64,000 nt of DNA. Source: Bacillus salipaludis. GTDB lineage: Bacteria; Bacillota; Bacilli; Bacillales_B; DSM-18226. Within the stretch, counting starts at the first letter, position 1. Each line of letters starts with the position of its first letter. The stretch covers positions 310,001 to 374,000 of the forward strand of contig NZ_SMYO01000003.1 of NCBI RefSeq assembly GCF_004358205.1, given 5' to 3'. The notes below the pieces were generated by a model, which was not told where the DNA came from, did not search any database, and saw only the letters and a program-made list of their open reading frames with translations. The position numbers were made by a program, and so were the translations under genes. This document shows positions 1 to 64,000 of the stretch, piece after piece.

Positions 1-692
1 AATGACATGGCATTCAATTCTTTGGCATTAAAGATCAAAACGATGGCCCCTATTATAAAAAATGGTAAAATAAGCTTTATGTATTCCCAGCCTCGCATCG
101 AGACACTGCCTAGGAGCCAGCCAATAATTTCTCGAAGTTCATCTCCTGTTAAAGCAATCATCAGTGAAATAAGTGCTCCTAAAAACGAACTAAAAATTAT
201 CCCCGTTAAAATAATCGTTTCCACTCGCATGGAACGGTCAATTTTCCTTGCTAACGTAAGCACCAAAAAAATGGTTATAAAAGAAAAGAGAATGCTTAGC
301 ACAGGTAATGTAAATGCTCCTAAAACTGGAATCGAAAAGCGAAAAAATAATGTCAAAACCGCCCCTACAGATGCCCCAGAGGATACGCCTAATGTATATG
401 GATCGGCCAATGGGTTTCTAAGCAGTCCCTGAAAGGCGGCGCCGCTGATTGCAAGTGCGGCACCTACAAGTCCGGCCAAAATTACCCTCGGGAGTCGAAT
501 GTTCATTACAATGCTTTGATACATGGGGTCCAGTTGCTCTGTAAAATGTATTCCAAAAACATTTGAACAAATGATCTTAATAATAGTAAGAACGGGAACG
601 GATACCGTTCCCATCGAAATTCCTAATAAAATTGCAAAAACAAGGAAAATTCCTGCCAAACAAAATGCAGTGTATTTATTATTTAAAAACAT
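1..692 (-). CDS. btuC: FecCD/BtuC-family ABC transporter permease (3' end outside window)
   Basis: Integral-membrane permease of an ABC importer for vitamin B12 or a ferric chelate. The visible 230 codons start MFLNNKY and contain the family motifs IRLPRVILAGLVGAALAISG, FQGLLRNPLADPYTLG and SSGASVGAV, with several hydrophobic segments, all typical of BtuC/FhuB/FecCD proteins. The start codon lies inside the end of the upstream binding-protein gene (14-bp overlap), so the two are probably translationally coupled. The cobalamin riboswitch ahead of the pair argues for corrinoid rather than iron uptake; that substrate is inference. The C-terminus, and presumably an ATPase gene, lie beyond the left edge. 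Confidence 0.9.
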   Translation of the reverse strand, partial: MFLNNKYTAFCLAGIFLVFAILLGISMGTVSVPVLTIIKIICSNVFGIHFTEQLDPMYQSIVMNIRLPRVILAGLVGAALAISGAAFQGLLRNPLADPYTLGVSSGASVGAVLTLFFRFSIPVLGAFTLPVLSILFSFITIFLVLTLARKIDRSMRVETIILTGIIFSSFLGALISLMIALTGDELREIIGWLLGSVSMRGWEYIKLILPFFIIGAIVLIFNAKELNAMS

Positions 693-1641
693 CCGGATAG
701 ATGGCCTTTGCAAGATCTCCTACTCCTTCGACAATCCTAGGGCCTGGACGGTTTACTTTATCAGCATTAACATCCAAAACCTGTTTGTTTTTAACGGCTT
801 TGACATTTTCCCAGCCTTTTTGTTTTAAAACCTTTTCAGTTGGGTTTTTTACGTAGAAACCAAATGTAGTCACAATTACATCTGGATTTCTTTTTACCAT
901 GGCTTCTTCATCTATTTTAATCCAGCCACTTTGATCGTTTGCGATATTGTCTGCGTTGATCATTGATAACATTTCGTCCATAAAAGTATTTTTTCCAGCA
1001 GTATAAATTTCTGGTGCAGGAGACACTTCTACTAATACTTTTTTCTTGTCTTTAACTTCTTTTGCCTTTGTTTGAATAACCGCAAGCTTATCTTTCATCC
1101 CTTTGATGATTTCTGCTGCTTTTTCGGTTTCTCCGGTAGCTTTCCCAATTGTGTCAATGGTACTATACACTTGCTCAAAATGATCAGCATTTTTCACCAC
1201 TAAAACCTTGATCCCTGCATCTCTTAGCTGTTGAAGCGCCGCTTTCTCAATACTTGCAGCGGATTCATGAGCTAACACTAAATTCGGCTTTAAAGAGATG
1301 ATTTTTTCAACATTTATTTCTTGTCCGCCAACTTTCTCTTTTTTCGATACTTCTGCTGGGTAGTTATCGTAATCAGATACTCCCACTACTTCTTTCCCAA
1401 GACCCAAAGCAAATGCAATCTCTGTATTACTTGGGATTAATGACACAATCCTTTCAGGCTTTTTATCAATGACAACCTTATCCCCTAATGCATCTGTAAT
1501 CGTTACCGGGAAGGCAGCTTGTTCAGTTTTCTTTTCCCCAGCATTTTTGTTCTCTTTTCCTTGGTCTTGTTTTCCGGCACAACCTGCTAACATACCTATT
1601 ATTAACATTGCAGCTAACAATAGTGAATACCATTTTTTCAC
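679..1641 (-). CDS. btuF: Corrinoid/iron-chelate ABC transporter substrate-binding lipoprotein (BtuF-like)
   Basis: Extracellular lipoprotein that captures the ligand and delivers it to the BtuC-like permease encoded next. The 320-residue product has a signal peptide with lipobox LAGC (Cys about residue 21), a charged linker, then a periplasmic-binding-protein domain with PERIVSLIPSNTEIAFALG and the helix-linked two-lobe pattern of the BtuF/FhuD class. I chose the GTG at 1641 because a GGGGGAA ribosome site precedes it and the signal peptide follows directly; the longer ATG-started reading frame begins inside the riboswitch terminator hairpin. Expression should fall when B12 is plentiful, given the upstream riboswitch. 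A ferric-siderophore ligand is the alternative but fits the leader less well. Confidence 0.9.
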   Translation of the reverse strand: MKKWYSLLLAAMLIIGMLAGCAGKQDQGKENKNAGEKKTEQAAFPVTITDALGDKVVIDKKPERIVSLIPSNTEIAFALGLGKEVVGVSDYDNYPAEVSKKEKVGGQEINVEKIISLKPNLVLAHESAASIEKAALQQLRDAGIKVLVVKNADHFEQVYSTIDTIGKATGETEKAAEIIKGMKDKLAVIQTKAKEVKDKKKVLVEVSPAPEIYTAGKNTFMDEMLSMINADNIANDQSGWIKIDEEAMVKRNPDVIVTTFGFYVKNPTEKVLKQKGWENVKAVKNKQVLDVNADKVNRPGPRIVEGVGDLAKAIYPDVFK

Positions 1642-1702
1642 GTCTATTCCCCCTGTTTTTAACTGAGCTGATTGCTTTTTATCAAAAAAATATTTTGCAC
1701 CG

Positions 1703-1736
1703 CAAAAAAACATCTCCATAGGATCATGGAGATGTT
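1703..1736 (-). terminator. Intrinsic terminator of the cobalamin-riboswitch leader
   Basis: On the minus strand an 11-bp stem (AACATCTCCAT paired with ATGGAGATGTT) is followed by a run of T. It lies between the B12 aptamer and the binding-protein GTG start, so it is the likely expression platform: transcription stops here when the aptamer is occupied. Confidence 0.85.
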
Positions 1737-1779
1737 GGTTCGATTAGATTCAGTTACTTATTCGAAAGTAAGAAGAGTC

Positions 1780-1965
1780 TAGCCTTCCACACCTCCCTAT
1801 CCTCGTAGGTTATTTGGCGTACATAAATAGGCAGGTTTCCTGACTCATGTTCATCGCTTCCTATGTCTTCCCATCATTACGACAGTGACATTCTATAGGT
1901 TGCTCCCATTTACAGTGGCGGGACCGCGTTGGTTTTGCACCAAACTTCCCTTTTAAGCTTAAATT
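1780..1965 (-). promoter_or_regulatory. Cobalamin riboswitch
   Basis: Reading the minus strand, the leader contains the conserved cobalamin-aptamer pieces in order: GGTGCAAAACC stem, GCGGTCCCGCCACTGTAA (B12-box GCCACTG), a variable arm, and GAGTCAGGAAACCTGCC near the 3' side. It precedes an ABC importer and a terminator hairpin, the standard transcription-attenuation arrangement in Bacillales. Boundaries are approximate. Confidence 0.93.
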
Positions 1966-2054
1966 CTTTTTAAAAATTTTAGCACCTATTTTTTAAATTT
2001 ATTTTTATGACTACTTCATTATATAGGAAAAGAAAATAATTTGTATATGTTTTT

Positions 2055-2079
2055 AGAAAAATTTCCGTTCAAAGGAAAA
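2055..2079 (-). terminator. Probable terminator of the ribDEBAH operon
   Basis: Minus strand: short stem TTTCC/GGAAA followed by a T run, about 65 bp downstream of the ribH stop. The stem is weak (5-6 bp), so this is a tentative call. Confidence 0.45.
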
Positions 2080-2142
2080 ACTTTCATCTAAACATGGTTC
2101 TAGCAAAAAATCTAACTCTAATTTTCCGAAATGTGGCGAAAG

Positions 2143-2610
2143 TTATTCAATTGTTCTGCAAAGGTTGGCCATTTCAATCGCAGCTGATGCTGCGTCCCAG
2201 CCTTTATTGCCTGCTTTTGTTCCAGCACGTTCAATCGCCTGTTCAATTGAATCAGTTGTCAATACGCCAAAAATAACTGGAATCCCTGTTTTTAAATTGA
2301 GAGCAGAAACGCCCTTTGCCACTTCGTTACACACATAATCAAAATGTGGTGTGGAGCCGCGAATAACCGTACCAAGGGTGATAACGGCATCGTACTTTTT
2401 GCTTTCCGCCATTTTTTGCGCAATTAACGGGATTTCAAACGCACCTGGTACCCAGGCAACATCCACGTCTGTTTCACTGACACCATGTCTTTTTAAAGCA
2501 TCCTGTGCCCCACCTAATAATTTACTTGTAATGAATTCATTAAAACGACCTACTACGATTCCTACTTTTAATCCTGATCCAACTAAATTACCTTCAAAAA
2601 TATGTCCCAT
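2143..2610 (-). CDS. ribH: 6,7-dimethyl-8-ribityllumazine synthase
   Basis: Penultimate enzyme of riboflavin synthesis: condenses 5-amino-6-ribitylaminouracil with 3,4-dihydroxy-2-butanone 4-phosphate. The 155-residue length is normal for the family. Visible signatures are [12 protein letters not shown] near the N-terminus, [32 protein letters not shown] (substrate-binding and catalytic-His region) and [17 protein letters not shown]. It is the last gene of the rib operon, 38 bp after ribBA, under the FMN riboswitch. In Bacillus this enzyme assembles into a 60-mer shell around riboflavin synthase; RibE is encoded in the same operon. Confidence 0.97.
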
Positions 2611-2648
2611 GCTTCTTCCTCCATTTGTTTCCTTAATTTTTTTCTTCC

Positions 2649-3842
2649 TTAATAATGTAAAAGATGCCCCAATTTGTCGTGCTTTGTGCGAAGGTAGTTC
2701 GCATTCTCTTTTCTCATTTCCATTTGTAGCGGAACACGCTCGACCACCTCAATGTCATAACCTTTTAAGCCTTTAATTTTTCTAGGGTTATTCGTTAATA
2801 AACGCATTTGTTTAACCCCGAGGTCCTTCAATATTTGTGCGCCTATCCCGTATTCTCTGAGATCCGCTCCAAAACCAAGTTTTTCATTTGCTTCAACGGT
2901 ATCGTATCCCTCTTCTTGAAGCTTATACGCTCTGAGTTTATTCAATAAACCAATACCGCGGCCTTCCTGACGCATGTATAAAAGGATGCCGTTACCTTCC
3001 TTTTCAATTTGGCTCAAAGCCGCATGAAGCTGAGGACCGCAATCACACCGGTAGGAACCAAAAACATCCCCGGTTAAACACTCGGAATGAACTCTGACAA
3101 GAATCGGCTTCTCAGGATCAATTTCCCCTTTTACTAATGCCACATGCTCTTTACTATCAACAAGATTGGAATACCCAACTGCTTTAAAATTACCAAATTC
3201 AGTTGGCAGATTAATTTCCACTTCACGTTTAACAAGCTGATCCTTTTTATTGCGATATTCAATCAGGTCTTTTATCGTAATTAATTTTACATTTAACGAA
3301 TCCGCAATTTTTCGTAGTTGAGGAACGCGTGCCATTGTGCCGTCCTCGTTCATAATCTCACAAATCACACCTGCCGGCTTAGCTCCACATAATGTTGCTA
3401 AATCAACTGCCGCCTCCGTATGCCCCGTTCTTCTTAAAACACCGCCCTTTTTTGCGACTAACGGGAAAACGTGCCCCGGCCTTTTAAAATCTGAAGGTTT
3501 AGATTCTGGGTCGAGCAAACTTAAAACAGTTGCGGAACGCTCGAACGCAGATATCCCTGTCGTTGAAAATTTATGGTCGATACTTACAGTAAAAGCCGTA
3601 CCATGTGAATCCGTATTAACCGATACCATCGGGAACAAATCAAGTTTTTGCGCCAATTCCTCTTGAATTGGCACGCATATTAGTCCTCGTCCATGGGTAG
3701 CCATTAAATTTATTACATCTGGTGTTGCTTTCTCCGCTAGGGCGATAAAGTCACCTTCATTTTCCCGATCCTCGTCATCACAGACAATGACAACTTTTCC
3801 TTGTTTTAAATCTTCTAAAGCCTCTTCTATTGTATTAAACAT
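2649..3842 (-). CDS. ribBA: Bifunctional 3,4-dihydroxy-2-butanone 4-phosphate synthase / GTP cyclohydrolase II
   Basis: Supplies both starting branches of riboflavin: ribulose 5-phosphate to the four-carbon unit (N-terminal half) and GTP to the diaminopyrimidine (C-terminal half). Residues about 1-200 carry [19 protein letters not shown] and [12 protein letters not shown] of DHBP synthase; residues about 205-397 carry [22 protein letters not shown] (zinc cysteines) and RQEGRGIGL of GTP cyclohydrolase II. The 397-residue length matches the fused enzyme of Bacillus. It lies 23 bp after ribE and is controlled by the FMN riboswitch. A separate, unfused GTP cyclohydrolase II gene occurs at 55.7-56.5 kb. 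Confidence 0.97.
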
Positions 3843-3865
3843 TTTGCATCACTCCTTTCTATTAT

Positions 3866-4525
3866 TTAAGCAAATCCGTTATCAGCTAAAAATTGAGCTG
3901 TTATGCCGGATGCTCCTTTTTTCCCTTGATCACTTTTTATACCAGTTATAAAATGACCCACATATTTTCCAATCATATCGCATTCTAAATTGACAATATC
4001 GCCTGAACCTTTTAGACCTAAGATCGATTCAGATAATGTATGGGGGATGAGTGAAATCGTAAAAGTATGCTCTGTCTTGCCAAAGACGGTAAGACTTGTA
4101 CCATCAATTGCAACTGAGCCTTTTAAAATAATGTAGTCTAATATCTCTTGATTGGCTTCAATTTCATAATAGATGGCATTTTCAAATGCTTTTTTACTTT
4201 TAATCACCCCGGTCCCATCAATATGTCCGGATACGAAATGACCCCCAAATCTTCCCCCGGCCGCCATCGCCCTTTCCAGGTTCACCTTAGAGCCGCGCTT
4301 AACTGAATTTAAACTGGATGCCTTCACTGTTTCCGGCATAACATCTACGGTAAACTGTTTTCCGGTAAAGGAAGTGACTGTTAAACATACACCGTTGACA
4401 GCGATACTGTCACCAAGATGAACATCATCAAGAATTTTCTTCGCCTCAACGGTAAGAACGAAAGAATCTCCCGTTCGCTGAATATTTGAAACTAAACCAA
4501 TTTCCTCAATAATTCCAGTAAACAT
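3866..4525 (-). CDS. ribE: Riboflavin synthase alpha subunit
   Basis: Dismutates two dimethylribityllumazine molecules to riboflavin and the pyrimidine precursor. The 219-residue protein begins MFTGIIEEIG, the near-invariant N-terminus, and shows two lumazine-binding repeats, the first with SIAVNGVCLTV and the second with SVAIDGTSLTV, plus GGHFVSGHIDGTG. The ATG at 4525 was chosen over an upstream in-frame ATG because GAGGAG precedes it and because of the conserved N-terminus. It starts 10 bp after the ribD stop. The C-terminal tail runs about 10-15 residues past the second repeat. Confidence 0.97.
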   Translation of the reverse strand: MFTGIIEEIGLVSNIQRTGDSFVLTVEAKKILDDVHLGDSIAVNGVCLTVTSFTGKQFTVDVMPETVKASSLNSVKRGSKVNLERAMAAGGRFGGHFVSGHIDGTGVIKSKKAFENAIYYEIEANQEILDYIILKGSVAIDGTSLTVFGKTEHTFTISLIPHTLSESILGLKGSGDIVNLECDMIGKYVGHFITGIKSDQGKKGASGITAQFLADNGFA

Positions 4526-4535
4526 AGTGTTCTCC

Positions 4536-5618
4536 TCACTTAGGTTCCGCAATTATCCGGATATCATTGCCGATGCGGCTCACTTCTTTTATTTTTAAAG
4601 AAACAACCTCTTCCATTGTTTCAAAGCCTTCACCGCCAAAAGAAGCTGGAGCCATTTTACCACCGATCAATTTAGGTGCAATATAGGTGATCACTTGTTG
4701 AAATGCACGTTCCTTTAAAAAGCTTCCATGCACCTCCGCGCCTCCTTCAACAAATAATGATGAAATGCACATTTCTCCTATTACTTTTAACATTTCACGG
4801 ATGATTATTTGCTTTTCCGGCAATTTAATCAGCTTAATCCCTAAATCATGGTATTCTTTTTCCCTTTTCTCATCAATGCCAGAGCAGGTAACAATCCATG
4901 TCGGCGCCTGACCATCCGTTACAACGTTTGCAGTTAGAGGAGTTCGAAGATTCGTATCAAGGATAATTCGAATTGGATTTTGGCCGCCTGAAGGCAACCT
5001 TGTTGTCAAGCTGGGATTATCCTTAATGACCGTATTGACTCCTACTAGAATGGCGTCATGCTGATGGCGGAATACATGAACGTCCTTCCTTGCTTCCTCA
5101 CCGGTAATCCATTTGCTTTCGCCTATTGCGGTGGCTGTTTTTCCGTCCAAACTGTTGGCGGTTTTTAATGTTACGTATGGCAAACCGGTACTAATGTTGT
5201 AAAAAAACATCCTATTCAGCTCACGTGCCTCTTCCTGAAGCAGCCCTACCTCCACCTCAATCCCGGCATTTCTTATTCTTGCAATACCTTTGCCTGCCAC
5301 CTGGGGATTAGGGTCAGTAGTTGCAACAAATACTTTCTTAATTCCTGTACGAATGACTAAATCCGAGCATGGTGGTGTTTTACCAAAATGGCTGCAGGGT
5401 TCTAGGGTGACATAGATGGTTGCATCCTTTGCTTTTTCGCCAGCCATTTCAATGGCATGGACCTCTGCATGGGGCTCGCCCGCTTTTAAATGGGCACCCA
5501 TGCCAACGATTTGATTGTCCTTTACCACTACTGCTCCAACTACTGGATTGGGAGCAGTCTGTCCCAAAGTGCTTTTTGCCAAATTCAATGCTAGGCTCAT
5601 GTAGTCTGTATCATTCAT
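4536..5618 (-). CDS. ribD: Bifunctional pyrimidine deaminase / reductase RibD
   Basis: Second and third steps after GTP cyclohydrolase II: deaminates the diaminopyrimidine (N-terminal zinc domain) and reduces the ribosyl side chain (C-terminal NADPH domain). Zinc ligands are visible in HAEVHAIEMAG and TLEPCSHFGKTPPC; the reductase half has SLDGKTATAIGESKWITGEE and a late FVEGGAEVHGSFL. The 360-residue length is normal. First gene of the rib operon, directly behind the FMN leader terminator. A paralogue lies at 54.6-55.7 kb. Confidence 0.97.
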   Translation of the reverse strand: MNDTDYMSLALNLAKSTLGQTAPNPVVGAVVVKDNQIVGMGAHLKAGEPHAEVHAIEMAGEKAKDATIYVTLEPCSHFGKTPPCSDLVIRTGIKKVFVATTDPNPQVAGKGIARIRNAGIEVEVGLLQEEARELNRMFFYNISTGLPYVTLKTANSLDGKTATAIGESKWITGEEARKDVHVFRHQHDAILVGVNTVIKDNPSLTTRLPSGGQNPIRIILDTNLRTPLTANVVTDGQAPTWIVTCSGIDEKREKEYHDLGIKLIKLPEKQIIIREMLKVIGEMCISSLFVEGGAEVHGSFLKERAFQQVITYIAPKLIGGKMAPASFGGEGFETMEEVVSLKIKEVSRIGNDIRIIAEPK

Positions 5619-5645
5619 AATGGCGTTTCTCCTTCTATCAGAACA

Positions 5646-5677
5646 TAAAAAGACCCTGAAAAAATTTCTTCAGGGTC
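5646..5677 (-). terminator. Intrinsic terminator of the FMN-riboswitch leader
   Basis: Minus strand: GACCCTGAA...TTCAGGGTC hairpin followed by a T-rich run, between the RFN aptamer and ribD. It is the likely off-switch used when FMN is bound. Confidence 0.88.
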
Positions 5678-5751
5678 CTAATAAAGGCAATAGGAAATTG
5701 AGGCTTAAAAAAGAGGGTTTTTTAACCAATTTTTAATCCTGCTTATTTTTT

Positions 5752-5886
5752 CCTTCTCCCATCCAGACTTTAACTGTCGGCCCTGGAGTTTCACCAGATC
5801 CACCGTTTAACTAATGTTAACCGGGTCACGGACTAAGAAGCAATGCTTCATCACCGCCGGTTAGGAATTTCACCTGACCCCGAAGG
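5752..5886 (-). promoter_or_regulatory. FMN riboswitch (RFN element)
   Basis: The minus strand reads CCTTCGGGGTCAGG, then CCGGCGGTGATGAAGC, TAGTCCGTGACCC, CCGACAGTTAAAGTCTGG and GATGGGAGAAGG, the full ordered set of RFN consensus blocks. It sits in front of ribD with a terminator in between, so it should repress the operon when FMN is high. No such element occurs ahead of the second ribA-ribD cluster. Confidence 0.96.
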
Positions 5887-5998
5887 AACTATTTAATTTT
5901 AAATTATTTTAAGTATATCGAATTCAATCCAGAAAGGGAAATGATTTGTTCATAATTTATAGGGAATTTTCGACTTTCCTTTTTTTACGATAATTTTG

Positions 5999-6463
5999 TT
6001 AATATTTTCTTACCGGCAGATAAATGTCAAAAATCAAATTCCCTACAGCATACTCAGGCTTATATTCCTCTTTATAAATTTCTATGCTTAATGCCTGGTG
6101 ATCCTGTTCATATCCATAGTCTTTCATCCACGAAAAAATCTTCCGGTATGTATTTTCAACCTCTTCCGCTTTCCCCTTATGGGTAGTAAATACGTAATTT
6201 TTACGTGGAATCGTGAATCCAACCATGCCTTCAGGAACTTCAGTAATTTCTTCCACTGGTGCAGTAACAAAATAGGTAAACTCAGTTTCCCTGCTATGGA
6301 ATGGAGCAATCAAAACAGGTTCATTCGTTTTATTTTGTACTTCACGTAGTCGCTCTTCCATCACAGTAAATAGATTTGGAATCTTCTTAGTTTGTGAATA
6401 TGTTCCATTCCATGCAATCCCAACAACCTTTAATTCCTCTTTTTCTACCACTTTTACCTGCAA
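5999..6463 (-). CDS. GyrI-like / effector-binding (AraC-effector) domain protein
   Basis: A stand-alone small-molecule-binding domain of the SOUL/GyrI-like fold, about 154 residues. Visible family features are the opening V-x-x-KEELKVVGIAW strand, an acidic stretch near EEITEVPEGM, and the closing FDIYLPVRK strand found in GyrI and multidrug-responsive regulators. No DNA-binding domain is attached. I use the TTG at 6463 because AAAGGGGGAG sits five bases upstream; the listed upstream ATG would put the ribosome site inside the gene. Single gene, no clear operon partner. Ligand unknown. Confidence 0.8.
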   Translation of the reverse strand: MQVKVVEKEELKVVGIAWNGTYSQTKKIPNLFTVMEERLREVQNKTNEPVLIAPFHSRETEFTYFVTAPVEEITEVPEGMVGFTIPRKNYVFTTHKGKAEEVENTYRKIFSWMKDYGYEQDHQALSIEIYKEEYKPEYAVGNLIFDIYLPVRKY

Positions 6464-6539
6464 AATAACTCCCCCTTTTACAAACATCCTATTTTTATAA
6501 TTCTTAATTTAGTACCGAAATTCCTGCCTATAATCAAAC

Positions 6540-6573
6540 AAAAAAAGCATCCAAATTAAAAAGGGATGCTTTT
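6540..6573 (-). terminator. Terminator downstream of the Lrp-type regulator gene
   Basis: Minus strand: AAAAGCATCC...GGATGCTTTT hairpin with a T run on the outgoing side, about 30 bp after the regulator stop codon. The stem has A/T runs on both flanks and could work in both directions. Confidence 0.8.
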
Positions 6574-6602
6574 GTAAAATTATTTTAGAATATTAGGTAT
6601 CT

Positions 6603-7091
6603 TTAATCTGTATTAATCGGCAATGCTGTACTAAATTTTATCTCACGTAGGGATAAACTTGTTTGAATCCGATTTACACCAGGGAGTAAGTTCAACTTAC
6701 GAATAAATTTCTCCAGTTCCTCGCGATTTCGATTGGCAACTTTTAAAAGATAATCATATTCCCCTGTTAAGCAGTGGCATTCCAGAATTTCCGGCATCAA
6801 ATTCAGCGCCTTCTCTAAATATTCGAGTTGTTCCTTTTGGTGTATATTCGTACTTACAAAGATAAAACAAAGTAAATCAAATCCAAGCTTCCTAGAATTC
6901 AAAACTACAACCTGACGGTCAATATAGCCTTCATTCTCCAAGCGCTTAACTCGAGCATGAGTCGCAGGAGGAGAAAGATTCACCCTTCTTGCCAATTCTG
7001 CATTACTAAGTTGTGCACCCTTTTGCAGTAAATCTAAGATCTTTCGGTCAAGTAAATCTAACGGTTTATTCCCTTCCATTACATCAAACAT
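6603..7091 (-). CDS. Lrp/AsnC-family transcriptional regulator
   Basis: Leucine-responsive-type DNA-binding protein of about 162 residues. It has an N-terminal winged helix-turn-helix (LDRKILDLLQKGAQLSNAEL, then NLSPPATHARVKRLENEGYI) and a C-terminal RAM/ligand domain with LTGEYDYLLKV. The start at 7091 has GAGGG at good spacing; an ATG 12 bp upstream is less well placed. It is divergent from an EamA-type exporter gene 198 bp away, the usual arrangement for a regulator of an amino-acid or metabolite exporter, so that gene is the likely target (inference). Confidence 0.92.
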   Translation of the reverse strand: MFDVMEGNKPLDLLDRKILDLLQKGAQLSNAELARRVNLSPPATHARVKRLENEGYIDRQVVVLNSRKLGFDLLCFIFVSTNIHQKEQLEYLEKALNLMPEILECHCLTGEYDYLLKVANRNREELEKFIRKLNLLPGVNRIQTSLSLREIKFSTALPINTD

Positions 7092-7289
7092 CTTATCCCT
7101 CATTCCTTGTACCGAATATTTGATTGTTTACCACCATTTTATAACACATCAAATTAACAATAATACATTTTATACTTATTTTACTTTTAATTATTCTTAT
7201 TATATCCATATTTACAAAATAAATCATAAAAAAACCGATATTTCTGTTACTATTATTAATATAATATCATTGAAAAGGGGCAAATCATA

Positions 7290-8204
7290 ATGCCAATCTT
7301 TTATGTTTTTTTATTGCTTCTTACCAGTCTTCTATGGGGAGGAAATTTTGTTTTCGGAAAATTTCTTGTCGGTCATGCCTCACCGATGACCATCACAACA
7401 TTAAGGTGGATGATTGCCATCCTTGTCCTATTGCCGATTGTTTTAAAGCAGGAAAAAAAGCTAATTCCCCCAAAATCATCCATTATCCCATTACTATTTA
7501 TGGGATTAACAGGAGTTGTTTTTTTCAACCTATTTCAATTTTTGGCACTTGAAAAAACCTCTGCAACAAATGTTGGATTGATTTCTACCTTAAACCCGAT
7601 TTCTATTGCAATCTTTTCTTCCTATTTGTTAAAAGAGAAACTAAAAATATTGCAGATATTTTCAATGGGAGTCTCTTTTTTAGGGGTATTAATGGTATTG
7701 GCGAAGGGGGAATTATCACATTTATTATCCCTTCATTTTAATATTGGGGATTTGTGGATGATTGCAGCTGTCATCATTTGGGGGCTTTATTCTATTTGTA
7801 GTAAATGGGTGATGAAAAAAATGTCACCCATGCTGGCAACTTTCTATTCTGGGGTATTTGGTTTGGTAATTTTGATTCCATTCAATATATCCAGCTTCCA
7901 AATTTCCAATCTCAATTCAAGCTTCCTTTGGGCCATTCTATATACTGGGGTAATTTCAACTGTTGTTTGTATGGTACTATGGAATATTGGGGTTCAAAAA
8001 ATCGGCGCAACGAGTTCGGGAATCTTTTTAAACTTTAACCCTATTTTTACATCCATCCTTGCCTATTTCTTTTTAGGCGAAAGAATGTCCTGGTCAGAAT
8101 TTGGCGGCAGTGTCATTGTTATTGCCGGATGTTTCCTATTTTCTTGGTTAAGGTCAGGTATGAACGGAAAATCAACAAAAGTACATGTTAAATTTGGGTC
8201 ATAG
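7290..8204 (+). CDS. EamA/DMT-superfamily transporter
   Basis: Ten-helix drug/metabolite exporter, 304 residues, with two EamA repeats: the first from the N-terminus to about residue 140 (LLWGGNFVFGKF, then TSATNVGLISTLNPI), the second from about 150 to 290 (GLYSICSKWVMKK, then GATSSGIFLNFNPIFTSILA). The start has AAAGGGG nine bases upstream. A hairpin follows the stop codon. Paired head-to-head with the Lrp/AsnC-type gene, which probably controls it. Substrate cannot be told from sequence. Confidence 0.92.
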   Translation: MPIFYVFLLLLTSLLWGGNFVFGKFLVGHASPMTITTLRWMIAILVLLPIVLKQEKKLIPPKSSIIPLLFMGLTGVVFFNLFQFLALEKTSATNVGLISTLNPISIAIFSSYLLKEKLKILQIFSMGVSFLGVLMVLAKGELSHLLSLHFNIGDLWMIAAVIIWGLYSICSKWVMKKMSPMLATFYSGVFGLVILIPFNISSFQISNLNSSFLWAILYTGVISTVVCMVLWNIGVQKIGATSSGIFLNFNPIFTSILAYFFLGERMSWSEFGGSVIVIAGCFLFSWLRSGMNGKSTKVHVKFGS

Positions 8205-8206
8205 AA

Positions 8207-8235
8207 AGAAGGTTGTTCACTTTGAACAACCTTCT
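8207..8235. terminator. Hairpin between EamA gene and catalase remnant
   Basis: Perfect 13-bp inverted repeat AGAAGGTTGTTCA / TGAACAACCTTCT with a 3-base loop, between two convergent reading frames. The T content after the stem is modest on either strand, so it is a likely but not textbook bidirectional terminator. Confidence 0.65.
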
Positions 8236-8251
8236 ATCAAGTTATACTAGA

Positions 8252-8509
8252 TTACTTGATTCCCTGTGGAATGGCTAAATATAATCCTTTGGCAATGCGT
8301 TCGCCATATTCAGGGTCTGCTTTATAGAAATTCTGGATTACTCGTAGCTTAATATCCTCCCTCTCGGCATGAACAACCCGCTCCGGGACCCATTCCCGGT
8401 TAAAATGGGCCAATTTTTCAATTAAATGTACGTCTTGAATTAATGTCGGGCCGCGATTCCTTGCTGTCATTAAATTTTGATTATCTCCTACCGGTGCCCC
8501 TTTACTACT
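8252..8509 (-). pseudogene. Catalase remnant with large in-frame internal deletion
   Basis: The reading frame matches the two ends of a monofunctional heme catalase (KatA type) and nothing in between. The 5' part reads GAPVGDNQN, then [20 protein letters not shown] and VPERVVHA, equal to about residues 10-55 of Bacillus catalase. It then jumps straight to [20 protein letters not shown], the extreme C-terminus. Roughly 390 residues are missing, including the heme-binding Tyr and the NADPH region, although the catalytic-His segment VVHA survives. Upstream of the homology the frame runs into a TAA and there is no good start. It cannot be an active catalase. The join is in frame, so a short peptide might still be made. 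Confidence 0.85.
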
Positions 8510-8656
8510 ATTAAATTATTAAAATTACAAGTTGTTATTCCAATTCTTTTAAAATTAATGTCCAATTTTTTTAAATGTGCAAATTTAGACGGATGTACAA
8601 ACCAAATCAAGCTTTCAACATTTACTGTAAATAAGACTGACAAGAAGGTGTAGATA

Positions 8657-10090
8657 ATGCCTGCAATATCGGGAAAAGAATATATTGATAGAATCAATCA
8701 TAATCATGCAGAGATTTGGATTGAGGGTAAACAAGTAAGTGGAAATATTTCTGAACATCCTGCATTTGCTGGTGTCATGAAAAGCCAGGCAAAATTATTT
8801 GACCTGCAGGTTTCTATGAACAACATGACCTATACATCTCCTACCAGCGGTAATCAGGTTGGTGTTTCTTTCCTTGAACCAAAAACAAAGGAAGATTTGG
8901 CCATTAGAAGAGAAATGGTGCAAAATTGGGCGAGAACGAGTGCCGGGATGTTGGGACGATCACCGGATTATATGAATACAGCAGTGATGGCTTTTGCTGC
9001 TGCTGCACCTATTTTTTCAGATTCCTCAAAACTATTTGATCAAAACCTGCGGAAGTTATATGAAGATGCACGAGAAAGAGATTTGACCTTTACTCATACG
9101 TTTATAAATCCACAAGTCAATCGTTCTCAAGCTTATACAGAGGATTCAGTAAATGTCATCTCGGCCAAAACCGTAAGGCAAAATGAAGATGGTATTTTTA
9201 TTAAAGGTGCACGACTTTTAGCAACACAAGGCGGAATTACTGACGAAATTCTCGTGTTTCCGACGCATATGGCTTCAATTAACAAGGATTTTGCCTATGC
9301 ATTTTCAATACCAAGCAACACTTCTGGACTTAGGTTCCTTTGCCGTGAGTCCTTCCGTTACAAGGATAGTCAATTTGACCATCCTCTCGGCTCTCGGTTT
9401 GATGAGATCGATACGATCGTTGTTTTTGATGATGTTTTCGTTCCTTGGGAACGTGTCTTTTGCTACCAGAATCCGGAGAGTTCCTATAGGATTTTTTCCG
9501 AAAGCAGTTTTTATCCACTAGTAGGTCATCAAGTAACTGCACGGAGGGTGGTAAAAACCGAATTTATTTTGGGTGTCGCACAAATGCTTGTAGATACAAT
9601 TAATGTCGGGGAATACCAGCATATCCAGGAAAAAATTAGTGAGATCATTGTTGGACTAGAGACGATAAAAGCATTGCTGTTGGCCTCCGAAGTGAATGCG
9701 AAACTAGATCAATGGGGAACGATGACTCCTGATTTCACCCCATTAGGTACAGCAATTATTAGTTATTCTCGTCTTTATCCTAGGCTTTGTGAGATTTTAC
9801 AGCAAATCGGGGCTAGCGGACTCGTTTCGATTCCAGGTGAAGCGGATTTTTCATCAGAAATAAAGGGAGATCTTGACCAGTATCTACAGGCTGCAAATGC
9901 CAATGCATTTGATCGTGTTACACTTTTTCGCCTGGCGTGGGATATTAGTATGAGCGCTTTTGGAACAAGACAATCCCTTTACGAACGCTATTTTTTCGGT
10001 GATCCTGTTAAAATGGCCAGTAATGTATATCAAACCTACCACCGGGAACATTCAATTGGATTCGTGAAGGAATTTCTAAATAATCACTAA
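8657..10090 (+). CDS. 4-hydroxyphenylacetate 3-monooxygenase-family (HpaB) oxygenase
   Basis: Flavin-dependent aromatic hydroxylase large component; family members use FADH2 made by a separate reductase to ortho-hydroxylate phenols. The 477-residue protein has the N-terminal GKEYIDRIN start, the central TFINPQVNRS segment, DDVFVPWERVF in the acyl-CoA-dehydrogenase-like core, and a C-terminal FGTRQSLYERYFFGDPVKM, all HpaB/YoaI-like. AGAAGGTG precedes the ATG. No HpaC-type flavin reductase or other phenylacetate gene lies in the window, so the partner is unlinked. The true phenolic substrate is unknown. Confidence 0.88.
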   Translation: MPAISGKEYIDRINHNHAEIWIEGKQVSGNISEHPAFAGVMKSQAKLFDLQVSMNNMTYTSPTSGNQVGVSFLEPKTKEDLAIRREMVQNWARTSAGMLGRSPDYMNTAVMAFAAAAPIFSDSSKLFDQNLRKLYEDARERDLTFTHTFINPQVNRSQAYTEDSVNVISAKTVRQNEDGIFIKGARLLATQGGITDEILVFPTHMASINKDFAYAFSIPSNTSGLRFLCRESFRYKDSQFDHPLGSRFDEIDTIVVFDDVFVPWERVFCYQNPESSYRIFSESSFYPLVGHQVTARRVVKTEFILGVAQMLVDTINVGEYQHIQEKISEIIVGLETIKALLLASEVNAKLDQWGTMTPDFTPLGTAIISYSRLYPRLCEILQQIGASGLVSIPGEADFSSEIKGDLDQYLQAANANAFDRVTLFRLAWDISMSAFGTRQSLYERYFFGDPVKMASNVYQTYHREHSIGFVKEFLNNH

Positions 10091-10104
10091 AACATAAAGA
10101 AAAC

Positions 10105-10144
10105 ACGCCTCTGTCTTCGCCCTTAAGGGCGAAGACAGAGGCGT
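10105..10144. terminator. Perfect 18-bp hairpin downstream of the HpaB gene
   Basis: ACGCCTCTGTCTTCGCCC and its exact complement flank a TTAA loop, 14 bp after the stop codon. The outgoing T run is poor on the plus strand and better on the minus strand (GTTTTCTTT). It is unusually long and GC-rich for this genome, so it may have a role beyond simple termination. Confidence 0.7.
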
Positions 10145-10146
10145 AG

Positions 10147-10228
10147 TTGCACTTATACTTTTCCACTAAAAATTGCTTCTACGTCGAGTTTCTTCTTCGC
10201 AGCAATTTTATAATTTCTTAAAGTGCAA
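10147..10228. repeat. Nested imperfect palindrome
   Basis: Outer arms TTGCACTT (10147-10154) and AAGTGCAA (10221-10228), inner arms AAAATTGCT (10169-10177) and AGCAATTTT (10201-10209), around a 23-base centre. No reading frame. It lies directly between two hairpins and could be a decayed mobile palindrome or part of the cold-shock 3' region. Confidence 0.35.
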
Positions 10229-10261
10229 AAAAACAAACTCCACTAACTGGAGTTTGTTTTA
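10226..10261. terminator. Terminator of the cold-shock gene
   Basis: AACAAACTCC/GGAGTTTGTT hairpin with T runs leaving on both strands; on the minus strand it follows the csp stop codon by a few bases. Confidence 0.85.
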
Positions 10262-10267
10262 TCATTT

Positions 10268-10468
10268 TTATGCTTTATGCACATTTACAGCTTGTGGACC
10301 GCGTTGTCCATTTTCGATATCAAAGGTAACTTCTTGGCCCTCGTCTAATGTTTTGTACCCTTCGCCTTGAATGGCAGAAAAGTGAACGAATACATCATCT
10401 CCACCATCACGCTCAATAAATCCAAAGCCTTTTTCACTGTTAAACCATTTTACTTTACCATGTTCCAT
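10268..10468 (-). CDS. Cold-shock protein (CspA/CspD family)
   Basis: 66-residue single-domain OB-fold RNA chaperone. The RNA-binding motifs RNP1 (KGFGFIE) and RNP2 (VFVHF) are both present, and the length equals the Bacillus Csp proteins. It binds single-stranded RNA and keeps transcripts unfolded, especially in the cold. Good ribosome site (GGAGG) upstream and a strong terminator downstream; monocistronic. Which of the CspB/C/D paralogues it corresponds to is not decidable here. Confidence 0.97.
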
Positions 10469-10584
10469 TTCTTTTGTAGCCTCCTAGCATTTAGCCAATA
10501 CATGTTTTGCAAAAATATACTTGCTAGAATAGCTTTTCCCAAAAAAATTATTTTTAAACCATAATCATCAATTTTGAAAAAATT

Positions 10585-11340
10585 TTATTTTCTCAGTGCC
10601 CATTTTCGAATTGCTTTTGCCACTCCATCTTCATTGTTGGCTGCGGTAACCCATTCAGCAGTATCTTTCACGATTTCCTGTGCATTGCCCATCGCCACAC
10701 CAAGACCCGCTTCTTTAATCATCGCTATATCATTTAAACTGTCCCCGCAAGCCATGACATTCTCCATATCAATTCCAAGACGTTCACAAACCATTTTTAA
10801 TCCCTTGGCCTTATTTATACCAAGCGGATTGACTTCAATATTCTTAAGAGTTGAATTGCTCAGCTCAAATTCACCTTTGGATTGAAGCTCTTTATTAATG
10901 ATTTCTCGAATTTCATCATCATCAATATCAAATCCAAATTTTAACCACTCAAAGCTATGCAGGTCCTCCGGCATATCATTAAACCAGTTTCGTTCCGTGC
11001 TGATTGCCCAAAACTTCGTATTATGCTGCTTTGACAATTCCCACATCCATTGGATTAGGTCAGCCTTCATTAGATTTCTTTCGACTAATTCACGCTTTTC
11101 GTCCCAGACCTCACTCCCATTTACAGTTACAAGAAAGGATGTGAGTTCAAGTGAATCTGCATGCTCCCTGCATGTTCGTAAGGAGCGTCCTGTACTTAGG
11201 ACAACATAGATTCCCTTTGCCTGCGCTTCTTTTATAGCCTCACGGTTTCCCACTGAAACTTCTCCCTTATCATTTAAAAGGGTTCCATCCATATCAAGGG
11301 CAATAAGCTTGATATTAGGTTTATTTATGAAATTATCCAT
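10585..11340 (-). CDS. Cof-type HAD-IIB phosphatase
   Basis: 251-residue haloacid-dehalogenase phosphatase. Motif I is ALDMDGTLL (nucleophile Asp), motif II STGR, the Lys region is INKAKGL, and motif IV is GDSLNDIAM. The C2B cap inserted between motifs II and III marks subclass IIB (Cof/YkrA/YwtE-like). Such enzymes act on sugar phosphates, phosphoglycolate or, in Bacillus, the riboflavin intermediate 5-amino-6-ribitylaminouracil phosphate; specificity cannot be assigned. Monocistronic between a terminator and the cold-shock gene. Confidence 0.92.
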   Translation of the reverse strand: MDNFINKPNIKLIALDMDGTLLNDKGEVSVGNREAIKEAQAKGIYVVLSTGRSLRTCREHADSLELTSFLVTVNGSEVWDEKRELVERNLMKADLIQWMWELSKQHNTKFWAISTERNWFNDMPEDLHSFEWLKFGFDIDDDEIREIINKELQSKGEFELSNSTLKNIEVNPLGINKAKGLKMVCERLGIDMENVMACGDSLNDIAMIKEAGLGVAMGNAQEIVKDTAEWVTAANNEDGVAKAIRKWALRK

Positions 11341-11496
11341 TTATATACTCCCTTCTCTCTTTACCGTTTAGAGTAACATCTTCTTCATGTCATTATCAAA
11401 AAATGAGCTTTTCACTTTACATAATTTTATTACTTTTAGCGAATTAGGCTTAAAAGATGGCAATCATCAAGGTGATGATAACTAAAAATAATAAAC

Positions 11497-11527
11497 ACCC
11501 CACGATCAAATCGCGGGGTATTTTTAT
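11497..11527. terminator. Terminator for the His-tail gene, separated from it by an insertion
   Basis: ACCCC-A-CGAT / ATCG-C-GGGGT hairpin with one mismatch and T-rich flanks on both sides. The rest of the 308-bp gap 11341-11648 holds a small palindrome (ATCATCA/TGATGAT at about 11463) and the 90-bp element described separately; no gene is seen in it. Confidence 0.7.
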
Positions 11528-11549
11528 CATTGCTGTTTATTTAACTATT

Positions 11550-11639
11550 GGCTCTGCTAAACCTGGTTGTTGATTTCCGATCCAGGCACTTCGCTTCAAT
11601 CAACGTTGTTCAAAATCAACATTGTCCTTTAACACAGCC
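11550..11639. mobile_element. 90-bp MITE-like element with 8-bp target-site duplication
   Basis: The element is bounded by inverted repeats GGCTCTGCTAAA and TTTAACACAGCC (10 of 12 bases pair) and is flanked on both sides by the same 8 bp, TAACTATT (11542-11549 and 11640-11647). Inside are GTTGATT (11569) and AATCAAC (11598), ends of a palindromic repeat I recognise as common in Bacillus genomes, here with its middle missing. No coding capacity. The exact direct duplication shows it arrived by transposition. It landed 2 bp from the stop codon of the His-tail gene. Confidence 0.75.
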
Positions 11640-11648
11640 TAACTATTA

Positions 11649-11960
11649 TTAATGGTGATGGTGATGGTGATGATCACCTTTTGATGGATTGGTAATTAAC
11701 CATTCTTCTTTTGGCACCTGGAAAAATTGAATCCAGATACCGTCCAAATATTCATCGCCTTTTTCAAGAATAAAATCAATGTCCTTATCTGTTTTTACTA
11801 CCTCATCCTTTTCAGTCGGTGTATCCAGCATTAAATCATAATGAGCATGATCCCCATGCATATGGGTAACAAATACACGAAACAACTTCCCTTGTGCCTC
11901 TTCTTGTTCCAACATTTTTTTCAACGCTTTTGCTGCATTTCGATTAATTTTGACTTTCAC
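11649..11960 (-). CDS. HesB/IscA-like small protein with natural C-terminal heptahistidine
   Basis: A 103-residue protein resembling the HesB/iron-sulfur-biosynthesis (IscA-like) fold seen in stand-alone Bacillus proteins: N-terminal helix with INRNAAKALKKMLEQEE, then FRVFVTHMHGDHAHYDLMLD, and a C-terminal segment IDFILEKGDEYLDGIWIQFF. The usual three IscA cysteines are absent, so cluster assembly is unlikely. The striking feature is the tail: DHHHHHHH-stop, encoded by alternating CAT and CAC. With HMHGDHAH inside the domain, 11 His occur in 103 residues, which suggests metal binding (inference). I chose the GTG at 11960, preceded by AGGAGAA; the upstream ATG frame has no ribosome site. Confidence 0.78.
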   Translation of the reverse strand: MKVKINRNAAKALKKMLEQEEAQGKLFRVFVTHMHGDHAHYDLMLDTPTEKDEVVKTDKDIDFILEKGDEYLDGIWIQFFQVPKEEWLITNPSKGDHHHHHHH

Positions 11961-12260
11961 TTTTATTCTCCTATTCCAAAATAATTTAATTTTATTATCC
12001 CATTTATATATCAAAATAGACACCTTTTATCCACATTTTTCCTCAAATTCCGCCACTTTCTACCCAAATGTCAAAAACTTTAACAAATTTGTCACAAATA
12101 TTTTCAAAAACCTATACAAACATCACAGACAACTTGCTAAGATGACTTTAAGAAGAATCACTCTAAATTAATTAAAATTAACAACCCAGGTATAGGGACC
12201 ATGAAATGGCAAGTCAAATCACAATATTAAAAGATTAGTAGGGTTGGATCTTGTACAATA

Positions 12261-12301
12261 TTGTGAATGAATTCACACATTTATTTGTGAAAATATGAAC
12301 A
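12261..12301 (+). promoter_or_regulatory. Palindromic Rex/FNR-type operator(s) upstream of qoxABCD
   Basis: TTGTGAATGAATTCACAC at 12261-12278 contains the symmetrical core TGTGA-N6-TCACA. It fits the CRP/FNR consensus fully and the Rex consensus TTGTGAA-N4-TTCACAA except at the last bases. A weaker copy, TTGTGAAAATATGAACAA, follows at 12284-12301, ending 24 bp before the qoxA ATG. The remaining intergenic sequence from 11961 is AT-rich without a reading frame or a promoter I can define. ResD also prefers TTTGTGAA, so the regulator (Rex, FNR or ResD) is undecided. Confidence 0.6.
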
Positions 12302-12325
12302 ACTTTATTGAAAGGAGCGTAAAAA

Positions 12326-13348
12326 ATGTTTAAAAAGGGTTATTTGATTCCCCTATTAGCTTTTTTACCGGTATTATTTTTAAGCGGCTGTGAGCCAAAT
12401 ATGGTTGTTTTTCAACCTAAGGGGCCTGCAGCAAGAGAAATTTTAGGCCTGATTAACTGGTCACTAATTTTTATGGCACTTGTTGTAATTGTTGTTATTG
12501 GCTTGTTTGTATTTATTGTGTGGAAATATCGCGCAACAGATAAAAATAAAGATTACGAGCCACCAGAAGAACATGGCAGTACAAAATTGGAAATCACCTG
12601 GACTGTCATCCCGATTCTGATTGTTATTGCGCTTACCATTCCGACGGTAAAATCAATTTATAATCTTGAAAAAGTTCCGAAAGGATATGAAAATAAAAAG
12701 CCAATCACAATCAATGTTACTTCCGCAGATTGGAAATGGATCTTTAGTTATCCGGATCAAGGAATTGAAACGGTGAACTATTTGAACGTTCCAGTTGGTA
12801 CCCCTATTAAATTTAAGCTTACCTCTGCGGGTACGATGAACTCTTTTTGGATTCCTGCTTTAGGCGGTCAAAAATATACAATGGCAAAAATGGAAACTCA
12901 ACTTTACCTTGTAGCTGATCAACCTGGTGAATATATCGGGAAAAACACAAACTTTAACGGAAAAGGCTATGCAGGAATGGAATTTACTGTGGAAGCCCAA
13001 TCACCGCAGAAGTTTGACAAATGGGTGAAGGATGTAAAGAACACTGCACCAAAATTATCGGAAAAGAAATATGTTGAACTATTAAAACCATCAAACTTAG
13101 GCCGTCAAACCTTTTCAAACACACACCTAGCCTATGTTGATCACGGTGATATGCATTCGAAAACTTACACATTCCCTGAATTGTACAGAAATCACGACTA
13201 CCCAGGGAAAATTTTTAAAGAACCTGATAACCATGAAATGCACATGGAGGGTCAGGCAGAAGGAAAGTCAATGGAAATGAATAATATGGATATGAAGGAC
13301 ATGGACATGAGTGGAAATTCCAATGGAGGTGACCATAGTGGACATTAA
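12326..13348 (+). CDS. qoxA: Cytochrome aa3 quinol oxidase subunit II
   Basis: Membrane-anchored subunit II of the aa3-600 menaquinol oxidase. 340 residues: lipoprotein signal with LFLSGC, two transmembrane helices (about 38-65 and 88-110) and an extracellular cupredoxin domain. The CuA cysteines of cytochrome c oxidases are absent (SFWIPALGGQKYTM occupies the place), which makes this a quinol oxidase. The last 40 residues are unusual: 8 Met and 4 His in a linker such as NNMDMKDMDMSG, a pattern seen in copper-handling proteins. AAAGGAGCG ribosome site. First gene of qoxABCD; its end overlaps qoxB by 11 bp. Confidence 0.95.
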   Translation: MFKKGYLIPLLAFLPVLFLSGCEPNMVVFQPKGPAAREILGLINWSLIFMALVVIVVIGLFVFIVWKYRATDKNKDYEPPEEHGSTKLEITWTVIPILIVIALTIPTVKSIYNLEKVPKGYENKKPITINVTSADWKWIFSYPDQGIETVNYLNVPVGTPIKFKLTSAGTMNSFWIPALGGQKYTMAKMETQLYLVADQPGEYIGKNTNFNGKGYAGMEFTVEAQSPQKFDKWVKDVKNTAPKLSEKKYVELLKPSNLGRQTFSNTHLAYVDHGDMHSKTYTFPELYRNHDYPGKIFKEPDNHEMHMEGQAEGKSMEMNNMDMKDMDMSGNSNGGDHSGH

Positions 13349-15317
13349 GTGGGATAAGTTTTTTATTACCGGAGACCCTCTAATCTTAGGCTCTCAAGTT
13401 GCAATTGCTTTAACCATGATTGGTATTGTTGTAGGTGTAACCTATTTTAAAAAATGGAAATGGCTGTGGCAGGAATGGTTCACAACTGTTGATCATAAAC
13501 GGATTGGAATTATGTATATTCTTGTCGGAGTACTCATGTTTTTCCGCGGTGGCATTGACGGGTTATTAATGAAAGCCCAAACCGCCACCCCAGATGGAAA
13601 AATACTTGATGCACAGCACTATAATGAAATTTTCACAACACACGGCGTCATAATGATCCTCTTCATGGCTATGCCGTTCTTAATCGGATTAATGAACGTG
13701 GTTGTTCCTTTGCAAATCGGTGCTCGAGACGTTGCATTTCCGCAATTGAATGCATTAAGTTTCTGGTTAACTTTTGCCGGAGCGATGCTGTTTAATATTT
13801 CGTTTGTTATCGGTGGTTCTCCGGATGCAGGTTGGACTGCTTACTTCCCTCTTGCAGGAAAAGAATTTACTCCTGGTATTGGGAATAACTTTTATGCCGT
13901 TGCCATCCAGATTGCCGGGATTGGTACATTAATGACGGGGATCAACTTTATCGTCACAGTTTTAAAAATGAGAGCTCCCGGTATGACGTTAATGAAAATG
14001 CCCATGTTTACTTGGACATCCTTCATCGCATCAGTAATTATTTGGGCATCCTTCCCTATTTTCACTGTTGCTCTTGCATTAATGACATTTGACCGGATTT
14101 TCGGAACGCATTTCTTTACCGTTTCAGGTGACGGAAACCCAATGATGTGGGCGAACCTGTTCTGGTTATGGGGTCACCCCGAAGTATATATTGTTGTTCT
14201 TCCGGCGTTTGGAATGTTTTCAGAGGTTATTTCAACCTTCTCTCGTAAAATGCTGTATGGTTATAAATCAATGGTTTTCTCGATTGTTGGTATCGCCCTT
14301 TTAAGTATGCTTGTTTGGGTCCATCATTTCTTTACAATGGGTGCAGGGCCTGCAGTTAACTCTATTTTCTCGATTACAACGATGATGATTGCTATCCCTA
14401 CAGGAGTTAAAATGTTTAACTGGCTGTTTACAATGCGTAAAGGACGCATTCAATTTACAACAGCAATGCTTTGGGCATTAGCGTTCGTCCCTTGCTTTTT
14501 GATTGGAGGCGTAACCGGGGTTATGCTTGCAATGGGTGCAGCAGATTATCAATACCATAATACACTATTCCTAGTAGCGCATTTCCACTATGTATTAATT
14601 CCAGGTGTTGTATTTGCTGTATTCGCTGGACTTTACTACTGGTGGCCAAAAATGTTTGGTCATATGCTGAACGAAAAGCTTGGAAAACTTCATTTCTGGT
14701 TCTTTGTAGTTGGTTTTAATATGACCTTTATGCCAATGTTCTTCCTTGGATTAGACGGTGCCGTCAGACGTGCTTATACGTACTCTGCGGAAACAGGTTT
14801 TGGACCATTGATGCTCGTTTCTGCAATTGGTGCAGGAATTCTTGCGATTGGCTTTGGTTTCTTATGTTATAACATTTATTGGAGTGCAAGATATGCGGAC
14901 CGCAATATTTCAAGCGATCCATGGGATGCACGAACACTTGAATGGGCTACAGCTTCCCCTGTTCAATTCTATAATTTTGCCAAACTACCTGAAGTGAAAT
15001 CAATTGATGCCTTCTGGTACATGAAGAAACACAATGAAGGTCTAGAGTTAAAAGAAGATGACTTGGAAGAAATTCATATGCCAAACAATTCAGGTCTTCC
15101 AATTGTGATGGCAGTTGTCATGGGAATCGCAGGATTCTTCCTCATCTTTGAATGGAAAATCGCTGCACTTGTCGCACTTTTAGGCATCTTCGCCTGCTTG
15201 ATTTGCCGTTCCTTTGATTATAAGGATGGCTTCCATGTACCGGTAGATGAAATTAAAAAGACAGAAAAAGCATGGAGAGACCTCCAAAAAGGAGTGAAGA
15301 AAAATCATGTCAGCTAA
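13338..15317 (+). CDS. qoxB: Cytochrome aa3 quinol oxidase subunit I
   Basis: Catalytic heme-copper subunit, 659 residues, many transmembrane helices. Heme a and heme a3/CuB ligands are visible in THGVIMI, WGHPEVYI (the His-Tyr cross-link motif), VHHFFTMG and HFHYVLI. It reduces O2 to water with electrons from menaquinol and pumps protons. I chose the GTG at 13338 with GGAGGTGA upstream; it gives an N-terminus VDIKWDKFFITGDP, aligned with B. subtilis QoxB. The start lies within the qoxA end and the stop within the qoxC start, so translation is coupled. Confidence 0.96.
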   Translation: MDIKWDKFFITGDPLILGSQVAIALTMIGIVVGVTYFKKWKWLWQEWFTTVDHKRIGIMYILVGVLMFFRGGIDGLLMKAQTATPDGKILDAQHYNEIFTTHGVIMILFMAMPFLIGLMNVVVPLQIGARDVAFPQLNALSFWLTFAGAMLFNISFVIGGSPDAGWTAYFPLAGKEFTPGIGNNFYAVAIQIAGIGTLMTGINFIVTVLKMRAPGMTLMKMPMFTWTSFIASVIIWASFPIFTVALALMTFDRIFGTHFFTVSGDGNPMMWANLFWLWGHPEVYIVVLPAFGMFSEVISTFSRKMLYGYKSMVFSIVGIALLSMLVWVHHFFTMGAGPAVNSIFSITTMMIAIPTGVKMFNWLFTMRKGRIQFTTAMLWALAFVPCFLIGGVTGVMLAMGAADYQYHNTLFLVAHFHYVLIPGVVFAVFAGLYYWWPKMFGHMLNEKLGKLHFWFFVVGFNMTFMPMFFLGLDGAVRRAYTYSAETGFGPLMLVSAIGAGILAIGFGFLCYNIYWSARYADRNISSDPWDARTLEWATASPVQFYNFAKLPEVKSIDAFWYMKKHNEGLELKEDDLEEIHMPNNSGLPIVMAVVMGIAGFFLIFEWKIAALVALLGIFACLICRSFDYKDGFHVPVDEIKKTEKAWRDLQKGVKKNHVS

Positions 15318-15912
15318 TGTAAACACTGCGCTACCGCTTGAATATCAAACAGAACAAAGCCGAATGAATATTTTTGGTTTCTGGATTTTCTTAGGTGCGG
15401 AAATCATTCTATTTGCAACACTCTTCGCAACCTATGCAGTACTTGACCACCGTTATGCCGGTGGTCCTACCCCACATGAACTTTTCGAAATTAAAGGGGT
15501 TATGATTGAAACCATCCTGCTCCTAACCAGTAGTTTTACGTGCGGCTTAGCCATTTATGAAATGCACCGAGGTAATAAAAAAGGTCTATTAACCTGGATG
15601 ATTATTACTTTATTATTGGGTGCCGGGTTTGTTGGGATGGAAATTGAAGAATTTATTGCCTACGTTCATGAAGGTGCTACGATGCAAACTAGTGCATTCC
15701 TTTCAGGATTCTTTGTCCTCTTAGGTACACACGGATTGCACGTAAGTATGGGAATTGGCTGGGCTGTTATGGTAATGATTCAAATTGCGAAAAAAGGTTT
15801 GACACCAGTAACAGCCCGTAAGGCTTTTATTATCGGTCTATACTGGCACTTCCTTGATGTTGTTTGGATTTTCATCTTCACATTTGTGTATTTAAAAGGG
15901 ATGGTGGCTTAA
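15307..15912 (+). CDS. qoxC: Cytochrome aa3 quinol oxidase subunit III
   Basis: 201-residue five-helix subunit III that stabilises subunit I and proton uptake. Family features include FWIFLGAEIILFATLFATYAV near the N-terminus (split here by a few residues), the HEGATMQTSAFLSGFF segment and the closing HFLDVVWIFIFTFVYL. Overlaps qoxB by 11 bp with AAAGGAG upstream of its ATG and is followed one base later by qoxD. Length equals known QoxC proteins. Confidence 0.96.
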   Translation: MSANVNTALPLEYQTEQSRMNIFGFWIFLGAEIILFATLFATYAVLDHRYAGGPTPHELFEIKGVMIETILLLTSSFTCGLAIYEMHRGNKKGLLTWMIITLLLGAGFVGMEIEEFIAYVHEGATMQTSAFLSGFFVLLGTHGLHVSMGIGWAVMVMIQIAKKGLTPVTARKAFIIGLYWHFLDVVWIFIFTFVYLKGMVA

Positions 15913-15913
15913 G

Positions 15914-16210
15914 ATGGAGAAACATTCACATGGTACACCACTAACACAAGTATTAGGATTTGTTTTTTCATTAGTTTTAACTTTTGTCGCACTCTTTGTA
16001 GCTTTAAAAACAGGTTTATCTTTCAATGCCATTATGTGGATTATCGGCACTCTCGCTGTCATACAAGCCGGTCTGCAGCTGTTTATGTTCATGCACTTAA
16101 GAGATGGTGAAGACAGTGCAGCACAAACGATTAACGTGATATATGGTGTTTTTATTGCCGTCGTTACCGTTGCCGGATCGATTTGGGTTATGTCATTTGG
16201 TGGAATGTAA
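15914..16210 (+). CDS. qoxD: Cytochrome aa3 quinol oxidase subunit IV
   Basis: 98-residue three-helix subunit IV (CyoD/QoxD family). HGTPLTQVLGFVFSLVLTFV opens the protein and LQLFMFMHLRDGED is the conserved loop after the second helix. It assists assembly of the quinol oxidase. Last gene of qoxABCD, followed by a clear terminator at 16222. Confidence 0.95.
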   Translation: MEKHSHGTPLTQVLGFVFSLVLTFVALFVALKTGLSFNAIMWIIGTLAVIQAGLQLFMFMHLRDGEDSAAQTINVIYGVFIAVVTVAGSIWVMSFGGM

Positions 16211-16215
16211 AATTG

Positions 16216-16252
16216 TTTAAAAACCTAGTCTACATACAGACTAGGTTTTTTC
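16216..16252. terminator. Bidirectional terminator between qoxD and a PssA-like gene
   Basis: AACCTAGTC/GACTAGGTT hairpin with an 8-base loop and T runs leaving on both strands; it serves the two convergent genes. Confidence 0.9.
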
Positions 16253-16742
16253 ATAATTTCTTTACTTTAATCGGACTTACCATTAAAACAGCCAAAAGAA
16301 TCGTGATCCATGCATTGGAATATGTAAACAATCCCATTCCGGCTAATGGCAGGCCAGCAGCTGGAATCGGCAGACCCTTAAAATACCCAATGGTTGGGTT
16401 CACACTAAACCTTGCCAACCTTAGAGCACCCATAGTAGGGAAAAGAATAAAGGCTAGAGAAGTTAAAATAGACGGTGCTGCGATTGAATGAAATATAAGC
16501 GCAGGTGCTACCCCAAAGCTAACAATATCCGCCAGTGAATCCAATACCACTCCAAGTTCGCTGTTCACCTTTAATTTTCTGGCAACCCGTCCGTCGAAGA
16601 GATCAAAAATAGCCGATAAAAAAATAAAAATCGAGGCACCTCCAATAAATCCACTCATATTAAAGGTGATAGAAAAAACACCACATAAAAAATTTCCGAT
16701 GGTAAATAAATTGGGCACTGCTTTGACAAGATGATTAACCAA
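16251..16742 (-). CDS. CDP-alcohol phosphatidyltransferase (PssA-like), short paralogue
   Basis: Membrane enzyme that swaps CMP of a CDP-lipid for an alcohol, most like CDP-diacylglycerol-serine O-phosphatidyltransferase. The catalytic motif D-G-x2-A-R-x8-G-x3-D-x3-D is visible as DLFDGRVARKL followed by GVVLDSLAD. About 163 residues, normal for the short Bacillus PssA. I take the TTG at 16742 behind AAGGGGGAGG; the ATG listed 24 bp upstream puts that site inside the gene. A second, longer homologue lies 1 kb away at 17756. Confidence 0.88.
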   Translation of the reverse strand: MVNHLVKAVPNLFTIGNFLCGVFSITFNMSGFIGGASIFIFLSAIFDLFDGRVARKLKVNSELGVVLDSLADIVSFGVAPALIFHSIAAPSILTSLAFILFPTMGALRLARFSVNPTIGYFKGLPIPAAGLPLAGMGLFTYSNAWITILLAVLMVSPIKVKKL

Positions 16743-16914
16743 CTTCCCTCCCCCTTCATTAAGCAAAACTCCTCTTATCTATAATTTTCTTTCGTTTTCT
16801 CCTTTATTCACTTTTTGAGAAGAAATTTATTTCCATTCTTTTAAATTCAACTATACCGAGAGATGGGATTGTACATATATTGATAATATGAAGAAAAAGG
16901 GAGGCAATATCATT

Positions 16915-17685
16915 TTGAATCGTATTTTTCCGGTTCGCTACTTAGGAAAGTTCAAGGAGGGTTTTTCAAAGCCTCAACTATTTGAAATGAATGACGGAAA
17001 TACTTATCTTGTAAAATTTAAAGACAATCCCCAAGGAACAAGGGTCCTCGTGAATGATTGGGTGGTGGGGAAACTTGCACAGTTATTAGGACTGCCTGTA
17101 GCATCTTTTGAGGTGGCTTATTTCTCCAAATCTGATTTTAAAAAGTTCCCTGTTCTTTACCGGTATGGGTTTACACCTGGACATCAATTTGCCAGTCTTT
17201 TGCTTAAAGATTGTACGGGCCTTTGGGAGCCTCGAATTAATGAAGAAATTGTCAATCGCGATGCATTGCCGGGTATTATTGTATTCGACTATTGGGTGAA
17301 TAACAATGATCGGGATACGGGAAATGTTCTGTTAGAAAGGCTTTCTGACAACAAATGCTATCTTCATTTAATTGATCACGGTTTATGTTTTCCAGGATAT
17401 GCACTTTCAAAAGATATGTTGAAAAAAGTCCCCATGAATTTACTAAAACAGCCTGTTCATACATGGGGTGTTACTCAAATAGACGACCCCAAATCACTTA
17501 TGCAATTTACAGAAAAAGTCCTTGCACTTCCTTCTGAGCAAATCTTATCGGTCATCAACACCATACCTGACGATTGGGATGTATCTTCTTCGGAAAAGAA
17601 AGCAATGTACCAATATCTCCTCTCTGCAAAAAAGGCACTGCCTATTTTAATATTAAAATTCATCAAAAAATATTTCCGTGATTAA
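16915..17685 (+). CDS. HipA-like kinase-domain protein
   Basis: 256-residue protein resembling the HipA-like kinase domain (HipA_2) found as a stand-alone gene in Bacillus. Visible are a glycine/Lys region TYLVKFKDNPQGTRVLVNDW like the nucleotide-binding N-lobe, then the catalytic-loop-like DYWVNNNDRDTGNVLLE (Asn-Asn-x-Asp-Arg) and LIDHGLCF, where the Asp would bind metal. No HipB antitoxin neighbours it, so it is not an ordinary hipBA toxin system. The TTG at 16915 follows AAGGGAGG; the ATG upstream would contain that site. Function and substrate unknown. Confidence 0.75.
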   Translation: MNRIFPVRYLGKFKEGFSKPQLFEMNDGNTYLVKFKDNPQGTRVLVNDWVVGKLAQLLGLPVASFEVAYFSKSDFKKFPVLYRYGFTPGHQFASLLLKDCTGLWEPRINEEIVNRDALPGIIVFDYWVNNNDRDTGNVLLERLSDNKCYLHLIDHGLCFPGYALSKDMLKKVPMNLLKQPVHTWGVTQIDDPKSLMQFTEKVLALPSEQILSVINTIPDDWDVSSSEKKAMYQYLLSAKKALPILILKFIKKYFRD

Positions 17686-17712
17686 TGAATCAGGTTGATT
17701 GAAATATTCAAA

Positions 17713-17750
17713 AGAAGTACAGTTCAAGTGAATTGTACTTCTCTTTTTTT
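17713..17750. terminator. Bidirectional terminator
   Basis: AGAAGTACAGTTCA / TGAATTGTACTTCT inverted repeat (one bulge) with T7 on the plus strand, between the convergent HipA-like and pssA genes. Confidence 0.9.
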
Positions 17751-17755
17751 GAATT

Positions 17756-18457
17756 TTATTTTTTTGGACCGCTTCGCTTAATCCTAACTAATTGATAACT
17801 TATAAAAGCTACATAAAGCGGAATGGCTACGTATATGAAGTAAGGAAAACGATGCTGCTCTTTCTTAAAGACAATATAAATAGCATAACCAAGGAATAAG
17901 GTGATAATAATTCCATATTTCGGCAAAGGAATATCCTTTAGGCTTGGGATTTTAATGGTGCTGACCATTAAATAACAAATGACAAAAAAGGCAATCGGCA
18001 GAATAATCGCTGGCATTTTGCCGTGAAATAAGGTTAAAAGCGTTAGTAGTCCCCCACCTGCTGTAATGGGGACACCCGTAAAATAATGTAGTGATGATTT
18101 GACCGCATTAATATTGAATCGCGCCAATCGGTATGCACCAAATAACGGGAATAATCCTGAAATCGCCATCCCAAATATACCAAAATCAGAAAAATAGGAA
18201 TAATAGGCCATCATCGCCGGCGCAACACCAAAGGTTACAATATCGGCAAGTGAGTCTAATTCCTTTCCAAGGTCACTTTCGACATTCAACATCCGGGCAA
18301 TACGCCCATCCATACTATCGAGCATCATTCCAATCAGAATCAAAATTGCCGCATTTTTATAATCCCCAAGCGCCGAATACATGACAGATAAAAATCCAAA
18401 AAATAAATTTAAAAGCGTAAAAAGGTTAGGAATACTGTTTCTTATAATATGTATCAC
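17756..18457 (-). CDS. pssA: CDP-diacylglycerol-serine O-phosphatidyltransferase
   Basis: Makes phosphatidylserine, the precursor of phosphatidylethanolamine. 233 residues with DSMDGRIARML and GKELDSLADIV forming the CDP-alcohol phosphotransferase motif, near the N-terminus as usual, then several membrane helices. The C-terminal extension after residue 170 is absent from the neighbouring short paralogue. It lies 21 bp after a PAP2 phosphatase gene at the end of the minus-strand glycosylation/lipid gene run. Which of the two paralogues makes phosphatidylserine is an inference from length. Confidence 0.9.
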   Translation of the reverse strand: MIHIIRNSIPNLFTLLNLFFGFLSVMYSALGDYKNAAILILIGMMLDSMDGRIARMLNVESDLGKELDSLADIVTFGVAPAMMAYYSYFSDFGIFGMAISGLFPLFGAYRLARFNINAVKSSLHYFTGVPITAGGGLLTLLTLFHGKMPAIILPIAFFVICYLMVSTIKIPSLKDIPLPKYGIIITLFLGYAIYIVFKKEQHRFPYFIYVAIPLYVAFISYQLVRIKRSGPKK

Positions 18458-18478
18458 TCCAATTTTTTCAAAAACCTC

Positions 18479-19141
18479 TCACTCATTATATCCCTGCTTC
18501 CTATTATACCGTTTTTCTTTATAAAATTGAAAAACCCAAATAGCAGCAGTCAGCCAAAAAATGCTTGCAAAATATCCCCCAATAATATCACTTGGATAAT
18601 GTACCCCTAGATAAATCCGGCTTATACCAATGGCAAGAATCATAAAGCAACTAACAATAATTAAAATGGTTCTCCCAATCCTGGTTGAAATATGGCGCCA
18701 AAGTAAGAAGGCAATCACACCGTAAAAAGCAAAAGCACTCATAGCATGACCGCTAGGAAAACTATAACCGCTGATCTCAATCAGACGGTGTAAATTAGGA
18801 CGTGCCCGCTGAAAAAAATGCTTTAAAACACCATTTAAAATTCCTGCACCAGCTATGACACTTACAAATAAGATCAATTCCAAGCGATGATGCAGTACCT
18901 TGTAGAGAAAAATCAAAAGGGCAAGAGAAAGAATGATAACAACCTGTGTGGAACCAATAAAGGTAAACAATTTCATTACCTTTGTAAGACCGGGCGTTTC
19001 GAGTCCTTGAACCGCCGAAATAACAGTACTGTCAAAATGCCCTATTTTTTCATCACTAATAAGTATGGAAATCATCCCAAAACCAATTACACTCACCAAG
19101 CTAATAATAAAGGCAATAAATAAATATTTTTTTATATTCAT
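18479..19141 (-). CDS. PAP2-family membrane phosphatase
   Basis: Polytopic lipid or undecaprenyl-pyrophosphate phosphatase, 220 residues. The three acid-phosphatase signatures are present: KHFFQRARP, YSFPSGHAMSAF and SRIYLGVHYPSDI (catalytic His). The start at 19141 has AAAGGAG seven bases ahead; an upstream ATG adds a hydrophilic leader without a ribosome site. It lies between gtrA and pssA, so it may recycle the polyprenyl carrier used by the glycosyltransferase upstream or act on phosphatidate or phosphatidylglycerol phosphate. Confidence 0.9.
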   Translation of the reverse strand: MNIKKYLFIAFIISLVSVIGFGMISILISDEKIGHFDSTVISAVQGLETPGLTKVMKLFTFIGSTQVVIILSLALLIFLYKVLHHRLELILFVSVIAGAGILNGVLKHFFQRARPNLHRLIEISGYSFPSGHAMSAFAFYGVIAFLLWRHISTRIGRTILIIVSCFMILAIGISRIYLGVHYPSDIIGGYFASIFWLTAAIWVFQFYKEKRYNRKQGYNE

Positions 19142-19163
19142 GAGCTTACTCCTTTTATGATAG

Positions 19164-19188
19164 AAAAAAGAGGTCCGGTCAGAACCTC
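19164..19188 (-). terminator. Weak hairpin between gtrA and the PAP2 gene
   Basis: Minus strand GAGGT...ACCTC with a T6 run, in the 67-bp gap inside an otherwise tight gene run. The stem is short; it may attenuate rather than end transcription. Confidence 0.4.
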
Positions 19189-19208
19189 CTGGTTTTTCTA
19201 CGTTTATC

Positions 19209-19634
19209 TCATGATTTTGTTTCAACTAAAACATCCTTTTTTGAAAAAACAAACAATTTTTGCCCTAAATAATTAAGCACGGTATAAAGTCCAGTACCGA
19301 CAAGGACCGCCAAATCGGTTCTTATTTTTTCAGTAAAGAATTGATTTGAAAGTAGGATGGCTGAAACTAAATTTTTTCCTAAATCATAAGAAATAAAATA
19401 ACAGCACAAAATGACCACAATAAAACGGATGGCAGTTTTTGAAACAGCATTCTGACTTTTAAATGTAAAGCTTCTATTTAAAAAGAAGCTTACAATCGCT
19501 CCAATGGAATTACCGATGAAGGTTGAGATCCAGTATGAAAAGTGGAACGCATGTAAAAGAAGATACATGACCGATAACCCAACAATCGTATTCAAAATCC
19601 CTACCATGACAAAACGAATAAAAGTATATTTCAT
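19209..19634 (-). CDS. GtrA-family membrane protein
   Basis: 141-residue four-helix protein of the GtrA/PF04138 family, thought to flip polyprenyl-phosphate-linked sugars across the membrane. RFVMVGILNTIVG and GAIVSFFLNRSFTFKS are the typical signatures. It starts 8 bp after the glycosyltransferase gene, so the two are surely cotranscribed and act in sequence. The closing NYLGQKLFVF segment is also family-typical. Confidence 0.92.
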   Translation of the reverse strand: MKYTFIRFVMVGILNTIVGLSVMYLLLHAFHFSYWISTFIGNSIGAIVSFFLNRSFTFKSQNAVSKTAIRFIVVILCCYFISYDLGKNLVSAILLSNQFFTEKIRTDLAVLVGTGLYTVLNYLGQKLFVFSKKDVLVETKS

Positions 19635-19642
19635 ACCTGCTC

Positions 19643-20635
19643 CTAATGACCAATTGCCTCTTTTATTTGCTGATTTGTTTGACTAACGGAAAAGCTGTCT
19701 CTTTCAATCGCATATCTTGGACGTTTCTTCACTTCAAAATATATTTTGCCAATATATTCACCAATAATACCTAACCCCAATAGCTGCAACCCTCCAACAA
19801 ACCAAATGGAAATGACTAGTGATGTCCAGCCTGAAACAGTATGTCCTAATAGGTCTTGAATTAGTGCATAGACTCCGGCAAGAATACTAATAAACATCGC
19901 CAAGAAACCAATAAAGGTTACAAAGCGGATTGGGGCTACACTAAAGGAAGAGATTCCATCGAATGCAAAGGCAAGCATTTTTTTTAACGGGTATTTTGAT
20001 TCTCCCGCAAACCTCTCCTTACGATCATAATATACCTTTGCAGATGAGAATCCCACAAGTGGGACCAAGCCGCGCAAAAAAAGGTTCGTCTCTTTGAATT
20101 TAAATAATTCCTCAAGTGCCCGTTTACTCATAAGCCGAAAATCCGCATGATTAGGAACTAATTTTATCCCAATTCTCTCCATAAAACGATAGAACCCGAC
20201 AGCAGTGGTTCTTTTAAAAAAGGTATCTGTTTTCCGGCTTTCTCTCACTCCATAAACAATATCATACCCTTCCCAATACTTTTCAAGAAATGCTTGGATT
20301 ACGCTAATATCATCCTGTAAATCAGCATCAATGGATATGACACAATCCGATTTCTTCGCTGCCGTTTCAAGACCCGCCATTAATGCATTTTGATGTCCGA
20401 CATTTTTAGCAAGCTTTAAACCTTTAACAAAAGAATTATGTCCACTCTCACTCTCTATTAACTCCCATGTCCTGTCCTTGCTGCCATCATCCACAAACAA
20501 TAATTTACTTTCCCTTGAAATAAGCGAGTCAGCGATTAACATTTCCAATACATGTGATAATTGGGTAGATGTTTCCATAAAGACATCTTCTTCATTATAA
20601 CAAGGTACAACGATGGTTAATACCGGTTTATTCAT
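19643..20635 (-). CDS. Polyprenyl-phosphate glycosyltransferase, family 2 (GtrB/CsbB/YkoT-like)
   Basis: 330-residue membrane-bound GT2 enzyme that loads a sugar from a nucleotide sugar onto undecaprenyl phosphate on the cytoplasmic side. Signatures: LTIVVPCYNEE at the N-terminus, FVDDGSKDRT, the DXD-type SIDADLQDD, and HADFRLMSKRAL, followed by two C-terminal transmembrane helices (about 230-300). Followed by gtrA and preceded 21 bp by the YkoS-like gene, which reproduces the three-component transmembrane glycosylation layout. The sugar is unknown. Confidence 0.93.
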   Translation of the reverse strand: MNKPVLTIVVPCYNEEDVFMETSTQLSHVLEMLIADSLISRESKLLFVDDGSKDRTWELIESESGHNSFVKGLKLAKNVGHQNALMAGLETAAKKSDCVISIDADLQDDISVIQAFLEKYWEGYDIVYGVRESRKTDTFFKRTTAVGFYRFMERIGIKLVPNHADFRLMSKRALEELFKFKETNLFLRGLVPLVGFSSAKVYYDRKERFAGESKYPLKKMLAFAFDGISSFSVAPIRFVTFIGFLAMFISILAGVYALIQDLLGHTVSGWTSLVISIWFVGGLQLLGLGIIGEYIGKIYFEVKKRPRYAIERDSFSVSQTNQQIKEAIGH

Positions 20636-20656
20636 GTTAAGACTCCTTAAACCACA

Positions 20657-22345
20657 TTATTTTACTTCATAAAGATAAATTTTCCAAGCAGAACTCTTTT
20701 GGTTAAATGCCTTTTTAAATTCCAGCTGGTTTTCTTTGGCGTTTAGAATTGGAACAGCCGAGAAAATATATTTTCCTCCCATCATTTTCAATACCTTCGT
20801 ATTAAGCTGCAGATGATGGATTTCGACTTTTGAATCCTTTGTAAAATCGTACTTCTTTCCTAATTCAGAAACAAAAATATAACATCTCCCGCCCCAATGG
20901 TCGAAATAGGATTTTAAAGTGGGACTCTTATCCAATTCTTTTGCAATTATTTTGCGGAACTGATGCTTGTACGCTAGTGGATAAAAATTATTATAAGTAT
21001 CCAGCGTATAAAAACCATTGTATTGAGCGATAGCAGGATGAATTCCGATACTGACAACACGATAGCTATTTTGCGGCTTACCAATGTACTTTTTAATATC
21101 GGAAAATTGAGTAGTTGCATAAAATTGTTTAAAGGTCGGTGTTCCTGCCACACGATAATAGATTTCATTATTTGCCCCAAAAAGCACTAGGAGCTGCGCT
21201 GCCAGACATAATTTTACCAATAGTTTCCAACGATTACCCCTCCTCCATAGAATATAGGCACCGACGGCAAACATCAGGTATATAATCAATGGCCTTAAAA
21301 AATGAAATCTAGAAAAATTAAAGGTATTTAAAAAAGACACTCTTTCTTTTAACGGTATCCATCCTTTGTAAAACCAAAAAGCATACCAAACAGATAGTAT
21401 AAAATTCAAAAGAAATAGGTAAAGAAACCGTTTTTCGATATGACCTTTCTGTCGATTCTTTATGACCCAAATCACAAGGAAGGATAGCGGAACAATCACA
21501 AATGTATGCAGGGTCATTACATGGGTGTGTCCAAGAAAATAATTTTTGAAAATTAAACGAATCGTACTCCAGAAACCATTGGTTGATTCAAAAAATTCAT
21601 TCCGATTTGTCGGGGCCTCAGGAAACACTAAAGAATAAACAAGGCGGTACTCGATTATTAAATAGATTAGTGTCATGGCAAAAATGCTGCCAAAGAAGAC
21701 CCAGTTTACTTCTTTCTTAACCACTAAATCCCGGAGCCAGAGCAACCCAATCGCTGTAAGAAAAAAGAAAAATCCAAGCACAAAACTTGAATAAAAAGGA
21801 AGCAGAATGAGCGTAAGCCACTCCTTCCAAGAGTACCTTCCTTCTCTTATATTTAAGAAAGCCCAAAGTGCAAGTGGCATACCGAGAGTGCTCAGCATTC
21901 CCGAAGGCCAAAATGGCGTAAGTGCAAATGCCAGCGAAACATAGATACGGATTAAATAAGACTCCTCCGTCTTAACAAAATGTCTTTTTAATAAAAGGTA
22001 CATACCCAAAAATGCAAAAATCCTTGTAATTGCCTGACTGATTGAAAAGGCAAGCATCGACGGAAACAAATTATGCAGCCACTGGATCCCACTGAATTCT
22101 GTCCCAAATGCATTTCTTGGTAATCCATTAATGATTTGCGGGATAACCGAGTTTATTCCGCCAAACAGTTGTCCACTATCATTAAGCACTTTATACCAAG
22201 AAATATTCGAATCCAAATTATCATGAACCCGGATATGTGAATTTTCACCTAGAATAAATAATGGTGATAAATAAAGGGCTAATAAAAAGGCTGCAAAATA
22301 TAAATGCTGTTTTTCTTTACTCAAATTTGTCCAGAATATCTTCAT
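20657..22345 (-). CDS. ykoS: YkoS-like polytopic membrane protein (putative GT-C glycosyltransferase)
   Basis: 562-residue protein with about 12 hydrophobic helices and a C-terminal soluble part (about 410-562), resembling B. subtilis YkoS (DUF6044), which also neighbours a GT2 enzyme. The first external loop has RVHDNLDSNISWYK, an Asp-bearing loop in the position where GT-C transferases keep their catalytic acid. I infer it moves the sugar from the polyprenyl carrier to an envelope acceptor such as teichoic acid. The ATG at 22345 is preceded by GGTGGGA; an upstream ATG has no ribosome site. Confidence 0.8.
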   Translation of the reverse strand: MKIFWTNLSKEKQHLYFAAFLLALYLSPLFILGENSHIRVHDNLDSNISWYKVLNDSGQLFGGINSVIPQIINGLPRNAFGTEFSGIQWLHNLFPSMLAFSISQAITRIFAFLGMYLLLKRHFVKTEESYLIRIYVSLAFALTPFWPSGMLSTLGMPLALWAFLNIREGRYSWKEWLTLILLPFYSSFVLGFFFFLTAIGLLWLRDLVVKKEVNWVFFGSIFAMTLIYLIIEYRLVYSLVFPEAPTNRNEFFESTNGFWSTIRLIFKNYFLGHTHVMTLHTFVIVPLSFLVIWVIKNRQKGHIEKRFLYLFLLNFILSVWYAFWFYKGWIPLKERVSFLNTFNFSRFHFLRPLIIYLMFAVGAYILWRRGNRWKLLVKLCLAAQLLVLFGANNEIYYRVAGTPTFKQFYATTQFSDIKKYIGKPQNSYRVVSIGIHPAIAQYNGFYTLDTYNNFYPLAYKHQFRKIIAKELDKSPTLKSYFDHWGGRCYIFVSELGKKYDFTKDSKVEIHHLQLNTKVLKMMGGKYIFSAVPILNAKENQLEFKKAFNQKSSAWKIYLYEVK

Positions 22346-22406
22346 TTTCCCACCGATTCTTAAATCATATTGTTCTATTCCCTTTTTACTTTCCAATTAT
22401 CTCGAA

Positions 22407-23012
22407 CTATTTTTCATTTTTTATAAGAGTAGTATTGAAAATCTTGCTTTCAAGTTTTTCATAAACATTGATAAGAACACCAATAAACTGATTAAATTTC
22501 CCCCATCTTACTGTTAGTAGATAAACTACAACTGCAGTTACTATTCCAATTACCATACCGGCGATGACATCTAATGGATAATGAACACCTGTCCAAATGC
22601 GAGAAATTCCAATTCCTGCAGCTAAAATCAACCAAATCCAGCCATCGCGCTTTTTCCATAGCCAAATAGTCATGGCAATCACAAATGCTGCGGTCGCATG
22701 GTCACTTGGAAAAGAAGCATTCTTTGCGTGTGAGATCAGCATAATTACATGATGGGAGACAAATGGACGGGAACGATAATAAAAGTCTCCAATAATCATG
22801 TTTGTTGCTAATGCAAGACAAGCTGCAATACAGGCAGTTGCAACCATTTTCCGATTTTGCTCTTTATGAAAAAACCAATAAAATAGAATACCTGCAAAAA
22901 ATAAATACTCTGCTTTATCAGCTAAAAATACCATGAATGGATTCATAAAATGGTCCGTAATGGCTAAATGATTAACCCATTGAAATGCTGTATAATCTAA
23001 GTGTGTTAACAT
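22407..23012 (-). CDS. bcrC: PAP2-family undecaprenyl-diphosphatase, BcrC-like
   Basis: 201-residue membrane phosphatase that recycles undecaprenyl pyrophosphate for cell-wall synthesis and in Bacillus gives bacitracin tolerance. Motifs: FYYRSRPFVSHH, ASFPSDHATAAF and SRIWTGVHYPLDV, the second with S-D-H as in BcrC. The N-terminal F-x-W-V-N-H-L and FLADKAEY segments are also BcrC-like. First gene of the minus-strand run that continues with the glycosylation genes 61 bp later. The symbol is by similarity. Confidence 0.88.
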   Translation of the reverse strand: MLTHLDYTAFQWVNHLAITDHFMNPFMVFLADKAEYLFFAGILFYWFFHKEQNRKMVATACIAACLALATNMIIGDFYYRSRPFVSHHVIMLISHAKNASFPSDHATAAFVIAMTIWLWKKRDGWIWLILAAGIGISRIWTGVHYPLDVIAGMVIGIVTAVVVYLLTVRWGKFNQFIGVLINVYEKLESKIFNTTLIKNEK

Positions 23013-23207
23013 TCTTCCTCCACCTTTATCTCACTCTTTTAAAATATTCCTAGTAAAAAACATTTTTACCCACACATGATTAGAATAGACCTCCAGCATA
23101 AATTTTGTATGAATCGAGTATTAAATATTTATTAAATTCGATTGTAAAAGAGGGTTTACCCATTAAAAAATTGAAATGATAAAAGAAATGGAGGGTGAGA
23201 TGAATTT

Positions 23208-23633
23208 ATGTCGTGGCTTATTTTTGCCCTATTATCTGCTGTATCTGCTGCCTTTGTTTCAATTTTCGGAAAAATAGGATTGCAAAATATTGATGCAAAT
23301 ACGGCTACCGCCATTCGAGCGATTGTGATGGCATTCTTTTTAATGGGGGTTGTTGTGTTTGAGGGGAATCTCAATAAAATCCCTGGTATTTTACATGATA
23401 AAAAGGCTATTTTATTTATCACTTTGAGTGGTATCGCAGGTGCTGCTTCGTGGTTGTTCTATTTTTTCGCCTTAAAATTAGGCAAGGTTTCTCAGGTGGC
23501 TCCTGTAGATAAATTAAGTGTGGTTATTGCAACATTGCTGGCCATTTTCCTTTTTGGGGAGAAGCTTAGCTTGGTGAATGGAATGGGAGTAGTATTAATT
23601 GCGATAGGAGTGATTTTGACGGCATTTCATTAA
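23208..23633 (+). CDS. Half-size EamA (DMT) membrane protein
   Basis: 141 residues, about five hydrophobic helices: a single EamA repeat, roughly half the usual ten-helix transporter. It keeps IFALLSAVSAAFVSIFGKIG and APVDKLSVVIATLLAIFLFG, the start and end of one repeat, and has its own ribosome site (GGAGGGTGAG) and a terminator, so it is a genuine small form that probably dimerises, not a fragment. Substrate unknown. Confidence 0.88.
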   Translation: MSWLIFALLSAVSAAFVSIFGKIGLQNIDANTATAIRAIVMAFFLMGVVVFEGNLNKIPGILHDKKAILFITLSGIAGAASWLFYFFALKLGKVSQVAPVDKLSVVIATLLAIFLFGEKLSLVNGMGVVLIAIGVILTAFH

Positions 23634-23638
23634 AATGA

Positions 23639-23676
23639 AAAAGTAAAGGCAAATATAATATGCCTTTACTTTTTTA
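23639..23676. terminator. Bidirectional terminator
   Basis: AAGTAAAGGCA / TGCCTTTACTT stem, 9-base loop, T6 on the plus strand and an A/T flank on the other, between the convergent EamA and TerC genes. Confidence 0.9.
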
Positions 23677-23684
23677 AGTGTATA

Positions 23685-24452
23685 TTATGAAGCTTTCGAT
23701 TCTTTTTTCGCTGATTCCCTTGAAAGAAACCATCCTCCTGCAGCAATCCCAACTAAGACGAGATAAAAGCTCATTTTCCACTCGGTTGAATGAGCAAATT
23801 CTTCATTTAAAATCGCAAGTGCTGGATGTGAAAGTGTATAGACAACAAGCTTTACCCCTACCCAACCGACAATCATAAAGGCCGCCATTTCTAGACCAGG
23901 GCGTTTCTCCAATAACTGGACAAACTTGTTTGCGGCAAAGCGCATAATGATTAATCCCAAGAAGCCTCCTGCAAAAATCACCAAGAACTTACCCCCATCA
24001 AGACCACCTATATTTGGAAGCTTTGTTTCAGGCAGCACCACCGCCATAGCCACCGCCGCAAGAATGGAATCAACCGCAAAAGCAAGATCGGCTAATTCAA
24101 CTTTTAAAACTGTAGTCCAAAATCCACTCTTTTTTGGCTCTTTCGGCTGCTCTTCCGTTTTACTCTTCACTAACTTACGGAAAATATGATTTCCCGCCAT
24201 GAATAACAAATAGATGGCTCCTATTGCCTGTACCTGCCAAACATCCACAAGATAAGAAATGACAAATAATGAAGCAAAACGGAACATGAATGCACCTGCT
24301 AAACCATAAAATAAAGCTTTTTTTCGTTTTTCCTCCGGAAGATGTTTCACCATGATTGCCAGCACCAACGCGTTATCTGCTGCTAAAAGACCTTCCAAAG
24401 CCACTAGAACCAATAATACCCAGCCATACTCCAATAAAACTGTAAAATCCAT
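23685..24452 (-). CDS. ykoY: TerC-family manganese exporter (YkoY/MeeY-like)
   Basis: 255-residue integral membrane protein of the TerC family. ALEGLLAADNALVLAIMVKH and VELADLAFAVDSILAAVAMA carry the paired acidic residues of the transport site. B. subtilis YkoY (MeeY) has the same length and exports Mn2+, loading extracytoplasmic metalloenzymes. The yybP-ykoY aptamer immediately upstream is a Mn2+ sensor and matches this role. Monocistronic. Start with AAGGAGG upstream. Confidence 0.92.
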   Translation of the reverse strand: MDFTVLLEYGWVLLVLVALEGLLAADNALVLAIMVKHLPEEKRKKALFYGLAGAFMFRFASLFVISYLVDVWQVQAIGAIYLLFMAGNHIFRKLVKSKTEEQPKEPKKSGFWTTVLKVELADLAFAVDSILAAVAMAVVLPETKLPNIGGLDGGKFLVIFAGGFLGLIIMRFAANKFVQLLEKRPGLEMAAFMIVGWVGVKLVVYTLSHPALAILNEEFAHSTEWKMSFYLVLVGIAAGGWFLSRESAKKESKAS

Positions 24453-24540
24453 TAAACAAACCTCCTTAAATTTTTTAAATTTCTCCTTTTGCCATTTGAA
24501 TATTGCGAAAGCTCAGTATCTACAAGAATGTGAGCTATAG

Positions 24541-24576
24541 CAATAAAAATAGGCCTTTACCCGTGGGTAAAAGCCT
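24541..24576 (-). terminator. Second terminator hairpin in the ykoY leader
   Basis: Minus strand: AGGCTTTTACCC / GGGTAAAGGCCT hairpin with one G-T pair, then TATTTTTATT. It lies downstream of the first leader terminator. A further copy, AGGCCATTACC at about 24589-24599, could pair with the same 3' arm, so alternative folds are possible. Confidence 0.7.
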
Positions 24577-24605
24577 AACTTTCCCCCTGGTAATGGCCTA
24601 AAAAT

Positions 24606-24662
24606 ACAAAAAGACCTTTACCTGAGAATAAATGTTTGATCATTTACCCTAAGTAAAGGTCT
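24606..24662 (-). terminator. First terminator hairpin of the Mn2+ riboswitch
   Basis: Minus strand: GACCTTTAC ... GTAAAGGTC followed by TTTTTG. Its 5' arm is the same AGACCTTTA strand that closes the yybP-ykoY aptamer with TAAAGG, so aptamer and terminator are mutually exclusive. That gives an ON switch with Mn2+. Confidence 0.85.
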
Positions 24663-24750
24663 TGCTAACAACGTCATTGTTGCCAATAAAGCCGGAGAAA
24701 TCTGATTTCTCGAAATGACGACTTTACTGTACAGCTACTCCCCTTTAAAA
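24645..24750 (-). promoter_or_regulatory. yybP-ykoY manganese riboswitch
   Basis: Minus strand reads TAAAGGGGAGTAGC, then GTCGTCAT, CCGG, TGGCAACAATGACG and GCAAGACCTTT, the consensus blocks of the yybP-ykoY aptamer in order. The linked terminator and the TerC gene agree with Mn2+-induced export. Confidence 0.93.
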
Positions 24751-24805
24751 GGAAATATTTAATTACTATAATTATATATTTAGTGTTTCATATTTGTCAA
24801 TAAAA

Positions 24806-26338
24806 TTACAACCCATATACCTCAGAATATTTCTTCTCCAAGTATTCAACTAAATATTCTGCATTCAATTCTTCACCCGTTACCTTTTGAATCAATTCAT
24901 TCGGGGTGTAGAGCTTACCATATTGATGAATATTTTCCTTTAACCAATCTTGAATAAGATCAAATCTTCCCTGTTCAATATGATAATAGAAATCTGGCAG
25001 GTCTTGTTTAATCTTTCTTAGTATTTGTGCCGCATACAAATTCCCTAATGAATATGAAGGGAAATAGCCAATTCCGCCAAATGACCAGTGGACATCCTGC
25101 AGCACTCCCTCTGTATCAGTGCCTGGTGTGACTCCCAGATAATCCTGCATTTTCTCATTCCAGATAGCTGGCAGATCTTTTGCTTCAATTTCTCCCGCCA
25201 TTAAAGCTTTTTCTATTTCATAGCGAATCATAATGTGAAGATTATAGGTTAATTCATCTGCTTCCACTCGAATAAACGATGGCTGTACGGTATTAACAGC
25301 ACGGTAAAACTCCTCAACCGTAACATTTTCAAGTGCCTCCGGAAATTGATTTTGAATCTGCGGATAAAAATAATTCCAAAATTCTTTACTGCGACCAACC
25401 ATATTTTCCAAGAATCTTGATTGGGACTCATGAATTCCAAAGGAGGCACCGCTTTGAAGAACAGAGCCTTCAAATTCCGGATTGATATTTTGCTCATAAA
25501 TTCCATGACCCGCTTCATGAATCGTGCCAAACAAAGCTGATCGAACATTATGCTCTAAATAACGGGTTGTTAAGCGGACATCTCCGGTATTGACTGTTTG
25601 GGCAAAAGGGTGGACGGTTTCATCCAAACGCCCCGCCTCCAGATCAAACCCAATCAGCGGCAATATGAAGCGGTTAAATGCTTTTTGTTTTTCCACATCA
25701 TAGGATTGGTCAAAAATTTCCGCTGGTGTTGGCCTTCCTGATTGTTGAATTCTTTCTAGTAAGCTCACAGTTGATTCTCTTAATTTAGCAAACAATGGAT
25801 CGAGTTTTTTAACGGTTAGGCCCGGCTCAAACTCAGCTAACATCGCATCGTATGGATGCTCTTCATAACCATAAATTTCGGCAAACTTTCTTTTATAATT
25901 TATAATTTTCTCAAGGTAAGGTAGAAAAAGATCAAAATCATTTGTCCCCCTTGCCTCTTCCCATGCGTCATTTGCTTGAGCAGTCAAGATTGAATATTCC
26001 TGAAAGAGGTCCGCCGGAATAGTTTTTGCCTTCTGATAATAATCTTTATACTCCCTTACTTTTGCCATCGTAACAGCATCCAATGATGAAGCGCTTTCAT
26101 TTACACTAAGCACGTCTATTAAGCTCCCCATCTCCTCTGAAACCGACAGTTTAAATACTTCCGTCCTTAATGTACCGATAGCCTTCGCAAAGGTATGCCT
26201 ACCTTTTTTGGGTGCCATCACCTTTTGATCCCAGTCTGATAAACCAATGATGCTAGAAAAATGTGAAATTTTTTCATCTAATACTCTAAATTTTTCTAAA
26301 GCCTTTTGAACAGTTGGATCAACCACTTTATTCTCCAC
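24806..26338 (-). CDS. M32 carboxypeptidase (Taq family)
   Basis: Zinc metallocarboxypeptidase, about 510 residues, mostly helical. The zinc site HEAGHGIYEQ is at about residue 274, followed by HESQSRFLENMVGRS (third ligand region), as in Taq carboxypeptidase and B. subtilis YpwA. GXXQDXHW-type VLQDVHWSFGGIGYFPSY is present near the C-terminus. It trims C-terminal residues from peptides in the cytoplasm. The GTG at 26338 has TAGGGGG seven bases upstream and gives the usual length. Confidence 0.93.
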   Translation of the reverse strand: MENKVVDPTVQKALEKFRVLDEKISHFSSIIGLSDWDQKVMAPKKGRHTFAKAIGTLRTEVFKLSVSEEMGSLIDVLSVNESASSLDAVTMAKVREYKDYYQKAKTIPADLFQEYSILTAQANDAWEEARGTNDFDLFLPYLEKIINYKRKFAEIYGYEEHPYDAMLAEFEPGLTVKKLDPLFAKLRESTVSLLERIQQSGRPTPAEIFDQSYDVEKQKAFNRFILPLIGFDLEAGRLDETVHPFAQTVNTGDVRLTTRYLEHNVRSALFGTIHEAGHGIYEQNINPEFEGSVLQSGASFGIHESQSRFLENMVGRSKEFWNYFYPQIQNQFPEALENVTVEEFYRAVNTVQPSFIRVEADELTYNLHIMIRYEIEKALMAGEIEAKDLPAIWNEKMQDYLGVTPGTDTEGVLQDVHWSFGGIGYFPSYSLGNLYAAQILRKIKQDLPDFYYHIEQGRFDLIQDWLKENIHQYGKLYTPNELIQKVTGEELNAEYLVEYLEKKYSEVYGL

Positions 26339-26586
26339 TATGTATGACCCCCTAATGGTATTAAACAAGCTAATTCAAAACCAGCCCATTCCCTTCTAAT
26401 TATAAAATAATCCATCCAATATGGGAAAAATTTAAAAAATCTTTTTATTGACAATTTTTTTAATCTTGGTTTCCTAATGCATTTAATTCCCAGTTCCCCT
26501 GTATAATTTTTACATCTAAAAGAGAAAAATATAAATTATCTTAGATCTTACATAGGCCATCATGTTTTATAGGAGGCAGCAAAAAA

Positions 26587-28929
26587 ATGTTGGAAGTTAG
26601 AAAAACAATTGGAAAGCCCGAACAACGAGTGGATGTCATCGAAAAAGCCACTGGGACGGTAAGGTTTATTGGAGATTTTTCCATGCCCAACCTGGCCCAC
26701 GCTAAATTGGTTACAAGTACACAGGCACATGCCAAGATTAAGTACGTTGATGTAACAGAAGCATGGAAGTGCCCCGGTGTTCGGTCGATTGTAACGGGAA
26801 ATATGTTCCCCTTTCACATCGGTCCCATTTTAGCGGATCGGCCACCGCTTGCTTTTAATAAAGTACGATACTATGGAGAACCGATAGCGATTGTTGTCGC
26901 CGACCATGAACATCAAGCTAAAAAAGCAGCAAAGATGGTTAAGGTAGAATATGAACCATTGCCAGTTGTGAATTCTGTTCAAGATGCATTTAAAAACGAT
27001 GCTCCTTTAATTCATGAAAACTCAGGGCAATATGTAAAAATTATCAGTAATGTTTATCCTGTTCAGGGGACCAATATCGGCAGTCATATCAAAATCCGTA
27101 AAGGTGATTTCATAACTGCCTGGGAGAACTGTGCAACAAAAATAAAAGAAACCTATTCTTTTAATCTTTCCGACCACGCAGCAATGGAAACGCGCGGTAC
27201 CAGAGTTGAAATCAACCCGGCGGGAAAAGTTGTAGTCCATTCCAATACACAATCACCCTACACGATTAAAAAGGTGTTAAATCAATTTTTCAATATTCCG
27301 GTTGGAGATATTGTTGTACATGTCCCATTAGTGGGCGGAGCGTTCGGCGGCAAGGGAACCGTTCAACTCGAGCCGCTTGCTTATTTAGCCTCAAAGTCAA
27401 TTGGCGGGAAAATGGTTAAACTCGAATATGAACGAGAAGAGGATTTGATCACCGCTCCCTGCCATATTGGTCTTGATGCGACCATTTCACTAGGAACGGA
27501 TAAGGACGGGAAAATTATTGCGGGGCAGTATACCTTCCTGATTGACTCCGGTGCATACACGGATCAGGCTGCCGGGATTACGAGAGCAATGGCGCTGGAT
27601 TGTACTGGTCCATATGATGTACCAAACGTTTGGTGTGACTCTTATTGTATGTATACGAACCACCCGTATGCGACCTCTTTCAGGGGGTATGCACATCCTG
27701 AATTAACCTTTGCTGTCGAGCGTACAATGGATCAGCTTGCAAAAAAATTAACCATGTGCCCGATTGAACTGAGAAAAATTAATGCCATTAAACCAGGGAA
27801 TACTTCCCCGACGCAAACAGTACTTAATGCGAGTAATATTGGCGATGTCGAGAAATGTATTGAACGGGCCAAGGAACTTGTGAAATGGGATGAGGGTCAG
27901 CGAATCGAAACTGATACTGAAATGATTAAATCAAAAGGAATCAGTGTTTTTTGGAAAACCTCCACAACGGCTACCAATGCGCAGGCAGGTGCCATTATCA
28001 CATTTGAAGCAGATGGCAGTGTAAATTTGAACTGTGCTGCCATTGAATTGGGCCAGGGTACCAAAACAATTCTTGCTCAGATTTTAGCTGAACGATTAAA
28101 AATGGATATGAACAAAATTCATGTCACGATGGAGGTCAATACCCAGTACGATCCCCATCAGTGGCGGACGGTGGCCAGCAGTACCACCTTTTTAGCAGGA
28201 AGAGCGGTAATGGCAGCAGCAGATGATGCCATCTCCCAATTAAAAAGAACAGCTGCTATCGCTCTGCAGTGTTCGGAAGAAGATCTAGAGCTGGGCGGCG
28301 GCCGTGTCTACCTAAAACCAAGCCCTGAATACGGTGTTAAATTTGAGGATATCGCTCTCGGATATAAGTATCCAAATGGCCATGCCGTTGAAGGTCAAGT
28401 GGTCGGTCACGGAAAGTATATCCAAAGACATCTGACACCAATGGATAAGGAAACCGGATTCGGCAAGCCGGGGCCTTGGTGGTCCGTTGGCGCCCAGGCT
28501 GTGGAGGTCGAATGGAACCCGAAGGATTACTCCTACAAGGTTATTAAAGCAGTAACCGTTTTAGACGGTGGAACGATTATTAATTATCAAACAGCGACAC
28601 AGCAAATGAGAGGCGGGATGTATTTGGGTTTAAGCTTTGCCAGCTGTGAGTCATTTCATTTTGATGAAAATGGTGTGGTACAAAATACGCAATTAAGGGA
28701 CTATCAAATGCTGCGTTTTGGCGAACAGCCGGCAGAATACCTAGTTGACTTTGTTGAATCCCCAGCAGCTGACGGGCCATATGGAGCCAGGGGGATTGGT
28801 GAATATGGTGTAATTGGCATGGCCGGCGCACTTGCGAATAGTTTATCGGCTGCAGCCGAAGTAGAGTTAAATTACCTGCCATTAATTCCGGAACTCATTT
28901 GGAAAATGAGAAAGGAGAACATGAAATGA
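26587..28929 (+). CDS. Molybdenum hydroxylase large subunit (xanthine dehydrogenase family), copy 1
   Basis: Catalytic subunit of a three-component Mo hydroxylase, 780 residues. The N-terminal a/b-hammerhead (about 10-125) is followed by molybdopterin-binding regions with PLVGGAFGGKG and ELGQGTKTILAQI; the catalytic Glu is in GARGIGEYG near the end. The active-site loop reads TSFRGYAHPELTF where xanthine dehydrogenases have FRGFGxPQ, so substrate may not be a purine. Start behind AGGAGGC. First gene of an operon with FAD and 2Fe-2S subunits, overlapping by ATGA. No cofactor-insertion (XdhC) gene is linked. A paralogous operon is at 36.8-40.4 kb. Confidence 0.92.
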   Translation: MLEVRKTIGKPEQRVDVIEKATGTVRFIGDFSMPNLAHAKLVTSTQAHAKIKYVDVTEAWKCPGVRSIVTGNMFPFHIGPILADRPPLAFNKVRYYGEPIAIVVADHEHQAKKAAKMVKVEYEPLPVVNSVQDAFKNDAPLIHENSGQYVKIISNVYPVQGTNIGSHIKIRKGDFITAWENCATKIKETYSFNLSDHAAMETRGTRVEINPAGKVVVHSNTQSPYTIKKVLNQFFNIPVGDIVVHVPLVGGAFGGKGTVQLEPLAYLASKSIGGKMVKLEYEREEDLITAPCHIGLDATISLGTDKDGKIIAGQYTFLIDSGAYTDQAAGITRAMALDCTGPYDVPNVWCDSYCMYTNHPYATSFRGYAHPELTFAVERTMDQLAKKLTMCPIELRKINAIKPGNTSPTQTVLNASNIGDVEKCIERAKELVKWDEGQRIETDTEMIKSKGISVFWKTSTTATNAQAGAIITFEADGSVNLNCAAIELGQGTKTILAQILAERLKMDMNKIHVTMEVNTQYDPHQWRTVASSTTFLAGRAVMAAADDAISQLKRTAAIALQCSEEDLELGGGRVYLKPSPEYGVKFEDIALGYKYPNGHAVEGQVVGHGKYIQRHLTPMDKETGFGKPGPWWSVGAQAVEVEWNPKDYSYKVIKAVTVLDGGTIINYQTATQQMRGGMYLGLSFASCESFHFDENGVVQNTQLRDYQMLRFGEQPAEYLVDFVESPAADGPYGARGIGEYGVIGMAGALANSLSAAAEVELNYLPLIPELIWKMRKENMK

Positions 28930-29765
28930 TTCCTTTTGACTTTGAGTACTATAGACCTGAGACGATACAAGAAGCTGTCCAAACCTTTGAGGATATCCAA
29001 AAACAAGGTAAATCCGTCCTGTACTATAGTGGAGGAACTGAATTTATTACGTTTTCGCGTAGAAATCATCTTACAGCAGATGCCGTGATAGATTTAAAAG
29101 GAATCCCGGAATGCAATGTTTTAGAAGTTCAAGAGGAGCAATTGGTTATCGGTTCCGGTGTAACATTAAATCATATAACGGAATCCAATTTGTTCCCTTT
29201 ATTAGGGGAAGCCGTAAAAAAAGTGGCAGACCATACCTCACGGAATAAAATTACCATCGGGGGTAATCTAAACAGCCGGCTCATTTATCGGGAAGGGATA
29301 TTACCCCTGCTTTTATCCAACGCAATGGTTAAATTGGCCGGTTCCGAAGGCGAAACTCTAATACCTTTGGAAGAGGTCTTCCAACAGAACTTACAAATCA
29401 GTCAAGGTCAGTTCCTTGTACAAATTTTAATAAATAAATCCTACCTTCACCTCCTGCATTTTAGTTTAAAGAAAACAAAGAGTACGAAGGTTGGCTATCC
29501 AGTTGTATCTATCGCCGCCTTAGTAAAGGACAAAAAATTACGGACCGCTTTCAGTGGGATTTGTAGCTACCCGTTTCGATCAATGGAAATTGAAAATATT
29601 TTAAATGATTCTTCTCTTCCCGTTGATGGTCGCGTACAGCGGGCTGTGGAACGGCTGCCTTCAACGATCGTACATGATATACAAGCCTCCGCAGAATACC
29701 GGGAATTTGTTTTTAAAAATGCGTTATCGGAAACGATTGAAGCTTTAAAGGAGGCCATTACATGA
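28926..29765 (+). CDS. Molybdenum hydroxylase FAD-binding subunit, copy 1
   Basis: Medium subunit (CoxM/XdhB type), about 279 residues, that passes electrons between the 2Fe-2S clusters and an external acceptor. FAD motifs: YYSGGTEFITF for the pyrophosphate loop and NKITIGGNLNSRLIY further on; the C-terminal CO-dehydrogenase flavoprotein domain follows from about residue 175. The ATG at 28926 overlaps the large-subunit stop (ATGA) with AAGGAG eight bases upstream. Relative to typical XdhB the second FAD loop is shortened. Confidence 0.9.
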   Translation: MIPFDFEYYRPETIQEAVQTFEDIQKQGKSVLYYSGGTEFITFSRRNHLTADAVIDLKGIPECNVLEVQEEQLVIGSGVTLNHITESNLFPLLGEAVKKVADHTSRNKITIGGNLNSRLIYREGILPLLLSNAMVKLAGSEGETLIPLEEVFQQNLQISQGQFLVQILINKSYLHLLHFSLKKTKSTKVGYPVVSIAALVKDKKLRTAFSGICSYPFRSMEIENILNDSSLPVDGRVQRAVERLPSTIVHDIQASAEYREFVFKNALSETIEALKEAIT

Positions 29766-30250
29766 TCTCAAATGGTTCAGAAAAAACAGTTGCCAAGCTT
29801 CATGTAAATGGAGGGACCAAGGAAGTAATGATTCGAAGTGCAGATACACTATTACATACCTTACGGGAGCAATTGGGACTGACGGGTGCTAAAAGGGCTT
29901 GTGAAAATGGTGACTGTGGAGCGTGCACGGTATTAGTGAATGGAGAACCACATCATTCTTGCCTGTCACTGACAATTGAAACGATTAACAAGTCAATTAG
30001 CACCATTGAAAGTCTATTAGATTCCCCTATCCAAAAGACCTTTATCGAAAAGTGGGCCATCCAATGTGGTTATTGCACACCGGGATTCATTCTGAATTGT
30101 CATGCCCTAGCGGAAAAACATCCCGATGCTGATGATTCTGTTATTGAAGAGTGGATGGAATCCAATTTGTGCAGGTGTACTGGGTATCATGAAATAAAAG
30201 AGGCGATTGGGGCTGTACTAGCGGAGGCAAAAAATAACCCAGCTTCATAA
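29762..30250 (+). CDS. Molybdenum hydroxylase 2Fe-2S subunit, copy 1
   Basis: Small subunit (CoxS/XdhC-iron-sulfur type), 162 residues, with two [2Fe-2S] clusters. The plant-ferredoxin cluster is CENGDCGACTVLVNG with the fourth Cys in HHSCLS; the second cluster is CGYCTPGFIL plus CRCTGYHEI. Overlaps the FAD subunit by 4 bp (ATGA) and is preceded by AAAGGAGG. The operon ends with a hairpin that includes the stop codon region. Confidence 0.94.
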   Translation: MISNGSEKTVAKLHVNGGTKEVMIRSADTLLHTLREQLGLTGAKRACENGDCGACTVLVNGEPHHSCLSLTIETINKSISTIESLLDSPIQKTFIEKWAIQCGYCTPGFILNCHALAEKHPDADDSVIEEWMESNLCRCTGYHEIKEAIGAVLAEAKNNPAS

Positions 30251-30269
30251 ATCGAAGCTGGGCACTATT
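30238..30269 (+). terminator. Terminator of Mo-hydroxylase operon 1
   Basis: CCCAGCTTC/GAAGCTGGG, 7-base loop holding the stop codon, then a T-rich stretch (CACTATTTTT). Confidence 0.85.
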
Positions 30270-30270
30270 T

Positions 30271-30657
30271 TTAGCCTTTTTTAAAGCTGTTATTTCCTTG
30301 ATTCAGGCTGTCAATTAGGCCAAGGGTTTGTGAAGCCTGCTCAATTTGCTGCTGGACCTGTTCTAATTGTTGCTGGGTTGCAGTGGTCGATTGTGTAATG
30401 GCAATCCCTTGCATTTGGTTTAACTGCTGGGTCGCCTGCTGCAGCTGTTGCTGAGCTTGCTGCAGTGACTGGAGATTATTCATGGAAGCACTTTGTTGTA
30501 TAGTTGATGTTGCTTGCTGCATCGATTGAAGCGCCTGTTGTTTCTGGGTTTGAAATTGCTGCTCCATCATGGACTGATTTTCCTGCAGCTGTTGTTGCTG
30601 CTGTATCATTTGCTGCTGCTGAAAGCTTTGCGATTGCTGCTGAGCATGTCTTTCCAC
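30271..30657 (-). CDS. Glutamine-rich low-complexity small protein
   Basis: 128 residues, of which more than a third are Gln, with stretches such as QQQQMIQQQQQLQ and QSLQQAQQQLQQATQQL; it contains no Cys or Trp and only short hydrophobic runs. A heptad-like Q/L/A spacing suggests a coiled coil. The GTG start has a perfect AAAGGAGGT site, supporting translation. I do not recognise a family; the composition resembles spore-coat-associated or adhesive proteins of Bacillus, and the next genes are spore-related, but that is inference. Convergent to Mo-hydroxylase operon 1. Confidence 0.7.
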   Translation of the reverse strand: MERHAQQQSQSFQQQQMIQQQQQLQENQSMMEQQFQTQKQQALQSMQQATSTIQQSASMNNLQSLQQAQQQLQQATQQLNQMQGIAITQSTTATQQQLEQVQQQIEQASQTLGLIDSLNQGNNSFKKG

Positions 30658-30879
30658 AAAGAGTACCTCCTTTAATTTTCCCTCTTCTTCTAGCTTTCAT
30701 TAATCAATTTCCTTTTATCCATCATTTTTTTAAAGCCCTATTTACAAAAAATTGTTGAGAAGGTAATCCTTTACACCTATGCAGCTCCATCTGTAAAATA
30801 AATAGTAATAATACCAACTTATGGATAGGGCATAATAAAATAGACTTAGCACGGTTGGCATAAAGGATGTGTTACAAAA

Positions 30880-32940
30880 ATGGAGAAAAAGCAAAAGTCC
30901 CACTTTCCTTTTCGAATTAATCTATTGTTTTTTTGCGTTTTTCTATTATTTTCTGCACTTATACTACGTCTTGGTTTTGTACAAATTGTTTACGGCGAGA
31001 ATTTCAAGCGTGACCTTGAAAGGAACGAGGATATTACGATAAAAAATCCTGTTCCAAGGGGAAAAATGCTCGATCGTAATTATAAAGTGATTGTCAATAA
31101 CATCCCGAAAAAAGCCATTACCTATACAAACATGGGATCCGACCAAGAGGAAATGCTGAATACTGCAAAGACTTTAGCAAAACTTATCGACAAAAAAACT
31201 GATAAACTGACAGATTGGGATAAAAAAGATTATTGGATTTTAAAATACCCCGAGTTAGCGGACGACAAAATCACTAAAAGTGAAAATGAACTATACAAAG
31301 CAAAAAAATTAAAAGATAAAAACTTATATGAATTAAAAATAATGCGGATTACCAAGCAGGATTTAAAACAACTTACACCAGAAGACCTAGAGGTGGCTGC
31401 GATTTTTCGTGAATTCCGAAATGGTTATAAATTCACCCCGCAAATCGTTAAAAATGAAGATGTAACGGAGAAGGAATTTGCAGTTGTCAGCGAAAATCTT
31501 CAGTCCCTTCCTGGCGTGGATACGGCAACGGATTGGGAAAGATCCTATAATTTTGATAAGACCTTAAAATCTGTTTTAGGTAAAGTTACGAAATCAGATG
31601 AAGGGCTGCCTGCGGATCAACTGCATTATTTTTTATCAAAAGGTTATAATCGAAATGACCGTGTCGGAAAAAGTTATTTAGAAGCCCAATATGAAGATAT
31701 CCTGCATGGATATAAATCACGGGTTAAAAACGTCACCGATACACAAGGAAATGTGGTAGATACTGAGGTTGTATATGATGGCCAGCGTGGGAAAGACGTT
31801 GTTCTAAGCATTGATATGGAATTGCAGAAAAAGGTCGAACACATTATTGAGGAAGAGCTCTGGTCATTAAAGAGACTGCCTGGTACTCATTTCTTAGATC
31901 GTGCCTATGTTGTTTTAATGGACCCTAAAACTGGTGAAATTTTAACAATGGCGGGAAAACGCATCGTTCGGGATGAGAAAACTGGAAGAACCGAAATGAT
32001 TGACGATGCACTTGGAACTTTTACCACAACGTATAATGTTGGTTCTGCTGTTAAAGGAGCTACTGTATTAACTGGTTATAAAACAGGGGCAATCTCTCCT
32101 AATACCTATTTGAGCGACGAACCAATCAGAATTAAGAGTACGCCTGTTAAGAAATCATGGATGTATTTAGGGACCTTAAACGATCTTAATGCCCTAAAAC
32201 TGTCCTCTAACGTCTATATGTTCCGGACAGCCATCAAAATTGGCGGGGGAAATTATATTCCCGATCATCCATTATCACTAAAACCAAATAGCTTTGATAT
32301 TATTCGTAATTCCTTTGCAAGCTTTGGTCTAGGAACGAGAACCGGAATTGACCTTCCAAACGAACAAGCAGGGTTTAAAGGTTCAAGTAGATTGCCGGGA
32401 TTTTTACTTGACCTTGTCATCGGACAATATGATACCTATTCTCCAATGCAAATGGCTCAATATGTTTCGACACTTGCCAATGGCGGCTATCGGATGCAGC
32501 CCCATATGGTAAAAGAAATTCGAGAACCATTAACTGGCTCTGAGGTGGTCGGTCCTGTTTTTAAACAAATCCACCCGAAAGTTTTGAATATGCTTGACAT
32601 GAAACCAGAGTGGATAAGCCGAGTTCAGCTAGGGTTTAAAAAAGTGTTTCAAGAGCCCGGTGGGACCGCCTATCCGTACTTTAAGGGTGCCCCCTATTCT
32701 CCGGCAGGAAAAACAGGAACGGCGGAAGGATTTTATGACGGGCCTGACCGCTGGAGATATGGTAAAGAACCACCGGGGGTTATTAACCTAAGTCTTGTGA
32801 GCTATGCACCGAGCTACAATCCTCAAGTTGCCATGGCTGTGCTCGTACCATGGGCCTATACAGGTCAATCAGAAAATAAAGCAAATTTCCGCATTGGCCG
32901 TAGGGTAATGGATACTTATTTTCATTTAAAACAAAAATAA
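30880..32940 (+). CDS. Class B penicillin-binding protein 2 (PbpA/PbpH type)
   Basis: Transpeptidase for peptidoglycan, 686 residues. N-terminal single membrane helix (about 12-35), dimerisation domain with PRGKMLDRN, then the catalytic domain: SxxK as GSAVKGAT (Ser389-Lys392), SxN as SSN (442-444) and KTG as AGKTGTAEG (611-613). Size and domain order resemble B. subtilis PbpA/PbpH, which act in rod-shape side-wall synthesis; SpoVD-type proteins would carry a PASTA domain, absent here. Monocistronic with a terminator downstream. Confidence 0.93.
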   Translation: MEKKQKSHFPFRINLLFFCVFLLFSALILRLGFVQIVYGENFKRDLERNEDITIKNPVPRGKMLDRNYKVIVNNIPKKAITYTNMGSDQEEMLNTAKTLAKLIDKKTDKLTDWDKKDYWILKYPELADDKITKSENELYKAKKLKDKNLYELKIMRITKQDLKQLTPEDLEVAAIFREFRNGYKFTPQIVKNEDVTEKEFAVVSENLQSLPGVDTATDWERSYNFDKTLKSVLGKVTKSDEGLPADQLHYFLSKGYNRNDRVGKSYLEAQYEDILHGYKSRVKNVTDTQGNVVDTEVVYDGQRGKDVVLSIDMELQKKVEHIIEEELWSLKRLPGTHFLDRAYVVLMDPKTGEILTMAGKRIVRDEKTGRTEMIDDALGTFTTTYNVGSAVKGATVLTGYKTGAISPNTYLSDEPIRIKSTPVKKSWMYLGTLNDLNALKLSSNVYMFRTAIKIGGGNYIPDHPLSLKPNSFDIIRNSFASFGLGTRTGIDLPNEQAGFKGSSRLPGFLLDLVIGQYDTYSPMQMAQYVSTLANGGYRMQPHMVKEIREPLTGSEVVGPVFKQIHPKVLNMLDMKPEWISRVQLGFKKVFQEPGGTAYPYFKGAPYSPAGKTGTAEGFYDGPDRWRYGKEPPGVINLSLVSYAPSYNPQVAMAVLVPWAYTGQSENKANFRIGRRVMDTYFHLKQK

Positions 32941-32950
32941 TCATCAAAAA

Positions 32951-32982
32951 TGGCTCGGAGTTCATGACTCCAAGCTATTTTT
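32951..32982 (+). terminator. Terminator after the PBP gene
   Basis: GCT-C-GGAGT / ACTCC-A-AGC stem with one mismatch, 5-base loop and a T-rich 3' side. Confidence 0.75.
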
Positions 32983-33074
32983 CATTTAAAGATATCCTTT
33001 TTTGCAAATAAGATTAGGATTCATAATTATTCCAAAAAAGGGAAACATAATCGGAAAAGAAAGATGCCTGGGAG

Positions 33075-34571
33075 TTGGAATCAATGGTTTGGTTTAAAAA
33101 CAAACAAGGACAATATGATAAAAAAGAAGCATTGGAACAATATCTTCAGCAATCAAAAGATTTTAAAAAAGTTTCTTATGTCAATCAGAAAACCAACAAC
33201 CATTTTAGCTTTTCATTTATTTCCACTCTCATTGATGAGTCAATTATACAGAAAAGCGCACTTCCTTACTTACTTGAAAAATCGTTTGAAACAATCGAGG
33301 ACATAAAAAAAATCATCCCCCTCTCGGACGTGGAAATCAGCGAGGATCAAAGTATTATCGAACAAAAATTATTTAATGGATATATTCTCCTGACGCTTGA
33401 ATCAGAAAAAAAGAAATTTGCGTTTTTAGCTGCGCAAAAAGAAATTGTCCGAAGTGTCACAACTCCAGAGGTAGAGTTTAGTGTTATCGGTCCGAAGGAA
33501 GCATTTGTTGAATCAATCGAGCAAAATATTAACTTAATTCGTAAAAGGCTGCCTATTAAAGAACTTATTTTAGACGAGTTAACAGTAGGTTCTCTTTCTA
33601 AAACAAAAGTGGTGATAATGCACATTGACGGCATTACAGATCCCGTCAATGTCCAAACAGTTAAAGAACGGATAAAAAATGTTGAATTTGATGCGATTAC
33701 TGACAGTTCCTATATTGTTCAATTAATATCGGATAATAAAAATTCCCCTTTCCCGCAGCTTCTAGATACGGAGCGTCCGGACAGGGTTACAGCAATCCTG
33801 GCAGAAGGTAAAGTTGCCATATTTGTTGATGGATCTCCACATGTTTTAATTACGCCAACAACATTGGTTGAATTTTTTAGCTCATTCGAGGATTATTTCT
33901 TAAACTGGATTTTATCATCTTTTTTTCGGCTGATTCGGTTGTTTTCCGTTGCATTTTCTATTTTAATAACCCCAGTGTATGTAGCTACATTGTCTTACCA
34001 TTACGAACTAATACCTACGGATTTGATGAATACATTGGTTACGTCCCGGCGTGCCATTCCACTTCCCCCTATCCTTGAGGCTCTATTTTTAGAGCTCACC
34101 ATCGAATTGCTCAGAGAGGCAGGGGCAAGACTTCCGACCAAGGTTGGGCAGACCATTGGTATCGTAGGCGGTATCGTTATTGGAACTGCGTCTGTTCAAG
34201 CAGGATTGACAAGTAATGTCCTCCTGATTATCGTAGCACTTGCAGCACTCGCGTCTTTTACAACACCCGTTTATAAAATGGGCAATTCGATTCGTTTACT
34301 GCGCTTTCCATTTTTGTTTTTTGCTGAATTGTGGGGACTGATTGGAATCGTATTCTGTTTTTGTATATTATTAACCCACTTAATACGACTTACATCCCTT
34401 AATCGGCCTTTTTTAGAACCACTCTATCCACCTAGAATGAAAGACCTTAAAGATTCACTTATTAGGCTTCCATTCAGCAAACAATCACACCGGCCGTTAA
34501 CTTTAAGAACACAAAACCCTATTCGTTTTACTCCGAGTAAAAAAAGTAAAAAAAGTGATATTGACGAATAG
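33075..34571 (+). CDS. Spore germination protein, GerAA/GerKA family
   Basis: A subunit of a nutrient germinant receptor in the spore inner membrane, 498 residues. A soluble N-terminal domain (about 1-240) ends in TERPDRVTAILAEGKVAIF and VDGSPHVLITP, followed by about five membrane helices including PVYVATLSYHYELIP and GARLPTKVGQTIGIVGGIVIG, then a charged C-tail. This is the complete architecture. First gene of an intact gerA-B-C-type operon; the reading frame of the B subunit starts 17 bp later. The germinant is unknown. A truncated homologue at 52.2-52.8 kb shows what is missing there. Confidence 0.94.
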   Translation: MESMVWFKNKQGQYDKKEALEQYLQQSKDFKKVSYVNQKTNNHFSFSFISTLIDESIIQKSALPYLLEKSFETIEDIKKIIPLSDVEISEDQSIIEQKLFNGYILLTLESEKKKFAFLAAQKEIVRSVTTPEVEFSVIGPKEAFVESIEQNINLIRKRLPIKELILDELTVGSLSKTKVVIMHIDGITDPVNVQTVKERIKNVEFDAITDSSYIVQLISDNKNSPFPQLLDTERPDRVTAILAEGKVAIFVDGSPHVLITPTTLVEFFSSFEDYFLNWILSSFFRLIRLFSVAFSILITPVYVATLSYHYELIPTDLMNTLVTSRRAIPLPPILEALFLELTIELLREAGARLPTKVGQTIGIVGGIVIGTASVQAGLTSNVLLIIVALAALASFTTPVYKMGNSIRLLRFPFLFFAELWGLIGIVFCFCILLTHLIRLTSLNRPFLEPLYPPRMKDLKDSLIRLPFSKQSHRPLTLRTQNPIRFTPSKKSKKSDIDE

Positions 34572-34588
34572 GAACCGGAGGAAGGAAT

Positions 34589-35677
34589 ATGGAACAAGTA
34601 CTGCCTGAAAAAGCAAAAGTATCTCCTTTCTTAGTATTTTTTCTCATTCATACGATGCAGTTTGGTGTCGGGGTCCTCGGCTTCCAACGCATTATCGCAT
34701 TAACAGCGGGATATGATGCATGGATTTCCGTTGTGATTGCCGGTTTAAGTGTAAATATCATTATTTGGATGATGTACAGAATCTCAGAAACAGTAAATGG
34801 AGATATAATGTCAGTCCATACCTTTATATTTGGGAAAATAATGGGTAACCTCCTGTCCTTACCATTTGTTTTGGTATACTTGCTTGCGGCTATTATCACG
34901 TTAAGACCTTTTATTGAAGTCATTCAAGCCTGGATGTTTGAAGATTTAAGTACCTTTTGGTTTTCCTTGGCTTTTTGTGGATTAGGAATCTATATATTAT
35001 ACGGAGGTTTTAGAACTGTCGCAGGTGTAGCATTTTTTGGAGTAGTGCTTCCAGCATATTTACTATTCACCTTCCTGTTTACCCTTCCATATGCGGATAT
35101 CAGGAATTTACTTCCAATCTTTGATCATTCGATAAAGGATTTGGCTTTTGCCTCCTATCAAATGTCCTTTACTTATTCTGGGTTTGCAATACTATTGTTT
35201 TTTTATCCCTTTATTAAAGAACCAGAAAAATCTAAGAAATGGGCCCATCTGGGCGCCCTTACTACCACTATTATCTATACACTTATTTCTATTGCGACCT
35301 TTTCCTTTTTTTCAGAGGGACAGTTGCAAAAGTATATCTGGCCGACATTGACCATGTGGAAAATAGTCGAAATGCCTTTTGTTGAGAGATTTGAATATAT
35401 CGGCATTGCCAATTGGATTATCATCATTCTTCCCAATTTTTGTATTGCGCTTTGGTGTGCCGCACGCATTTTAAAAAGGATAACAAACCTGAAGCAAAAA
35501 AATGGTGTCATCCTCTTATCATTAATTGTATTAATAGTGAACGTTTTTATTAAGACAAGGCAGCAAATTAACACCATTACCGACTATTCTGGAAAAATAT
35601 TCTTTTACATTAATTATGGATATGTTCCATTACTTTTTTTTCTGATATTGATTATGAAAAGGGTGAAGAAAAAATGA
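34589..35677 (+). CDS. Spore germination protein, GerAB/GerKB family
   Basis: B subunit of the germinant receptor, 362 residues, with ten hydrophobic helices of the APC amino-acid-permease fold. It opens with KVSPFLVFFLIHTMQFGVGV and has the GerAB-typical GFQRIIALTAGYDAWISV. This subunit forms the germinant-binding pocket in known receptors. Overlaps the C-subunit gene by 4 bp. GGAGGAAGG precedes the ATG. Confidence 0.93.
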   Translation: MEQVLPEKAKVSPFLVFFLIHTMQFGVGVLGFQRIIALTAGYDAWISVVIAGLSVNIIIWMMYRISETVNGDIMSVHTFIFGKIMGNLLSLPFVLVYLLAAIITLRPFIEVIQAWMFEDLSTFWFSLAFCGLGIYILYGGFRTVAGVAFFGVVLPAYLLFTFLFTLPYADIRNLLPIFDHSIKDLAFASYQMSFTYSGFAILLFFYPFIKEPEKSKKWAHLGALTTTIIYTLISIATFSFFSEGQLQKYIWPTLTMWKIVEMPFVERFEYIGIANWIIIILPNFCIALWCAARILKRITNLKQKNGVILLSLIVLIVNVFIKTRQQINTITDYSGKIFFYINYGYVPLLFFLILIMKRVKKK

Positions 35678-36738
35678 AGAACATCATCATACCCGTTCTA
35701 ATCGTATCCCTTGTGCTTGGTGGTTGTGTACAAAAGAGAATCTTGGATGATGTCAATCTTGAAACGGGAAGTGCCTATGATTATGTGGATGGTAAAATTC
35801 TCGGAACGGCCTTAGTTCCGATCTATTTACCAGATCAAGCTGTGAAAAACAAATCCTTCACGGCCTCCTCTGCCTTAAGCAGAGACCTCTTAAGAGATAT
35901 CCAGCGCCAATCCTCAGATCCACTCGTGACGGGGAGCATTAAGGTGGTTCTTTTTGGGGAAGAGCTTGCGGAAAAAAAGGGAATTTTAGATTTGATGGAC
36001 TCATTTCAGCGGGATCCGAGCATTGGCGCCGGCCTTTACTTGGCTGTAACCGAAGGGGAAGCAAAGGATTTCATTGAAGGTAATTATGGAGAAAGAGGAA
36101 ATGCAGTTTATTTAACCAATCTCATCAAGCATAATATGGAAACAATGGATGTTCCTAAAACAAACCTGCAGCGTTTTTTATTTGATTTTAATCAATTAGG
36201 TAAAACGCCTTATCTTCCAAGGCTAAAAAAAATCGGAAAGAACCAAATACAAATAACCGGTATCAGTTTTTTTCGATATGGTCATGTTGTTTACTCTATT
36301 CCTGACGAAAAAATGTTCTTCTTTAAGCTGCTTGTTGACGATTACAGTAAAGGAACTTTAAAAGTAACATTAGGCAAGGAAATGGCAGCCATCGAGAGTA
36401 TCCGATCAAAATTCAAAATGAAGATTACCTCCAGGGATCCTTTAACCGTCAATGTACGGATTAAGCTAAATGCAGTGTTGAAAGAATACTCGGGAACAAA
36501 AGTTACCCCTAAGGAAACTAAGGAAGTAGAAAAAAAGGTAGAAGAAAAAATTGAATCAGAATGTAAGAATTTAATAAAAGAATTTAAAGAAAAAAATATT
36601 GACCCTGTAGGTTTTGGCCATTTTATAAAAAGCAAAACAAGAAATTTTAATTTTTCTAAATGGAAAACCGACTATCCAAATCTCAAAGTAAATGTTCATG
36701 CAGATGTAAAGATTATGGAATCTGGGGTTATTGAGTAG
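35674..36738 (+). CDS. Spore germination lipoprotein, GerAC/GerKC family
   Basis: C subunit of the receptor, 354 residues, anchored outside the inner membrane by a lipoprotein signal (VLGGCVQKR, lipobox LGGC). The conserved DDVNLETGSAYDYVDGK region follows, then the three-domain GerAC body with a long C-terminal helix segment (EVEKKVEEKIESECKNLIKE). ATGA overlap with the B subunit and a terminator after the stop confirm a three-gene operon. Confidence 0.93.
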   Translation: MKNIIIPVLIVSLVLGGCVQKRILDDVNLETGSAYDYVDGKILGTALVPIYLPDQAVKNKSFTASSALSRDLLRDIQRQSSDPLVTGSIKVVLFGEELAEKKGILDLMDSFQRDPSIGAGLYLAVTEGEAKDFIEGNYGERGNAVYLTNLIKHNMETMDVPKTNLQRFLFDFNQLGKTPYLPRLKKIGKNQIQITGISFFRYGHVVYSIPDEKMFFFKLLVDDYSKGTLKVTLGKEMAAIESIRSKFKMKITSRDPLTVNVRIKLNAVLKEYSGTKVTPKETKEVEKKVEEKIESECKNLIKEFKEKNIDPVGFGHFIKSKTRNFNFSKWKTDYPNLKVNVHADVKIMESGVIE

Positions 36739-36741
36739 ATC

Positions 36742-36791
36742 ATGAAGGACACCTACCTGCTGCTAACAGAGACTGTGTCCTTCATTTTTTT
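36742..36791 (+). terminator. Terminator of the intact ger operon
   Basis: ATGAAGGACAC / GTGTCCTTCAT, an 11-bp perfect stem with a 22-base loop, followed by T7. Confidence 0.88.
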
Positions 36792-37246
36792 CATTTTTCC
36801 TTTAATACTGATTTAATCGCTTTTTCAATCTCCGCGTATCCTGTACAGCGGCAAATATTGGACCTCAACCACTCTTTAATTGTTTGATCACATGCATCCG
36901 GGTGCTGCTTAATTAAGGAATGACAATTCATGATGAACCCAGGTGTACAATAGCCGCACTGAAACGCAAAATTATCAACAAAGGCCTTCTGGATCGATGC
37001 ATTCTTTAATCCTTCAATACTGGTAATCTTTTTTCCAACAGCCTCCACAGCCAACATTAAGCATGATTTCATCGGCCAGCCATCAACATTTACGGTGCAT
37101 GCACCACAATCCCCATTTAAACAGCCCGGTTTAGCTCCTGTCAGCCCAAGTCTGCTTCTGATAACAAATAATAAGGTGTCAGCAGACCGTACTATTACAG
37201 GGTGATCTTCCCCATTAATATGAATAACAATCGAATGGGATCCCAA
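36791..37246 (-). CDS. Molybdenum hydroxylase 2Fe-2S subunit, copy 2
   Basis: 151 residues with both [2Fe-2S] sites: CLNGDCGACTVNVDG plus KSCLML, and CGYCTPGFIMNC plus CRCTGYAEI. Closely similar to the copy-1 subunit at 29.8 kb. TTG start at 37246 behind GAGGAG. Last gene of the minus-strand operon, 30 bp after the FAD subunit. Its electron-transfer role is as for copy 1. Confidence 0.94.
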   Translation of the reverse strand: MGSHSIVIHINGEDHPVIVRSADTLLFVIRSRLGLTGAKPGCLNGDCGACTVNVDGWPMKSCLMLAVEAVGKKITSIEGLKNASIQKAFVDNFAFQCGYCTPGFIMNCHSLIKQHPDACDQTIKEWLRSNICRCTGYAEIEKAIKSVLKEK

Positions 37247-37276
37247 TCAAGCCACTCCTCTCTTCTAGTTCTCCCG

Positions 37277-38116
37277 TCAAACCGTCGCCCCATCAAGTTC
37301 GAATATTACATCTTCAAATAAATGTCGTAAAACAAATAAACGGTATTCACTTGACCCTTCGATATCACTTAAAATGGGTTCGGGTAAGCCCGATAAAGCA
37401 CGAGTAATACGCTCAGAAACGGGCAATGAACGGTTATTTAACGAGCTTTCTATTTTTTCCGAGCGAAATGGAAATGGACAGAGACCACTCACTGCCACAC
37501 GGATTTGGCCATCAATTTTTAATGCATTAATTGTAATTAAAGGATACCCGGTATCCCATTGCTGTCTCCGCTTGATGCTGATAAACGGGGCTTCAATATA
37601 CCTTTTCTCTGTCGCTAATTGAATTAGAAATTCACCCCTGTTTAATTGCAGCTGTTTTTGAAAAATATCATTCAGGGAAGCTACTTTTACTCCTTCAGGA
37701 CCAACGCTGACCGCTTGACTATCCGCTAATAAAAATGGCAGTACTGTCTCTCGGTAAAAAATTTGTGCGCAAATATTGCCGCCAAGCGTAATTTTCCCCC
37801 GCGCCGTATGGTCTGCCACTTCGCTGGCTGTTTTCGTTAATAAGGGAAATGGATCTGCTTCCTCAATTTGCGTAAGGGTTAGGGAACTTCCCAGAACAAG
37901 ATAATCCCCATCCATCTCCATAACATGAGATTCTGCCAATCCCTTTAGATCAATAACGGCTTCCGTATAAACAAGATCAATTCTTCCAAGGGTTATTAAT
38001 TCAGTCCCGCCGGAGATAAACATCGGTTGTTTTCCCTGCTGGTCCAAATATTGGTATAAATCCACTGCTTCCCTTACCGATGTTGGTCTATAGTAATCAA
38101 AGTCAAATGGAATCAT
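37277..38116 (-). CDS. Molybdenum hydroxylase FAD-binding subunit, copy 2
   Basis: About 279 residues starting MIPFDFDYYRP, almost the same as the copy-1 start MIPFDFEYYRP. FAD motifs FISGGTELITLGR and GKITLGGNICAQIFYRET. A GTG directly before the ATG is also possible; I chose the ATG by comparison with copy 1. It overlaps the large-subunit end by 14 bp. Similarity in every subunit shows the two operons arose by duplication or parallel acquisition from a common source. Confidence 0.9.
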   Translation of the reverse strand: MIPFDFDYYRPTSVREAVDLYQYLDQQGKQPMFISGGTELITLGRIDLVYTEAVIDLKGLAESHVMEMDGDYLVLGSSLTLTQIEEADPFPLLTKTASEVADHTARGKITLGGNICAQIFYRETVLPFLLADSQAVSVGPEGVKVASLNDIFQKQLQLNRGEFLIQLATEKRYIEAPFISIKRRQQWDTGYPLITINALKIDGQIRVAVSGLCPFPFRSEKIESSLNNRSLPVSERITRALSGLPEPILSDIEGSSEYRLFVLRHLFEDVIFELDGATV

Positions 38117-40436
38117 CACTGTGTCCCCCCTTTGTCTTCCAGATTAGCTCCGGAATCAGAGGTAAATGATGAAGAGATACTCCGGCTGCGATGGAGAGGG
38201 CATTCCCAAGTGCACCAGGCATTCCCATTAAACCATGCTCCCCAACACCGCGAGCCCCATATGGTCCATCAAGCTGCGGGGTTTCAACAAAACCGACTAA
38301 GAATTCGGGGTTTTCTCCATAGTGCAACGGTCGGTACGTTCTAAGCTGTGGATTCAATACCCTGCCAAGTTCATCAAAATAAAATGTCTCCCTGCCGGCA
38401 AAAGCGAGACCCATGCTCATCGCCCCCATCACCTGGCCTTCTGCCGCTTTTTCATTCATGACCTTTCCGATATCAACTACAGTTGCAGCTTTTACAAGAC
38501 GGTAAGTAAAGTTCCTTCGGTCAAACTCTACTTCCACTCCATAGGCTGCCACGGTCCATTCCGGCCCTGGCTTTCCTGCGCCAGTTTCCGGATCAATCGT
38601 TGTGAGATGCCGTAAAATATAATTCCCCTTACCGATGATTTGTCCGCCAATCGCATTTCCATTCGGATATTTATAACCATAGCCAACGTCTTTAAATTCA
38701 AGTCCAATGGAAGGATCATCCCGGAGAAAAACCCGGCTGTTTGCCACTTCAAGGTCCTCAATTGGTGCTCTTAAAACACAGGCTGCCACTTCCTTTAACT
38801 GGCGAATGACATCATCTGCTGCTTCTAAGACAGCCCTCCCTCCCATAAACGTTCCCCTGCTTGCAACGGTTTTCCAATGCTCGGGTGTTGTTTGGGTATC
38901 GACTTCCATTCGTACGTGAACTTTGTTTACGTCCATATTCAATCGCTCTGCAAGAATTTGCGCCAGAATCGTCTTTGTCCCTGTTCCAATTTCAACGACA
39001 CCGGACATTAAATTAACGCTTCCATCTTTATTAAAGGTTATAATTGCACCAGAAGGAGCATCCGAATCGACAGTAGATGTCTTCCAACTGCAACTTACTC
39101 CCTTTACACGTACATAGCGGTCATCAATCTCTTTAATAGCTCCCTCCTCCCAGTTGAAAATTCCTCTTAATCTCTCAATACATTTCTGTAAGTTTCCTAC
39201 ATTACTTTTATTTAATAGAACCCTAGAAGGAGTTGTGTTTCCCGGCTTGATTGCATTCTTATAGCGAAGCTCTAGCGGGTCCATCCTTAATTTTTGGGAA
39301 AGTAAATCCATTGTTCTTTCAATCGCAAACGAAATCTCAGAATGGCTGAAACCTCTAAATGGTGAAGCATATGGATGATTCGTATACATACAGTAGGAGT
39401 CACACCAAACATTTTCGACATGGTATGGTCCCGTACAATCCACGGCCCCTGATCTTGAAACATCGATGGCTTTATCGGAATAGGCCCCGCCATCCCACCA
39501 ATAGCCTATTTCCATTACTTTTATATTCCCGCTTCGGTCAGCACCAATTTTAACCTTTGCATCTAATCCAATATGACAGGGAGACGTGAGGATATCCTCT
39601 TCTCTGTCATTCAATACCTTGACCGGTCTTCCGCCCACTGCCTTTGAGGCTAAATATGCAAACACTTCAAGCTGGACTGGTGCCTTGCCGCCATAAGCTC
39701 CACCAACAAAAGGAGTATGAACAACAATTTTCCCCATATCCTCACCAAAGTAGTCAGAAATAAGTCTTTTGACCATGAAAGGGGCCTGCGATGAAGTGGT
39801 AATGTTAATGATGCCATCGGGCAGAATCTCGCAAATCGCACATCTTGTTTCCATTGCTACATGATCCGATGGTGAAAAGGAAAAACTAGCCTCGACTGTT
39901 GTTTCACTTTCTTCCCAGCCCTTCTCCATGCTGCCCTTGCGGATTTTATAATGAGTAGCAATATTGGTGCCCGGAACCGGGAAGGATACCTCATCCTTTT
40001 TATATTCACCTAACAGTGGGTGTAGAAGGGGAGCATTTTTTTGAAAAGCCTGTGTCGGCGAATTGACTACCGGAAGTAATTCATATTGAACCTTTACCCG
40101 ACCTGCTGCTTTTTTTGCCTGTGGTGCGGTATCCGCAACTACAAGGACCACGGGCTCTCCATGGTAACGCACCCTTTCATTAGCGATTGGCGGGCGGTCA
40201 CGTACGCTTTCTCCGATTAGAGGAAGATTTGCACTTCCTTTTACAATGGCCCTAACCCCTGGCATTTTTTCTGCTTCTGTTGTATCAATGGACACGATTC
40301 GCGCATGCCCATATGGACTGATGACCATTTTACAGGAAAGCATTTTGACTGATTGGTGGTCATGCGTGTAGCGAGCCCTTCCTGTCACTTTTTCCTGTGC
40401 TTCCTTACGTATGACACTTTTCCCAATAATCTCCAA
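38103..40436 (-). CDS. Molybdenum hydroxylase large subunit (xanthine dehydrogenase family), copy 2
   Basis: 777-residue molybdopterin subunit, parallel to copy 1 throughout. PFVGGAYGGKAPVQLE and EIGTGTKTILAQILAERL are cofactor regions, GARGVGEHGLMGMPGALGNA holds the catalytic Glu. The loop reads SPFRGFSHSEISF, again not the FRGFGxPQ of purine dehydrogenases. TTG start at 40436 with AGGAGGG upstream. Divergent from the cotA-like gene (133 bp). Substrate unknown; an aldehyde, purine or N-heterocycle is possible. Confidence 0.92.
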   Translation of the reverse strand: MEIIGKSVIRKEAQEKVTGRARYTHDHQSVKMLSCKMVISPYGHARIVSIDTTEAEKMPGVRAIVKGSANLPLIGESVRDRPPIANERVRYHGEPVVLVVADTAPQAKKAAGRVKVQYELLPVVNSPTQAFQKNAPLLHPLLGEYKKDEVSFPVPGTNIATHYKIRKGSMEKGWEESETTVEASFSFSPSDHVAMETRCAICEILPDGIINITTSSQAPFMVKRLISDYFGEDMGKIVVHTPFVGGAYGGKAPVQLEVFAYLASKAVGGRPVKVLNDREEDILTSPCHIGLDAKVKIGADRSGNIKVMEIGYWWDGGAYSDKAIDVSRSGAVDCTGPYHVENVWCDSYCMYTNHPYASPFRGFSHSEISFAIERTMDLLSQKLRMDPLELRYKNAIKPGNTTPSRVLLNKSNVGNLQKCIERLRGIFNWEEGAIKEIDDRYVRVKGVSCSWKTSTVDSDAPSGAIITFNKDGSVNLMSGVVEIGTGTKTILAQILAERLNMDVNKVHVRMEVDTQTTPEHWKTVASRGTFMGGRAVLEAADDVIRQLKEVAACVLRAPIEDLEVANSRVFLRDDPSIGLEFKDVGYGYKYPNGNAIGGQIIGKGNYILRHLTTIDPETGAGKPGPEWTVAAYGVEVEFDRRNFTYRLVKAATVVDIGKVMNEKAAEGQVMGAMSMGLAFAGRETFYFDELGRVLNPQLRTYRPLHYGENPEFLVGFVETPQLDGPYGARGVGEHGLMGMPGALGNALSIAAGVSLHHLPLIPELIWKTKGGHSDDSI

Positions 40437-40569
40437 TACTGTTTCCCTCCTAACAGCACAAAAATTCCTACCCTATTTATATTCATGCTTTATATCATCC
40501 TAGAAGGTTAATTTTTAACTTTGTGAACGCATAATCTTTTAAAAACATCCTTTGTTAGGAGCGGTTGGT

Positions 40570-42111
40570 GTGAAATTAACCAAATTTATAGACCCTTTGC
40601 CAATTCCACCCGTACTAAAGCCAAAATGGAAATCAGCAGATTACACGTATTATGAGGTAAAAATGGAGGAGGTAAAACAAAGTCTGCATAGCCAAATTCC
40701 TCATACACCCATATGGGGATATGAAGGATTATACCCTGGTCCCACCTTTGAAGTGGAAACTGGTGAAAGGGTCTTTGTGAAATGGATGAACAATCTTCCT
40801 GAAAAGCATCTCTTTCCAATCGACCATACGGTTCACGGCGCAGAAAAGGTTAAACCAGATGTTCGCACTGTTGTTCATCTACATGGGGGCAGGACAGAAC
40901 CGGAGAGTGATGGCTATCCAGATGCATGGTTTACAAAGGGATTTGAAAAAAAAGGTCCCTTTTTCACGAAAAAAATTTATGAATATGGGAACCTGCAAAG
41001 TGCAAGGGCACTTTGGTATCACGACCATGCAATTGGGATTACCCGATTAAATATTTATGCCGGGTTAGCAGGATTTTATCTCATCCGCGATCCGCGTGAA
41101 CGATCACTAAATCTCCCTAGCGGAAAGTTTGAAATTCCCTTACTGCTTCAGGACCGTTCCTTTTATGAAGATGGTTCCTTATTTTATCCTGAACAATCAT
41201 CAGAACATCCGACTGAATTTACGCCCTCCATAATTTCTTCCTTTTTTGGGGATACCATTGTTGTTAATGGGAAGGTCTGGCCCTTTCTTGAAGTGGAGCC
41301 AAGAAAATATCGACTTCGCTTATTAAATGGAGCAAATGCGAGGTTTTTTCATTTGTTTCTCAACTCGGGACAACCGTTCTTTCAGATTGGCACAGACAGC
41401 GGTCTTTTGGAGCGGCCCAATAGAGTTCAGTCACTTCTGCTCGCCCCGGCTGAGCGGGCTGATGTGATCGTTGATTTTTCCAAGTTGAATGGAAAGTCCA
41501 TCCTTATGAAAAATGATGCACGTACACATTTCCCAATTGGAGATCCCGTGGACCCTGGCACCACTGGGACGGTGATGCAGTTCCGTGTAACAAAACCACT
41601 TTCAAGCATGGATACAAGTGTGATTCCACCCTTTATGGAAACAATTCATCGTCTACCGGAGTCTACTGCCCATAAGCAAAGGTTTTTACAATTGAGCGAA
41701 GAAAAAGATCAGTTTGGCAGGTCGCTATTTTTATTAGATCAAAAAAAATGGGATGATCCGATTTCCGAAAATCCTCAGGTTGGGACAAATGAGATTTGGT
41801 GCTTTGTGAATACAAATGGGGATGATCATCCTATTCACGTCCATCTTGTTCAATTTCAAATTTTAGACCGACTGCCTTTTGATGTGAAACATTATAAAAA
41901 CACGAGGAGAATTAGATACACTGGTTTACCCGTAGCCCCTGATTCGGGAGAAAGGGGCTGGAAGGATACCGTGAAATGCCCACCTGGTCACATAACAAGA
42001 ATTATTATTCCATTTTTCCCTTTTACAGGCCGATATGTATGGCACTGCCATATGCTTGAGCATGAAGACTATGAAATGATGAGGCCATATTGGATTCTCC
42101 CGCCATATTAG
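40570..42111 (+). CDS. cotA: Multicopper oxidase, CotA-type spore-coat laccase
   Basis: Laccase of 513 residues, the same length as B. subtilis CotA, with three cupredoxin domains. Copper sites are visible: VVHLHGG, WYHDHAIG, HPIHVHLVQF and the T1/T2-T3 motif VWHCHMLEHED. The opening KFIDPLPIPPVLKP also matches CotA. The GTG at 40570 has AGGAG eight bases upstream; an earlier TTG lacks a site. CotA makes brown coat pigment and has bilirubin-oxidase activity; no linked pigment genes here. Its last 4 bp overlap the convergent FUSC gene. Confidence 0.92.
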   Translation: MKLTKFIDPLPIPPVLKPKWKSADYTYYEVKMEEVKQSLHSQIPHTPIWGYEGLYPGPTFEVETGERVFVKWMNNLPEKHLFPIDHTVHGAEKVKPDVRTVVHLHGGRTEPESDGYPDAWFTKGFEKKGPFFTKKIYEYGNLQSARALWYHDHAIGITRLNIYAGLAGFYLIRDPRERSLNLPSGKFEIPLLLQDRSFYEDGSLFYPEQSSEHPTEFTPSIISSFFGDTIVVNGKVWPFLEVEPRKYRLRLLNGANARFFHLFLNSGQPFFQIGTDSGLLERPNRVQSLLLAPAERADVIVDFSKLNGKSILMKNDARTHFPIGDPVDPGTTGTVMQFRVTKPLSSMDTSVIPPFMETIHRLPESTAHKQRFLQLSEEKDQFGRSLFLLDQKKWDDPISENPQVGTNEIWCFVNTNGDDHPIHVHLVQFQILDRLPFDVKHYKNTRRIRYTGLPVAPDSGERGWKDTVKCPPGHITRIIIPFFPFTGRYVWHCHMLEHEDYEMMRPYWILPPY

Positions 42112-43088
42112 TTTTCTTTTAATAAGGCCGCAGTTTGATTGAATAACGCGATGAAGTATTGCTGGTTTTCCAGTTCCTTTGCAATTGAAACATGCAGGTA
42201 CTCACTCGGCGGACTACGGTCTGCCGAAGTTTTCTGAAATAAAGGAGCCAAGGCTTTCACTTGGTCACCCCAGACTTTTTGATTCTCAGCTGTCATACTT
42301 CCGGATCTAGCCCATGCCATCAAGATTTCCACACTCTGAGCTAAATATGAATAACCCTTTGTTAAGGAGTAAATCCTTTGCTGGTCGAGAGCCAGCTCTT
42401 TGATACTTTTACTTGCATATGGATTGTATTTAAGACTTTCTTGGGCATTCTGAATCATTTGCTTTGATTGATGAAGTTCTTCGAGAAGTTGATTTATTTC
42501 TATTTGGAGTTGTCCCCCCGCATTCTGATCAAGCCCATGATGAATCCAATCGGAAACCTTGGTAAAGGTGGCTGTTAAATGTTCTGTAAGCTGTATAAGA
42601 TTTTTTTTTGATTGCTTTGTAAAATTCGGAGGATAGACAAGCATATGGATTATCACAGCTATCATTGCACCAATTAATGTATCTCGAAAACGATCGATTG
42701 GATAATCCCCCGCTCTCTGCCCGACGACAAAAACTAGCAATATCGTTAAAGCGACCTGATGGATCGCCGTTTCATCACTTTTCAACCATTTGGCAATGAA
42801 GCATCCGATAAGGATTAGAATCCCTATCGTCCAACTTGTTACATTGATATAGGGTGCTGCCAAAACGGTAACGGAAATCCCGATAATGGTTCCTGCCATT
42901 CGGTGATAGGAGAATCGAATCGAACGATTAATGGTTGCCTGCATACAAAGAATCACCGAAATCGGGGCAAAATAGGGATGATGCGACCCAGCAATTTGCG
43001 CAATTTGCCAAGAAATTGTGCTTGCTACGGCCATTTTCCAAATGAGAAGGGGTTTATTTTGTTTATGTTCAAATGACGGGCTCCCCAT
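42108..43088 (-). CDS. FUSC-family (aromatic acid exporter-like) membrane protein
   Basis: 326 residues: about six N-terminal membrane helices (to about 150) with RFRDTLIGAMIAVIIHMLVYP, then a cytoplasmic helical domain with many Gln/Lys. This matches the fusaric-acid-resistance/ArAE family (FUSC, YqjA-like half-size members). Family members export aromatic acids or act in envelope homeostasis. Its stop overlaps the stop region of cotA by 4 bp on the opposite strand. Confidence 0.82.
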   Translation of the reverse strand: MGSPSFEHKQNKPLLIWKMAVASTISWQIAQIAGSHHPYFAPISVILCMQATINRSIRFSYHRMAGTIIGISVTVLAAPYINVTSWTIGILILIGCFIAKWLKSDETAIHQVALTILLVFVVGQRAGDYPIDRFRDTLIGAMIAVIIHMLVYPPNFTKQSKKNLIQLTEHLTATFTKVSDWIHHGLDQNAGGQLQIEINQLLEELHQSKQMIQNAQESLKYNPYASKSIKELALDQQRIYSLTKGYSYLAQSVEILMAWARSGSMTAENQKVWGDQVKALAPLFQKTSADRSPPSEYLHVSIAKELENQQYFIALFNQTAALLKEN

Positions 43089-43232
43089 ATCTTCTCTACC
43101 TCACCTTTTGTTAATTACATTTAATCATTATCCTTCCCGCAATGATTTCAAGGTATCCAGTGATAATCTTGTCTAGACACTGGTTCGTTAGGAAATGCTA
43201 GGGTTAGAAACTTTATGGGTATGGTGAATTAA

Positions 43233-43724
43233 ATGGGGTTAGTATATTTTTTATTAATAACTTGGTTTGCATTAAGTTTTTTCTTGTTAATGAAAAAAAG
43301 TCTTTCAAATACTATTAATATCCTCACCTTTCTGTCTTTTCAGATTGTTCATATTAATTTCTTTACAATTTTTACTTTTACTTTAAACCATTTAATTCCA
43401 AATACAAACCCAATGGCTTTTACCACTATTCTTCTTTTTCGTGATCTATCTCTTCCGATTTTTCTCCTCATCTACGTAAATCTGTTTTTCTCATTTAAAA
43501 TGAAATGGGCTAAAGTAGGCATTACTGCTGCAATCTTTTTAACAATCCAAGCTGCCGAAAATTTATTTTTGCAGCTGGGATATTTTCATTATCGTCATTG
43601 GTCCCATTTCCGAGAAGCTTTATTTAATATTAGTTTAATACTTATCTGCCTCCTATTTGCGTACCTGTTTAGGAAAATATTTTCAAAGGAGAAAAATTTG
43701 AATGATCATCTATCAAATTTATGA
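43233..43724 (+). CDS. Small polytopic membrane protein, CBO0543-like
   Basis: 163 residues with about five hydrophobic helices and few charged residues; a central loop LGYFHYRHWSHFR resembles the short aromatic loop of the CBO0543 family of Firmicute membrane proteins, but I am not certain. GGTGAA precedes the ATG. Overlaps the next gene by 23 bp, so both are cotranslated. Function unknown. Confidence 0.7.
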   Translation: MGLVYFLLITWFALSFFLLMKKSLSNTINILTFLSFQIVHINFFTIFTFTLNHLIPNTNPMAFTTILLFRDLSLPIFLLIYVNLFFSFKMKWAKVGITAAIFLTIQAAENLFLQLGYFHYRHWSHFREALFNISLILICLLFAYLFRKIFSKEKNLNDHLSNL

Positions 43725-44205
43725 TCGTCACTTTAATATTAACGAATATTTTATTCTGTTCATGATACTTGGGGGCTTTAGTTTGGTATATTTCATGCCA
43801 AAAATAATGCCGATGTCTGCAATGCTATTCTGTCTTCTATTCGGACCATTTTTTGGAATGTTCTTTGACCATTCCATTGCTGTTCCACCACTTGATTTTT
43901 ATGATGTTGGCGATGTATCAGACTATGAATTTTTTGATATTTTGTCCTATATGATGTATTGTCCTTTTGGATACCTCTTTATTTATTTCTTTGAAAAATT
44001 TAAAGTTAGCGGACTACTGTGTATGGTATATATTTTGGCGTGGACCGTTGGTGCCATAGCGCTTGAATGGCTGTGTGTAAAAATCGGAATTTTTCATTAT
44101 AAAAATGGCTACGGGTTACGTTATTCCATTTGTGTTTACGTATTTGTTGAAAGCCTATTAGTTATCGTCTATCATTATTTTTTTAGAAAAAGAGTTTATC
44201 GCTAA
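43702..44205 (+). CDS. Small polytopic membrane protein, partner of the preceding gene
   Basis: 167 residues, about five helices, with a conserved-looking acidic loop PPLDFYDVGDVSDYEFFD between helices 2 and 3 and IFHYKNGYGLRYS near the end. Start inside the preceding gene with AAAGGAG ten bases before the ATG. The two proteins share general size and helix layout and may form a complex. I do not recognise a function. The FHYKNGY and FHYRHWS loops of the pair are similar. Confidence 0.7.
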   Translation: MIIYQIYDRHFNINEYFILFMILGGFSLVYFMPKIMPMSAMLFCLLFGPFFGMFFDHSIAVPPLDFYDVGDVSDYEFFDILSYMMYCPFGYLFIYFFEKFKVSGLLCMVYILAWTVGAIALEWLCVKIGIFHYKNGYGLRYSICVYVFVESLLVIVYHYFFRKRVYR

Positions 44206-44256
44206 GATTATGTTTATCGAAACACCTAGAAATTCGTTTGCAAAGGGAATGAACAC

Positions 44257-45630
44257 ATGAAGAAAAATCGCGCCTTATTTTTAACGGCGGTCGCTTCTGG
44301 TACCATGCTGAACCCGTTAAATTCATCAATGATTTCACTTGCCTTAACGAGCATCCAAAAGGATTTCCACCTTTCATTTACAACTGTTTCCTGGTTAATT
44401 TCATCCTTTTACCTTGCTAGTGCTGTTGCTCAACCTGTTACTGGAAAAATTGGTGATTTAATTGGCCGTAAGAAGACCTTTATCACGGGATTGTTTCTTG
44501 TTGCCATATCAGCTTTTACAGCACCGTTTTCCACAACCTTTCTAATGTTATTGTTCATGCGTCTGATTCAATCGATTGGCAGCAGTGCTATTTATCCTTC
44601 TGGGGTATCGTTGATTCGGGACAATATTAAAGATAGACAAGCTTCAGCATTATCGGTTCTTTCTATTTTTGCTTCCGCTATGACAGCACTAGGTCCAACG
44701 CTTGGAGGATTTTTGATTGTATGGGGAGACTGGCCGGCGATTTTTTGGGTAAATGTCCCCTTCCTCCTTATTAGTTTGCTACTAGGATGGTATATGTTCC
44801 CAAAGGATCCTCCACGAGAGAGAGAAAGTATGAAAGAGTTTCTTTCTCATCTTGATTTATTAGGGATCGCTTTTTTTGCGGGCGGAATGGTCTTCCTTTT
44901 ATGGTTTTTGTTATCATTTGAATCAAAAATTCATTATCTATCCGGAGTCGCAGGGTTAATATTTTTCTTATTATTTGTTTGGCGGGAGTTACATGTGAAG
45001 GTGCCATTTATTGATGTACGGATTTTTAAAACACATCGCCAGCTTTCATGGGTTTATCTGCAGTTTATCGTGTTAAATATCTTTTTTTATTGTTTATTTT
45101 TCGGTCTCCCCCTTTATTTCCAGGATGCCATGCATTTTGGTGTGGAAAAAAGCGGTTTGTTTATGCTGTTTATGTCTGGGATGAGTATTATTATTTCACC
45201 CATCACCGGTAAATGGATTGATAAGTCGGGGGTTAAGCAGCCGATTATATTTGGTGCGCTGCTATCTGTTTTAGGTGCTATTATTTTGTCTCTTTTCTTT
45301 ATCAAGGCAGCCAATTGGTGGCAAATTGGGTTGATTTTGGCAATAATGGGTTTGAGTTATGGGATTGGAAATGTTGTTTTGCAAGTGGCGATGTTGAAAG
45401 AAAGTCCGAAAGAAATGCTTGGGACCACTTCAGGTTTATTTCAAACCTGCCGATATTTGGGCTCGATTTTATCTTCAATAGTTCTGGGATTAATTTTTGG
45501 GTCCGAGGTTTCGTCGGAGAACATGGAAATACTTGGGGGCGTGTTGATTGGAATTGGTGTGGTTAGTTTCATGATGAGTTTGTGGTTTACCGGTGTTAAG
45601 AAGAAGAGAGTTAATGTAGGGCTTGGGTAG
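44257..45630 (+). CDS. MFS transporter, DHA2 (14-helix) type
   Basis: 457-residue major-facilitator efflux protein. Motif A occurs as GKIGDLIGRKK between helices 2 and 3; motif C region ALGPTLGGFLI in helix 5 is typical of drug/proton antiporters. The helix count and length suit the DHA2 family. AAAGGGA precedes the ATG, 51 bp after the small membrane genes. No linked regulator; substrate unknown. Confidence 0.9.
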   Translation: MKKNRALFLTAVASGTMLNPLNSSMISLALTSIQKDFHLSFTTVSWLISSFYLASAVAQPVTGKIGDLIGRKKTFITGLFLVAISAFTAPFSTTFLMLLFMRLIQSIGSSAIYPSGVSLIRDNIKDRQASALSVLSIFASAMTALGPTLGGFLIVWGDWPAIFWVNVPFLLISLLLGWYMFPKDPPRERESMKEFLSHLDLLGIAFFAGGMVFLLWFLLSFESKIHYLSGVAGLIFFLLFVWRELHVKVPFIDVRIFKTHRQLSWVYLQFIVLNIFFYCLFFGLPLYFQDAMHFGVEKSGLFMLFMSGMSIIISPITGKWIDKSGVKQPIIFGALLSVLGAIILSLFFIKAANWWQIGLILAIMGLSYGIGNVVLQVAMLKESPKEMLGTTSGLFQTCRYLGSILSSIVLGLIFGSEVSSENMEILGGVLIGIGVVSFMMSLWFTGVKKKRVNVGLG

Positions 45631-45658
45631 GGTGCAGGCTTGTTCGTTTAGTGTTTTT

Positions 45659-45795
45659 GTCAGTTCCCATGCAGGTGATTTTCTGCCATTTGGTGGGCAT
45701 CGAGACCCGTGTTAGTTCCCGTGCTGCCGATTTTTTTGTCTTTACGGGCACTGAGACCCATTGTTAGTTCCCGTGCTGCCAATTTTTCAGACCCA
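45659..45795 (+). repeat. 52-bp tandem repeat, about 2.6 copies
   Basis: GTTAGTTCCCGTGCTGCC begins at 45711 and at 45763, and a diverged copy, GTCAGTTCCCATGC, at 45659: a strict 52-bp period. Each unit also holds GGGCA...GAGACCC. The third unit is internally shortened. It does not encode protein. Lies just after the MFS gene. Confidence 0.85.
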
Positions 45796-45823
45796 AAAAG
45801 CACTATCAATTATTACCTTGCTT

Positions 45824-45846
45824 ATTGTCCGCCTCAAACGGACAAT
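45824..45846. repeat. Short palindrome between tandem repeat and small gene
   Basis: ATTGTCCG and CGGACAAT around a 7-base loop. No T run on the plus strand; on the minus strand it follows the small Cys-rich gene and could act as its terminator. Confidence 0.5.
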
Positions 45847-45888
45847 AAACCCGTTTTGTCCACGAACGGTGCCTGTCACCGCATTATG

Positions 45889-46050
45889 TCACCGCAATAG
45901 TTTTTTGATATGTTCTTTTGGGGTCCAGCAGTTGAATTTGTAGTGGGTTTTGGTTTCGTAGCGTAGCCGGCTGCAGTAATAGTGCATGTTTTTTTCTTTT
46001 TTCTCTGCCTTAAAATGCTGGCATGTGGCACAGCAATGGTAATCTTTCAT
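45889..46050 (-). CDS. 53-residue Cys/His-rich small protein
   Basis: MKDYHCCATCQHFKAEKK opens a 53-residue protein with Cys at 6, 7, 10, 26 and 41 and His at 5, 12, 23, 36 and 47; CxxC plus later Cys suggests a single zinc ribbon or iron-sulfur fold. GGTGGAG lies six bases before the ATG. I believe similar short proteins occur in other Bacillus genomes but no function is known to me. The frame is intact despite lying amid repeats. Confidence 0.7.
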   Translation of the reverse strand: MKDYHCCATCQHFKAEKKEKNMHYYCSRLRYETKTHYKFNCWTPKEHIKKLLR

Positions 46051-46136
46051 AATATTCTCCACCTTTAATTTAAAACTTACATTTCCAAAACTATTAAAGT
46101 TTCCTTCATAGTTTGTTCATAAATTTTCGTTAAGAT

Positions 46137-46227
46137 AAAAACAGGTTCAGGACGAACCTACACCGCTCCCCTTTTAATATAGATTTGTATTGTCAAGCCC
46201 GGCAGGCATTTGCCGGGTCATTTTTTT
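46137..46227 (+). ncRNA. Candidate small RNA with orphan terminator
   Basis: A textbook plus-strand terminator, CCCGGCA/TGCCGGG then TCATTTTTTT, ends at 46227 but no plus-strand gene precedes it: the nearest ends at 45630, beyond an opposite-strand gene. Just upstream are a hairpin AGGTTC/GAACCT (46143-46159) and an unpaired C-rich GCTCCCCTTTT (46165-46175), the type of seed used by RoxS/RsaE and FsrA to mask ribosome sites. A -10-like TAAGAT is at 46131; no clear -35. Expression is inferred. Confidence 0.5.
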
Positions 46228-46237
46228 GCCCAACAAA

Positions 46238-46681
46238 CTATAACTTTCGTTCCATATAAAGATCCCGATTTTCAATCGTCTTAAACCCATATTGTGCATA
46301 CAGTCCGTGGGCATCATTAGTAGCCAACATTAATTTCGCAGCGTCCTTTAAATCAGACTGTTCCGTAATGATTTCCATCAGCCATTTGGATAACTCTCTA
46401 CCGCGAAATTCATCAAGAATGAAAACATCCATGATCCAGCCAAACCTACAAAAATCACTGACTGCACGGGCAAAGCCGATCTGTTTAGCATTTCCTTGGG
46501 CTGGATTTCCCTCGTATACCCCAAAACAAATCGATGAATTCTCGATTGATTTTTTTACAACTTCAAGTTTAATTCCTGGTACCCAATAGGATTCCTCACT
46601 TAAAAAATGATGAACCACTGAGACATCAAGGTATTGTTTTTCCGTACAAATAAAAAAACCATCTTTTTTCCAAATTGACAT
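46238..46681 (-). CDS. GNAT-family N-acetyltransferase
   Basis: 147-residue acetyltransferase. The acetyl-CoA site region is IMDVFILDEFRGRELSKWLM (R-G-x-x-L), followed by LMLATNDAHGLYAQYGFK, the usual last strands of the family; similar to phosphinothricin/spermine-type or YjdJ-like enzymes. The ATG at 46681 has AAAGGTGAT upstream. Monocistronic; acceptor unknown. Confidence 0.88.
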   Translation of the reverse strand: MSIWKKDGFFICTEKQYLDVSVVHHFLSEESYWVPGIKLEVVKKSIENSSICFGVYEGNPAQGNAKQIGFARAVSDFCRFGWIMDVFILDEFRGRELSKWLMEIITEQSDLKDAAKLMLATNDAHGLYAQYGFKTIENRDLYMERKL

Positions 46682-46781
46682 GTTTATCACCTTTCAGAAA
46701 AACCATTTCATTTATGGGTATACGAACCCCGTTCCCTGTCAATAACAATACCAATCAAGTAATAAAATGGGGTGGTCATAA

Positions 46782-47135
46782 ATGAAAGGCATTTATTTTA
46801 TAAATGAACAAATAAAAATAAATAATTTATCGAAGGAAGAAAGCTTTACCCTCCAAGAACAAAGCATTTTAAATCATATTCAAAGCAAAAGCATTCAAAT
46901 TGTAAAATTAAATCCTAACCAAATCTATCAACATTATTCGATTCCTCATGCACTGCTTTATGATTTGAAAAAGAACAAAGCCCAATTGGATTGTTTGGTC
47001 TTCTATTCCCCAGAAGTGATGGAGGATTTTATTTACTCTTACCCGGCCAGGTGGCTTATTTTAAAAAGCTACTTCAAAAAAATCGTCACCTTAGAAGGAA
47101 AAAATAACGAGATATCGATTAAAAGCGTTATTTAA
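46782..47135 (+). CDS. Protein of unknown function, 117 residues
   Basis: Soluble, Lys/Ile/Asn-rich, no signal peptide. I recognise no firm family; the section HALLYDLKKNKAQLDCLVFY vaguely recalls the second strand of serine-recombinase N-terminal domains, without its catalytic Ser. GGGGTGG lies upstream of the ATG. The last 8 bp overlap the convergent TVP38 gene. Confidence 0.6.
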   Translation: MKGIYFINEQIKINNLSKEESFTLQEQSILNHIQSKSIQIVKLNPNQIYQHYSIPHALLYDLKKNKAQLDCLVFYSPEVMEDFIYSYPARWLILKSYFKKIVTLEGKNNEISIKSVI

Positions 47136-47754
47136 GTGTCTTAGCTTTCTTGCGGTAGACAATAACAAAGTTAATCAGAAAGATAACTAATATATAAAAG
47201 CCATATAAACCAAAGGATAAGAGCTTATTGCTGCTTAGCGTTGCACCAACAAACGATAACAACAATATATTCGGGATCTTACCGATGGTTGAAGCGGTAA
47301 AGAATATGAGCCAATTTACTTTACTAAGACCACAAATAATATTTACAACCGGTGCTGGAATAATTGGAACTAATCGGCAGGCTAAAATGGCAAGAAAGGA
47401 ATTGCGATTGAGAAATTTCTCATATTCCTGAAACTTAGGATATTTCAAGAGCTTTTCCTGGGCATAATCCCTAAATCCATATCTGGTGATAAAAAAGAAA
47501 ACTATTGTTCCAGCCATGGCTCCTATTAAAGAGATAAACATACCTTGGGCTGTCCCAAATATTGCCCCAATCATTCCGGCTAACACAGGAAATGGAATCA
47601 GCGGGAAAAAGACACAAATTGCTACTAAAAGCATACTGATAAAAATCGAAACTGTCCCGCCTTGCTTTATCAAGTGGACAAGGTCATCTTTCTGCAAGTA
47701 GCCGAGTACAATAATCAAAATTAATACACTAATACTGACTAGTCTTTTTAGCAT
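47128..47754 (-). CDS. TVP38/TMEM64-family (VTT-domain) membrane protein
   Basis: 208 residues, about six helices, with the VTT/SNARE-associated core FPLIPFPVLAGMIGAIFGTA and the motif AILACRLVPIIPAPVVNII, where the conserved Arg-Pro lies in a re-entrant loop. Relatives include YdjX/YtxB-type proteins and are linked to lipid scrambling. GAGGAG upstream of the ATG. Single gene. Confidence 0.88.
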   Translation of the reverse strand: MLKRLVSISVLILIIVLGYLQKDDLVHLIKQGGTVSIFISMLLVAICVFFPLIPFPVLAGMIGAIFGTAQGMFISLIGAMAGTIVFFFITRYGFRDYAQEKLLKYPKFQEYEKFLNRNSFLAILACRLVPIIPAPVVNIICGLSKVNWLIFFTASTIGKIPNILLLSFVGATLSSNKLLSFGLYGFYILVIFLINFVIVYRKKAKTLK

Positions 47755-47852
47755 CTATTTCTCCTCGGTTAAAATTTTTATTCTTAGCTATACTACATAT
47801 TCATTATTTTAATAGAAGAATCCTTCTTCTAACATTAAGACTTTTCAAATGC

Positions 47853-47886
47853 ATAAAACGGCCTTTTATCGTTCGATAAAAGACCT
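47853..47886 (-). terminator. Terminator of the LysM/NlpC gene
   Basis: Minus strand: GGTCTTTTATCG / CGATAAAAGGCC, 2-base loop, then GTTTTAT. Confidence 0.82.
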
Positions 47887-47899
47887 TCCTCGTTTTCTA

Positions 47900-48670
47900 T
47901 CAAAATGCTGTTTTTGCACCTAAATATCTAGGCTTCCAATAGGTATTATTCATATCACTAACCGTAACCCCAGATGATGAGGTTGCACTGATAAATTGGT
48001 TGTTGCCCAAATAGATTCCAACATGAGTAGGGCCTGGTGCATACGTTTCAAAAAATACTAAATCACCTGGCTGCGGGGCGCTGATTGTTTTTAATCCAGA
48101 CCATTGTGTCGCAGCAGTTCTTGGGATCGTTATCCCAACTTTATTAAATACATAGCTACTAAATCCGCTGCAATCAAAACCGGTTGGAGTACTTCCCCCC
48201 CATAAATATGGAGTTCCAATATATTTTTTTGCCTCAGTCATTACGGACTGTGCCCTCGTTTCTACCGAAGGAGCCATAGCAGTCGTTCCCTTTACCTTTA
48301 AAGTTTGTCCCACATAAATGGTATCAGAAGTTAACCCATTCAAACTTTTCAATGCTGCAACCGTTGTATTGAAAGCGGTAGCAATTTTCCAAAGCGTATC
48401 TCCAGATTTTACCGTATAGGTAGAATTAGTGACAGCAGTAGTCTCTATTTGAGCTGAAAGTAATAGCTTCTGATTTACATAGATAGTATTAGTAGAAAGG
48501 TGGTTCAAGGTTATTAGATTACTAACCGTTACATTGTTAGCTTGCGAAATCTTCCAAAGTGTGTCGCCAGATTTAACAGTGTATACATTTTCTTCTGCAC
48601 TAGCCGAACCTCCAAATGCTGTAAATAATAATCCGGCAGCAGCAAAAGCTGTTAAAAGTTGTTTTTTCAT
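47900..48670 (-). CDS. Secreted LysM-NlpC/P60 endopeptidase (LytE/LytF-like)
   Basis: 256-residue cell-wall hydrolase. Sec signal peptide (cleavage near ASA-EE, about residue 26), two LysM repeats (each YTVKSGDTLWKI; about 29-72 and 85-129), a short Ala/Thr linker, and an NlpC/P60 D,L-endopeptidase domain with catalytic Cys in GFDCSGFSSYV and His in THVGIYLGNN. It cuts the D-Glu/DAP bond of stem peptides in cell separation and elongation. AGAGGAG precedes the ATG. A WalR-like box lies about 200 bp upstream, as for lytE. Confidence 0.94.
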   Translation of the reverse strand: MKKQLLTAFAAAGLLFTAFGGSASAEENVYTVKSGDTLWKISQANNVTVSNLITLNHLSTNTIYVNQKLLLSAQIETTAVTNSTYTVKSGDTLWKIATAFNTTVAALKSLNGLTSDTIYVGQTLKVKGTTAMAPSVETRAQSVMTEAKKYIGTPYLWGGSTPTGFDCSGFSSYVFNKVGITIPRTAATQWSGLKTISAPQPGDLVFFETYAPGPTHVGIYLGNNQFISATSSSGVTVSDMNNTYWKPRYLGAKTAF

Positions 48671-48869
48671 GGTGGCACTCCTCTTTATTTATTGTTACTA
48701 CCATCATAATAGAAGATGTAATGTTGGAAATAGCCGTAAAATTTGGAGGGATTGGCTATCTATTCCTATATTGGTAGAGAAAGCACTTAATGTAACAATC
48801 ATTAGAACCAATTCCAACCTTTATCATAATTGGATTCAGGGCTGTTTTCTTCATAGAACCCCAATGGAT

Positions 48870-48886
48870 TGTAACATTCTTGTAAT
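48870..48886. promoter_or_regulatory. WalR (YycF)-type box
   Basis: TGTAAC-ATTCT-TGTAAT fits the WalR consensus TGTWAH-N5-TGTWAH at every position. It lies in the 370-bp gap between the divergent wall-hydrolase gene (48670) and the radical SAM gene (49041). Its orientation faces the radical SAM gene, although function suggests the hydrolase. The rest of the gap shows no gene or clear promoter. Confidence 0.5.
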
Positions 48887-49040
48887 ATATTTTTAATAGT
48901 TTAAAAGGGAGAATAGACAAATATCTGTAAAAAGGATTTAGAAATATTGTAACAAACCATCCATTCACAACTGAAAGACAAATTTATAATAAAACTTGAG
49001 AGATAATTCTTACAAAATACATAGAATTTTGGTGATAAAG

Positions 49041-50219
49041 ATGCATGGTTTTGAGAAAGGACATCCATCAAGTAATGGCCATCCTTATGGTTTAGGTAAA
49101 ATCATTGATTACAATCAAAATCCGTTTATTGTGATTTGGGAGGTAACACGGGCATGCCAACTTAAATGTGTCCATTGCCGGGCAGATGCCCAACTGACAC
49201 CAGACACCAGGGAGCTGACCCATGAGGAAGGCCTTAACCTGATTGATCAAATCTTTGAACTGGATAACCCAATGCTTGTATTTACTGGCGGGGATTGTAT
49301 GATGCGTGAGGATCTTTTTGAGTTTGCTGATTATGCAGTTAAAAAAGGGATGCGTGTCTCAATGACTCCCAGCGCCACTGCAAACGTTACAAAGGAACGC
49401 ATGGAGCGAGCAAAAGCGGTCGGTCTTTCCCGCTGGGGCTTTAGTTTGGATGGCCCGACACCCGAAATTCATGATCATTTCCGCGGAACACCAGGATCCT
49501 TTCAATTAACGTTTGAAAAAATAAACTACTTAAATGAACTTAACATGCCGCTTCAAATTAATACGGTCATTTCCCGTTACAATTATGATTCATTAGAAAA
49601 AATGGCCAAGCTTGTCGGAGAATTAAAAGCAGTGATGTGGTATATTTTCTTACTCGTTCCAACCGGCAGGGGCCAGTTAGATGCTTGCATTACTCCCGCA
49701 GAGCACGAAAAAGTTTTCCGTTGGCTATATGAGTTAAGCAAAACGGCACCGTATGATATTAAAACAACTGCTGCCCAGCACTACCGACGTGTCGTACTTC
49801 AGCAAAAAGCACGTGAGCACCTCATTACAAACGGCGAAATTTGTTACGAAAATTCGATAACCACCGACTTTGCTTCGATGCACGACGGCCTGAAACGAGC
49901 TCCTAAAGGGGTGAATGATGGTAATGGCTTTCTTTTCGTTTCCCATATTGGGGATGTCATGCCGAGCGGATTGCTGCCAATTGTCGGTGGGAATGTTCGC
50001 AAGACGCCTCTTGCGGATATTTACCGTGATTCAAAAATATTTAAAGAACTAAGGCAGCCGGACAACTATCAAGGGAAATGTGGTGTATGTGAATATAACA
50101 AGGTTTGCGGCGGTTCCCGCTCGAGAACCTATGCCGTAACAGGGGACTATATGGAGAGTGAGCCTTACTGTGTTTACATTCCACAGGCACTTAGAAATCA
50201 AGCACCAATAACCGTTTAA
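49041..50219 (+). CDS. Radical SAM/SPASM domain protein (TIGR04053-like)
   Basis: 392 residues. The radical SAM cluster motif is CQLKCVHC (CxxxCxxC) near residue 38, followed by FTGGDCMMRED for SAM binding. The C-terminal SPASM-type region has CGVCEYNKVCGG, with further Cys earlier, for auxiliary Fe-S clusters. Relatives act in heme or peptide modification; TIGR04053 members are linked to no defined reaction that I know. The ATG at 49041 is preceded by GGTGAT; an upstream TTG/ATG start lacks a site. No substrate-peptide gene is obvious next to it. Terminator follows. Confidence 0.88.
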   Translation: MHGFEKGHPSSNGHPYGLGKIIDYNQNPFIVIWEVTRACQLKCVHCRADAQLTPDTRELTHEEGLNLIDQIFELDNPMLVFTGGDCMMREDLFEFADYAVKKGMRVSMTPSATANVTKERMERAKAVGLSRWGFSLDGPTPEIHDHFRGTPGSFQLTFEKINYLNELNMPLQINTVISRYNYDSLEKMAKLVGELKAVMWYIFLLVPTGRGQLDACITPAEHEKVFRWLYELSKTAPYDIKTTAAQHYRRVVLQQKAREHLITNGEICYENSITTDFASMHDGLKRAPKGVNDGNGFLFVSHIGDVMPSGLLPIVGGNVRKTPLADIYRDSKIFKELRQPDNYQGKCGVCEYNKVCGGSRSRTYAVTGDYMESEPYCVYIPQALRNQAPITV

Positions 50220-50230
50220 AGGGAAATCGG

Positions 50231-50259
50231 GGCATCCTCTGAGCAAGGATGCCTTTTTT
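50231..50259 (+). terminator. Terminator after the radical SAM gene
   Basis: GGCATCCT/AGGATGCC hairpin with a 7-base loop and T6. Confidence 0.9.
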
Positions 50260-50905
50260 AATGAAGGAATTGATCATTTCGTTTATCAATATATAAGGAA
50301 CCGTCCTTTTGTAATTCCGCATAAAAGACTTCAGAAAGAATTGTTCCGGCTCGTGTTAATTGCTCATCTACCCAATTTCTGTCTATATTTAATTGCTGTA
50401 AATTCTCTTCAATTACCTTGCCATCTGTAATTATCTGCATTGGTATCGGTGCTTGTTGTTGTTGTTTGACCTGAAATGGCAGTTGTTCCTGCTTCAATGG
50501 CTGTTTCGCTTCCTTAAGCATTACCGATAATTCCCCACTTGTTTCGAAAATGGCATAATCAACATCTTGAAAAGAAAATACATCTTTTTTACGAAGAAGC
50601 ATCTGTAACTGTTTTATATCCAAGCTCGATTTTTTTAAAGCCTTTTCTAATACCTTCCCTTGTTTTATGAGAATGATCGGTTCCCCTTCAACTATCTTTC
50701 GAAACTTTCTAAACTTTAGATCAACAATACCTACCAATACCGTTAACCCGGTCCAAGTTAAAAGGCTGACAATTCCTGTTGAAACTTTAATACTTGAATC
50801 AATGGTCATAGAACCGGCCACCGCACCAATCGAGATACCTGTAATGTAATTAAAAAAGGTCATTTGTGAAATCTGTTTTCTACCCATCAAACGTGTTAAT
50901 AGAAT
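50258..50905 (-). pseudogene. DUF421 (YetF-like) gene lacking its first membrane helix
   Basis: DUF421 proteins begin with a long hydrophobic helix ending in R-L-M-G-[KR]-[KR]-Q-I. Here the homologous frame can be read only from ILLTRLMGRKQISQ; upstream it meets a stop codon inside the truncated gerC gene. The rest is intact: a second helix region FNYITGISIGAVAGS and two soluble subdomains with EPIILIKQGKVLE, about 210 residues. A protein starting at the internal ATG may be made but would be missing its first helix. The break coincides with the 3' truncation of the upstream gene, so one deletion explains both. DUF421 genes often accompany ger and spoVA clusters. Confidence 0.75.
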
Positions 50906-51572
50906 CTTCGGGAGTTAACATTAGTTTAATATGAGATTTATCCATGAGCCCAACTTTATTGATTTCAAAAATTTCTTTTTTAGCCTCAATGATGGGAAGA
51001 AATGGGTCCACTCCTTTTTCAATTAATTTTCTTTTCATTTCAAAAATAAATTGTGAGATTATGTAGGGAGTTTCCGATCCGTCTTTTCCAAGAGACAAAA
51101 ATAAAGAATTAGAAGGAATCGTTTCTGATTTAGGTCTTACCTTTAAAACGGCCTCCGCAGTTGGTTTCCCGATTGCAGCCCATGCAATTTCCTGAATATC
51201 CCTTCTTCTGGTAAGCCAATAATGAATACCTTTATTCCCTCTTTGTTTTAGTACCTTTTCTCCATATACAACCAGCTTTGCATGGCTGAAATCAATCTCT
51301 CGATCCACCTTTGTTTTAATAATTCGTACAGCCTCCCCCATAGAATTTGCTTCTTCAGTAACAATCACATATTCACTTGGTGAATCTTTACTTATAGCAG
51401 GAATCGCAAATTTAAGGCTGACAAGGTATTTTTTTGAACTGTTTTTCGCAAGATCAACACCAATGCTGACAACAAAAAATCGTTTATCAATATCTTTAAA
51501 ACCACCTCCGCAAAGAAGCAAGACGACGATGAAAATAATCACTATTTGGATCTTTTTTAAAGAACTCTTCAA
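50880..51572 (-). pseudogene. GerAC-family lipoprotein gene truncated at its 3' end
   Basis: 230 residues; full-length members are about 350 or more (354 in the intact copy at 35.7 kb). The lipobox LLLCGGG, KDIDKRFFVVSIGVD and EANSMGEAVRIIKTKVDREI are sound. It stops at LTPEDSINTFDG, close to the start of the third GerAC domain; the sequence then merges with the middle of a DUF421 helix. TTG start at 51572, overlapping the preceding remnant (TTGA), with AAGGAGG upstream. Confidence 0.75.
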
Positions 51573-52186
51573 GCTGTTTTCCTCCTTGCCCATAAGAAGA
51601 AAATGACGATTGTTACAACTTCAAAACAAAAGCGAATTTGCAGCCAGTAAACAGTAAACTTATTTAATAGAACCGTATTTAAATACTGCACCCCAGCAAC
51701 GGCACAAACAATAAATATCGAAAGCACAATCCATTCCTTTTTCTTGCTTCCTTTATTCTTGAAAGTTCCCTTTAATAATTCAAAGGACGCATGCCAGTGA
51801 ACCGATATGCTTACAAGGGTAATACTCATATAAAACATTAAAAACAGAAAGATTACCCGTTCAATTGGGCTGTATACCAACCGCAGGCAATCCGCAGTTG
51901 AAATCCACGGATATAGAAATTCATTCGCCCCATCAGACCCTTGAAACCCGATGGGAATTAAGAATGTAGTAAAAAGGTTAAAAAGGCCTAGAAAAAAGAC
52001 GGCAATAAAATTCCAGATTTTCAATTTCCCTTTAATCACACGATTAAAAATCATCAGATTTGTATACCCGGAAAAAACATACGTTGCTGCCGCAAGTGCT
52101 TTTAAATTTGGAAATTCAAACAGATGAGTTCCAACCTCGAACATAGAGTCCCAGCTTAATTGGTCACTTGTTAGGGCTTTAAAACC
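51569..52186 (-). pseudogene. GerAB-family gene lacking its 5' half
   Basis: From about FKALTSDQLSWDSMFEVG the frame corresponds to residue 170 onward of GerAB (compare the intact gene at 34.6 kb) and runs to its natural end, keeping about five of ten helices. The first half is gone and the frame continues upstream, out of phase, into gerAA sequence. A 191-residue product could start at the internal ATG at 52144 but could not form a receptor subunit. Confidence 0.75.
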
Positions 52187-52842
52187 GTAACGAGCATAAC
52201 AGGTATAAGTGAACGATTACTTTTTTTGATCGCATCCAAAAGCTGTTCGCCCGTTTGAAACATGTTAATGTCTACAGATGTGAGAAATTGCTTAATACGA
52301 TTTAATACATCTGGGTCAGCGAATTTTTTATCATGCAGAATCATTACCTTAGTTTTGGAGATTTTCCCCACTTCAGTTGTCTCAATTGTTAAAGTAGTTT
52401 CGGGATATCGCTGACGAATTAGTCCCAAGTTTGTTGGCAAGCTTTCACTAAAACCTGATTGTGGTCCTTGAATAGTGGTCTCAACGGTTGTATCTAATAC
52501 AGAACTATTCCGATCCACCTTGCTATCGAGCATGAAAATGGCATCCTGATAGAAAAGAACTGTCACTCCCCTGATTAACTCATCAAGTGTTTTTTGCTCA
52601 TTTTCAAACGCCTTTATCTTTGGCTGTGATTGAAGATACGCTAAAAAACTATCAGGAGTAAGTATTTCAAAAAATGGTTTTATCAAATTGTTCTGAAGGA
52701 TATTTTTATCACTAATCGATTTAATATAAAAAGTTTCAATGTATTTATCCTTAGTATGAAGTTCTTTAAAAACCACATCTTCTGCCTGCTGAATTTTGCT
52801 TCTTAATGATTCTTTAATCGTTTCGATTCGATTAAACGTCAT
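52171..52842 (-). pseudogene. GerAA-family gene reduced to its soluble N-terminal domain
   Basis: 223 residues, against 498 in the intact copy. It ends RSLIPVMLVT plus four odd residues and a TAA, precisely where intact GerAA continues into TERPDRV and the membrane helices. The following DNA is mid-gerAB, so about 1.3 kb (some 270 codons of A and 170 of B) appears deleted. N-terminal sequence is otherwise normal, with KTKVMILHDKKFADPDVLNR. Confidence 0.75.
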
Positions 52843-53074
52843 TTTATTCCCCCGCGTTCCACTTCTTTCCTTTTAACTTTCCTTGAAAATGGGATTTTAT
52901 TCCGAAATCCCATTTATCGACCAGTATGAATAATTGGGATGAGTTTCCATTACTTTGCCAAGATATAAAAATGGACCTAGAGTAGTTTGTTACGATAAAA
53001 GAATGATTTCCTGTTTTTTTCTTCAAATTCGTTTATAGTTAGTTTTAGGAATTTGAATGTGATAAGGAGTTACT

Positions 53075-54025
53075 ATGATTAGAACGCTTGCAATAAACCA
53101 GAATTATGAATTAGTCAAGAACGTAGAGGTTTCAAAGCTGGTGAAGGGAGAGTTTCGCTGGTATTGGATTGATTTTCAAGAGCCAAGCGAGGAGGAAACG
53201 GATATGCTGCGGGAACCCCTGGACTTTCACCCATTGGCGATTGAGGATTGTATTCATACATTACAGCGACCAAAGCTCGACTATTATGATGACTATGCCT
53301 TTTTTGTCACACAGTCACTGAATCCCCAGACGATTACTAGAGAAGAAGTGGATTTTTTTCTCAGTAAACATTATATTATTACATTTCATCATAGATCCTG
53401 CTCAGAAATAGATGAGGTTTGGAATCGATTCAGCTTAGGAAAGGCCGTAAAAAAATGGGATCCTTCCCATGTGCTTTATAATGTACTCGATAAAATGGTT
53501 GATAATTATTTTCCCTTGGTCTATCAAATCGAAGATACATTAAACGAAATAGATGAAAATTCAAAGGGACGTTCAATGGAGGCTTTGCTGGAGGATCTAT
53601 TTGATGCCAGACATGACCTTCTCTCACTACGGCATACGATTACCCCGATGCGTGATTTGCTGTATCGAATTATTAATTCACAGCGGTTGACAAGTATTCA
53701 AGGCAGGATTGCTTATTTTTCTGATATTTATGATCATTTACTAAAACTGTCGGAGATGATTGAAGCAAACCGTGAGCTGACGACCGATATTCGTGATAGC
53801 TATATTTCGATCAACTCACACCAAACGAACCATGTGATGAAAGTTTTAACAGTTATCACTACGATTTTTATGCCGATAACCTTCATTGCTGGACTCTATG
53901 GAATGAATTTTCATTATATGCCGGAATTAACCTGGAAATACGGGTACTTTGCCGCACTTTTTCTTATGGCGTTAATTAGTTTGGGGATGTATCTCTGGTT
54001 TAAGAAAAAGGGCTGGTTTAAATAA
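53075..54025 (+). CDS. CorA-family Mg2+/Co2+ transporter
   Basis: 316 residues: large N-terminal cytoplasmic domain, long stalk helix, two C-terminal membrane helices. The signature YGMNF (GMN at 276-278) opens the external loop after the first helix. The acidic/basic C-tail KKKGWFK is normal. It forms a pentameric divalent-cation channel. Preceded by AAGGAG; divergent from the ger remnant. Terminator shared with the convergent HAD gene. Confidence 0.94.
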   Translation: MIRTLAINQNYELVKNVEVSKLVKGEFRWYWIDFQEPSEEETDMLREPLDFHPLAIEDCIHTLQRPKLDYYDDYAFFVTQSLNPQTITREEVDFFLSKHYIITFHHRSCSEIDEVWNRFSLGKAVKKWDPSHVLYNVLDKMVDNYFPLVYQIEDTLNEIDENSKGRSMEALLEDLFDARHDLLSLRHTITPMRDLLYRIINSQRLTSIQGRIAYFSDIYDHLLKLSEMIEANRELTTDIRDSYISINSHQTNHVMKVLTVITTIFMPITFIAGLYGMNFHYMPELTWKYGYFAALFLMALISLGMYLWFKKKGWFK

Positions 54026-54027
54026 GG

Positions 54028-54069
54028 AACGGTCAAAAGGGAACGGTGTCCAGTTCCCTTTTGACCGTT
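54028..54069. terminator. Bidirectional terminator between corA and the rib-like operon
   Basis: AACGGTCAAAAGGGAAC / GTTCCCTTTTGACCGTT, 17-bp perfect stem with an 8-base loop; it reaches into the last codon of the HAD gene. AT-rich flanks rather than long T runs. Confidence 0.8.
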
Positions 54070-54637
54070 AAATTGACTTGAAAACAATCTCCTGAAGTTC
54101 TGTCCAATTAACGATTCTTGGAAGCTTCAAATGTCGATTATAGGATTGATCTTTTATATAAACCCTTAATGTTTCGTTCAAAAGTGTATTTAAAACCTCT
54201 GGTTTATCATCAAAATAATAATCAAGTTTTAATCCTTTAATGATTTCAACTTTTTCATTGTCTTGCATCCCGTAGAAAAACCGATCATTTTGAACAGGAA
54301 ATCCTCTTCCCTTTAACCATTCCCTTGTACGTTCTCCATGTTCTTTTGGTCTTGAAGTAATATAGTATATTTCATGTCCTTGCTTTTCTAACTCTTGTAA
54401 TGTTTCCACCGCCTGTGGGAATGGAGGACATTCGGTGTAATAAATTTCCTCTAATGAATCGTTCCATAGTTTTTTCCCTTGTTCATCCGTTAATCCAAAC
54501 GGTTCATGAATTTCCACTCTATTTAATCCATGGAACACATTGAGTGGAACATTTTGATTCAACTTTTTATTATAAAGATGAAAGGCATGGCCCCTTAGAT
54601 CGATTAATGTATCGTCAATATCAAAACCAATTTTCAT
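54068..54637 (-). CDS. HAD-superfamily 5'-nucleotidase-like phosphatase (NT5C/YqfW-like)
   Basis: 189 residues of the NT5C-type HAD group: motif I GFDIDDTLID (Asp nucleophile pair), motif II ITSRPKEHG, motif IV DYYFDDKPEVLN. It starts 11 bp after the second ribD and ends at a terminator, so it is the last gene of the DUF421-ribA-ribD operon. Family members dephosphorylate nucleotides and small phosphates. In this context a sugar-phosphate pyrimidine (5-amino-6-ribitylaminouracil 5'-phosphate) is the plausible substrate, which RibD makes and riboflavin synthesis must dephosphorylate; this is inference. Confidence 0.88.
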   Translation of the reverse strand: MKIGFDIDDTLIDLRGHAFHLYNKKLNQNVPLNVFHGLNRVEIHEPFGLTDEQGKKLWNDSLEEIYYTECPPFPQAVETLQELEKQGHEIYYITSRPKEHGERTREWLKGRGFPVQNDRFFYGMQDNEKVEIIKGLKLDYYFDDKPEVLNTLLNETLRVYIKDQSYNRHLKLPRIVNWTELQEIVFKSI

Positions 54638-54648
54638 TTAAAAATCCC

Positions 54649-55734
54649 TCATTTGTAAATCGGGTATCCTACGAATTTAAAATCTTTGCCAATTTTTATA
54701 AAAGAGGTGTCCTTTAGCTCGACAGCATCTCTCATTTTATCTATCCCCTCTCCTTCTAGAAAGGTAGGTGCCTGCCCTCCGCCAACTAATTTGGGAGCAA
54801 AATATAAAATTACCTTATCAATTAATTTATTTTCTAGGAATGATGCATTAATCGAACCTCCCCCTTCAATTAATAAAGAAGAGACAAGGTTTTCGCCCAA
54901 TATTTTTACTACTTCCTTAGGGTCTACAAAGTCTGCAATTGGAAAAATCTTTATTCCTAATGACTTCAGTGATTTCCACTTTTCCTTATCGTAGTTCATG
55001 CTCGTGAATATCCATGTTTCCGCTTTTTTATCCTTCACTACCTTCGATTCTAAAGGGATTTTTAATGTGGAATCCATAATCACTCTAATAGGATTCCTTC
55101 CATTCGGAATGCGTGTTGTCAACTCTGGATTATCTTTAATGACTGTGTTAACTCCCACTAAAATAGCCATATTTTCATTTCTAAGTTGATGGACATCTAC
55201 TCTGGCTTCTTCAGATGTAATCCATTTGCTGTCGGATGTACGAGTGGCAATTTTACCGTCAAGCGAAGTCCCAGACTTTAATGTAACAAAAGGTTTTTTC
55301 TCCACAATAAATTTGTTAAATACCTCATTCATTTGTTGGGATTCTTCTTGACAAACCCCTATAATTACTTCAATTCCGGCATCCTTTAGTATTTTGACAC
55401 CATTACCTGAAACAACCGGATTCGGGTCAAGAGTTGCTATCACAACTTTATTAATGCCCGCTTCAACAATTGCAACTGCACATGGCCCTGTTCTTCCATA
55501 ATGAGAACAAGGTTCAAGTGTTACATAAATGGTGCCCCCTTTAGCCTTATCACCAGCCATACGAAGAGCATGAATCTCAGCATGCGGCTCTCCCGCTTTT
55601 AAATGAGCACCGATCCCTACCACTCTGTTCTCATTTACAATTACAGCCCCAACTAGAGGGTTCGGATCTGTCTGACCTTTCATTGCACGAGCATTATTCA
55701 AAGCCAAATCCATAAAAAATTCATGACTAGTCAT
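54649..55734 (-). CDS. ribD: Second RibD: pyrimidine deaminase / reductase
   Basis: 361 residues, full-length paralogue of the ribD at 4.5 kb. Deaminase zinc site HAEIHALRMAG and TLEPCSHYGRTGPC intact; reductase with SLDGKIATRTSDSKWITSEE and IEGGGSINASFLE. All catalytic motifs are kept, so it should be active. ATG at 55734 overlaps the ribA stop by 8 bp; GAAGGGA upstream. It lies with ribA but without ribE, ribB or ribH genes, and lacks an FMN riboswitch. Duplication for a purpose other than bulk riboflavin is likely. Confidence 0.95.
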   Translation of the reverse strand: MTSHEFFMDLALNNARAMKGQTDPNPLVGAVIVNENRVVGIGAHLKAGEPHAEIHALRMAGDKAKGGTIYVTLEPCSHYGRTGPCAVAIVEAGINKVVIATLDPNPVVSGNGVKILKDAGIEVIIGVCQEESQQMNEVFNKFIVEKKPFVTLKSGTSLDGKIATRTSDSKWITSEEARVDVHQLRNENMAILVGVNTVIKDNPELTTRIPNGRNPIRVIMDSTLKIPLESKVVKDKKAETWIFTSMNYDKEKWKSLKSLGIKIFPIADFVDPKEVVKILGENLVSSLLIEGGGSINASFLENKLIDKVILYFAPKLVGGGQAPTFLEGEGIDKMRDAVELKDTSFIKIGKDFKFVGYPIYK

Positions 55735-56482
55735 TACAACAAGTCCCTTCATCTTCCAAATGACCTGACTTATTAATTTTAGTCTTCAAATACTTCTCGT
55801 TATATTCAGAAATATCCCCCCATAAAGGTTCTCTGCCTGAAACCACTAAGCCAGCGTTTTTTAATGCTTGAAGTTTTTTTGGATTGTTTGTAATTAACGT
55901 TACTGGCTTGGACCTTAATGCTTTTAATACTTGTATTGAATCGCTATAATTTCTGGAATCATCCACAAAACCTAAAGCTTGATTAGCTTCAACTGTATCG
56001 TAGTCATTTTCTTGAAGGATATAGGCCATTGCCTTGCTGAATAATCCAATTCCACGTCCTTCATGGTTAGCTAAATAAAATAAGGCTCCATTACCATGTT
56101 CCACAATCATTTTCATGGATTGTTTTAATTGAAACCCACAATCACATCTTTTACTTCCAAAAATATCACCTGTATGACAAATCGAATGCATTCGAATAAT
56201 CGCATCATCTGCATATTCGAAATCTCCATAAGCCAAAACACTTGATTGCTGAAATTCTGCTAAATTAACTGAAGATAATTTTTCAATGATCCGTTCAAAA
56301 TCCTCTGTTACTTCGTCACAATTTAACCAGCAATACCACTTGAAAATTACCGTTTCGCCATATAAGTTAACAGGGAGGCGTATCGGTCCGACTAAATATA
56401 TTGCCCCTTTTTCTGTTTTAATTAATTGAATTTTATCTCCTAAAACCGAAAGAACTTTAGTGTCTAATTTGGCTTGTTTCAT
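55727..56482 (-). CDS. ribA: Stand-alone GTP cyclohydrolase II
   Basis: 251 residues, longer at the N-terminus than the ~200-residue E. coli enzyme by about 50. The catalytic block from residue about 96 has RMHSICHTGDIFGSKRCDCG with the three zinc Cys, NHEGRGIGLF, then YDTVEANQALGF and VTLITNNPKKLQALKNAG. The Arg-Gln pair of ordinary RibA (RQEGRGIGL) is Asn-His here. It makes the 2,5-diaminopyrimidine from GTP for RibD. Starts 24 bp after a DUF421 gene. Distinct in sequence from the ribBA domain at 2.6 kb. Confidence 0.93.
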   Translation of the reverse strand: MKQAKLDTKVLSVLGDKIQLIKTEKGAIYLVGPIRLPVNLYGETVIFKWYCWLNCDEVTEDFERIIEKLSSVNLAEFQQSSVLAYGDFEYADDAIIRMHSICHTGDIFGSKRCDCGFQLKQSMKMIVEHGNGALFYLANHEGRGIGLFSKAMAYILQENDYDTVEANQALGFVDDSRNYSDSIQVLKALRSKPVTLITNNPKKLQALKNAGLVVSGREPLWGDISEYNEKYLKTKINKSGHLEDEGTCCND

Positions 56483-56506
56483 TATAAATGAATCCCCCTT
56501 ACGTTT

Positions 56507-57214
56507 TTAATTATCTTCCCCAGGATTGTAGTAATAAGGATTATTTTTATTACTTTTAATTTCATTATTATCAATAAATAATTTTCCATTGTCTAAAAAA
56601 GTGGCTAGCATAATGTTTTCTACCTTTTCACCCAATTTTTTAACCTCGTTCATTAGCCAACCTTGTTCAAGTTTTAGATATTTTAAATTATGATAAATAA
56701 TTTGCCCGTCCATGATCAGTGGAATGGGAATATATTCTTTCTTTATTGTTAGCTTTAAATCATTAGGTTGAACTGGTCGATATTTGGACTTGGGAATCAC
56801 GCTAATACTTCCTGTTTCTTCCATCACAGCAAGAGCAATATTCCTTGTGTCGGTGTAGCCTTTTACTCTTAAGTGTGACAATAATTCATTTATCGGCATA
56901 CGCACCTTTTTAAGTCCTTTTCGATCAATATCACCGTTTCGAATCAAGACTGTTGGACTTTCATATAAAATCCATCTTAATTTATTATGTATGGATAATC
57001 GGATAAAGATCTTATATAAAATGACTGTGATTACACCATAAATGATGGCTTTTCCTAGATTACTATCCTCAACGGGCGTACTAATTATATTCGTTAGGAC
57101 AAAAATATACAATAAATCGAAAGTGTGCATTTGGGAAACTGCCTTTTTTCCTGTCACCCTTAAAAACAAATATCCTGCCAATAAAACAATTAATGTACGG
57201 TATACGATTTCCAA
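56507..57214 (-). CDS. DUF421 (YetF-like) membrane protein, first gene of the ribA-ribD operon
   Basis: 235 residues with two or three N-terminal helices (VYRTLIVLLAGYLFLRVTGK, then TFDLLYIFVLTNIIST) and two soluble YetF subdomains with SPTVLIRNGDIDRKGLKKVR and PLIMDGQIIYHNLKYLKLEQ. Complete, unlike the copy at 50.3 kb. TTG start at 57214 behind AGGGGAG. DUF421 proteins are of unknown function and are frequent in spore membranes; the link with riboflavin-type enzymes is unexplained. Confidence 0.88.
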   Translation of the reverse strand: MEIVYRTLIVLLAGYLFLRVTGKKAVSQMHTFDLLYIFVLTNIISTPVEDSNLGKAIIYGVITVILYKIFIRLSIHNKLRWILYESPTVLIRNGDIDRKGLKKVRMPINELLSHLRVKGYTDTRNIALAVMEETGSISVIPKSKYRPVQPNDLKLTIKKEYIPIPLIMDGQIIYHNLKYLKLEQGWLMNEVKKLGEKVENIMLATFLDNGKLFIDNNEIKSNKNNPYYYNPGEDN

Positions 57215-57285
57215 CTTAATCTCCCCTAAAAACACCACTTTTTGCAATCATCTATTTGAATTATTCCCTAATCTGTGTTAAAAAC

Positions 57286-57340
57286 TGCAATAAATATAAA
57301 ATGCACATCAGATTTTTACCGAGGTAAAATCTCATGTGCA
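57286..57340 (-). terminator. Terminator upstream of the DUF421 operon
   Basis: Large hairpin TGCACAT-C-AGATTTT..ACC / GGTAAAATCT-C-ATGTGCA (57302-57340); on the minus strand it is followed by TTTTATATTTATT, ending the small gene at 57365. Confidence 0.85.
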
Positions 57341-57364
57341 CACGTATAATCAATTCAAACTAAC

Positions 57365-57676
57365 TTACTTCCAATTCTTATAATCCACCTTGCCACCTGT
57401 TAAATCGATGGTATTGCGCTCACCTTTATAATATTTTTTGCCATCTTTCTCAATAATTAAATTTTCATAGGTATACACCTTTTGACCGTTTGGAAGATGG
57501 ATGACAACCTTCCTCCCTAAATCCTCCGACGGTGCTTCAATTCGAATCGTGCTAAAATAAAAATATCGAAAGACAAAGAAACCTACTGTTAAAATAATAC
57601 AAGCAAGAACGAAAAAGAGTGGACCTTTTCGTGAGTATTGCTTCGGCTTATCATGGTATAGTTCTAATCTGGTCAT
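57365..57676 (-). CDS. Single-pass membrane protein of unknown function
   Basis: 103 residues: short basic cytoplasmic start, one helix (about 19-41, FFVLACIILTVGFFVFRYFY) and an outer domain with repeated Lys/Tyr/Gly strands such as HLPNGQKVYTYENLIIEKDG. Typical of small Bacillus extracytoplasmic proteins; no family recognised. Good GGAGG site. Divergent to the M42 peptidase gene. Confidence 0.75.
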   Translation of the reverse strand: MTRLELYHDKPKQYSRKGPLFFVLACIILTVGFFVFRYFYFSTIRIEAPSEDLGRKVVIHLPNGQKVYTYENLIIEKDGKKYYKGERNTIDLTGGKVDYKNWK

Positions 57677-57898
57677 TTTTCTCCCTCCGCCAGTCTGTAA
57701 ATCACTAATTTTTAATTTCCCCTTACCTATTAAATTGGTCCATTTATGTCCAATTTTCTTTTGTTTTATCCATAAAAAGAATTAATCACTGCTAACCTAT
57801 GCGCAAACCTGAAAAAAATTGCCGAAAAAACGATTTTTGTCATCTAGATTTCAATTAGTTGTATAATAAAAAAGAATGATTTTGAAAGGAGAATCGCC

Positions 57899-58945
57899 TT
57901 GTCAAACGCAAATACAGCAGAAACCATGAAATTAATTGCGGACCTTGTATCAATCCCAAGTCCGTCCGGAAATACAAATGATGTTATTACATTCGTCGAA
58001 AATTTCCTCACAGAGTTACAGGTTGAAACAAAAAGAAATCGTAAAGGCGGATTGATTGCAACCATCCCTGGGAATGATACGAGCCGGCATCGGATGTTAA
58101 CCGCCCACGTTGATACACTTGGGGCAATGGTGAAGGAAATTAAAGGAAACGGGCGTCTGCGAATTGATCTCATTGGCGGATTTAAATACAATTCAATTGA
58201 GGGTGAATACTGTCAAATTGAAACCAGCAGTGGAAAAAAATATACAGGGACCATCTTGATGCATCAAACCTCGGTCCATGTTTATAAAGATGCTGGTAAA
58301 CTCGAGCGCAACCAGGAAAACATGGAAATCCGGATTGATGAAAAAGTACATAATGCAAAAGATATCCGTGCCCTTGGAATTGAAGTCGGGGATTTCGTTT
58401 CATTTGATCCACGGGTCGAAATCACTCCAAGCGGCTTTATTAAATCGCGGCATTTAGATGATAAAGCAAGCGTCGGAATACTTTTACAATTAATTAAGCA
58501 AATCAAATATGAAAACATTCCCCTGCCCCATACAACTCATTTCTTAATTTCTAACAATGAAGAAATCGGCTATGGCGGCAATTCCAATATATCACCAGAA
58601 ACAGTTGAATATTTGGCTGTTGATATGGGGGCAATGGGTGACGGGCAATCTACGGATGAATACACGGTATCCATCTGCGTCAAGGATGCCAGTGGTCCAT
58701 ATCATTATGAATTAAGAAAAAAATTAGTCCGTCTTGCAGAAGAAAATAAAATTCCCTATAAACTTGATATTTACCCATTTTATGGCTCGGATGCTTCAGC
58801 TGCGATTCGCGCCGGACATGATATTGTTCATGGATTGGTAGGTCCTGGAATTGATTCGTCCCATGCGTTTGAACGGACACATCAATCATCTATTGAATCA
58901 ACAGCAAAACTGTTATTCCATTATGTGCAATCAGAAATGGTTTAA
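57899..58945 (+). CDS. M42-family zinc aminopeptidase
   Basis: 348 residues. Metal ligands of the M42/M20-like fold are visible: THVDTL-type TAHVDTLGAM, HLDDKASVGIL, SNNEEIGYGGN (catalytic Glu) and DSSHAFERTH. These form large tetrahedral peptidases acting on short peptides; some relatives are annotated as glutamyl aminopeptidases or endoglucanases. TTG start at 57899 has AAAGGAGAA upstream. Terminator follows. Monocistronic. Confidence 0.92.
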   Translation: MSNANTAETMKLIADLVSIPSPSGNTNDVITFVENFLTELQVETKRNRKGGLIATIPGNDTSRHRMLTAHVDTLGAMVKEIKGNGRLRIDLIGGFKYNSIEGEYCQIETSSGKKYTGTILMHQTSVHVYKDAGKLERNQENMEIRIDEKVHNAKDIRALGIEVGDFVSFDPRVEITPSGFIKSRHLDDKASVGILLQLIKQIKYENIPLPHTTHFLISNNEEIGYGGNSNISPETVEYLAVDMGAMGDGQSTDEYTVSICVKDASGPYHYELRKKLVRLAEENKIPYKLDIYPFYGSDASAAIRAGHDIVHGLVGPGIDSSHAFERTHQSSIESTAKLLFHYVQSEMV

Positions 58946-58957
58946 TAAGAAACGGAG

Positions 58958-58992
58958 GCTTCGACAAATAAATGTCGAAGCTTTTGTATTTT
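58958..58992 (+). terminator. Terminator of the M42 peptidase gene
   Basis: GCTTCGACA / TGTCGAAGC, 6-base loop, followed by TTTTGTATTTTT. Confidence 0.88.
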
Positions 58993-59364
58993 TGTGATAA
59001 AGTTTTCAAATTGACCGGAAACAAAATGACCGTTTTTCTAGTATTTTTTAGAATCGGTATGTGGTTGCAAAAAGTGTACTAAAGAATTAAAATAAATTGC
59101 CGATGCAATAATTTTGCACCGGGTTTTTCAATGTTTTTTATATATACAGTCAGAAAAAATTAATAGTGCTCTCATTTATTTTTAATGCAAGAAAATACGA
59201 TGGGGATTATGATTAAAACGTCAAAGGAAGCATTCACCTGTTTCCTTGAAAGGGCAAACATTCACACTAAAAATCTCAAACAAACTAATATTTTTTCAAA
59301 AAAAAGTTCATTTCACATATAAAACGTACACATATTTGACAAATTCAAACGCGGGGTAATTAGT
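58993..59364. other. Intergenic region upstream of dltX
   Basis: About 370 bp, AT-rich. I see a short hairpin-like segment near 59101-59130 (TGCAA/TTGCA then GGTTTTT) and a dyad AAGGAA/TTTCCTT near 59224-59250. No convincing promoter could be picked by eye; the TTGACA at 59336 is too near the start codon to serve dltX as an ordinary -35. A 40-codon frame here has no ribosome site. Confidence 0.4.
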
Positions 59365-59514
59365 ATGATTGATAAACTAAAAGATTTTTTCTATCGTGAA
59401 AAAGTGAGGTGGGTCAACAGATTTATTTACTACCTGATCATCCTCCTCTTATTGTTTTTCATGTACGGATTCAATGATGCAAGTGCTGGATCCTATATTT
59501 ACAATGATTTTTAA
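59365..59514 (+). CDS. dltX: DltX, small membrane protein for D-alanylation
   Basis: 49 residues, absent from many annotations because of its size. One membrane helix (about 20-38) and the conserved C-terminus [18 protein letters not shown], which carries the DltX F-x-Y-N-x-F end. It acts with DltB/DltD in passing D-Ala across the membrane. GGGG upstream of the ATG; dltA begins 14 bp after its stop. The position is as in other Bacillus dlt operons. Confidence 0.9.
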
Positions 59515-59528
59515 TGGGGGTACTACCT

Positions 59529-61037
59529 ATGAAACTATTATCAAATATTAAAAAAATGGCGGATACAAAGCCGGAAACACTAGCGTTCGTTTCGCAGGAC
59601 CAAACAATCAACTACGGTGAGCTTTGGAAGAGAGCGGAACAAACTGCCTCGTTTATTTTAAACACAGAACTTAAGCCGCTATCGCCCATTCTAATTTATG
59701 GGCATATGGAACCAGAAATGCTTGTTGCTTTTTTAGGCAGTGTCAGGGCCGGTCATCCGTATATTCCGGTGGATACTTCGATTCCGTTGGAACGGATTGC
59801 AAAAATCATCGAGAGCTCGAAAACGAAACTAGTAATTAATGTGTCTAAAGATACCCTACTGGTTGAGGATACATCTGTTCAGGTTGTAAACGTAAGTGAA
59901 ATCAAAAATCATTCTTTTTTACCCGTTACAATGGATACTTGGGTAAGAGAAGATGAAACTTTTTATATTATTTATACGTCAGGAAGTACGGGAAATCCGA
60001 AGGGTGTGCAAATTTCCGCCGATAACCTGCAAAGCTTTGTAGATTGGATGGTGGAAGACTTCCCTATCAGTGGCGGGCTGCGCTTTTTAAATCAAGCACC
60101 TTTTTCATTTGATCTTTCCGTCATGGACCTTTACCCTGCACTCGCAAGCGGTGGGACCATTTGGGCAATTACAAAAGAAATGATTGCAAAACCGAAAATT
60201 TTATTTGAGGAATTAAAAAAATCGAACACACAGGTGTGGACGTCAACACCTTCATTTGCCCAAATGTGTCTAATGGATCCTTCCTATAATCAAGAACTGC
60301 TACCGGAATTATCCGTATTTCTTTTCTGTGGGGAGATCCTTCCTGTTTCGGTCTGTAAGCAACTGAAGGAGCGATTTCCGAAGGCGAAAGTATTTAACAC
60401 ATATGGTCCAACAGAGGCAACGGTTGCGGTAACTTCTGTTGAGGTGACCGAAGAAATTTTACAGGAATATCAAACCCTTCCTGTCGGTAAGGCAAAAGGC
60501 GATACGCAAATTGTGTTATTGGATGAAAACCAAAAGCAGATTCTAGATGATGAAAAAGGTGAAATTATTATTGTTGGTCCAAGTGTCAGCAAAGGATACC
60601 TTGGGCAAAAGGAACAAACAGAAAAGGCCTTTTTCATGCATAACGGTGTGCAAGCATACCGTACCGGTGATGCTGGTTATATGAAACAGGGTCAGCTTTT
60701 TTATAAAGGGCGAATGGATTTTCAAATCAAATTGCATGGCTATCGTATGGAGCTAGAGGAAATCGAATACCATATAGCAAAATCGAAATATGTGAAATCA
60801 GCAGTTGTTGTTCCTGTCTACCAAAATGACAAGATTGATTATTTATCCGTTTTGATAATTCCAGCAGAGCACAACTTTGAAAAAGAATACCAACTGACCG
60901 GTGCAATAAAAAAAGAATTGGCTGAAGAACTTCCTGCATATATGATACCAAGAAAGTTCTCCTATCACGCGGAACTACCGATCACACCAAATGGAAAAGT
61001 CGATCGAAAACAAATTCGTGAAAAGGTATTATTATGA
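59529..61037 (+). CDS. dltA: D-alanine--D-alanyl carrier protein ligase
   Basis: 502-residue adenylating enzyme that activates D-Ala with ATP and loads it on DltC. The ATP-binding motif is [27 protein letters not shown] and [12 protein letters not shown] are the other ANL motifs; the C-terminal catalytic Lys is in NGKVDRKQI. The ATG at 59529 has TGGGGGT upstream and gives the DltA N-terminus MKLLSNIK. Ends 4 bp inside dltB. Confidence 0.97.
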
Positions 61038-62191
61038 CACCATATGGTTCATTTTCATTCTTTTTCATCCTAGCGATTCTTTTAGCACCAACGGTCATTC
61101 TTGGACTGCAAGGAAAGAGATTTCATACCTATAATATGATTGTCTCCGTTCTTGTCTTAGCCATTATTTTTTCATCAAAGCTTACCGGATTCATCGCTTT
61201 AATTATTTTTACTATATGGCAAGTTCTGTTAATTCAAGGCTATATCCGCTATCGGAAAAAGGCGAATAGCGGTTTGGTTTTCACTTTGGCAGTAATCGCT
61301 TCGATCCTGCCGTTAATGTTTTCCAAGTTCATGCCCTATTTTTCACCGATAAATTGGGCCTCCTTTTTAGGAATTTCTTATTTAACCTTTAAAGCAACTC
61401 AAATGATTATGGAAACAAGGGACGGGCTGATTAAACAAAATATCCCGCTCCATCGCCTGCTTTATTTTATTTTATTTTTCCCGACGATTTCATCTGGTCC
61501 GATTGATCGCTATCGCAGGTTTGATAAAGACCTAAAACAGGAATTAACAGGCGAAGATTATAAGCTGCTTTTGTATAACGGGATTAATAAAATCTTCCAG
61601 GGTTTTTTATATAAATACATTATTGGTTATTCGATCAATCACTTTTTTCTTGCCAATCTAAGATTTATCGCAGCCAATCATTTCGAGAGCCAGCTATATT
61701 ATATGTATGGCTATAGCTTTTATTTATTTTTCGATTTTGCCGGCTATAGCGCGTTCGCCATTGGCGTCAGCTATATTATGGGTGTTAAATCACCGGAAAA
61801 CTTCAATTTGCCGTTTATCAGCCGGAATATGAAGGATTTCTGGAATCGCTGGCATATGAGTCTTTCTTTCTGGTTTAGGGATTATGTCTATATGCGGTTT
61901 GTTTTTTGGATGACGAAAAAGAAATGGATTAAAAATCGAAATATTACTTCCAATCTTGGCTATGTTTTACTATTCCTGCTCATGGGTTTTTGGCATGGGC
62001 TTGAGATACAATACATTGTGTATGGAATTTATCATGCGCTGTTAATGGTCTGCTACAATATGTTTGAGCAATGGAATAAAAAACATAAATGGTGGCCGCA
62101 AAATAAATTTACACAGGTTGTTAGTGTCCTGCTAACCTTCCATGTTGTTTGCTTTGGATTTTATATTTTCTCAGGACATTATATTCATTAA
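61034..62191 (+). CDS. dltB: D-alanyl transfer protein DltB (MBOAT family)
   Basis: 385-residue membrane-bound O-acyltransferase with about 11 helices and the catalytic His in [29 protein letters not shown] and [20 protein letters not shown] are DltB signatures. It moves D-Ala from carrier DltC across the membrane for lipoteichoic acid. ATGA overlap with dltA. Confidence 0.96.
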
Positions 62192-62205
62192 GGAGTTTGA
62201 TTAAG

Positions 62206-62442
62206 ATGGAATTTAGAGAACAAGTAATTGAGTTACTAGCAGAAATTTGTCAGGATGATGCTGTAAAAGAAAATCCGGATATCAACTTATTTGACTCTGC
62301 TCTACTTGATTCATTTGGAACAGTAGAATTGCTCGTTCAAGTCGAAGAGCGCTTTGGTATTACCGTACCAATTACCGAATTTGACCGTGATACTTGGGAT
62401 ACTCCTAATAATATCGCCATACAGTTGGCGGATATGAGATGA
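62206..62442 (+). CDS. dltC: D-alanyl carrier protein
   Basis: 78-residue acyl-carrier-type protein. The phosphopantetheine Ser is in DSALLDSFGTVELLV. AAGGAG ten bases before the ATG at 62206; the longer reading frame upstream overlaps dltB and is not the gene. Its stop overlaps the dltD start by 4 bp. Confidence 0.96.
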   Translation: MEFREQVIELLAEICQDDAVKENPDINLFDSALLDSFGTVELLVQVEERFGITVPITEFDRDTWDTPNNIAIQLADMR

Positions 62443-63635
62443 AACAACCCATTTTTATGCCGCTTTTCCTAGCCTTTTTTGTTTTAATTGGGCTAGTTAT
62501 CATTCCAAATAAATGGATCGAGAAACTGATTCCGAAGAATAGTGTCAGCGAGGCGGCAACGCAATTAAATCCCTTCATGTTTCAAGGGAAGTATGTGCAA
62601 TCGAAAATGCTAGAGGATCCCAAGTATCTGCCAATTTATGGTTCATCAGAGCTGGCAAGGCTGGATCGCTTCCACCCTTCCAATTACTTTAAAGTAGCCA
62701 ATGATGGGTTTACCCCGTTTCTTGTTGGACGGGGGGGCTCTGAATCATTGATTCATTTTTTAAATTTTTCCGAGCATATACATCAGCTCCAGGGAAAGAA
62801 AATCGTGTTCGTCTTGTCTCCTCAATGGTTTAATCCTAAAGGAGCGGATGAATCACATTTCGTACCAAACTATTCTTCACTGCAAGGATATGACTTTGCT
62901 TTTAATCATACAATTAATCCTGAAGTGAAGAAAAAAGCAATCAAGCGTTTATTGACATATTCCTCCGTAAAGGATGATCCAATGCTATCCACCCTTTACA
63001 AAGCGGAGATTTCCCAAAATCCTTGGACAAAAAACGAAGCTATTTTCATTCGTCCGTTTGCACTTGTTTATAGAAGTTTACTAGAAAAAAAGGATTTATA
63101 CTACACATTAGCAGGCGGTATAAACCGTAAGCGGGATATCAGTCATAAGCTGCAAAATAAATCATGGCAGCAGCTTGAGCATACAGCAGACCAATTCGGA
63201 GCAAAACGAGCAACGAATAATCATTTTTATATCGTAAATTCACAGTATAATAAAATTAAAGGTTTTATGCCTTCTTTAAAAAATAAAAACATCCATGCTT
63301 CCTATGGAAAGTCCAGGGAATATGGCGACTTCCAGCTTGTGTTAGACGTATTAAAGCAAGCTGGTGCAAAACCATTATTCATCTCGGTTCCCGTCAACGG
63401 GCAGTATTATGATTATACCGGTTTCCCAAAACAAGGACGCCTCGCCTATTATCATAGAATTAAGAAACAAATTGAGGCTGCAGGTTTCCAGGTTGCCGAT
63501 TTCTCCGGACATGAATACGATCCCTATTTCATGAAGGATACCATTCACATCGGTTGGAAAGGCTGGGTTTACACCAACAAGGCTATTAAACAATTTTATG
63601 ATAGCAATGATAAAAAGGTTGTTTCATTGAATTAA
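62439..63635 (+). CDS. dltD: D-alanyl-lipoteichoic acid biosynthesis protein DltD
   Basis: 398-residue membrane-anchored SGNH-like thioesterase/transferase. N-terminal anchor helix (about 5-23), catalytic Ser in YGSSELARLDRFHP, and a C-terminal DTIHIGWKGWV with Asp and His. Works outside the membrane in the last D-Ala transfer. Final gene of dltXABCD, followed by a strong terminator. Confidence 0.96.
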   Translation: MKQPIFMPLFLAFFVLIGLVIIPNKWIEKLIPKNSVSEAATQLNPFMFQGKYVQSKMLEDPKYLPIYGSSELARLDRFHPSNYFKVANDGFTPFLVGRGGSESLIHFLNFSEHIHQLQGKKIVFVLSPQWFNPKGADESHFVPNYSSLQGYDFAFNHTINPEVKKKAIKRLLTYSSVKDDPMLSTLYKAEISQNPWTKNEAIFIRPFALVYRSLLEKKDLYYTLAGGINRKRDISHKLQNKSWQQLEHTADQFGAKRATNNHFYIVNSQYNKIKGFMPSLKNKNIHASYGKSREYGDFQLVLDVLKQAGAKPLFISVPVNGQYYDYTGFPKQGRLAYYHRIKKQIEAAGFQVADFSGHEYDPYFMKDTIHIGWKGWVYTNKAIKQFYDSNDKKVVSLN

Positions 63636-63640
63636 ACTAA

Positions 63641-63677
63641 AACGCTTGGGCTTTAATTGTAGTCCAAGCGTTTTTTC
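63641..63677. terminator. Terminator of the dlt operon
   Basis: AACGCTTGG / CCAAGCGTT, 14-base loop, T6 on the plus strand; it abuts the stop of the convergent membrane-protein gene. Confidence 0.92.
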
Positions 63678-64000
63678 TATTCCATAACCTTTTCAAAATT
63701 ACACCTATTACTCAACCAATGGGCTATCAAATAGATAATAAAATAAAACGGAACAGAATAAAGATATCTCCATGTTAATGGTTCATAAATACCAATCCAT
63801 TTAAAAAAGGGTTCTCCAACGAAGGAAGTTAGTACGGCAAACAAAAAGGCTTTATAGACTGGTCTCATCAGCGGTTTCACTTGGATTAAGAACATGACAG
63901 ACACAGGCATCAACGCTAAGTCATAAGGTAAATAGGCTGGAATTAATGGGATTATCGGATATAGGTAATTCCATGCTTTAAGCTGCATTCCAATAGCATC
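63677..64000 (-). CDS. Polytopic membrane protein, CBO0543-like (5' end outside window)
   Basis: At least 108 residues, open to the window edge (it reads DAIGMQLKAWNYLYP at the start, so the true start is further out). Three or four helices and a loop GIYEPLTWRYLYSVPFYFII that resembles the Y-x-x-W loops of the pair at 43.2-44.2 kb. Function unknown. Convergent with dltD. Confidence 0.65.
   Translation of the reverse strand, partial: DAIGMQLKAWNYLYPIIPLIPAYLPYDLALMPVSVMFLIQVKPLMRPVYKAFLFAVLTSFVGEPFFKWIGIYEPLTWRYLYSVPFYFIIYLIAHWLSNRCNFEKVME

Follow-up and report, generated by a model that had tools for sequence, protein, structure and literature searches.

A ribA2-ribD2-HAD cassette without FMN riboswitch as the probable early half of riboflavin synthesis in Bacillus salipaludis and many relatives

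What does a second set of early riboflavin genes do in a genome that also carries the complete canonical operon? The question is raised by the 64-kb window, the whole stretch of Bacillus salipaludis DNA analysed here, in which four minus-strand open reading frames form one run: a DUF421 membrane protein, GTP cyclohydrolase II, a full-length RibD and an NT5C-family HAD phosphatase (Table 1). The spacing is 24 bp, an 8-bp overlap (with the RibD start taken at 55734) and 11 bp, and coordinates and profile matches agreed with the run as described in the first-pass annotation. The complete ribD-ribE-ribBA-ribH operon, said to lie elsewhere in the window with its FMN riboswitch, was found on the minus strand at 5891-2143 (genes 5618-2143), and this riboswitch was the only one above the gathering score in the 64 kb. 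Our reading, to which we give a probability of roughly 0.8, is that ribA2-ribD2-HAD encodes the half of riboflavin synthesis that leads from GTP to the pyrimidine, in an operon of its own without FMN riboswitch, and that it displaced canonical ribD in many relatives.

Table 1. Positions of the cassette and of the canonical riboflavin operon in the window
Feature	Position	Strand	Evidence
DUF421 (YetF-like) membrane protein, first in run; lineage-specific neighbour	56507..57214	-	PF04239
ribA2, stand-alone GTP cyclohydrolase II, 251 aa	55727..56482	-	PF00925, NF001591 above cut-off
ribD2, bifunctional deaminase/reductase	54649..55752 (alternative start: internal ATG 55734)	-	TIGR00326
HAD phosphatase, NT5C family; putative 5-amino-6-(5-phosphoribitylamino)uracil phosphatase	54068..54637	-	PF06941
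Terminator-like hairpin closing the run	54028..54069	-	17 pairs, 8 G-C
FMN riboswitch of canonical operon	5747..5891	-	RF00050, 114.8 bits vs 66.2
ribD1, canonical RibD	4536..5618	-	canonical RibD clade
ribE, riboflavin synthase	3866..4552	-	97% to G001
ribBA, RibA domain intact	2649..3842	-	
ribH, lumazine synthase	2143..2610	-	

Content and surroundings of the cassette

RibA2 matched PF00925 (148.8 bits, cut-off 23.3) and the subfamily model NF001591 (188.1 bits, cut-off 148) and stayed below the equivalog TIGR00505 (179.4 bits, cut-off 205.85). Cysteines 102, 113 and 115 were invariant in 83 aligned sequences of the RibA2 family, as were the equivalents of E. coli Tyr105, Asp126, Arg128, Glu92, Arg94 and Lys154; we take the cysteines to be zinc ligands and the other six residues to be catalytic. 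The family departs from E. coli at E53 (Ile), L55 (His) and Q91 (His). RibD2 scored 405 bits on TIGR00326, the deaminase plus reductase equivalog (cut-off 156.35), and the closest solved structure was that of the RibD 2b3z (E 1.6e-114).

Many genera share the three-gene core, so the run is not a chance arrangement. The first-pass annotation had thought such an arrangement new in a spore former, but the three genes occur in this order in a wide range of spore formers, and of the order sought in relatives only this core stood: the run of four, DUF421 included, turned up in no lineage but that of the window (genome G001). DUF421 is an add-on of that lineage, and the cassette core is ribA2-ribD2-HAD. 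The DUF421 frame itself matched PF04239 (116 bits, cut-off 23.6) with YetF_N below cut-off, and its dN/dS values were 0.15 and 0.07. An orthologue lies 5' of RibA2 in G001 (96%) and in G003 (87%), another species, where it is directly upstream of RibA2 at a RibA2-only locus (L152) without RibD2 or HAD. As a general functional partner of the cassette DUF421 was rejected, since it occurred at one of the 44 cassette loci tallied, the G001 copy. At a further locus (L018) a distant DUF421 (31%) lies downstream of RibA2.

A conserved fifth partner was also looked for, but the upstream neighbours vary between genera, and the sole recurrent extra gene was a PF01494 FAD monooxygenase. It adjoins RibA2 or RibD at 18 of 109 loci (four of the 18 represent the same place twice), 13 also having an HxlR gene and 10 an MFS gene; the run in the window has no PF01494 gene.

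The early branch had been called riboswitch-free, and this was borne out: no FMN riboswitch (RF00050) was found near the cassette in the window or in 39 + 16 = 55 cassette or RibA2 loci, and no recurrent Rfam RNA element was found upstream of such loci. The cassette may have other control. An ACTA block was present within 45 nt of the start in 23 of 26 chosen upstream regions, 22 of them at 24-26 nt (shuffles: mean 6.0, maximum 12/26); the rows are related and the count omits 13 of the 39 upstream regions, which were divergent or behind a monooxygenase or DUF421 gene. This block may be a promoter plus ribosome site. In the window, a promoter scan gave 12 sites against 16.8 expected, and the hairpin directly 3' of the HAD gene was one of three terminator-like sites against 2.7 expected from shuffles.

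Displacement of the canonical early genes

RibD2 forms a clade apart from canonical RibD (60 rows, 97/86). The two RibD proteins of G001 matched the RibD2 of the window at 98% and 52%, the latter being the canonical RibD of this nearest genome. Among 80 relatives, 32 had RibD2 alone, 45 canonical RibD alone, one had both and two had neither, so that the two types are nearly mutually exclusive. A draw of 299 genomes across the order, with up to six first-look candidates scored per genome, gave 53 genomes encoding a RibD2-type protein (62% identity or more to that of the window), and 47 of these were without a second RibD at E <= 1e-50. The RibD2-only genomes were spread over 14 family labels; because the genomes are related, the counts overstate independence. 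With 35 first-look candidates scored per genome, an FMN riboswitch was found to precede ribE-ribB(A)-ribH in all 32 RibD2-only relatives, and no RibD match at E < 0.01 was found at this operon.

The RibA domain of RibBA was absent in 13 of the 33 RibD2 genomes, wrecked in 10 and full in 10. In the wrecked form a deletion breaks the QEGRGIGL loop and the C terminus is lost, with the zinc cysteines kept. RibA2-type genes are thus the only intact GTP cyclohydrolase II genes in 23 genomes, the cassette copy alone in 12 and together with a second stand-alone RibA2 elsewhere in 11; the cassette is therefore not always the sole source. Another relative (G020) has RibB only and canonical RibD, plus a RibA2-HAD pair. 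Altogether RibA2-type genes are the sole intact ones in 24 genomes, which suggests that RibA2 has GTP cyclohydrolase II activity.

A similar state has been described in Shewanella and Aeromonas, where, according to PMC10012899, RibBX keeps RibB with an inactive RibA half, the activity coming from another ribA located outside the main operon. The RibBX pattern (RibB kept, RibA active-site residues lost) was found in the RibBA of relatives in 10 genomes and not in that of the window. The decayed RibA half and the replacement ribA elsewhere are common to both systems. However, in Aeromonas, as described there, ribD remains in the main operon and ribA stands alone, whereas here ribA, ribD and the phosphatase gene lie together elsewhere, and the RibA half is wholly gone in 13 genomes. 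The canonical Bacillus operon carries out the same reactions, and in the nearest genome its RibD matches RibD2 at 52%; in contrast to it, the cassette holds only the GTP branch, has a stand-alone RibA and a phosphatase gene, and lacks the riboswitch.

The HAD phosphatase candidate

To our knowledge, the phosphatase step alone among the riboflavin reactions lacks an agreed dedicated enzyme. The phosphatases known to act here include YcsE/YwtE/YitU and YigB/YbjI, which are of Cof type within the HAD superfamily. The cassette HAD shares the superfamily and putatively the reaction, but belongs to the NT5C family (PF06941, 53 bits, cut-off 24.8) and is located in rib clusters. It did not match NF045966, the YcsE-type phosphatase model. 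With a YcsE-type phosphatase considered as the alternative, a family search at E <= 1e-45 gave matches in 0 of 80 genomes and likewise in 0 of 14 controls. A Cof-type HAD at 10585-11340 of the window scored 124.6 on the YcsE-type model, below the cut-off of 220.

The motif residues D6, D8, T10, T94, K129, D143 and D144 were invariant in 33 aligned sequences. The predicted model had a mean pLDDT of 89, and a PDB sequence search gave only a weak match (2obb, E 0.0097). That the HAD belongs to the early riboflavin branch, as had been claimed, was upheld by its linkage: all 31 close copies in relatives adjoin rib genes, 27 in a RibA2-RibD2-HAD run, two adjoining RibA2 only and two directly 3' of ribH within the canonical operon (G012, G028). 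In the order-wide sample 33 of 34 genomes had the HAD gene next to rib genes, five genomes being common to both samples. The link is strong and not absolute, because 6 of the 33 RibD2 genomes have no HAD and one order-wide copy (L208) stands alone. Judged by gene context, the NT5C-type HAD is a strong candidate for the enzyme dedicated to this step. A 2025 paper describes a dedicated phosphatase as not yet identified and then proposes an Aquifex histidine-family enzyme (PMC12051542), which has another fold and would catalyse the same reaction.

Alternative readings and significance

The sequence data fit the following scheme. RibA2 would open GTP, RibD2 would deaminate and then reduce the product, and the HAD would take off the 5'-phosphate. 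The resulting 5-amino-6-ribitylaminouracil would be converted to riboflavin by RibB, RibH and RibE, whose genes remain under riboswitch control. The cassette would have displaced canonical ribD in many relatives and, in many of those, also the RibA domain of ribBA. The exclusion of RibD, the decay of RibA and the absence of FMN riboswitches at the 55 loci place the early branch outside riboswitch control, and where the early genes were displaced FMN feedback would act only on the late half. Against the scheme stand the full RibBA still present in 10 RibD2 genomes and the complete canonical operon of the window.

The window with its two rib sets, and the monooxygenase loci, would also suit a dedicated second pathway to another product, such as a deazaflavin, a MAIT ligand precursor or an oxidised pyrimidine, beside ordinary riboflavin synthesis. 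We consider this improbable. The first-pass annotation proposed a dedicated extra supply, but in 32 of 33 RibD2 relatives the cassette holds the only RibD and so must feed riboflavin there, and RibBA has no intact RibA half in 23 of the 33. Its deazaflavin link also found no backing: a search at E <= 0.001 found no FO-synthase subunit CofH in any of 9 genomes, each of them a relative (the control matched 11 of 14 named genomes, above cut-off in three), and the run in the window is without the monooxygenase gene. Somewhat less improbable, and still unlikely, is a redundant duplicate retained for dosage, in which case the HAD would be an unrelated nucleotidase. The species of the window does keep both sets, each intact and under purifying selection; between the window and G001 dN/dS was 0.06-0.28 for RibA2, RibD2 and HAD and 0.02-0.23 for the canonical genes. 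However, the separate clade of RibD2 and the two divergent G001 proteins speak against a recent copy, and the HAD tracks rib genes in all but one of the 34 order-wide genomes and lies within a canonical operon in two relatives.

A spore-linked operon, with DUF421 as main actor and the rib genes serving sporulation, seems very unlikely. DUF421 had been called a partner without known function, but the DUF421 proteins YetF and YdfS matter for spore resistance in B. subtilis, according to PMC10126465, and the DUF421-RibA2 pair recurs in G003 at a dS of ~0.9-1.3 from the window. The protein of the window shares PF04239 with them; unlike them, it lies directly 5' of RibA2, among the loci examined only in its own lineage and G003. 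Its rarity at cassette loci and the genus-dependent upstream neighbours argue against a main role.

We thus keep to the cassette as the early half of riboflavin synthesis. We give about even odds to the wider proposal that a transferable RibA2-RibD2-NT5C HAD cassette released the whole GTP branch from the FMN riboswitch in Bacillaceae, Caryophanaceae and Paenibacillaceae, displaced canonical ribD and drove the decay of the RibA half of RibBA, the HAD being the long-sought dedicated phosphatase there. The HAD is a specific phosphatase candidate, cheaply testable and unusually tightly linked to rib genes. The cassette appears to have replaced the original early vitamin B2 genes in many related soil bacteria, and the window, with two copies, may have caught one gene set in the course of displacing the other. 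FMN feedback would then be confined to the late half of the pathway in many spore formers, and predictions on riboflavin output, leak of the reactive pyrimidine and drugs directed at the FMN riboswitch would change accordingly.

Two sets of rib genes in the window

The spacing of the four minus-strand genes reported in the first-pass annotation was borne out by the window sequence, and the run ends at a terminator-like hairpin. A complete ribD-ribE-ribBA-ribH operon is also present, preceded by the only FMN riboswitch found in the 64 kb. The nearest genome (G001), sharing 52% of sampled words, carries all four genes at 96-98% identity, with its canonical rib operon approximately 50 kb from the run. 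Between the window and G001, dN/dS was 0.06 for the stand-alone GTP cyclohydrolase II (RibA2), 0.10 for RibD2, 0.28 for the HAD protein and 0.15 for DUF421, and in the canonical operon 0.10 for RibD1, 0.23 for RibE, 0.03 for RibBA and 0.02 for RibH. Both sets are under selection.

The dS to G001 was about 0.06-0.11 for RibD1, RibE and the cassette genes and 0.31-0.35 for RibBA and RibH. This jump falls inside one operon and is the pattern expected from a recombination breakpoint separating ribE from ribBA. A cobalamin riboswitch was found just beyond ribH, upstream of an ORF that reads like a substrate-binding protein. Elsewhere, GerA-like and GerAC-like germination-receptor genes appear shortened (the GerA match spans 2-222 of the 466 profile positions) and are followed by a second DUF421 gene.

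Locations of the features discussed
Feature	Position or loci	Strand
DUF421, RibA2, full RibD (RibD2), NT5C-family HAD phosphatase, in that order	window 57214-54068	minus
Part of the canonical rib operon (ribE to ribH) containing the dS jump	window 2143-4552	
Cobalamin riboswitch	window 1813-2004	minus
ORF like substrate-binding protein	window 679-1719	
GerA-like and GerAC-like genes	window 50258-52842	minus
Bacillaceae-1 RNA, lying some 150 bp beyond the 3' end of RibD2 (genome G079)	L149 4484-4551	
PF01494 monooxygenase loci	L026-L029, L032, L033, L059, L140-L145, L147, L153, L212-L214	

The cassette core and the two types of RibD

The core of the cassette is three genes, RibA2-RibD-HAD. A RibA2 search of genome contigs gave 78 loci, and the core was found in Neobacillus, Peribacillus, Psychrobacillus, Chryseomicrobium, Ureibacillus, Paenibacillus and others; Cohnella and Paenibacillus alvei had RibA2-RibD2 without HAD, and further loci RibA2 by itself. 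Among 44 tallied loci, each with its genes on one strand, 35 had the core, five RibA2-RibD, two RibA2-HAD and one RibD alone. Of the four-gene order reported earlier, the three-gene core recurred in many genera and, among these loci, the DUF421 member only in G001 (1 of 44). Genome G003 has an 87% DUF421 orthologue immediately 5' of RibA2, with no RibD2 or HAD there, so the DUF421-RibA2 pairing is common to two species yet rare.

RibD2 was detected in 33 of 80 relatives (at least 69% identity to the window's) and canonical RibD in 46 (40-55% identity to the window's RibD2). Only G001 had both types, and G044 and G071 had neither. In all 32 RibD2-only genomes an FMN riboswitch lies upstream of an operon of the form ribE-ribB(A)-ribH; each of these operons was fetched, and none had a RibD-like match at E < 0.01. 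An even sample of the order comprised 299 genomes, of which 53 had a RibD2-type gene (62-98% identity, 16 family labels); the 62% cut was our choice, and a few genes at 56-59% fall on the other side. With at most six candidates scored per genome, no second RibD at E <= 1e-50 was seen in 47 of the 53; the six that had one were G001, G091, G103, G168, G287 and G309.

In a RibD tree of 95 rows, the canonical group (25 rows; 91/86) was separate from the window-type group (60 rows; 97/86). A third relocated clade of seven rows (100/100) always adjoined RibA2, with HAD near in six, and three distant rows fell outside these groups. The tree excludes matches below 90% query coverage, rows interrupted by stops, identical sequences and loci L178-L207; the RibA2 residue alignment used 83 of 98 hits, after removal of rows with stops, at most 55% identity or identical sequence. 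Paenibacillaceae, Bacillaceae and Caryophanaceae labels are intermixed in the window-type group, which suggests possible transfer between families.

Fate of RibBA and the candidate phosphatase

Of the 33 RibD2 genomes, 10 had a full-length RibBA and 13 one cut down to RibB; in the other 10 the RibA half was kept, with the QEGRGIGL active-site loop broken by deletions, the C terminus gone and the zinc cysteines retained. G020, which has canonical RibD, has RibB only and a RibA2-HAD pair. In these 24 genomes (13 + 10 + G020) no intact GTP cyclohydrolase II other than RibA2-type genes was detected; all of them retain RibB and RibH, and each fetched operon contains RibE. Among the 23 RibD2 genomes without an intact RibA half, 12 had no RibA2 besides the cassette copy; 11 had a second RibA2 elsewhere (G004, G010, G011, G013, G017, G019, G021, G035, G039, G041, G043). 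RibA fragments were present in G031, and the fragmented assembly of G044 had RibB only, with no RibA2 found. At loci L142 and L143 the RibA2 alignment crosses a stop close to its C-terminal end, although the open frames there measure 244 and 253 aa.

From gene content, we infer that the cassette is the early riboflavin branch. As no other RibD or intact GTP cyclohydrolase II was detected while RibB, RibH and RibE persist, riboflavin synthesis in these genomes must be fed by the predicted RibD2 and by RibA2-type enzymes. The ribBA products of L091-L099 and L102 resemble RibBX, without active-site loop and C terminus in the RibA half; since dN/dS was still about 0.07-0.14 in three pairs, this half may have a non-catalytic role. 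PMC10012899 describes RibBX in Shewanella and Aeromonas as RibBA without RibA function, accompanied by a separate ribA gene that lies apart from the operon; such loss was already known in those genera.

Close copies of the HAD gene (at least 61% identity) occurred in 31 of 80 relatives and always adjoined rib genes: 27 follow RibA2-RibD2 (at most some 0.5 kb past RibD2), two lie beside RibA2 only and two (G012, G028) immediately after ribH of the canonical operon. Order-wide, 34 of 299 genomes had the gene (E <= 1e-30), next to RibA2 and/or RibD in 33 of the 34 (G234 being the exception), with a monooxygenase gene between in three; G001, G027, G051, G061 and G070 are common to both samples. 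Many of the 80 genomes carry distant NT5C relatives (21-35% identity) at other sites. The catalytic residues are invariant in the alignment and the predicted model is confident (pLDDT 89). This HAD is absent from six RibD2 genomes and so is not universal. According to PMC12051542 (2025), a dedicated phosphatase had yet to be identified, reported ones are non-specific HADs, and a histidine-family enzyme was proposed for Aquifex.

Regulation, neighbours and the two-copy state

Searches of 39 cassette or RibA2 loci, and of 16 more, detected no FMN riboswitch, and expression of the cassette is therefore likely FMN-independent. A lysine riboswitch, a Bacillaceae-1 RNA and a T-box were each matched once in those loci, so that no RNA element recurred. 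Another regulator is possible; one cassette type has an HxlR gene in divergent orientation.

In 18 of 109 loci, from several genera, RibA2 or RibD has a PF01494 FAD monooxygenase as neighbour (8uiu is its best PDB relative, E 6e-50); four places were fetched twice, which leaves 14 distinct places; an HxlR regulator gene was present in 13 of the 18 and an MFS transporter in 10. In seven Paenibacillus loci (L037, L042, L043, L046, L048, L050, L051), five of them without RibD2, the genes close to RibA2 include an HTH-cupin regulator and an esterase-like gene; these loci resemble quinone-detoxification clusters.

In the literature searched, which covered few subscription journals, we found no description of ribA, ribD and a phosphatase gene having been relocated together in Bacillota, of displacement of ribD by a relocated cassette, or of an NT5C HAD as riboflavin phosphatase candidate. 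We interpret the window as a two-copy stage in a displacement that many relatives have completed; a stable division of labour between its two sets would fit equally well.
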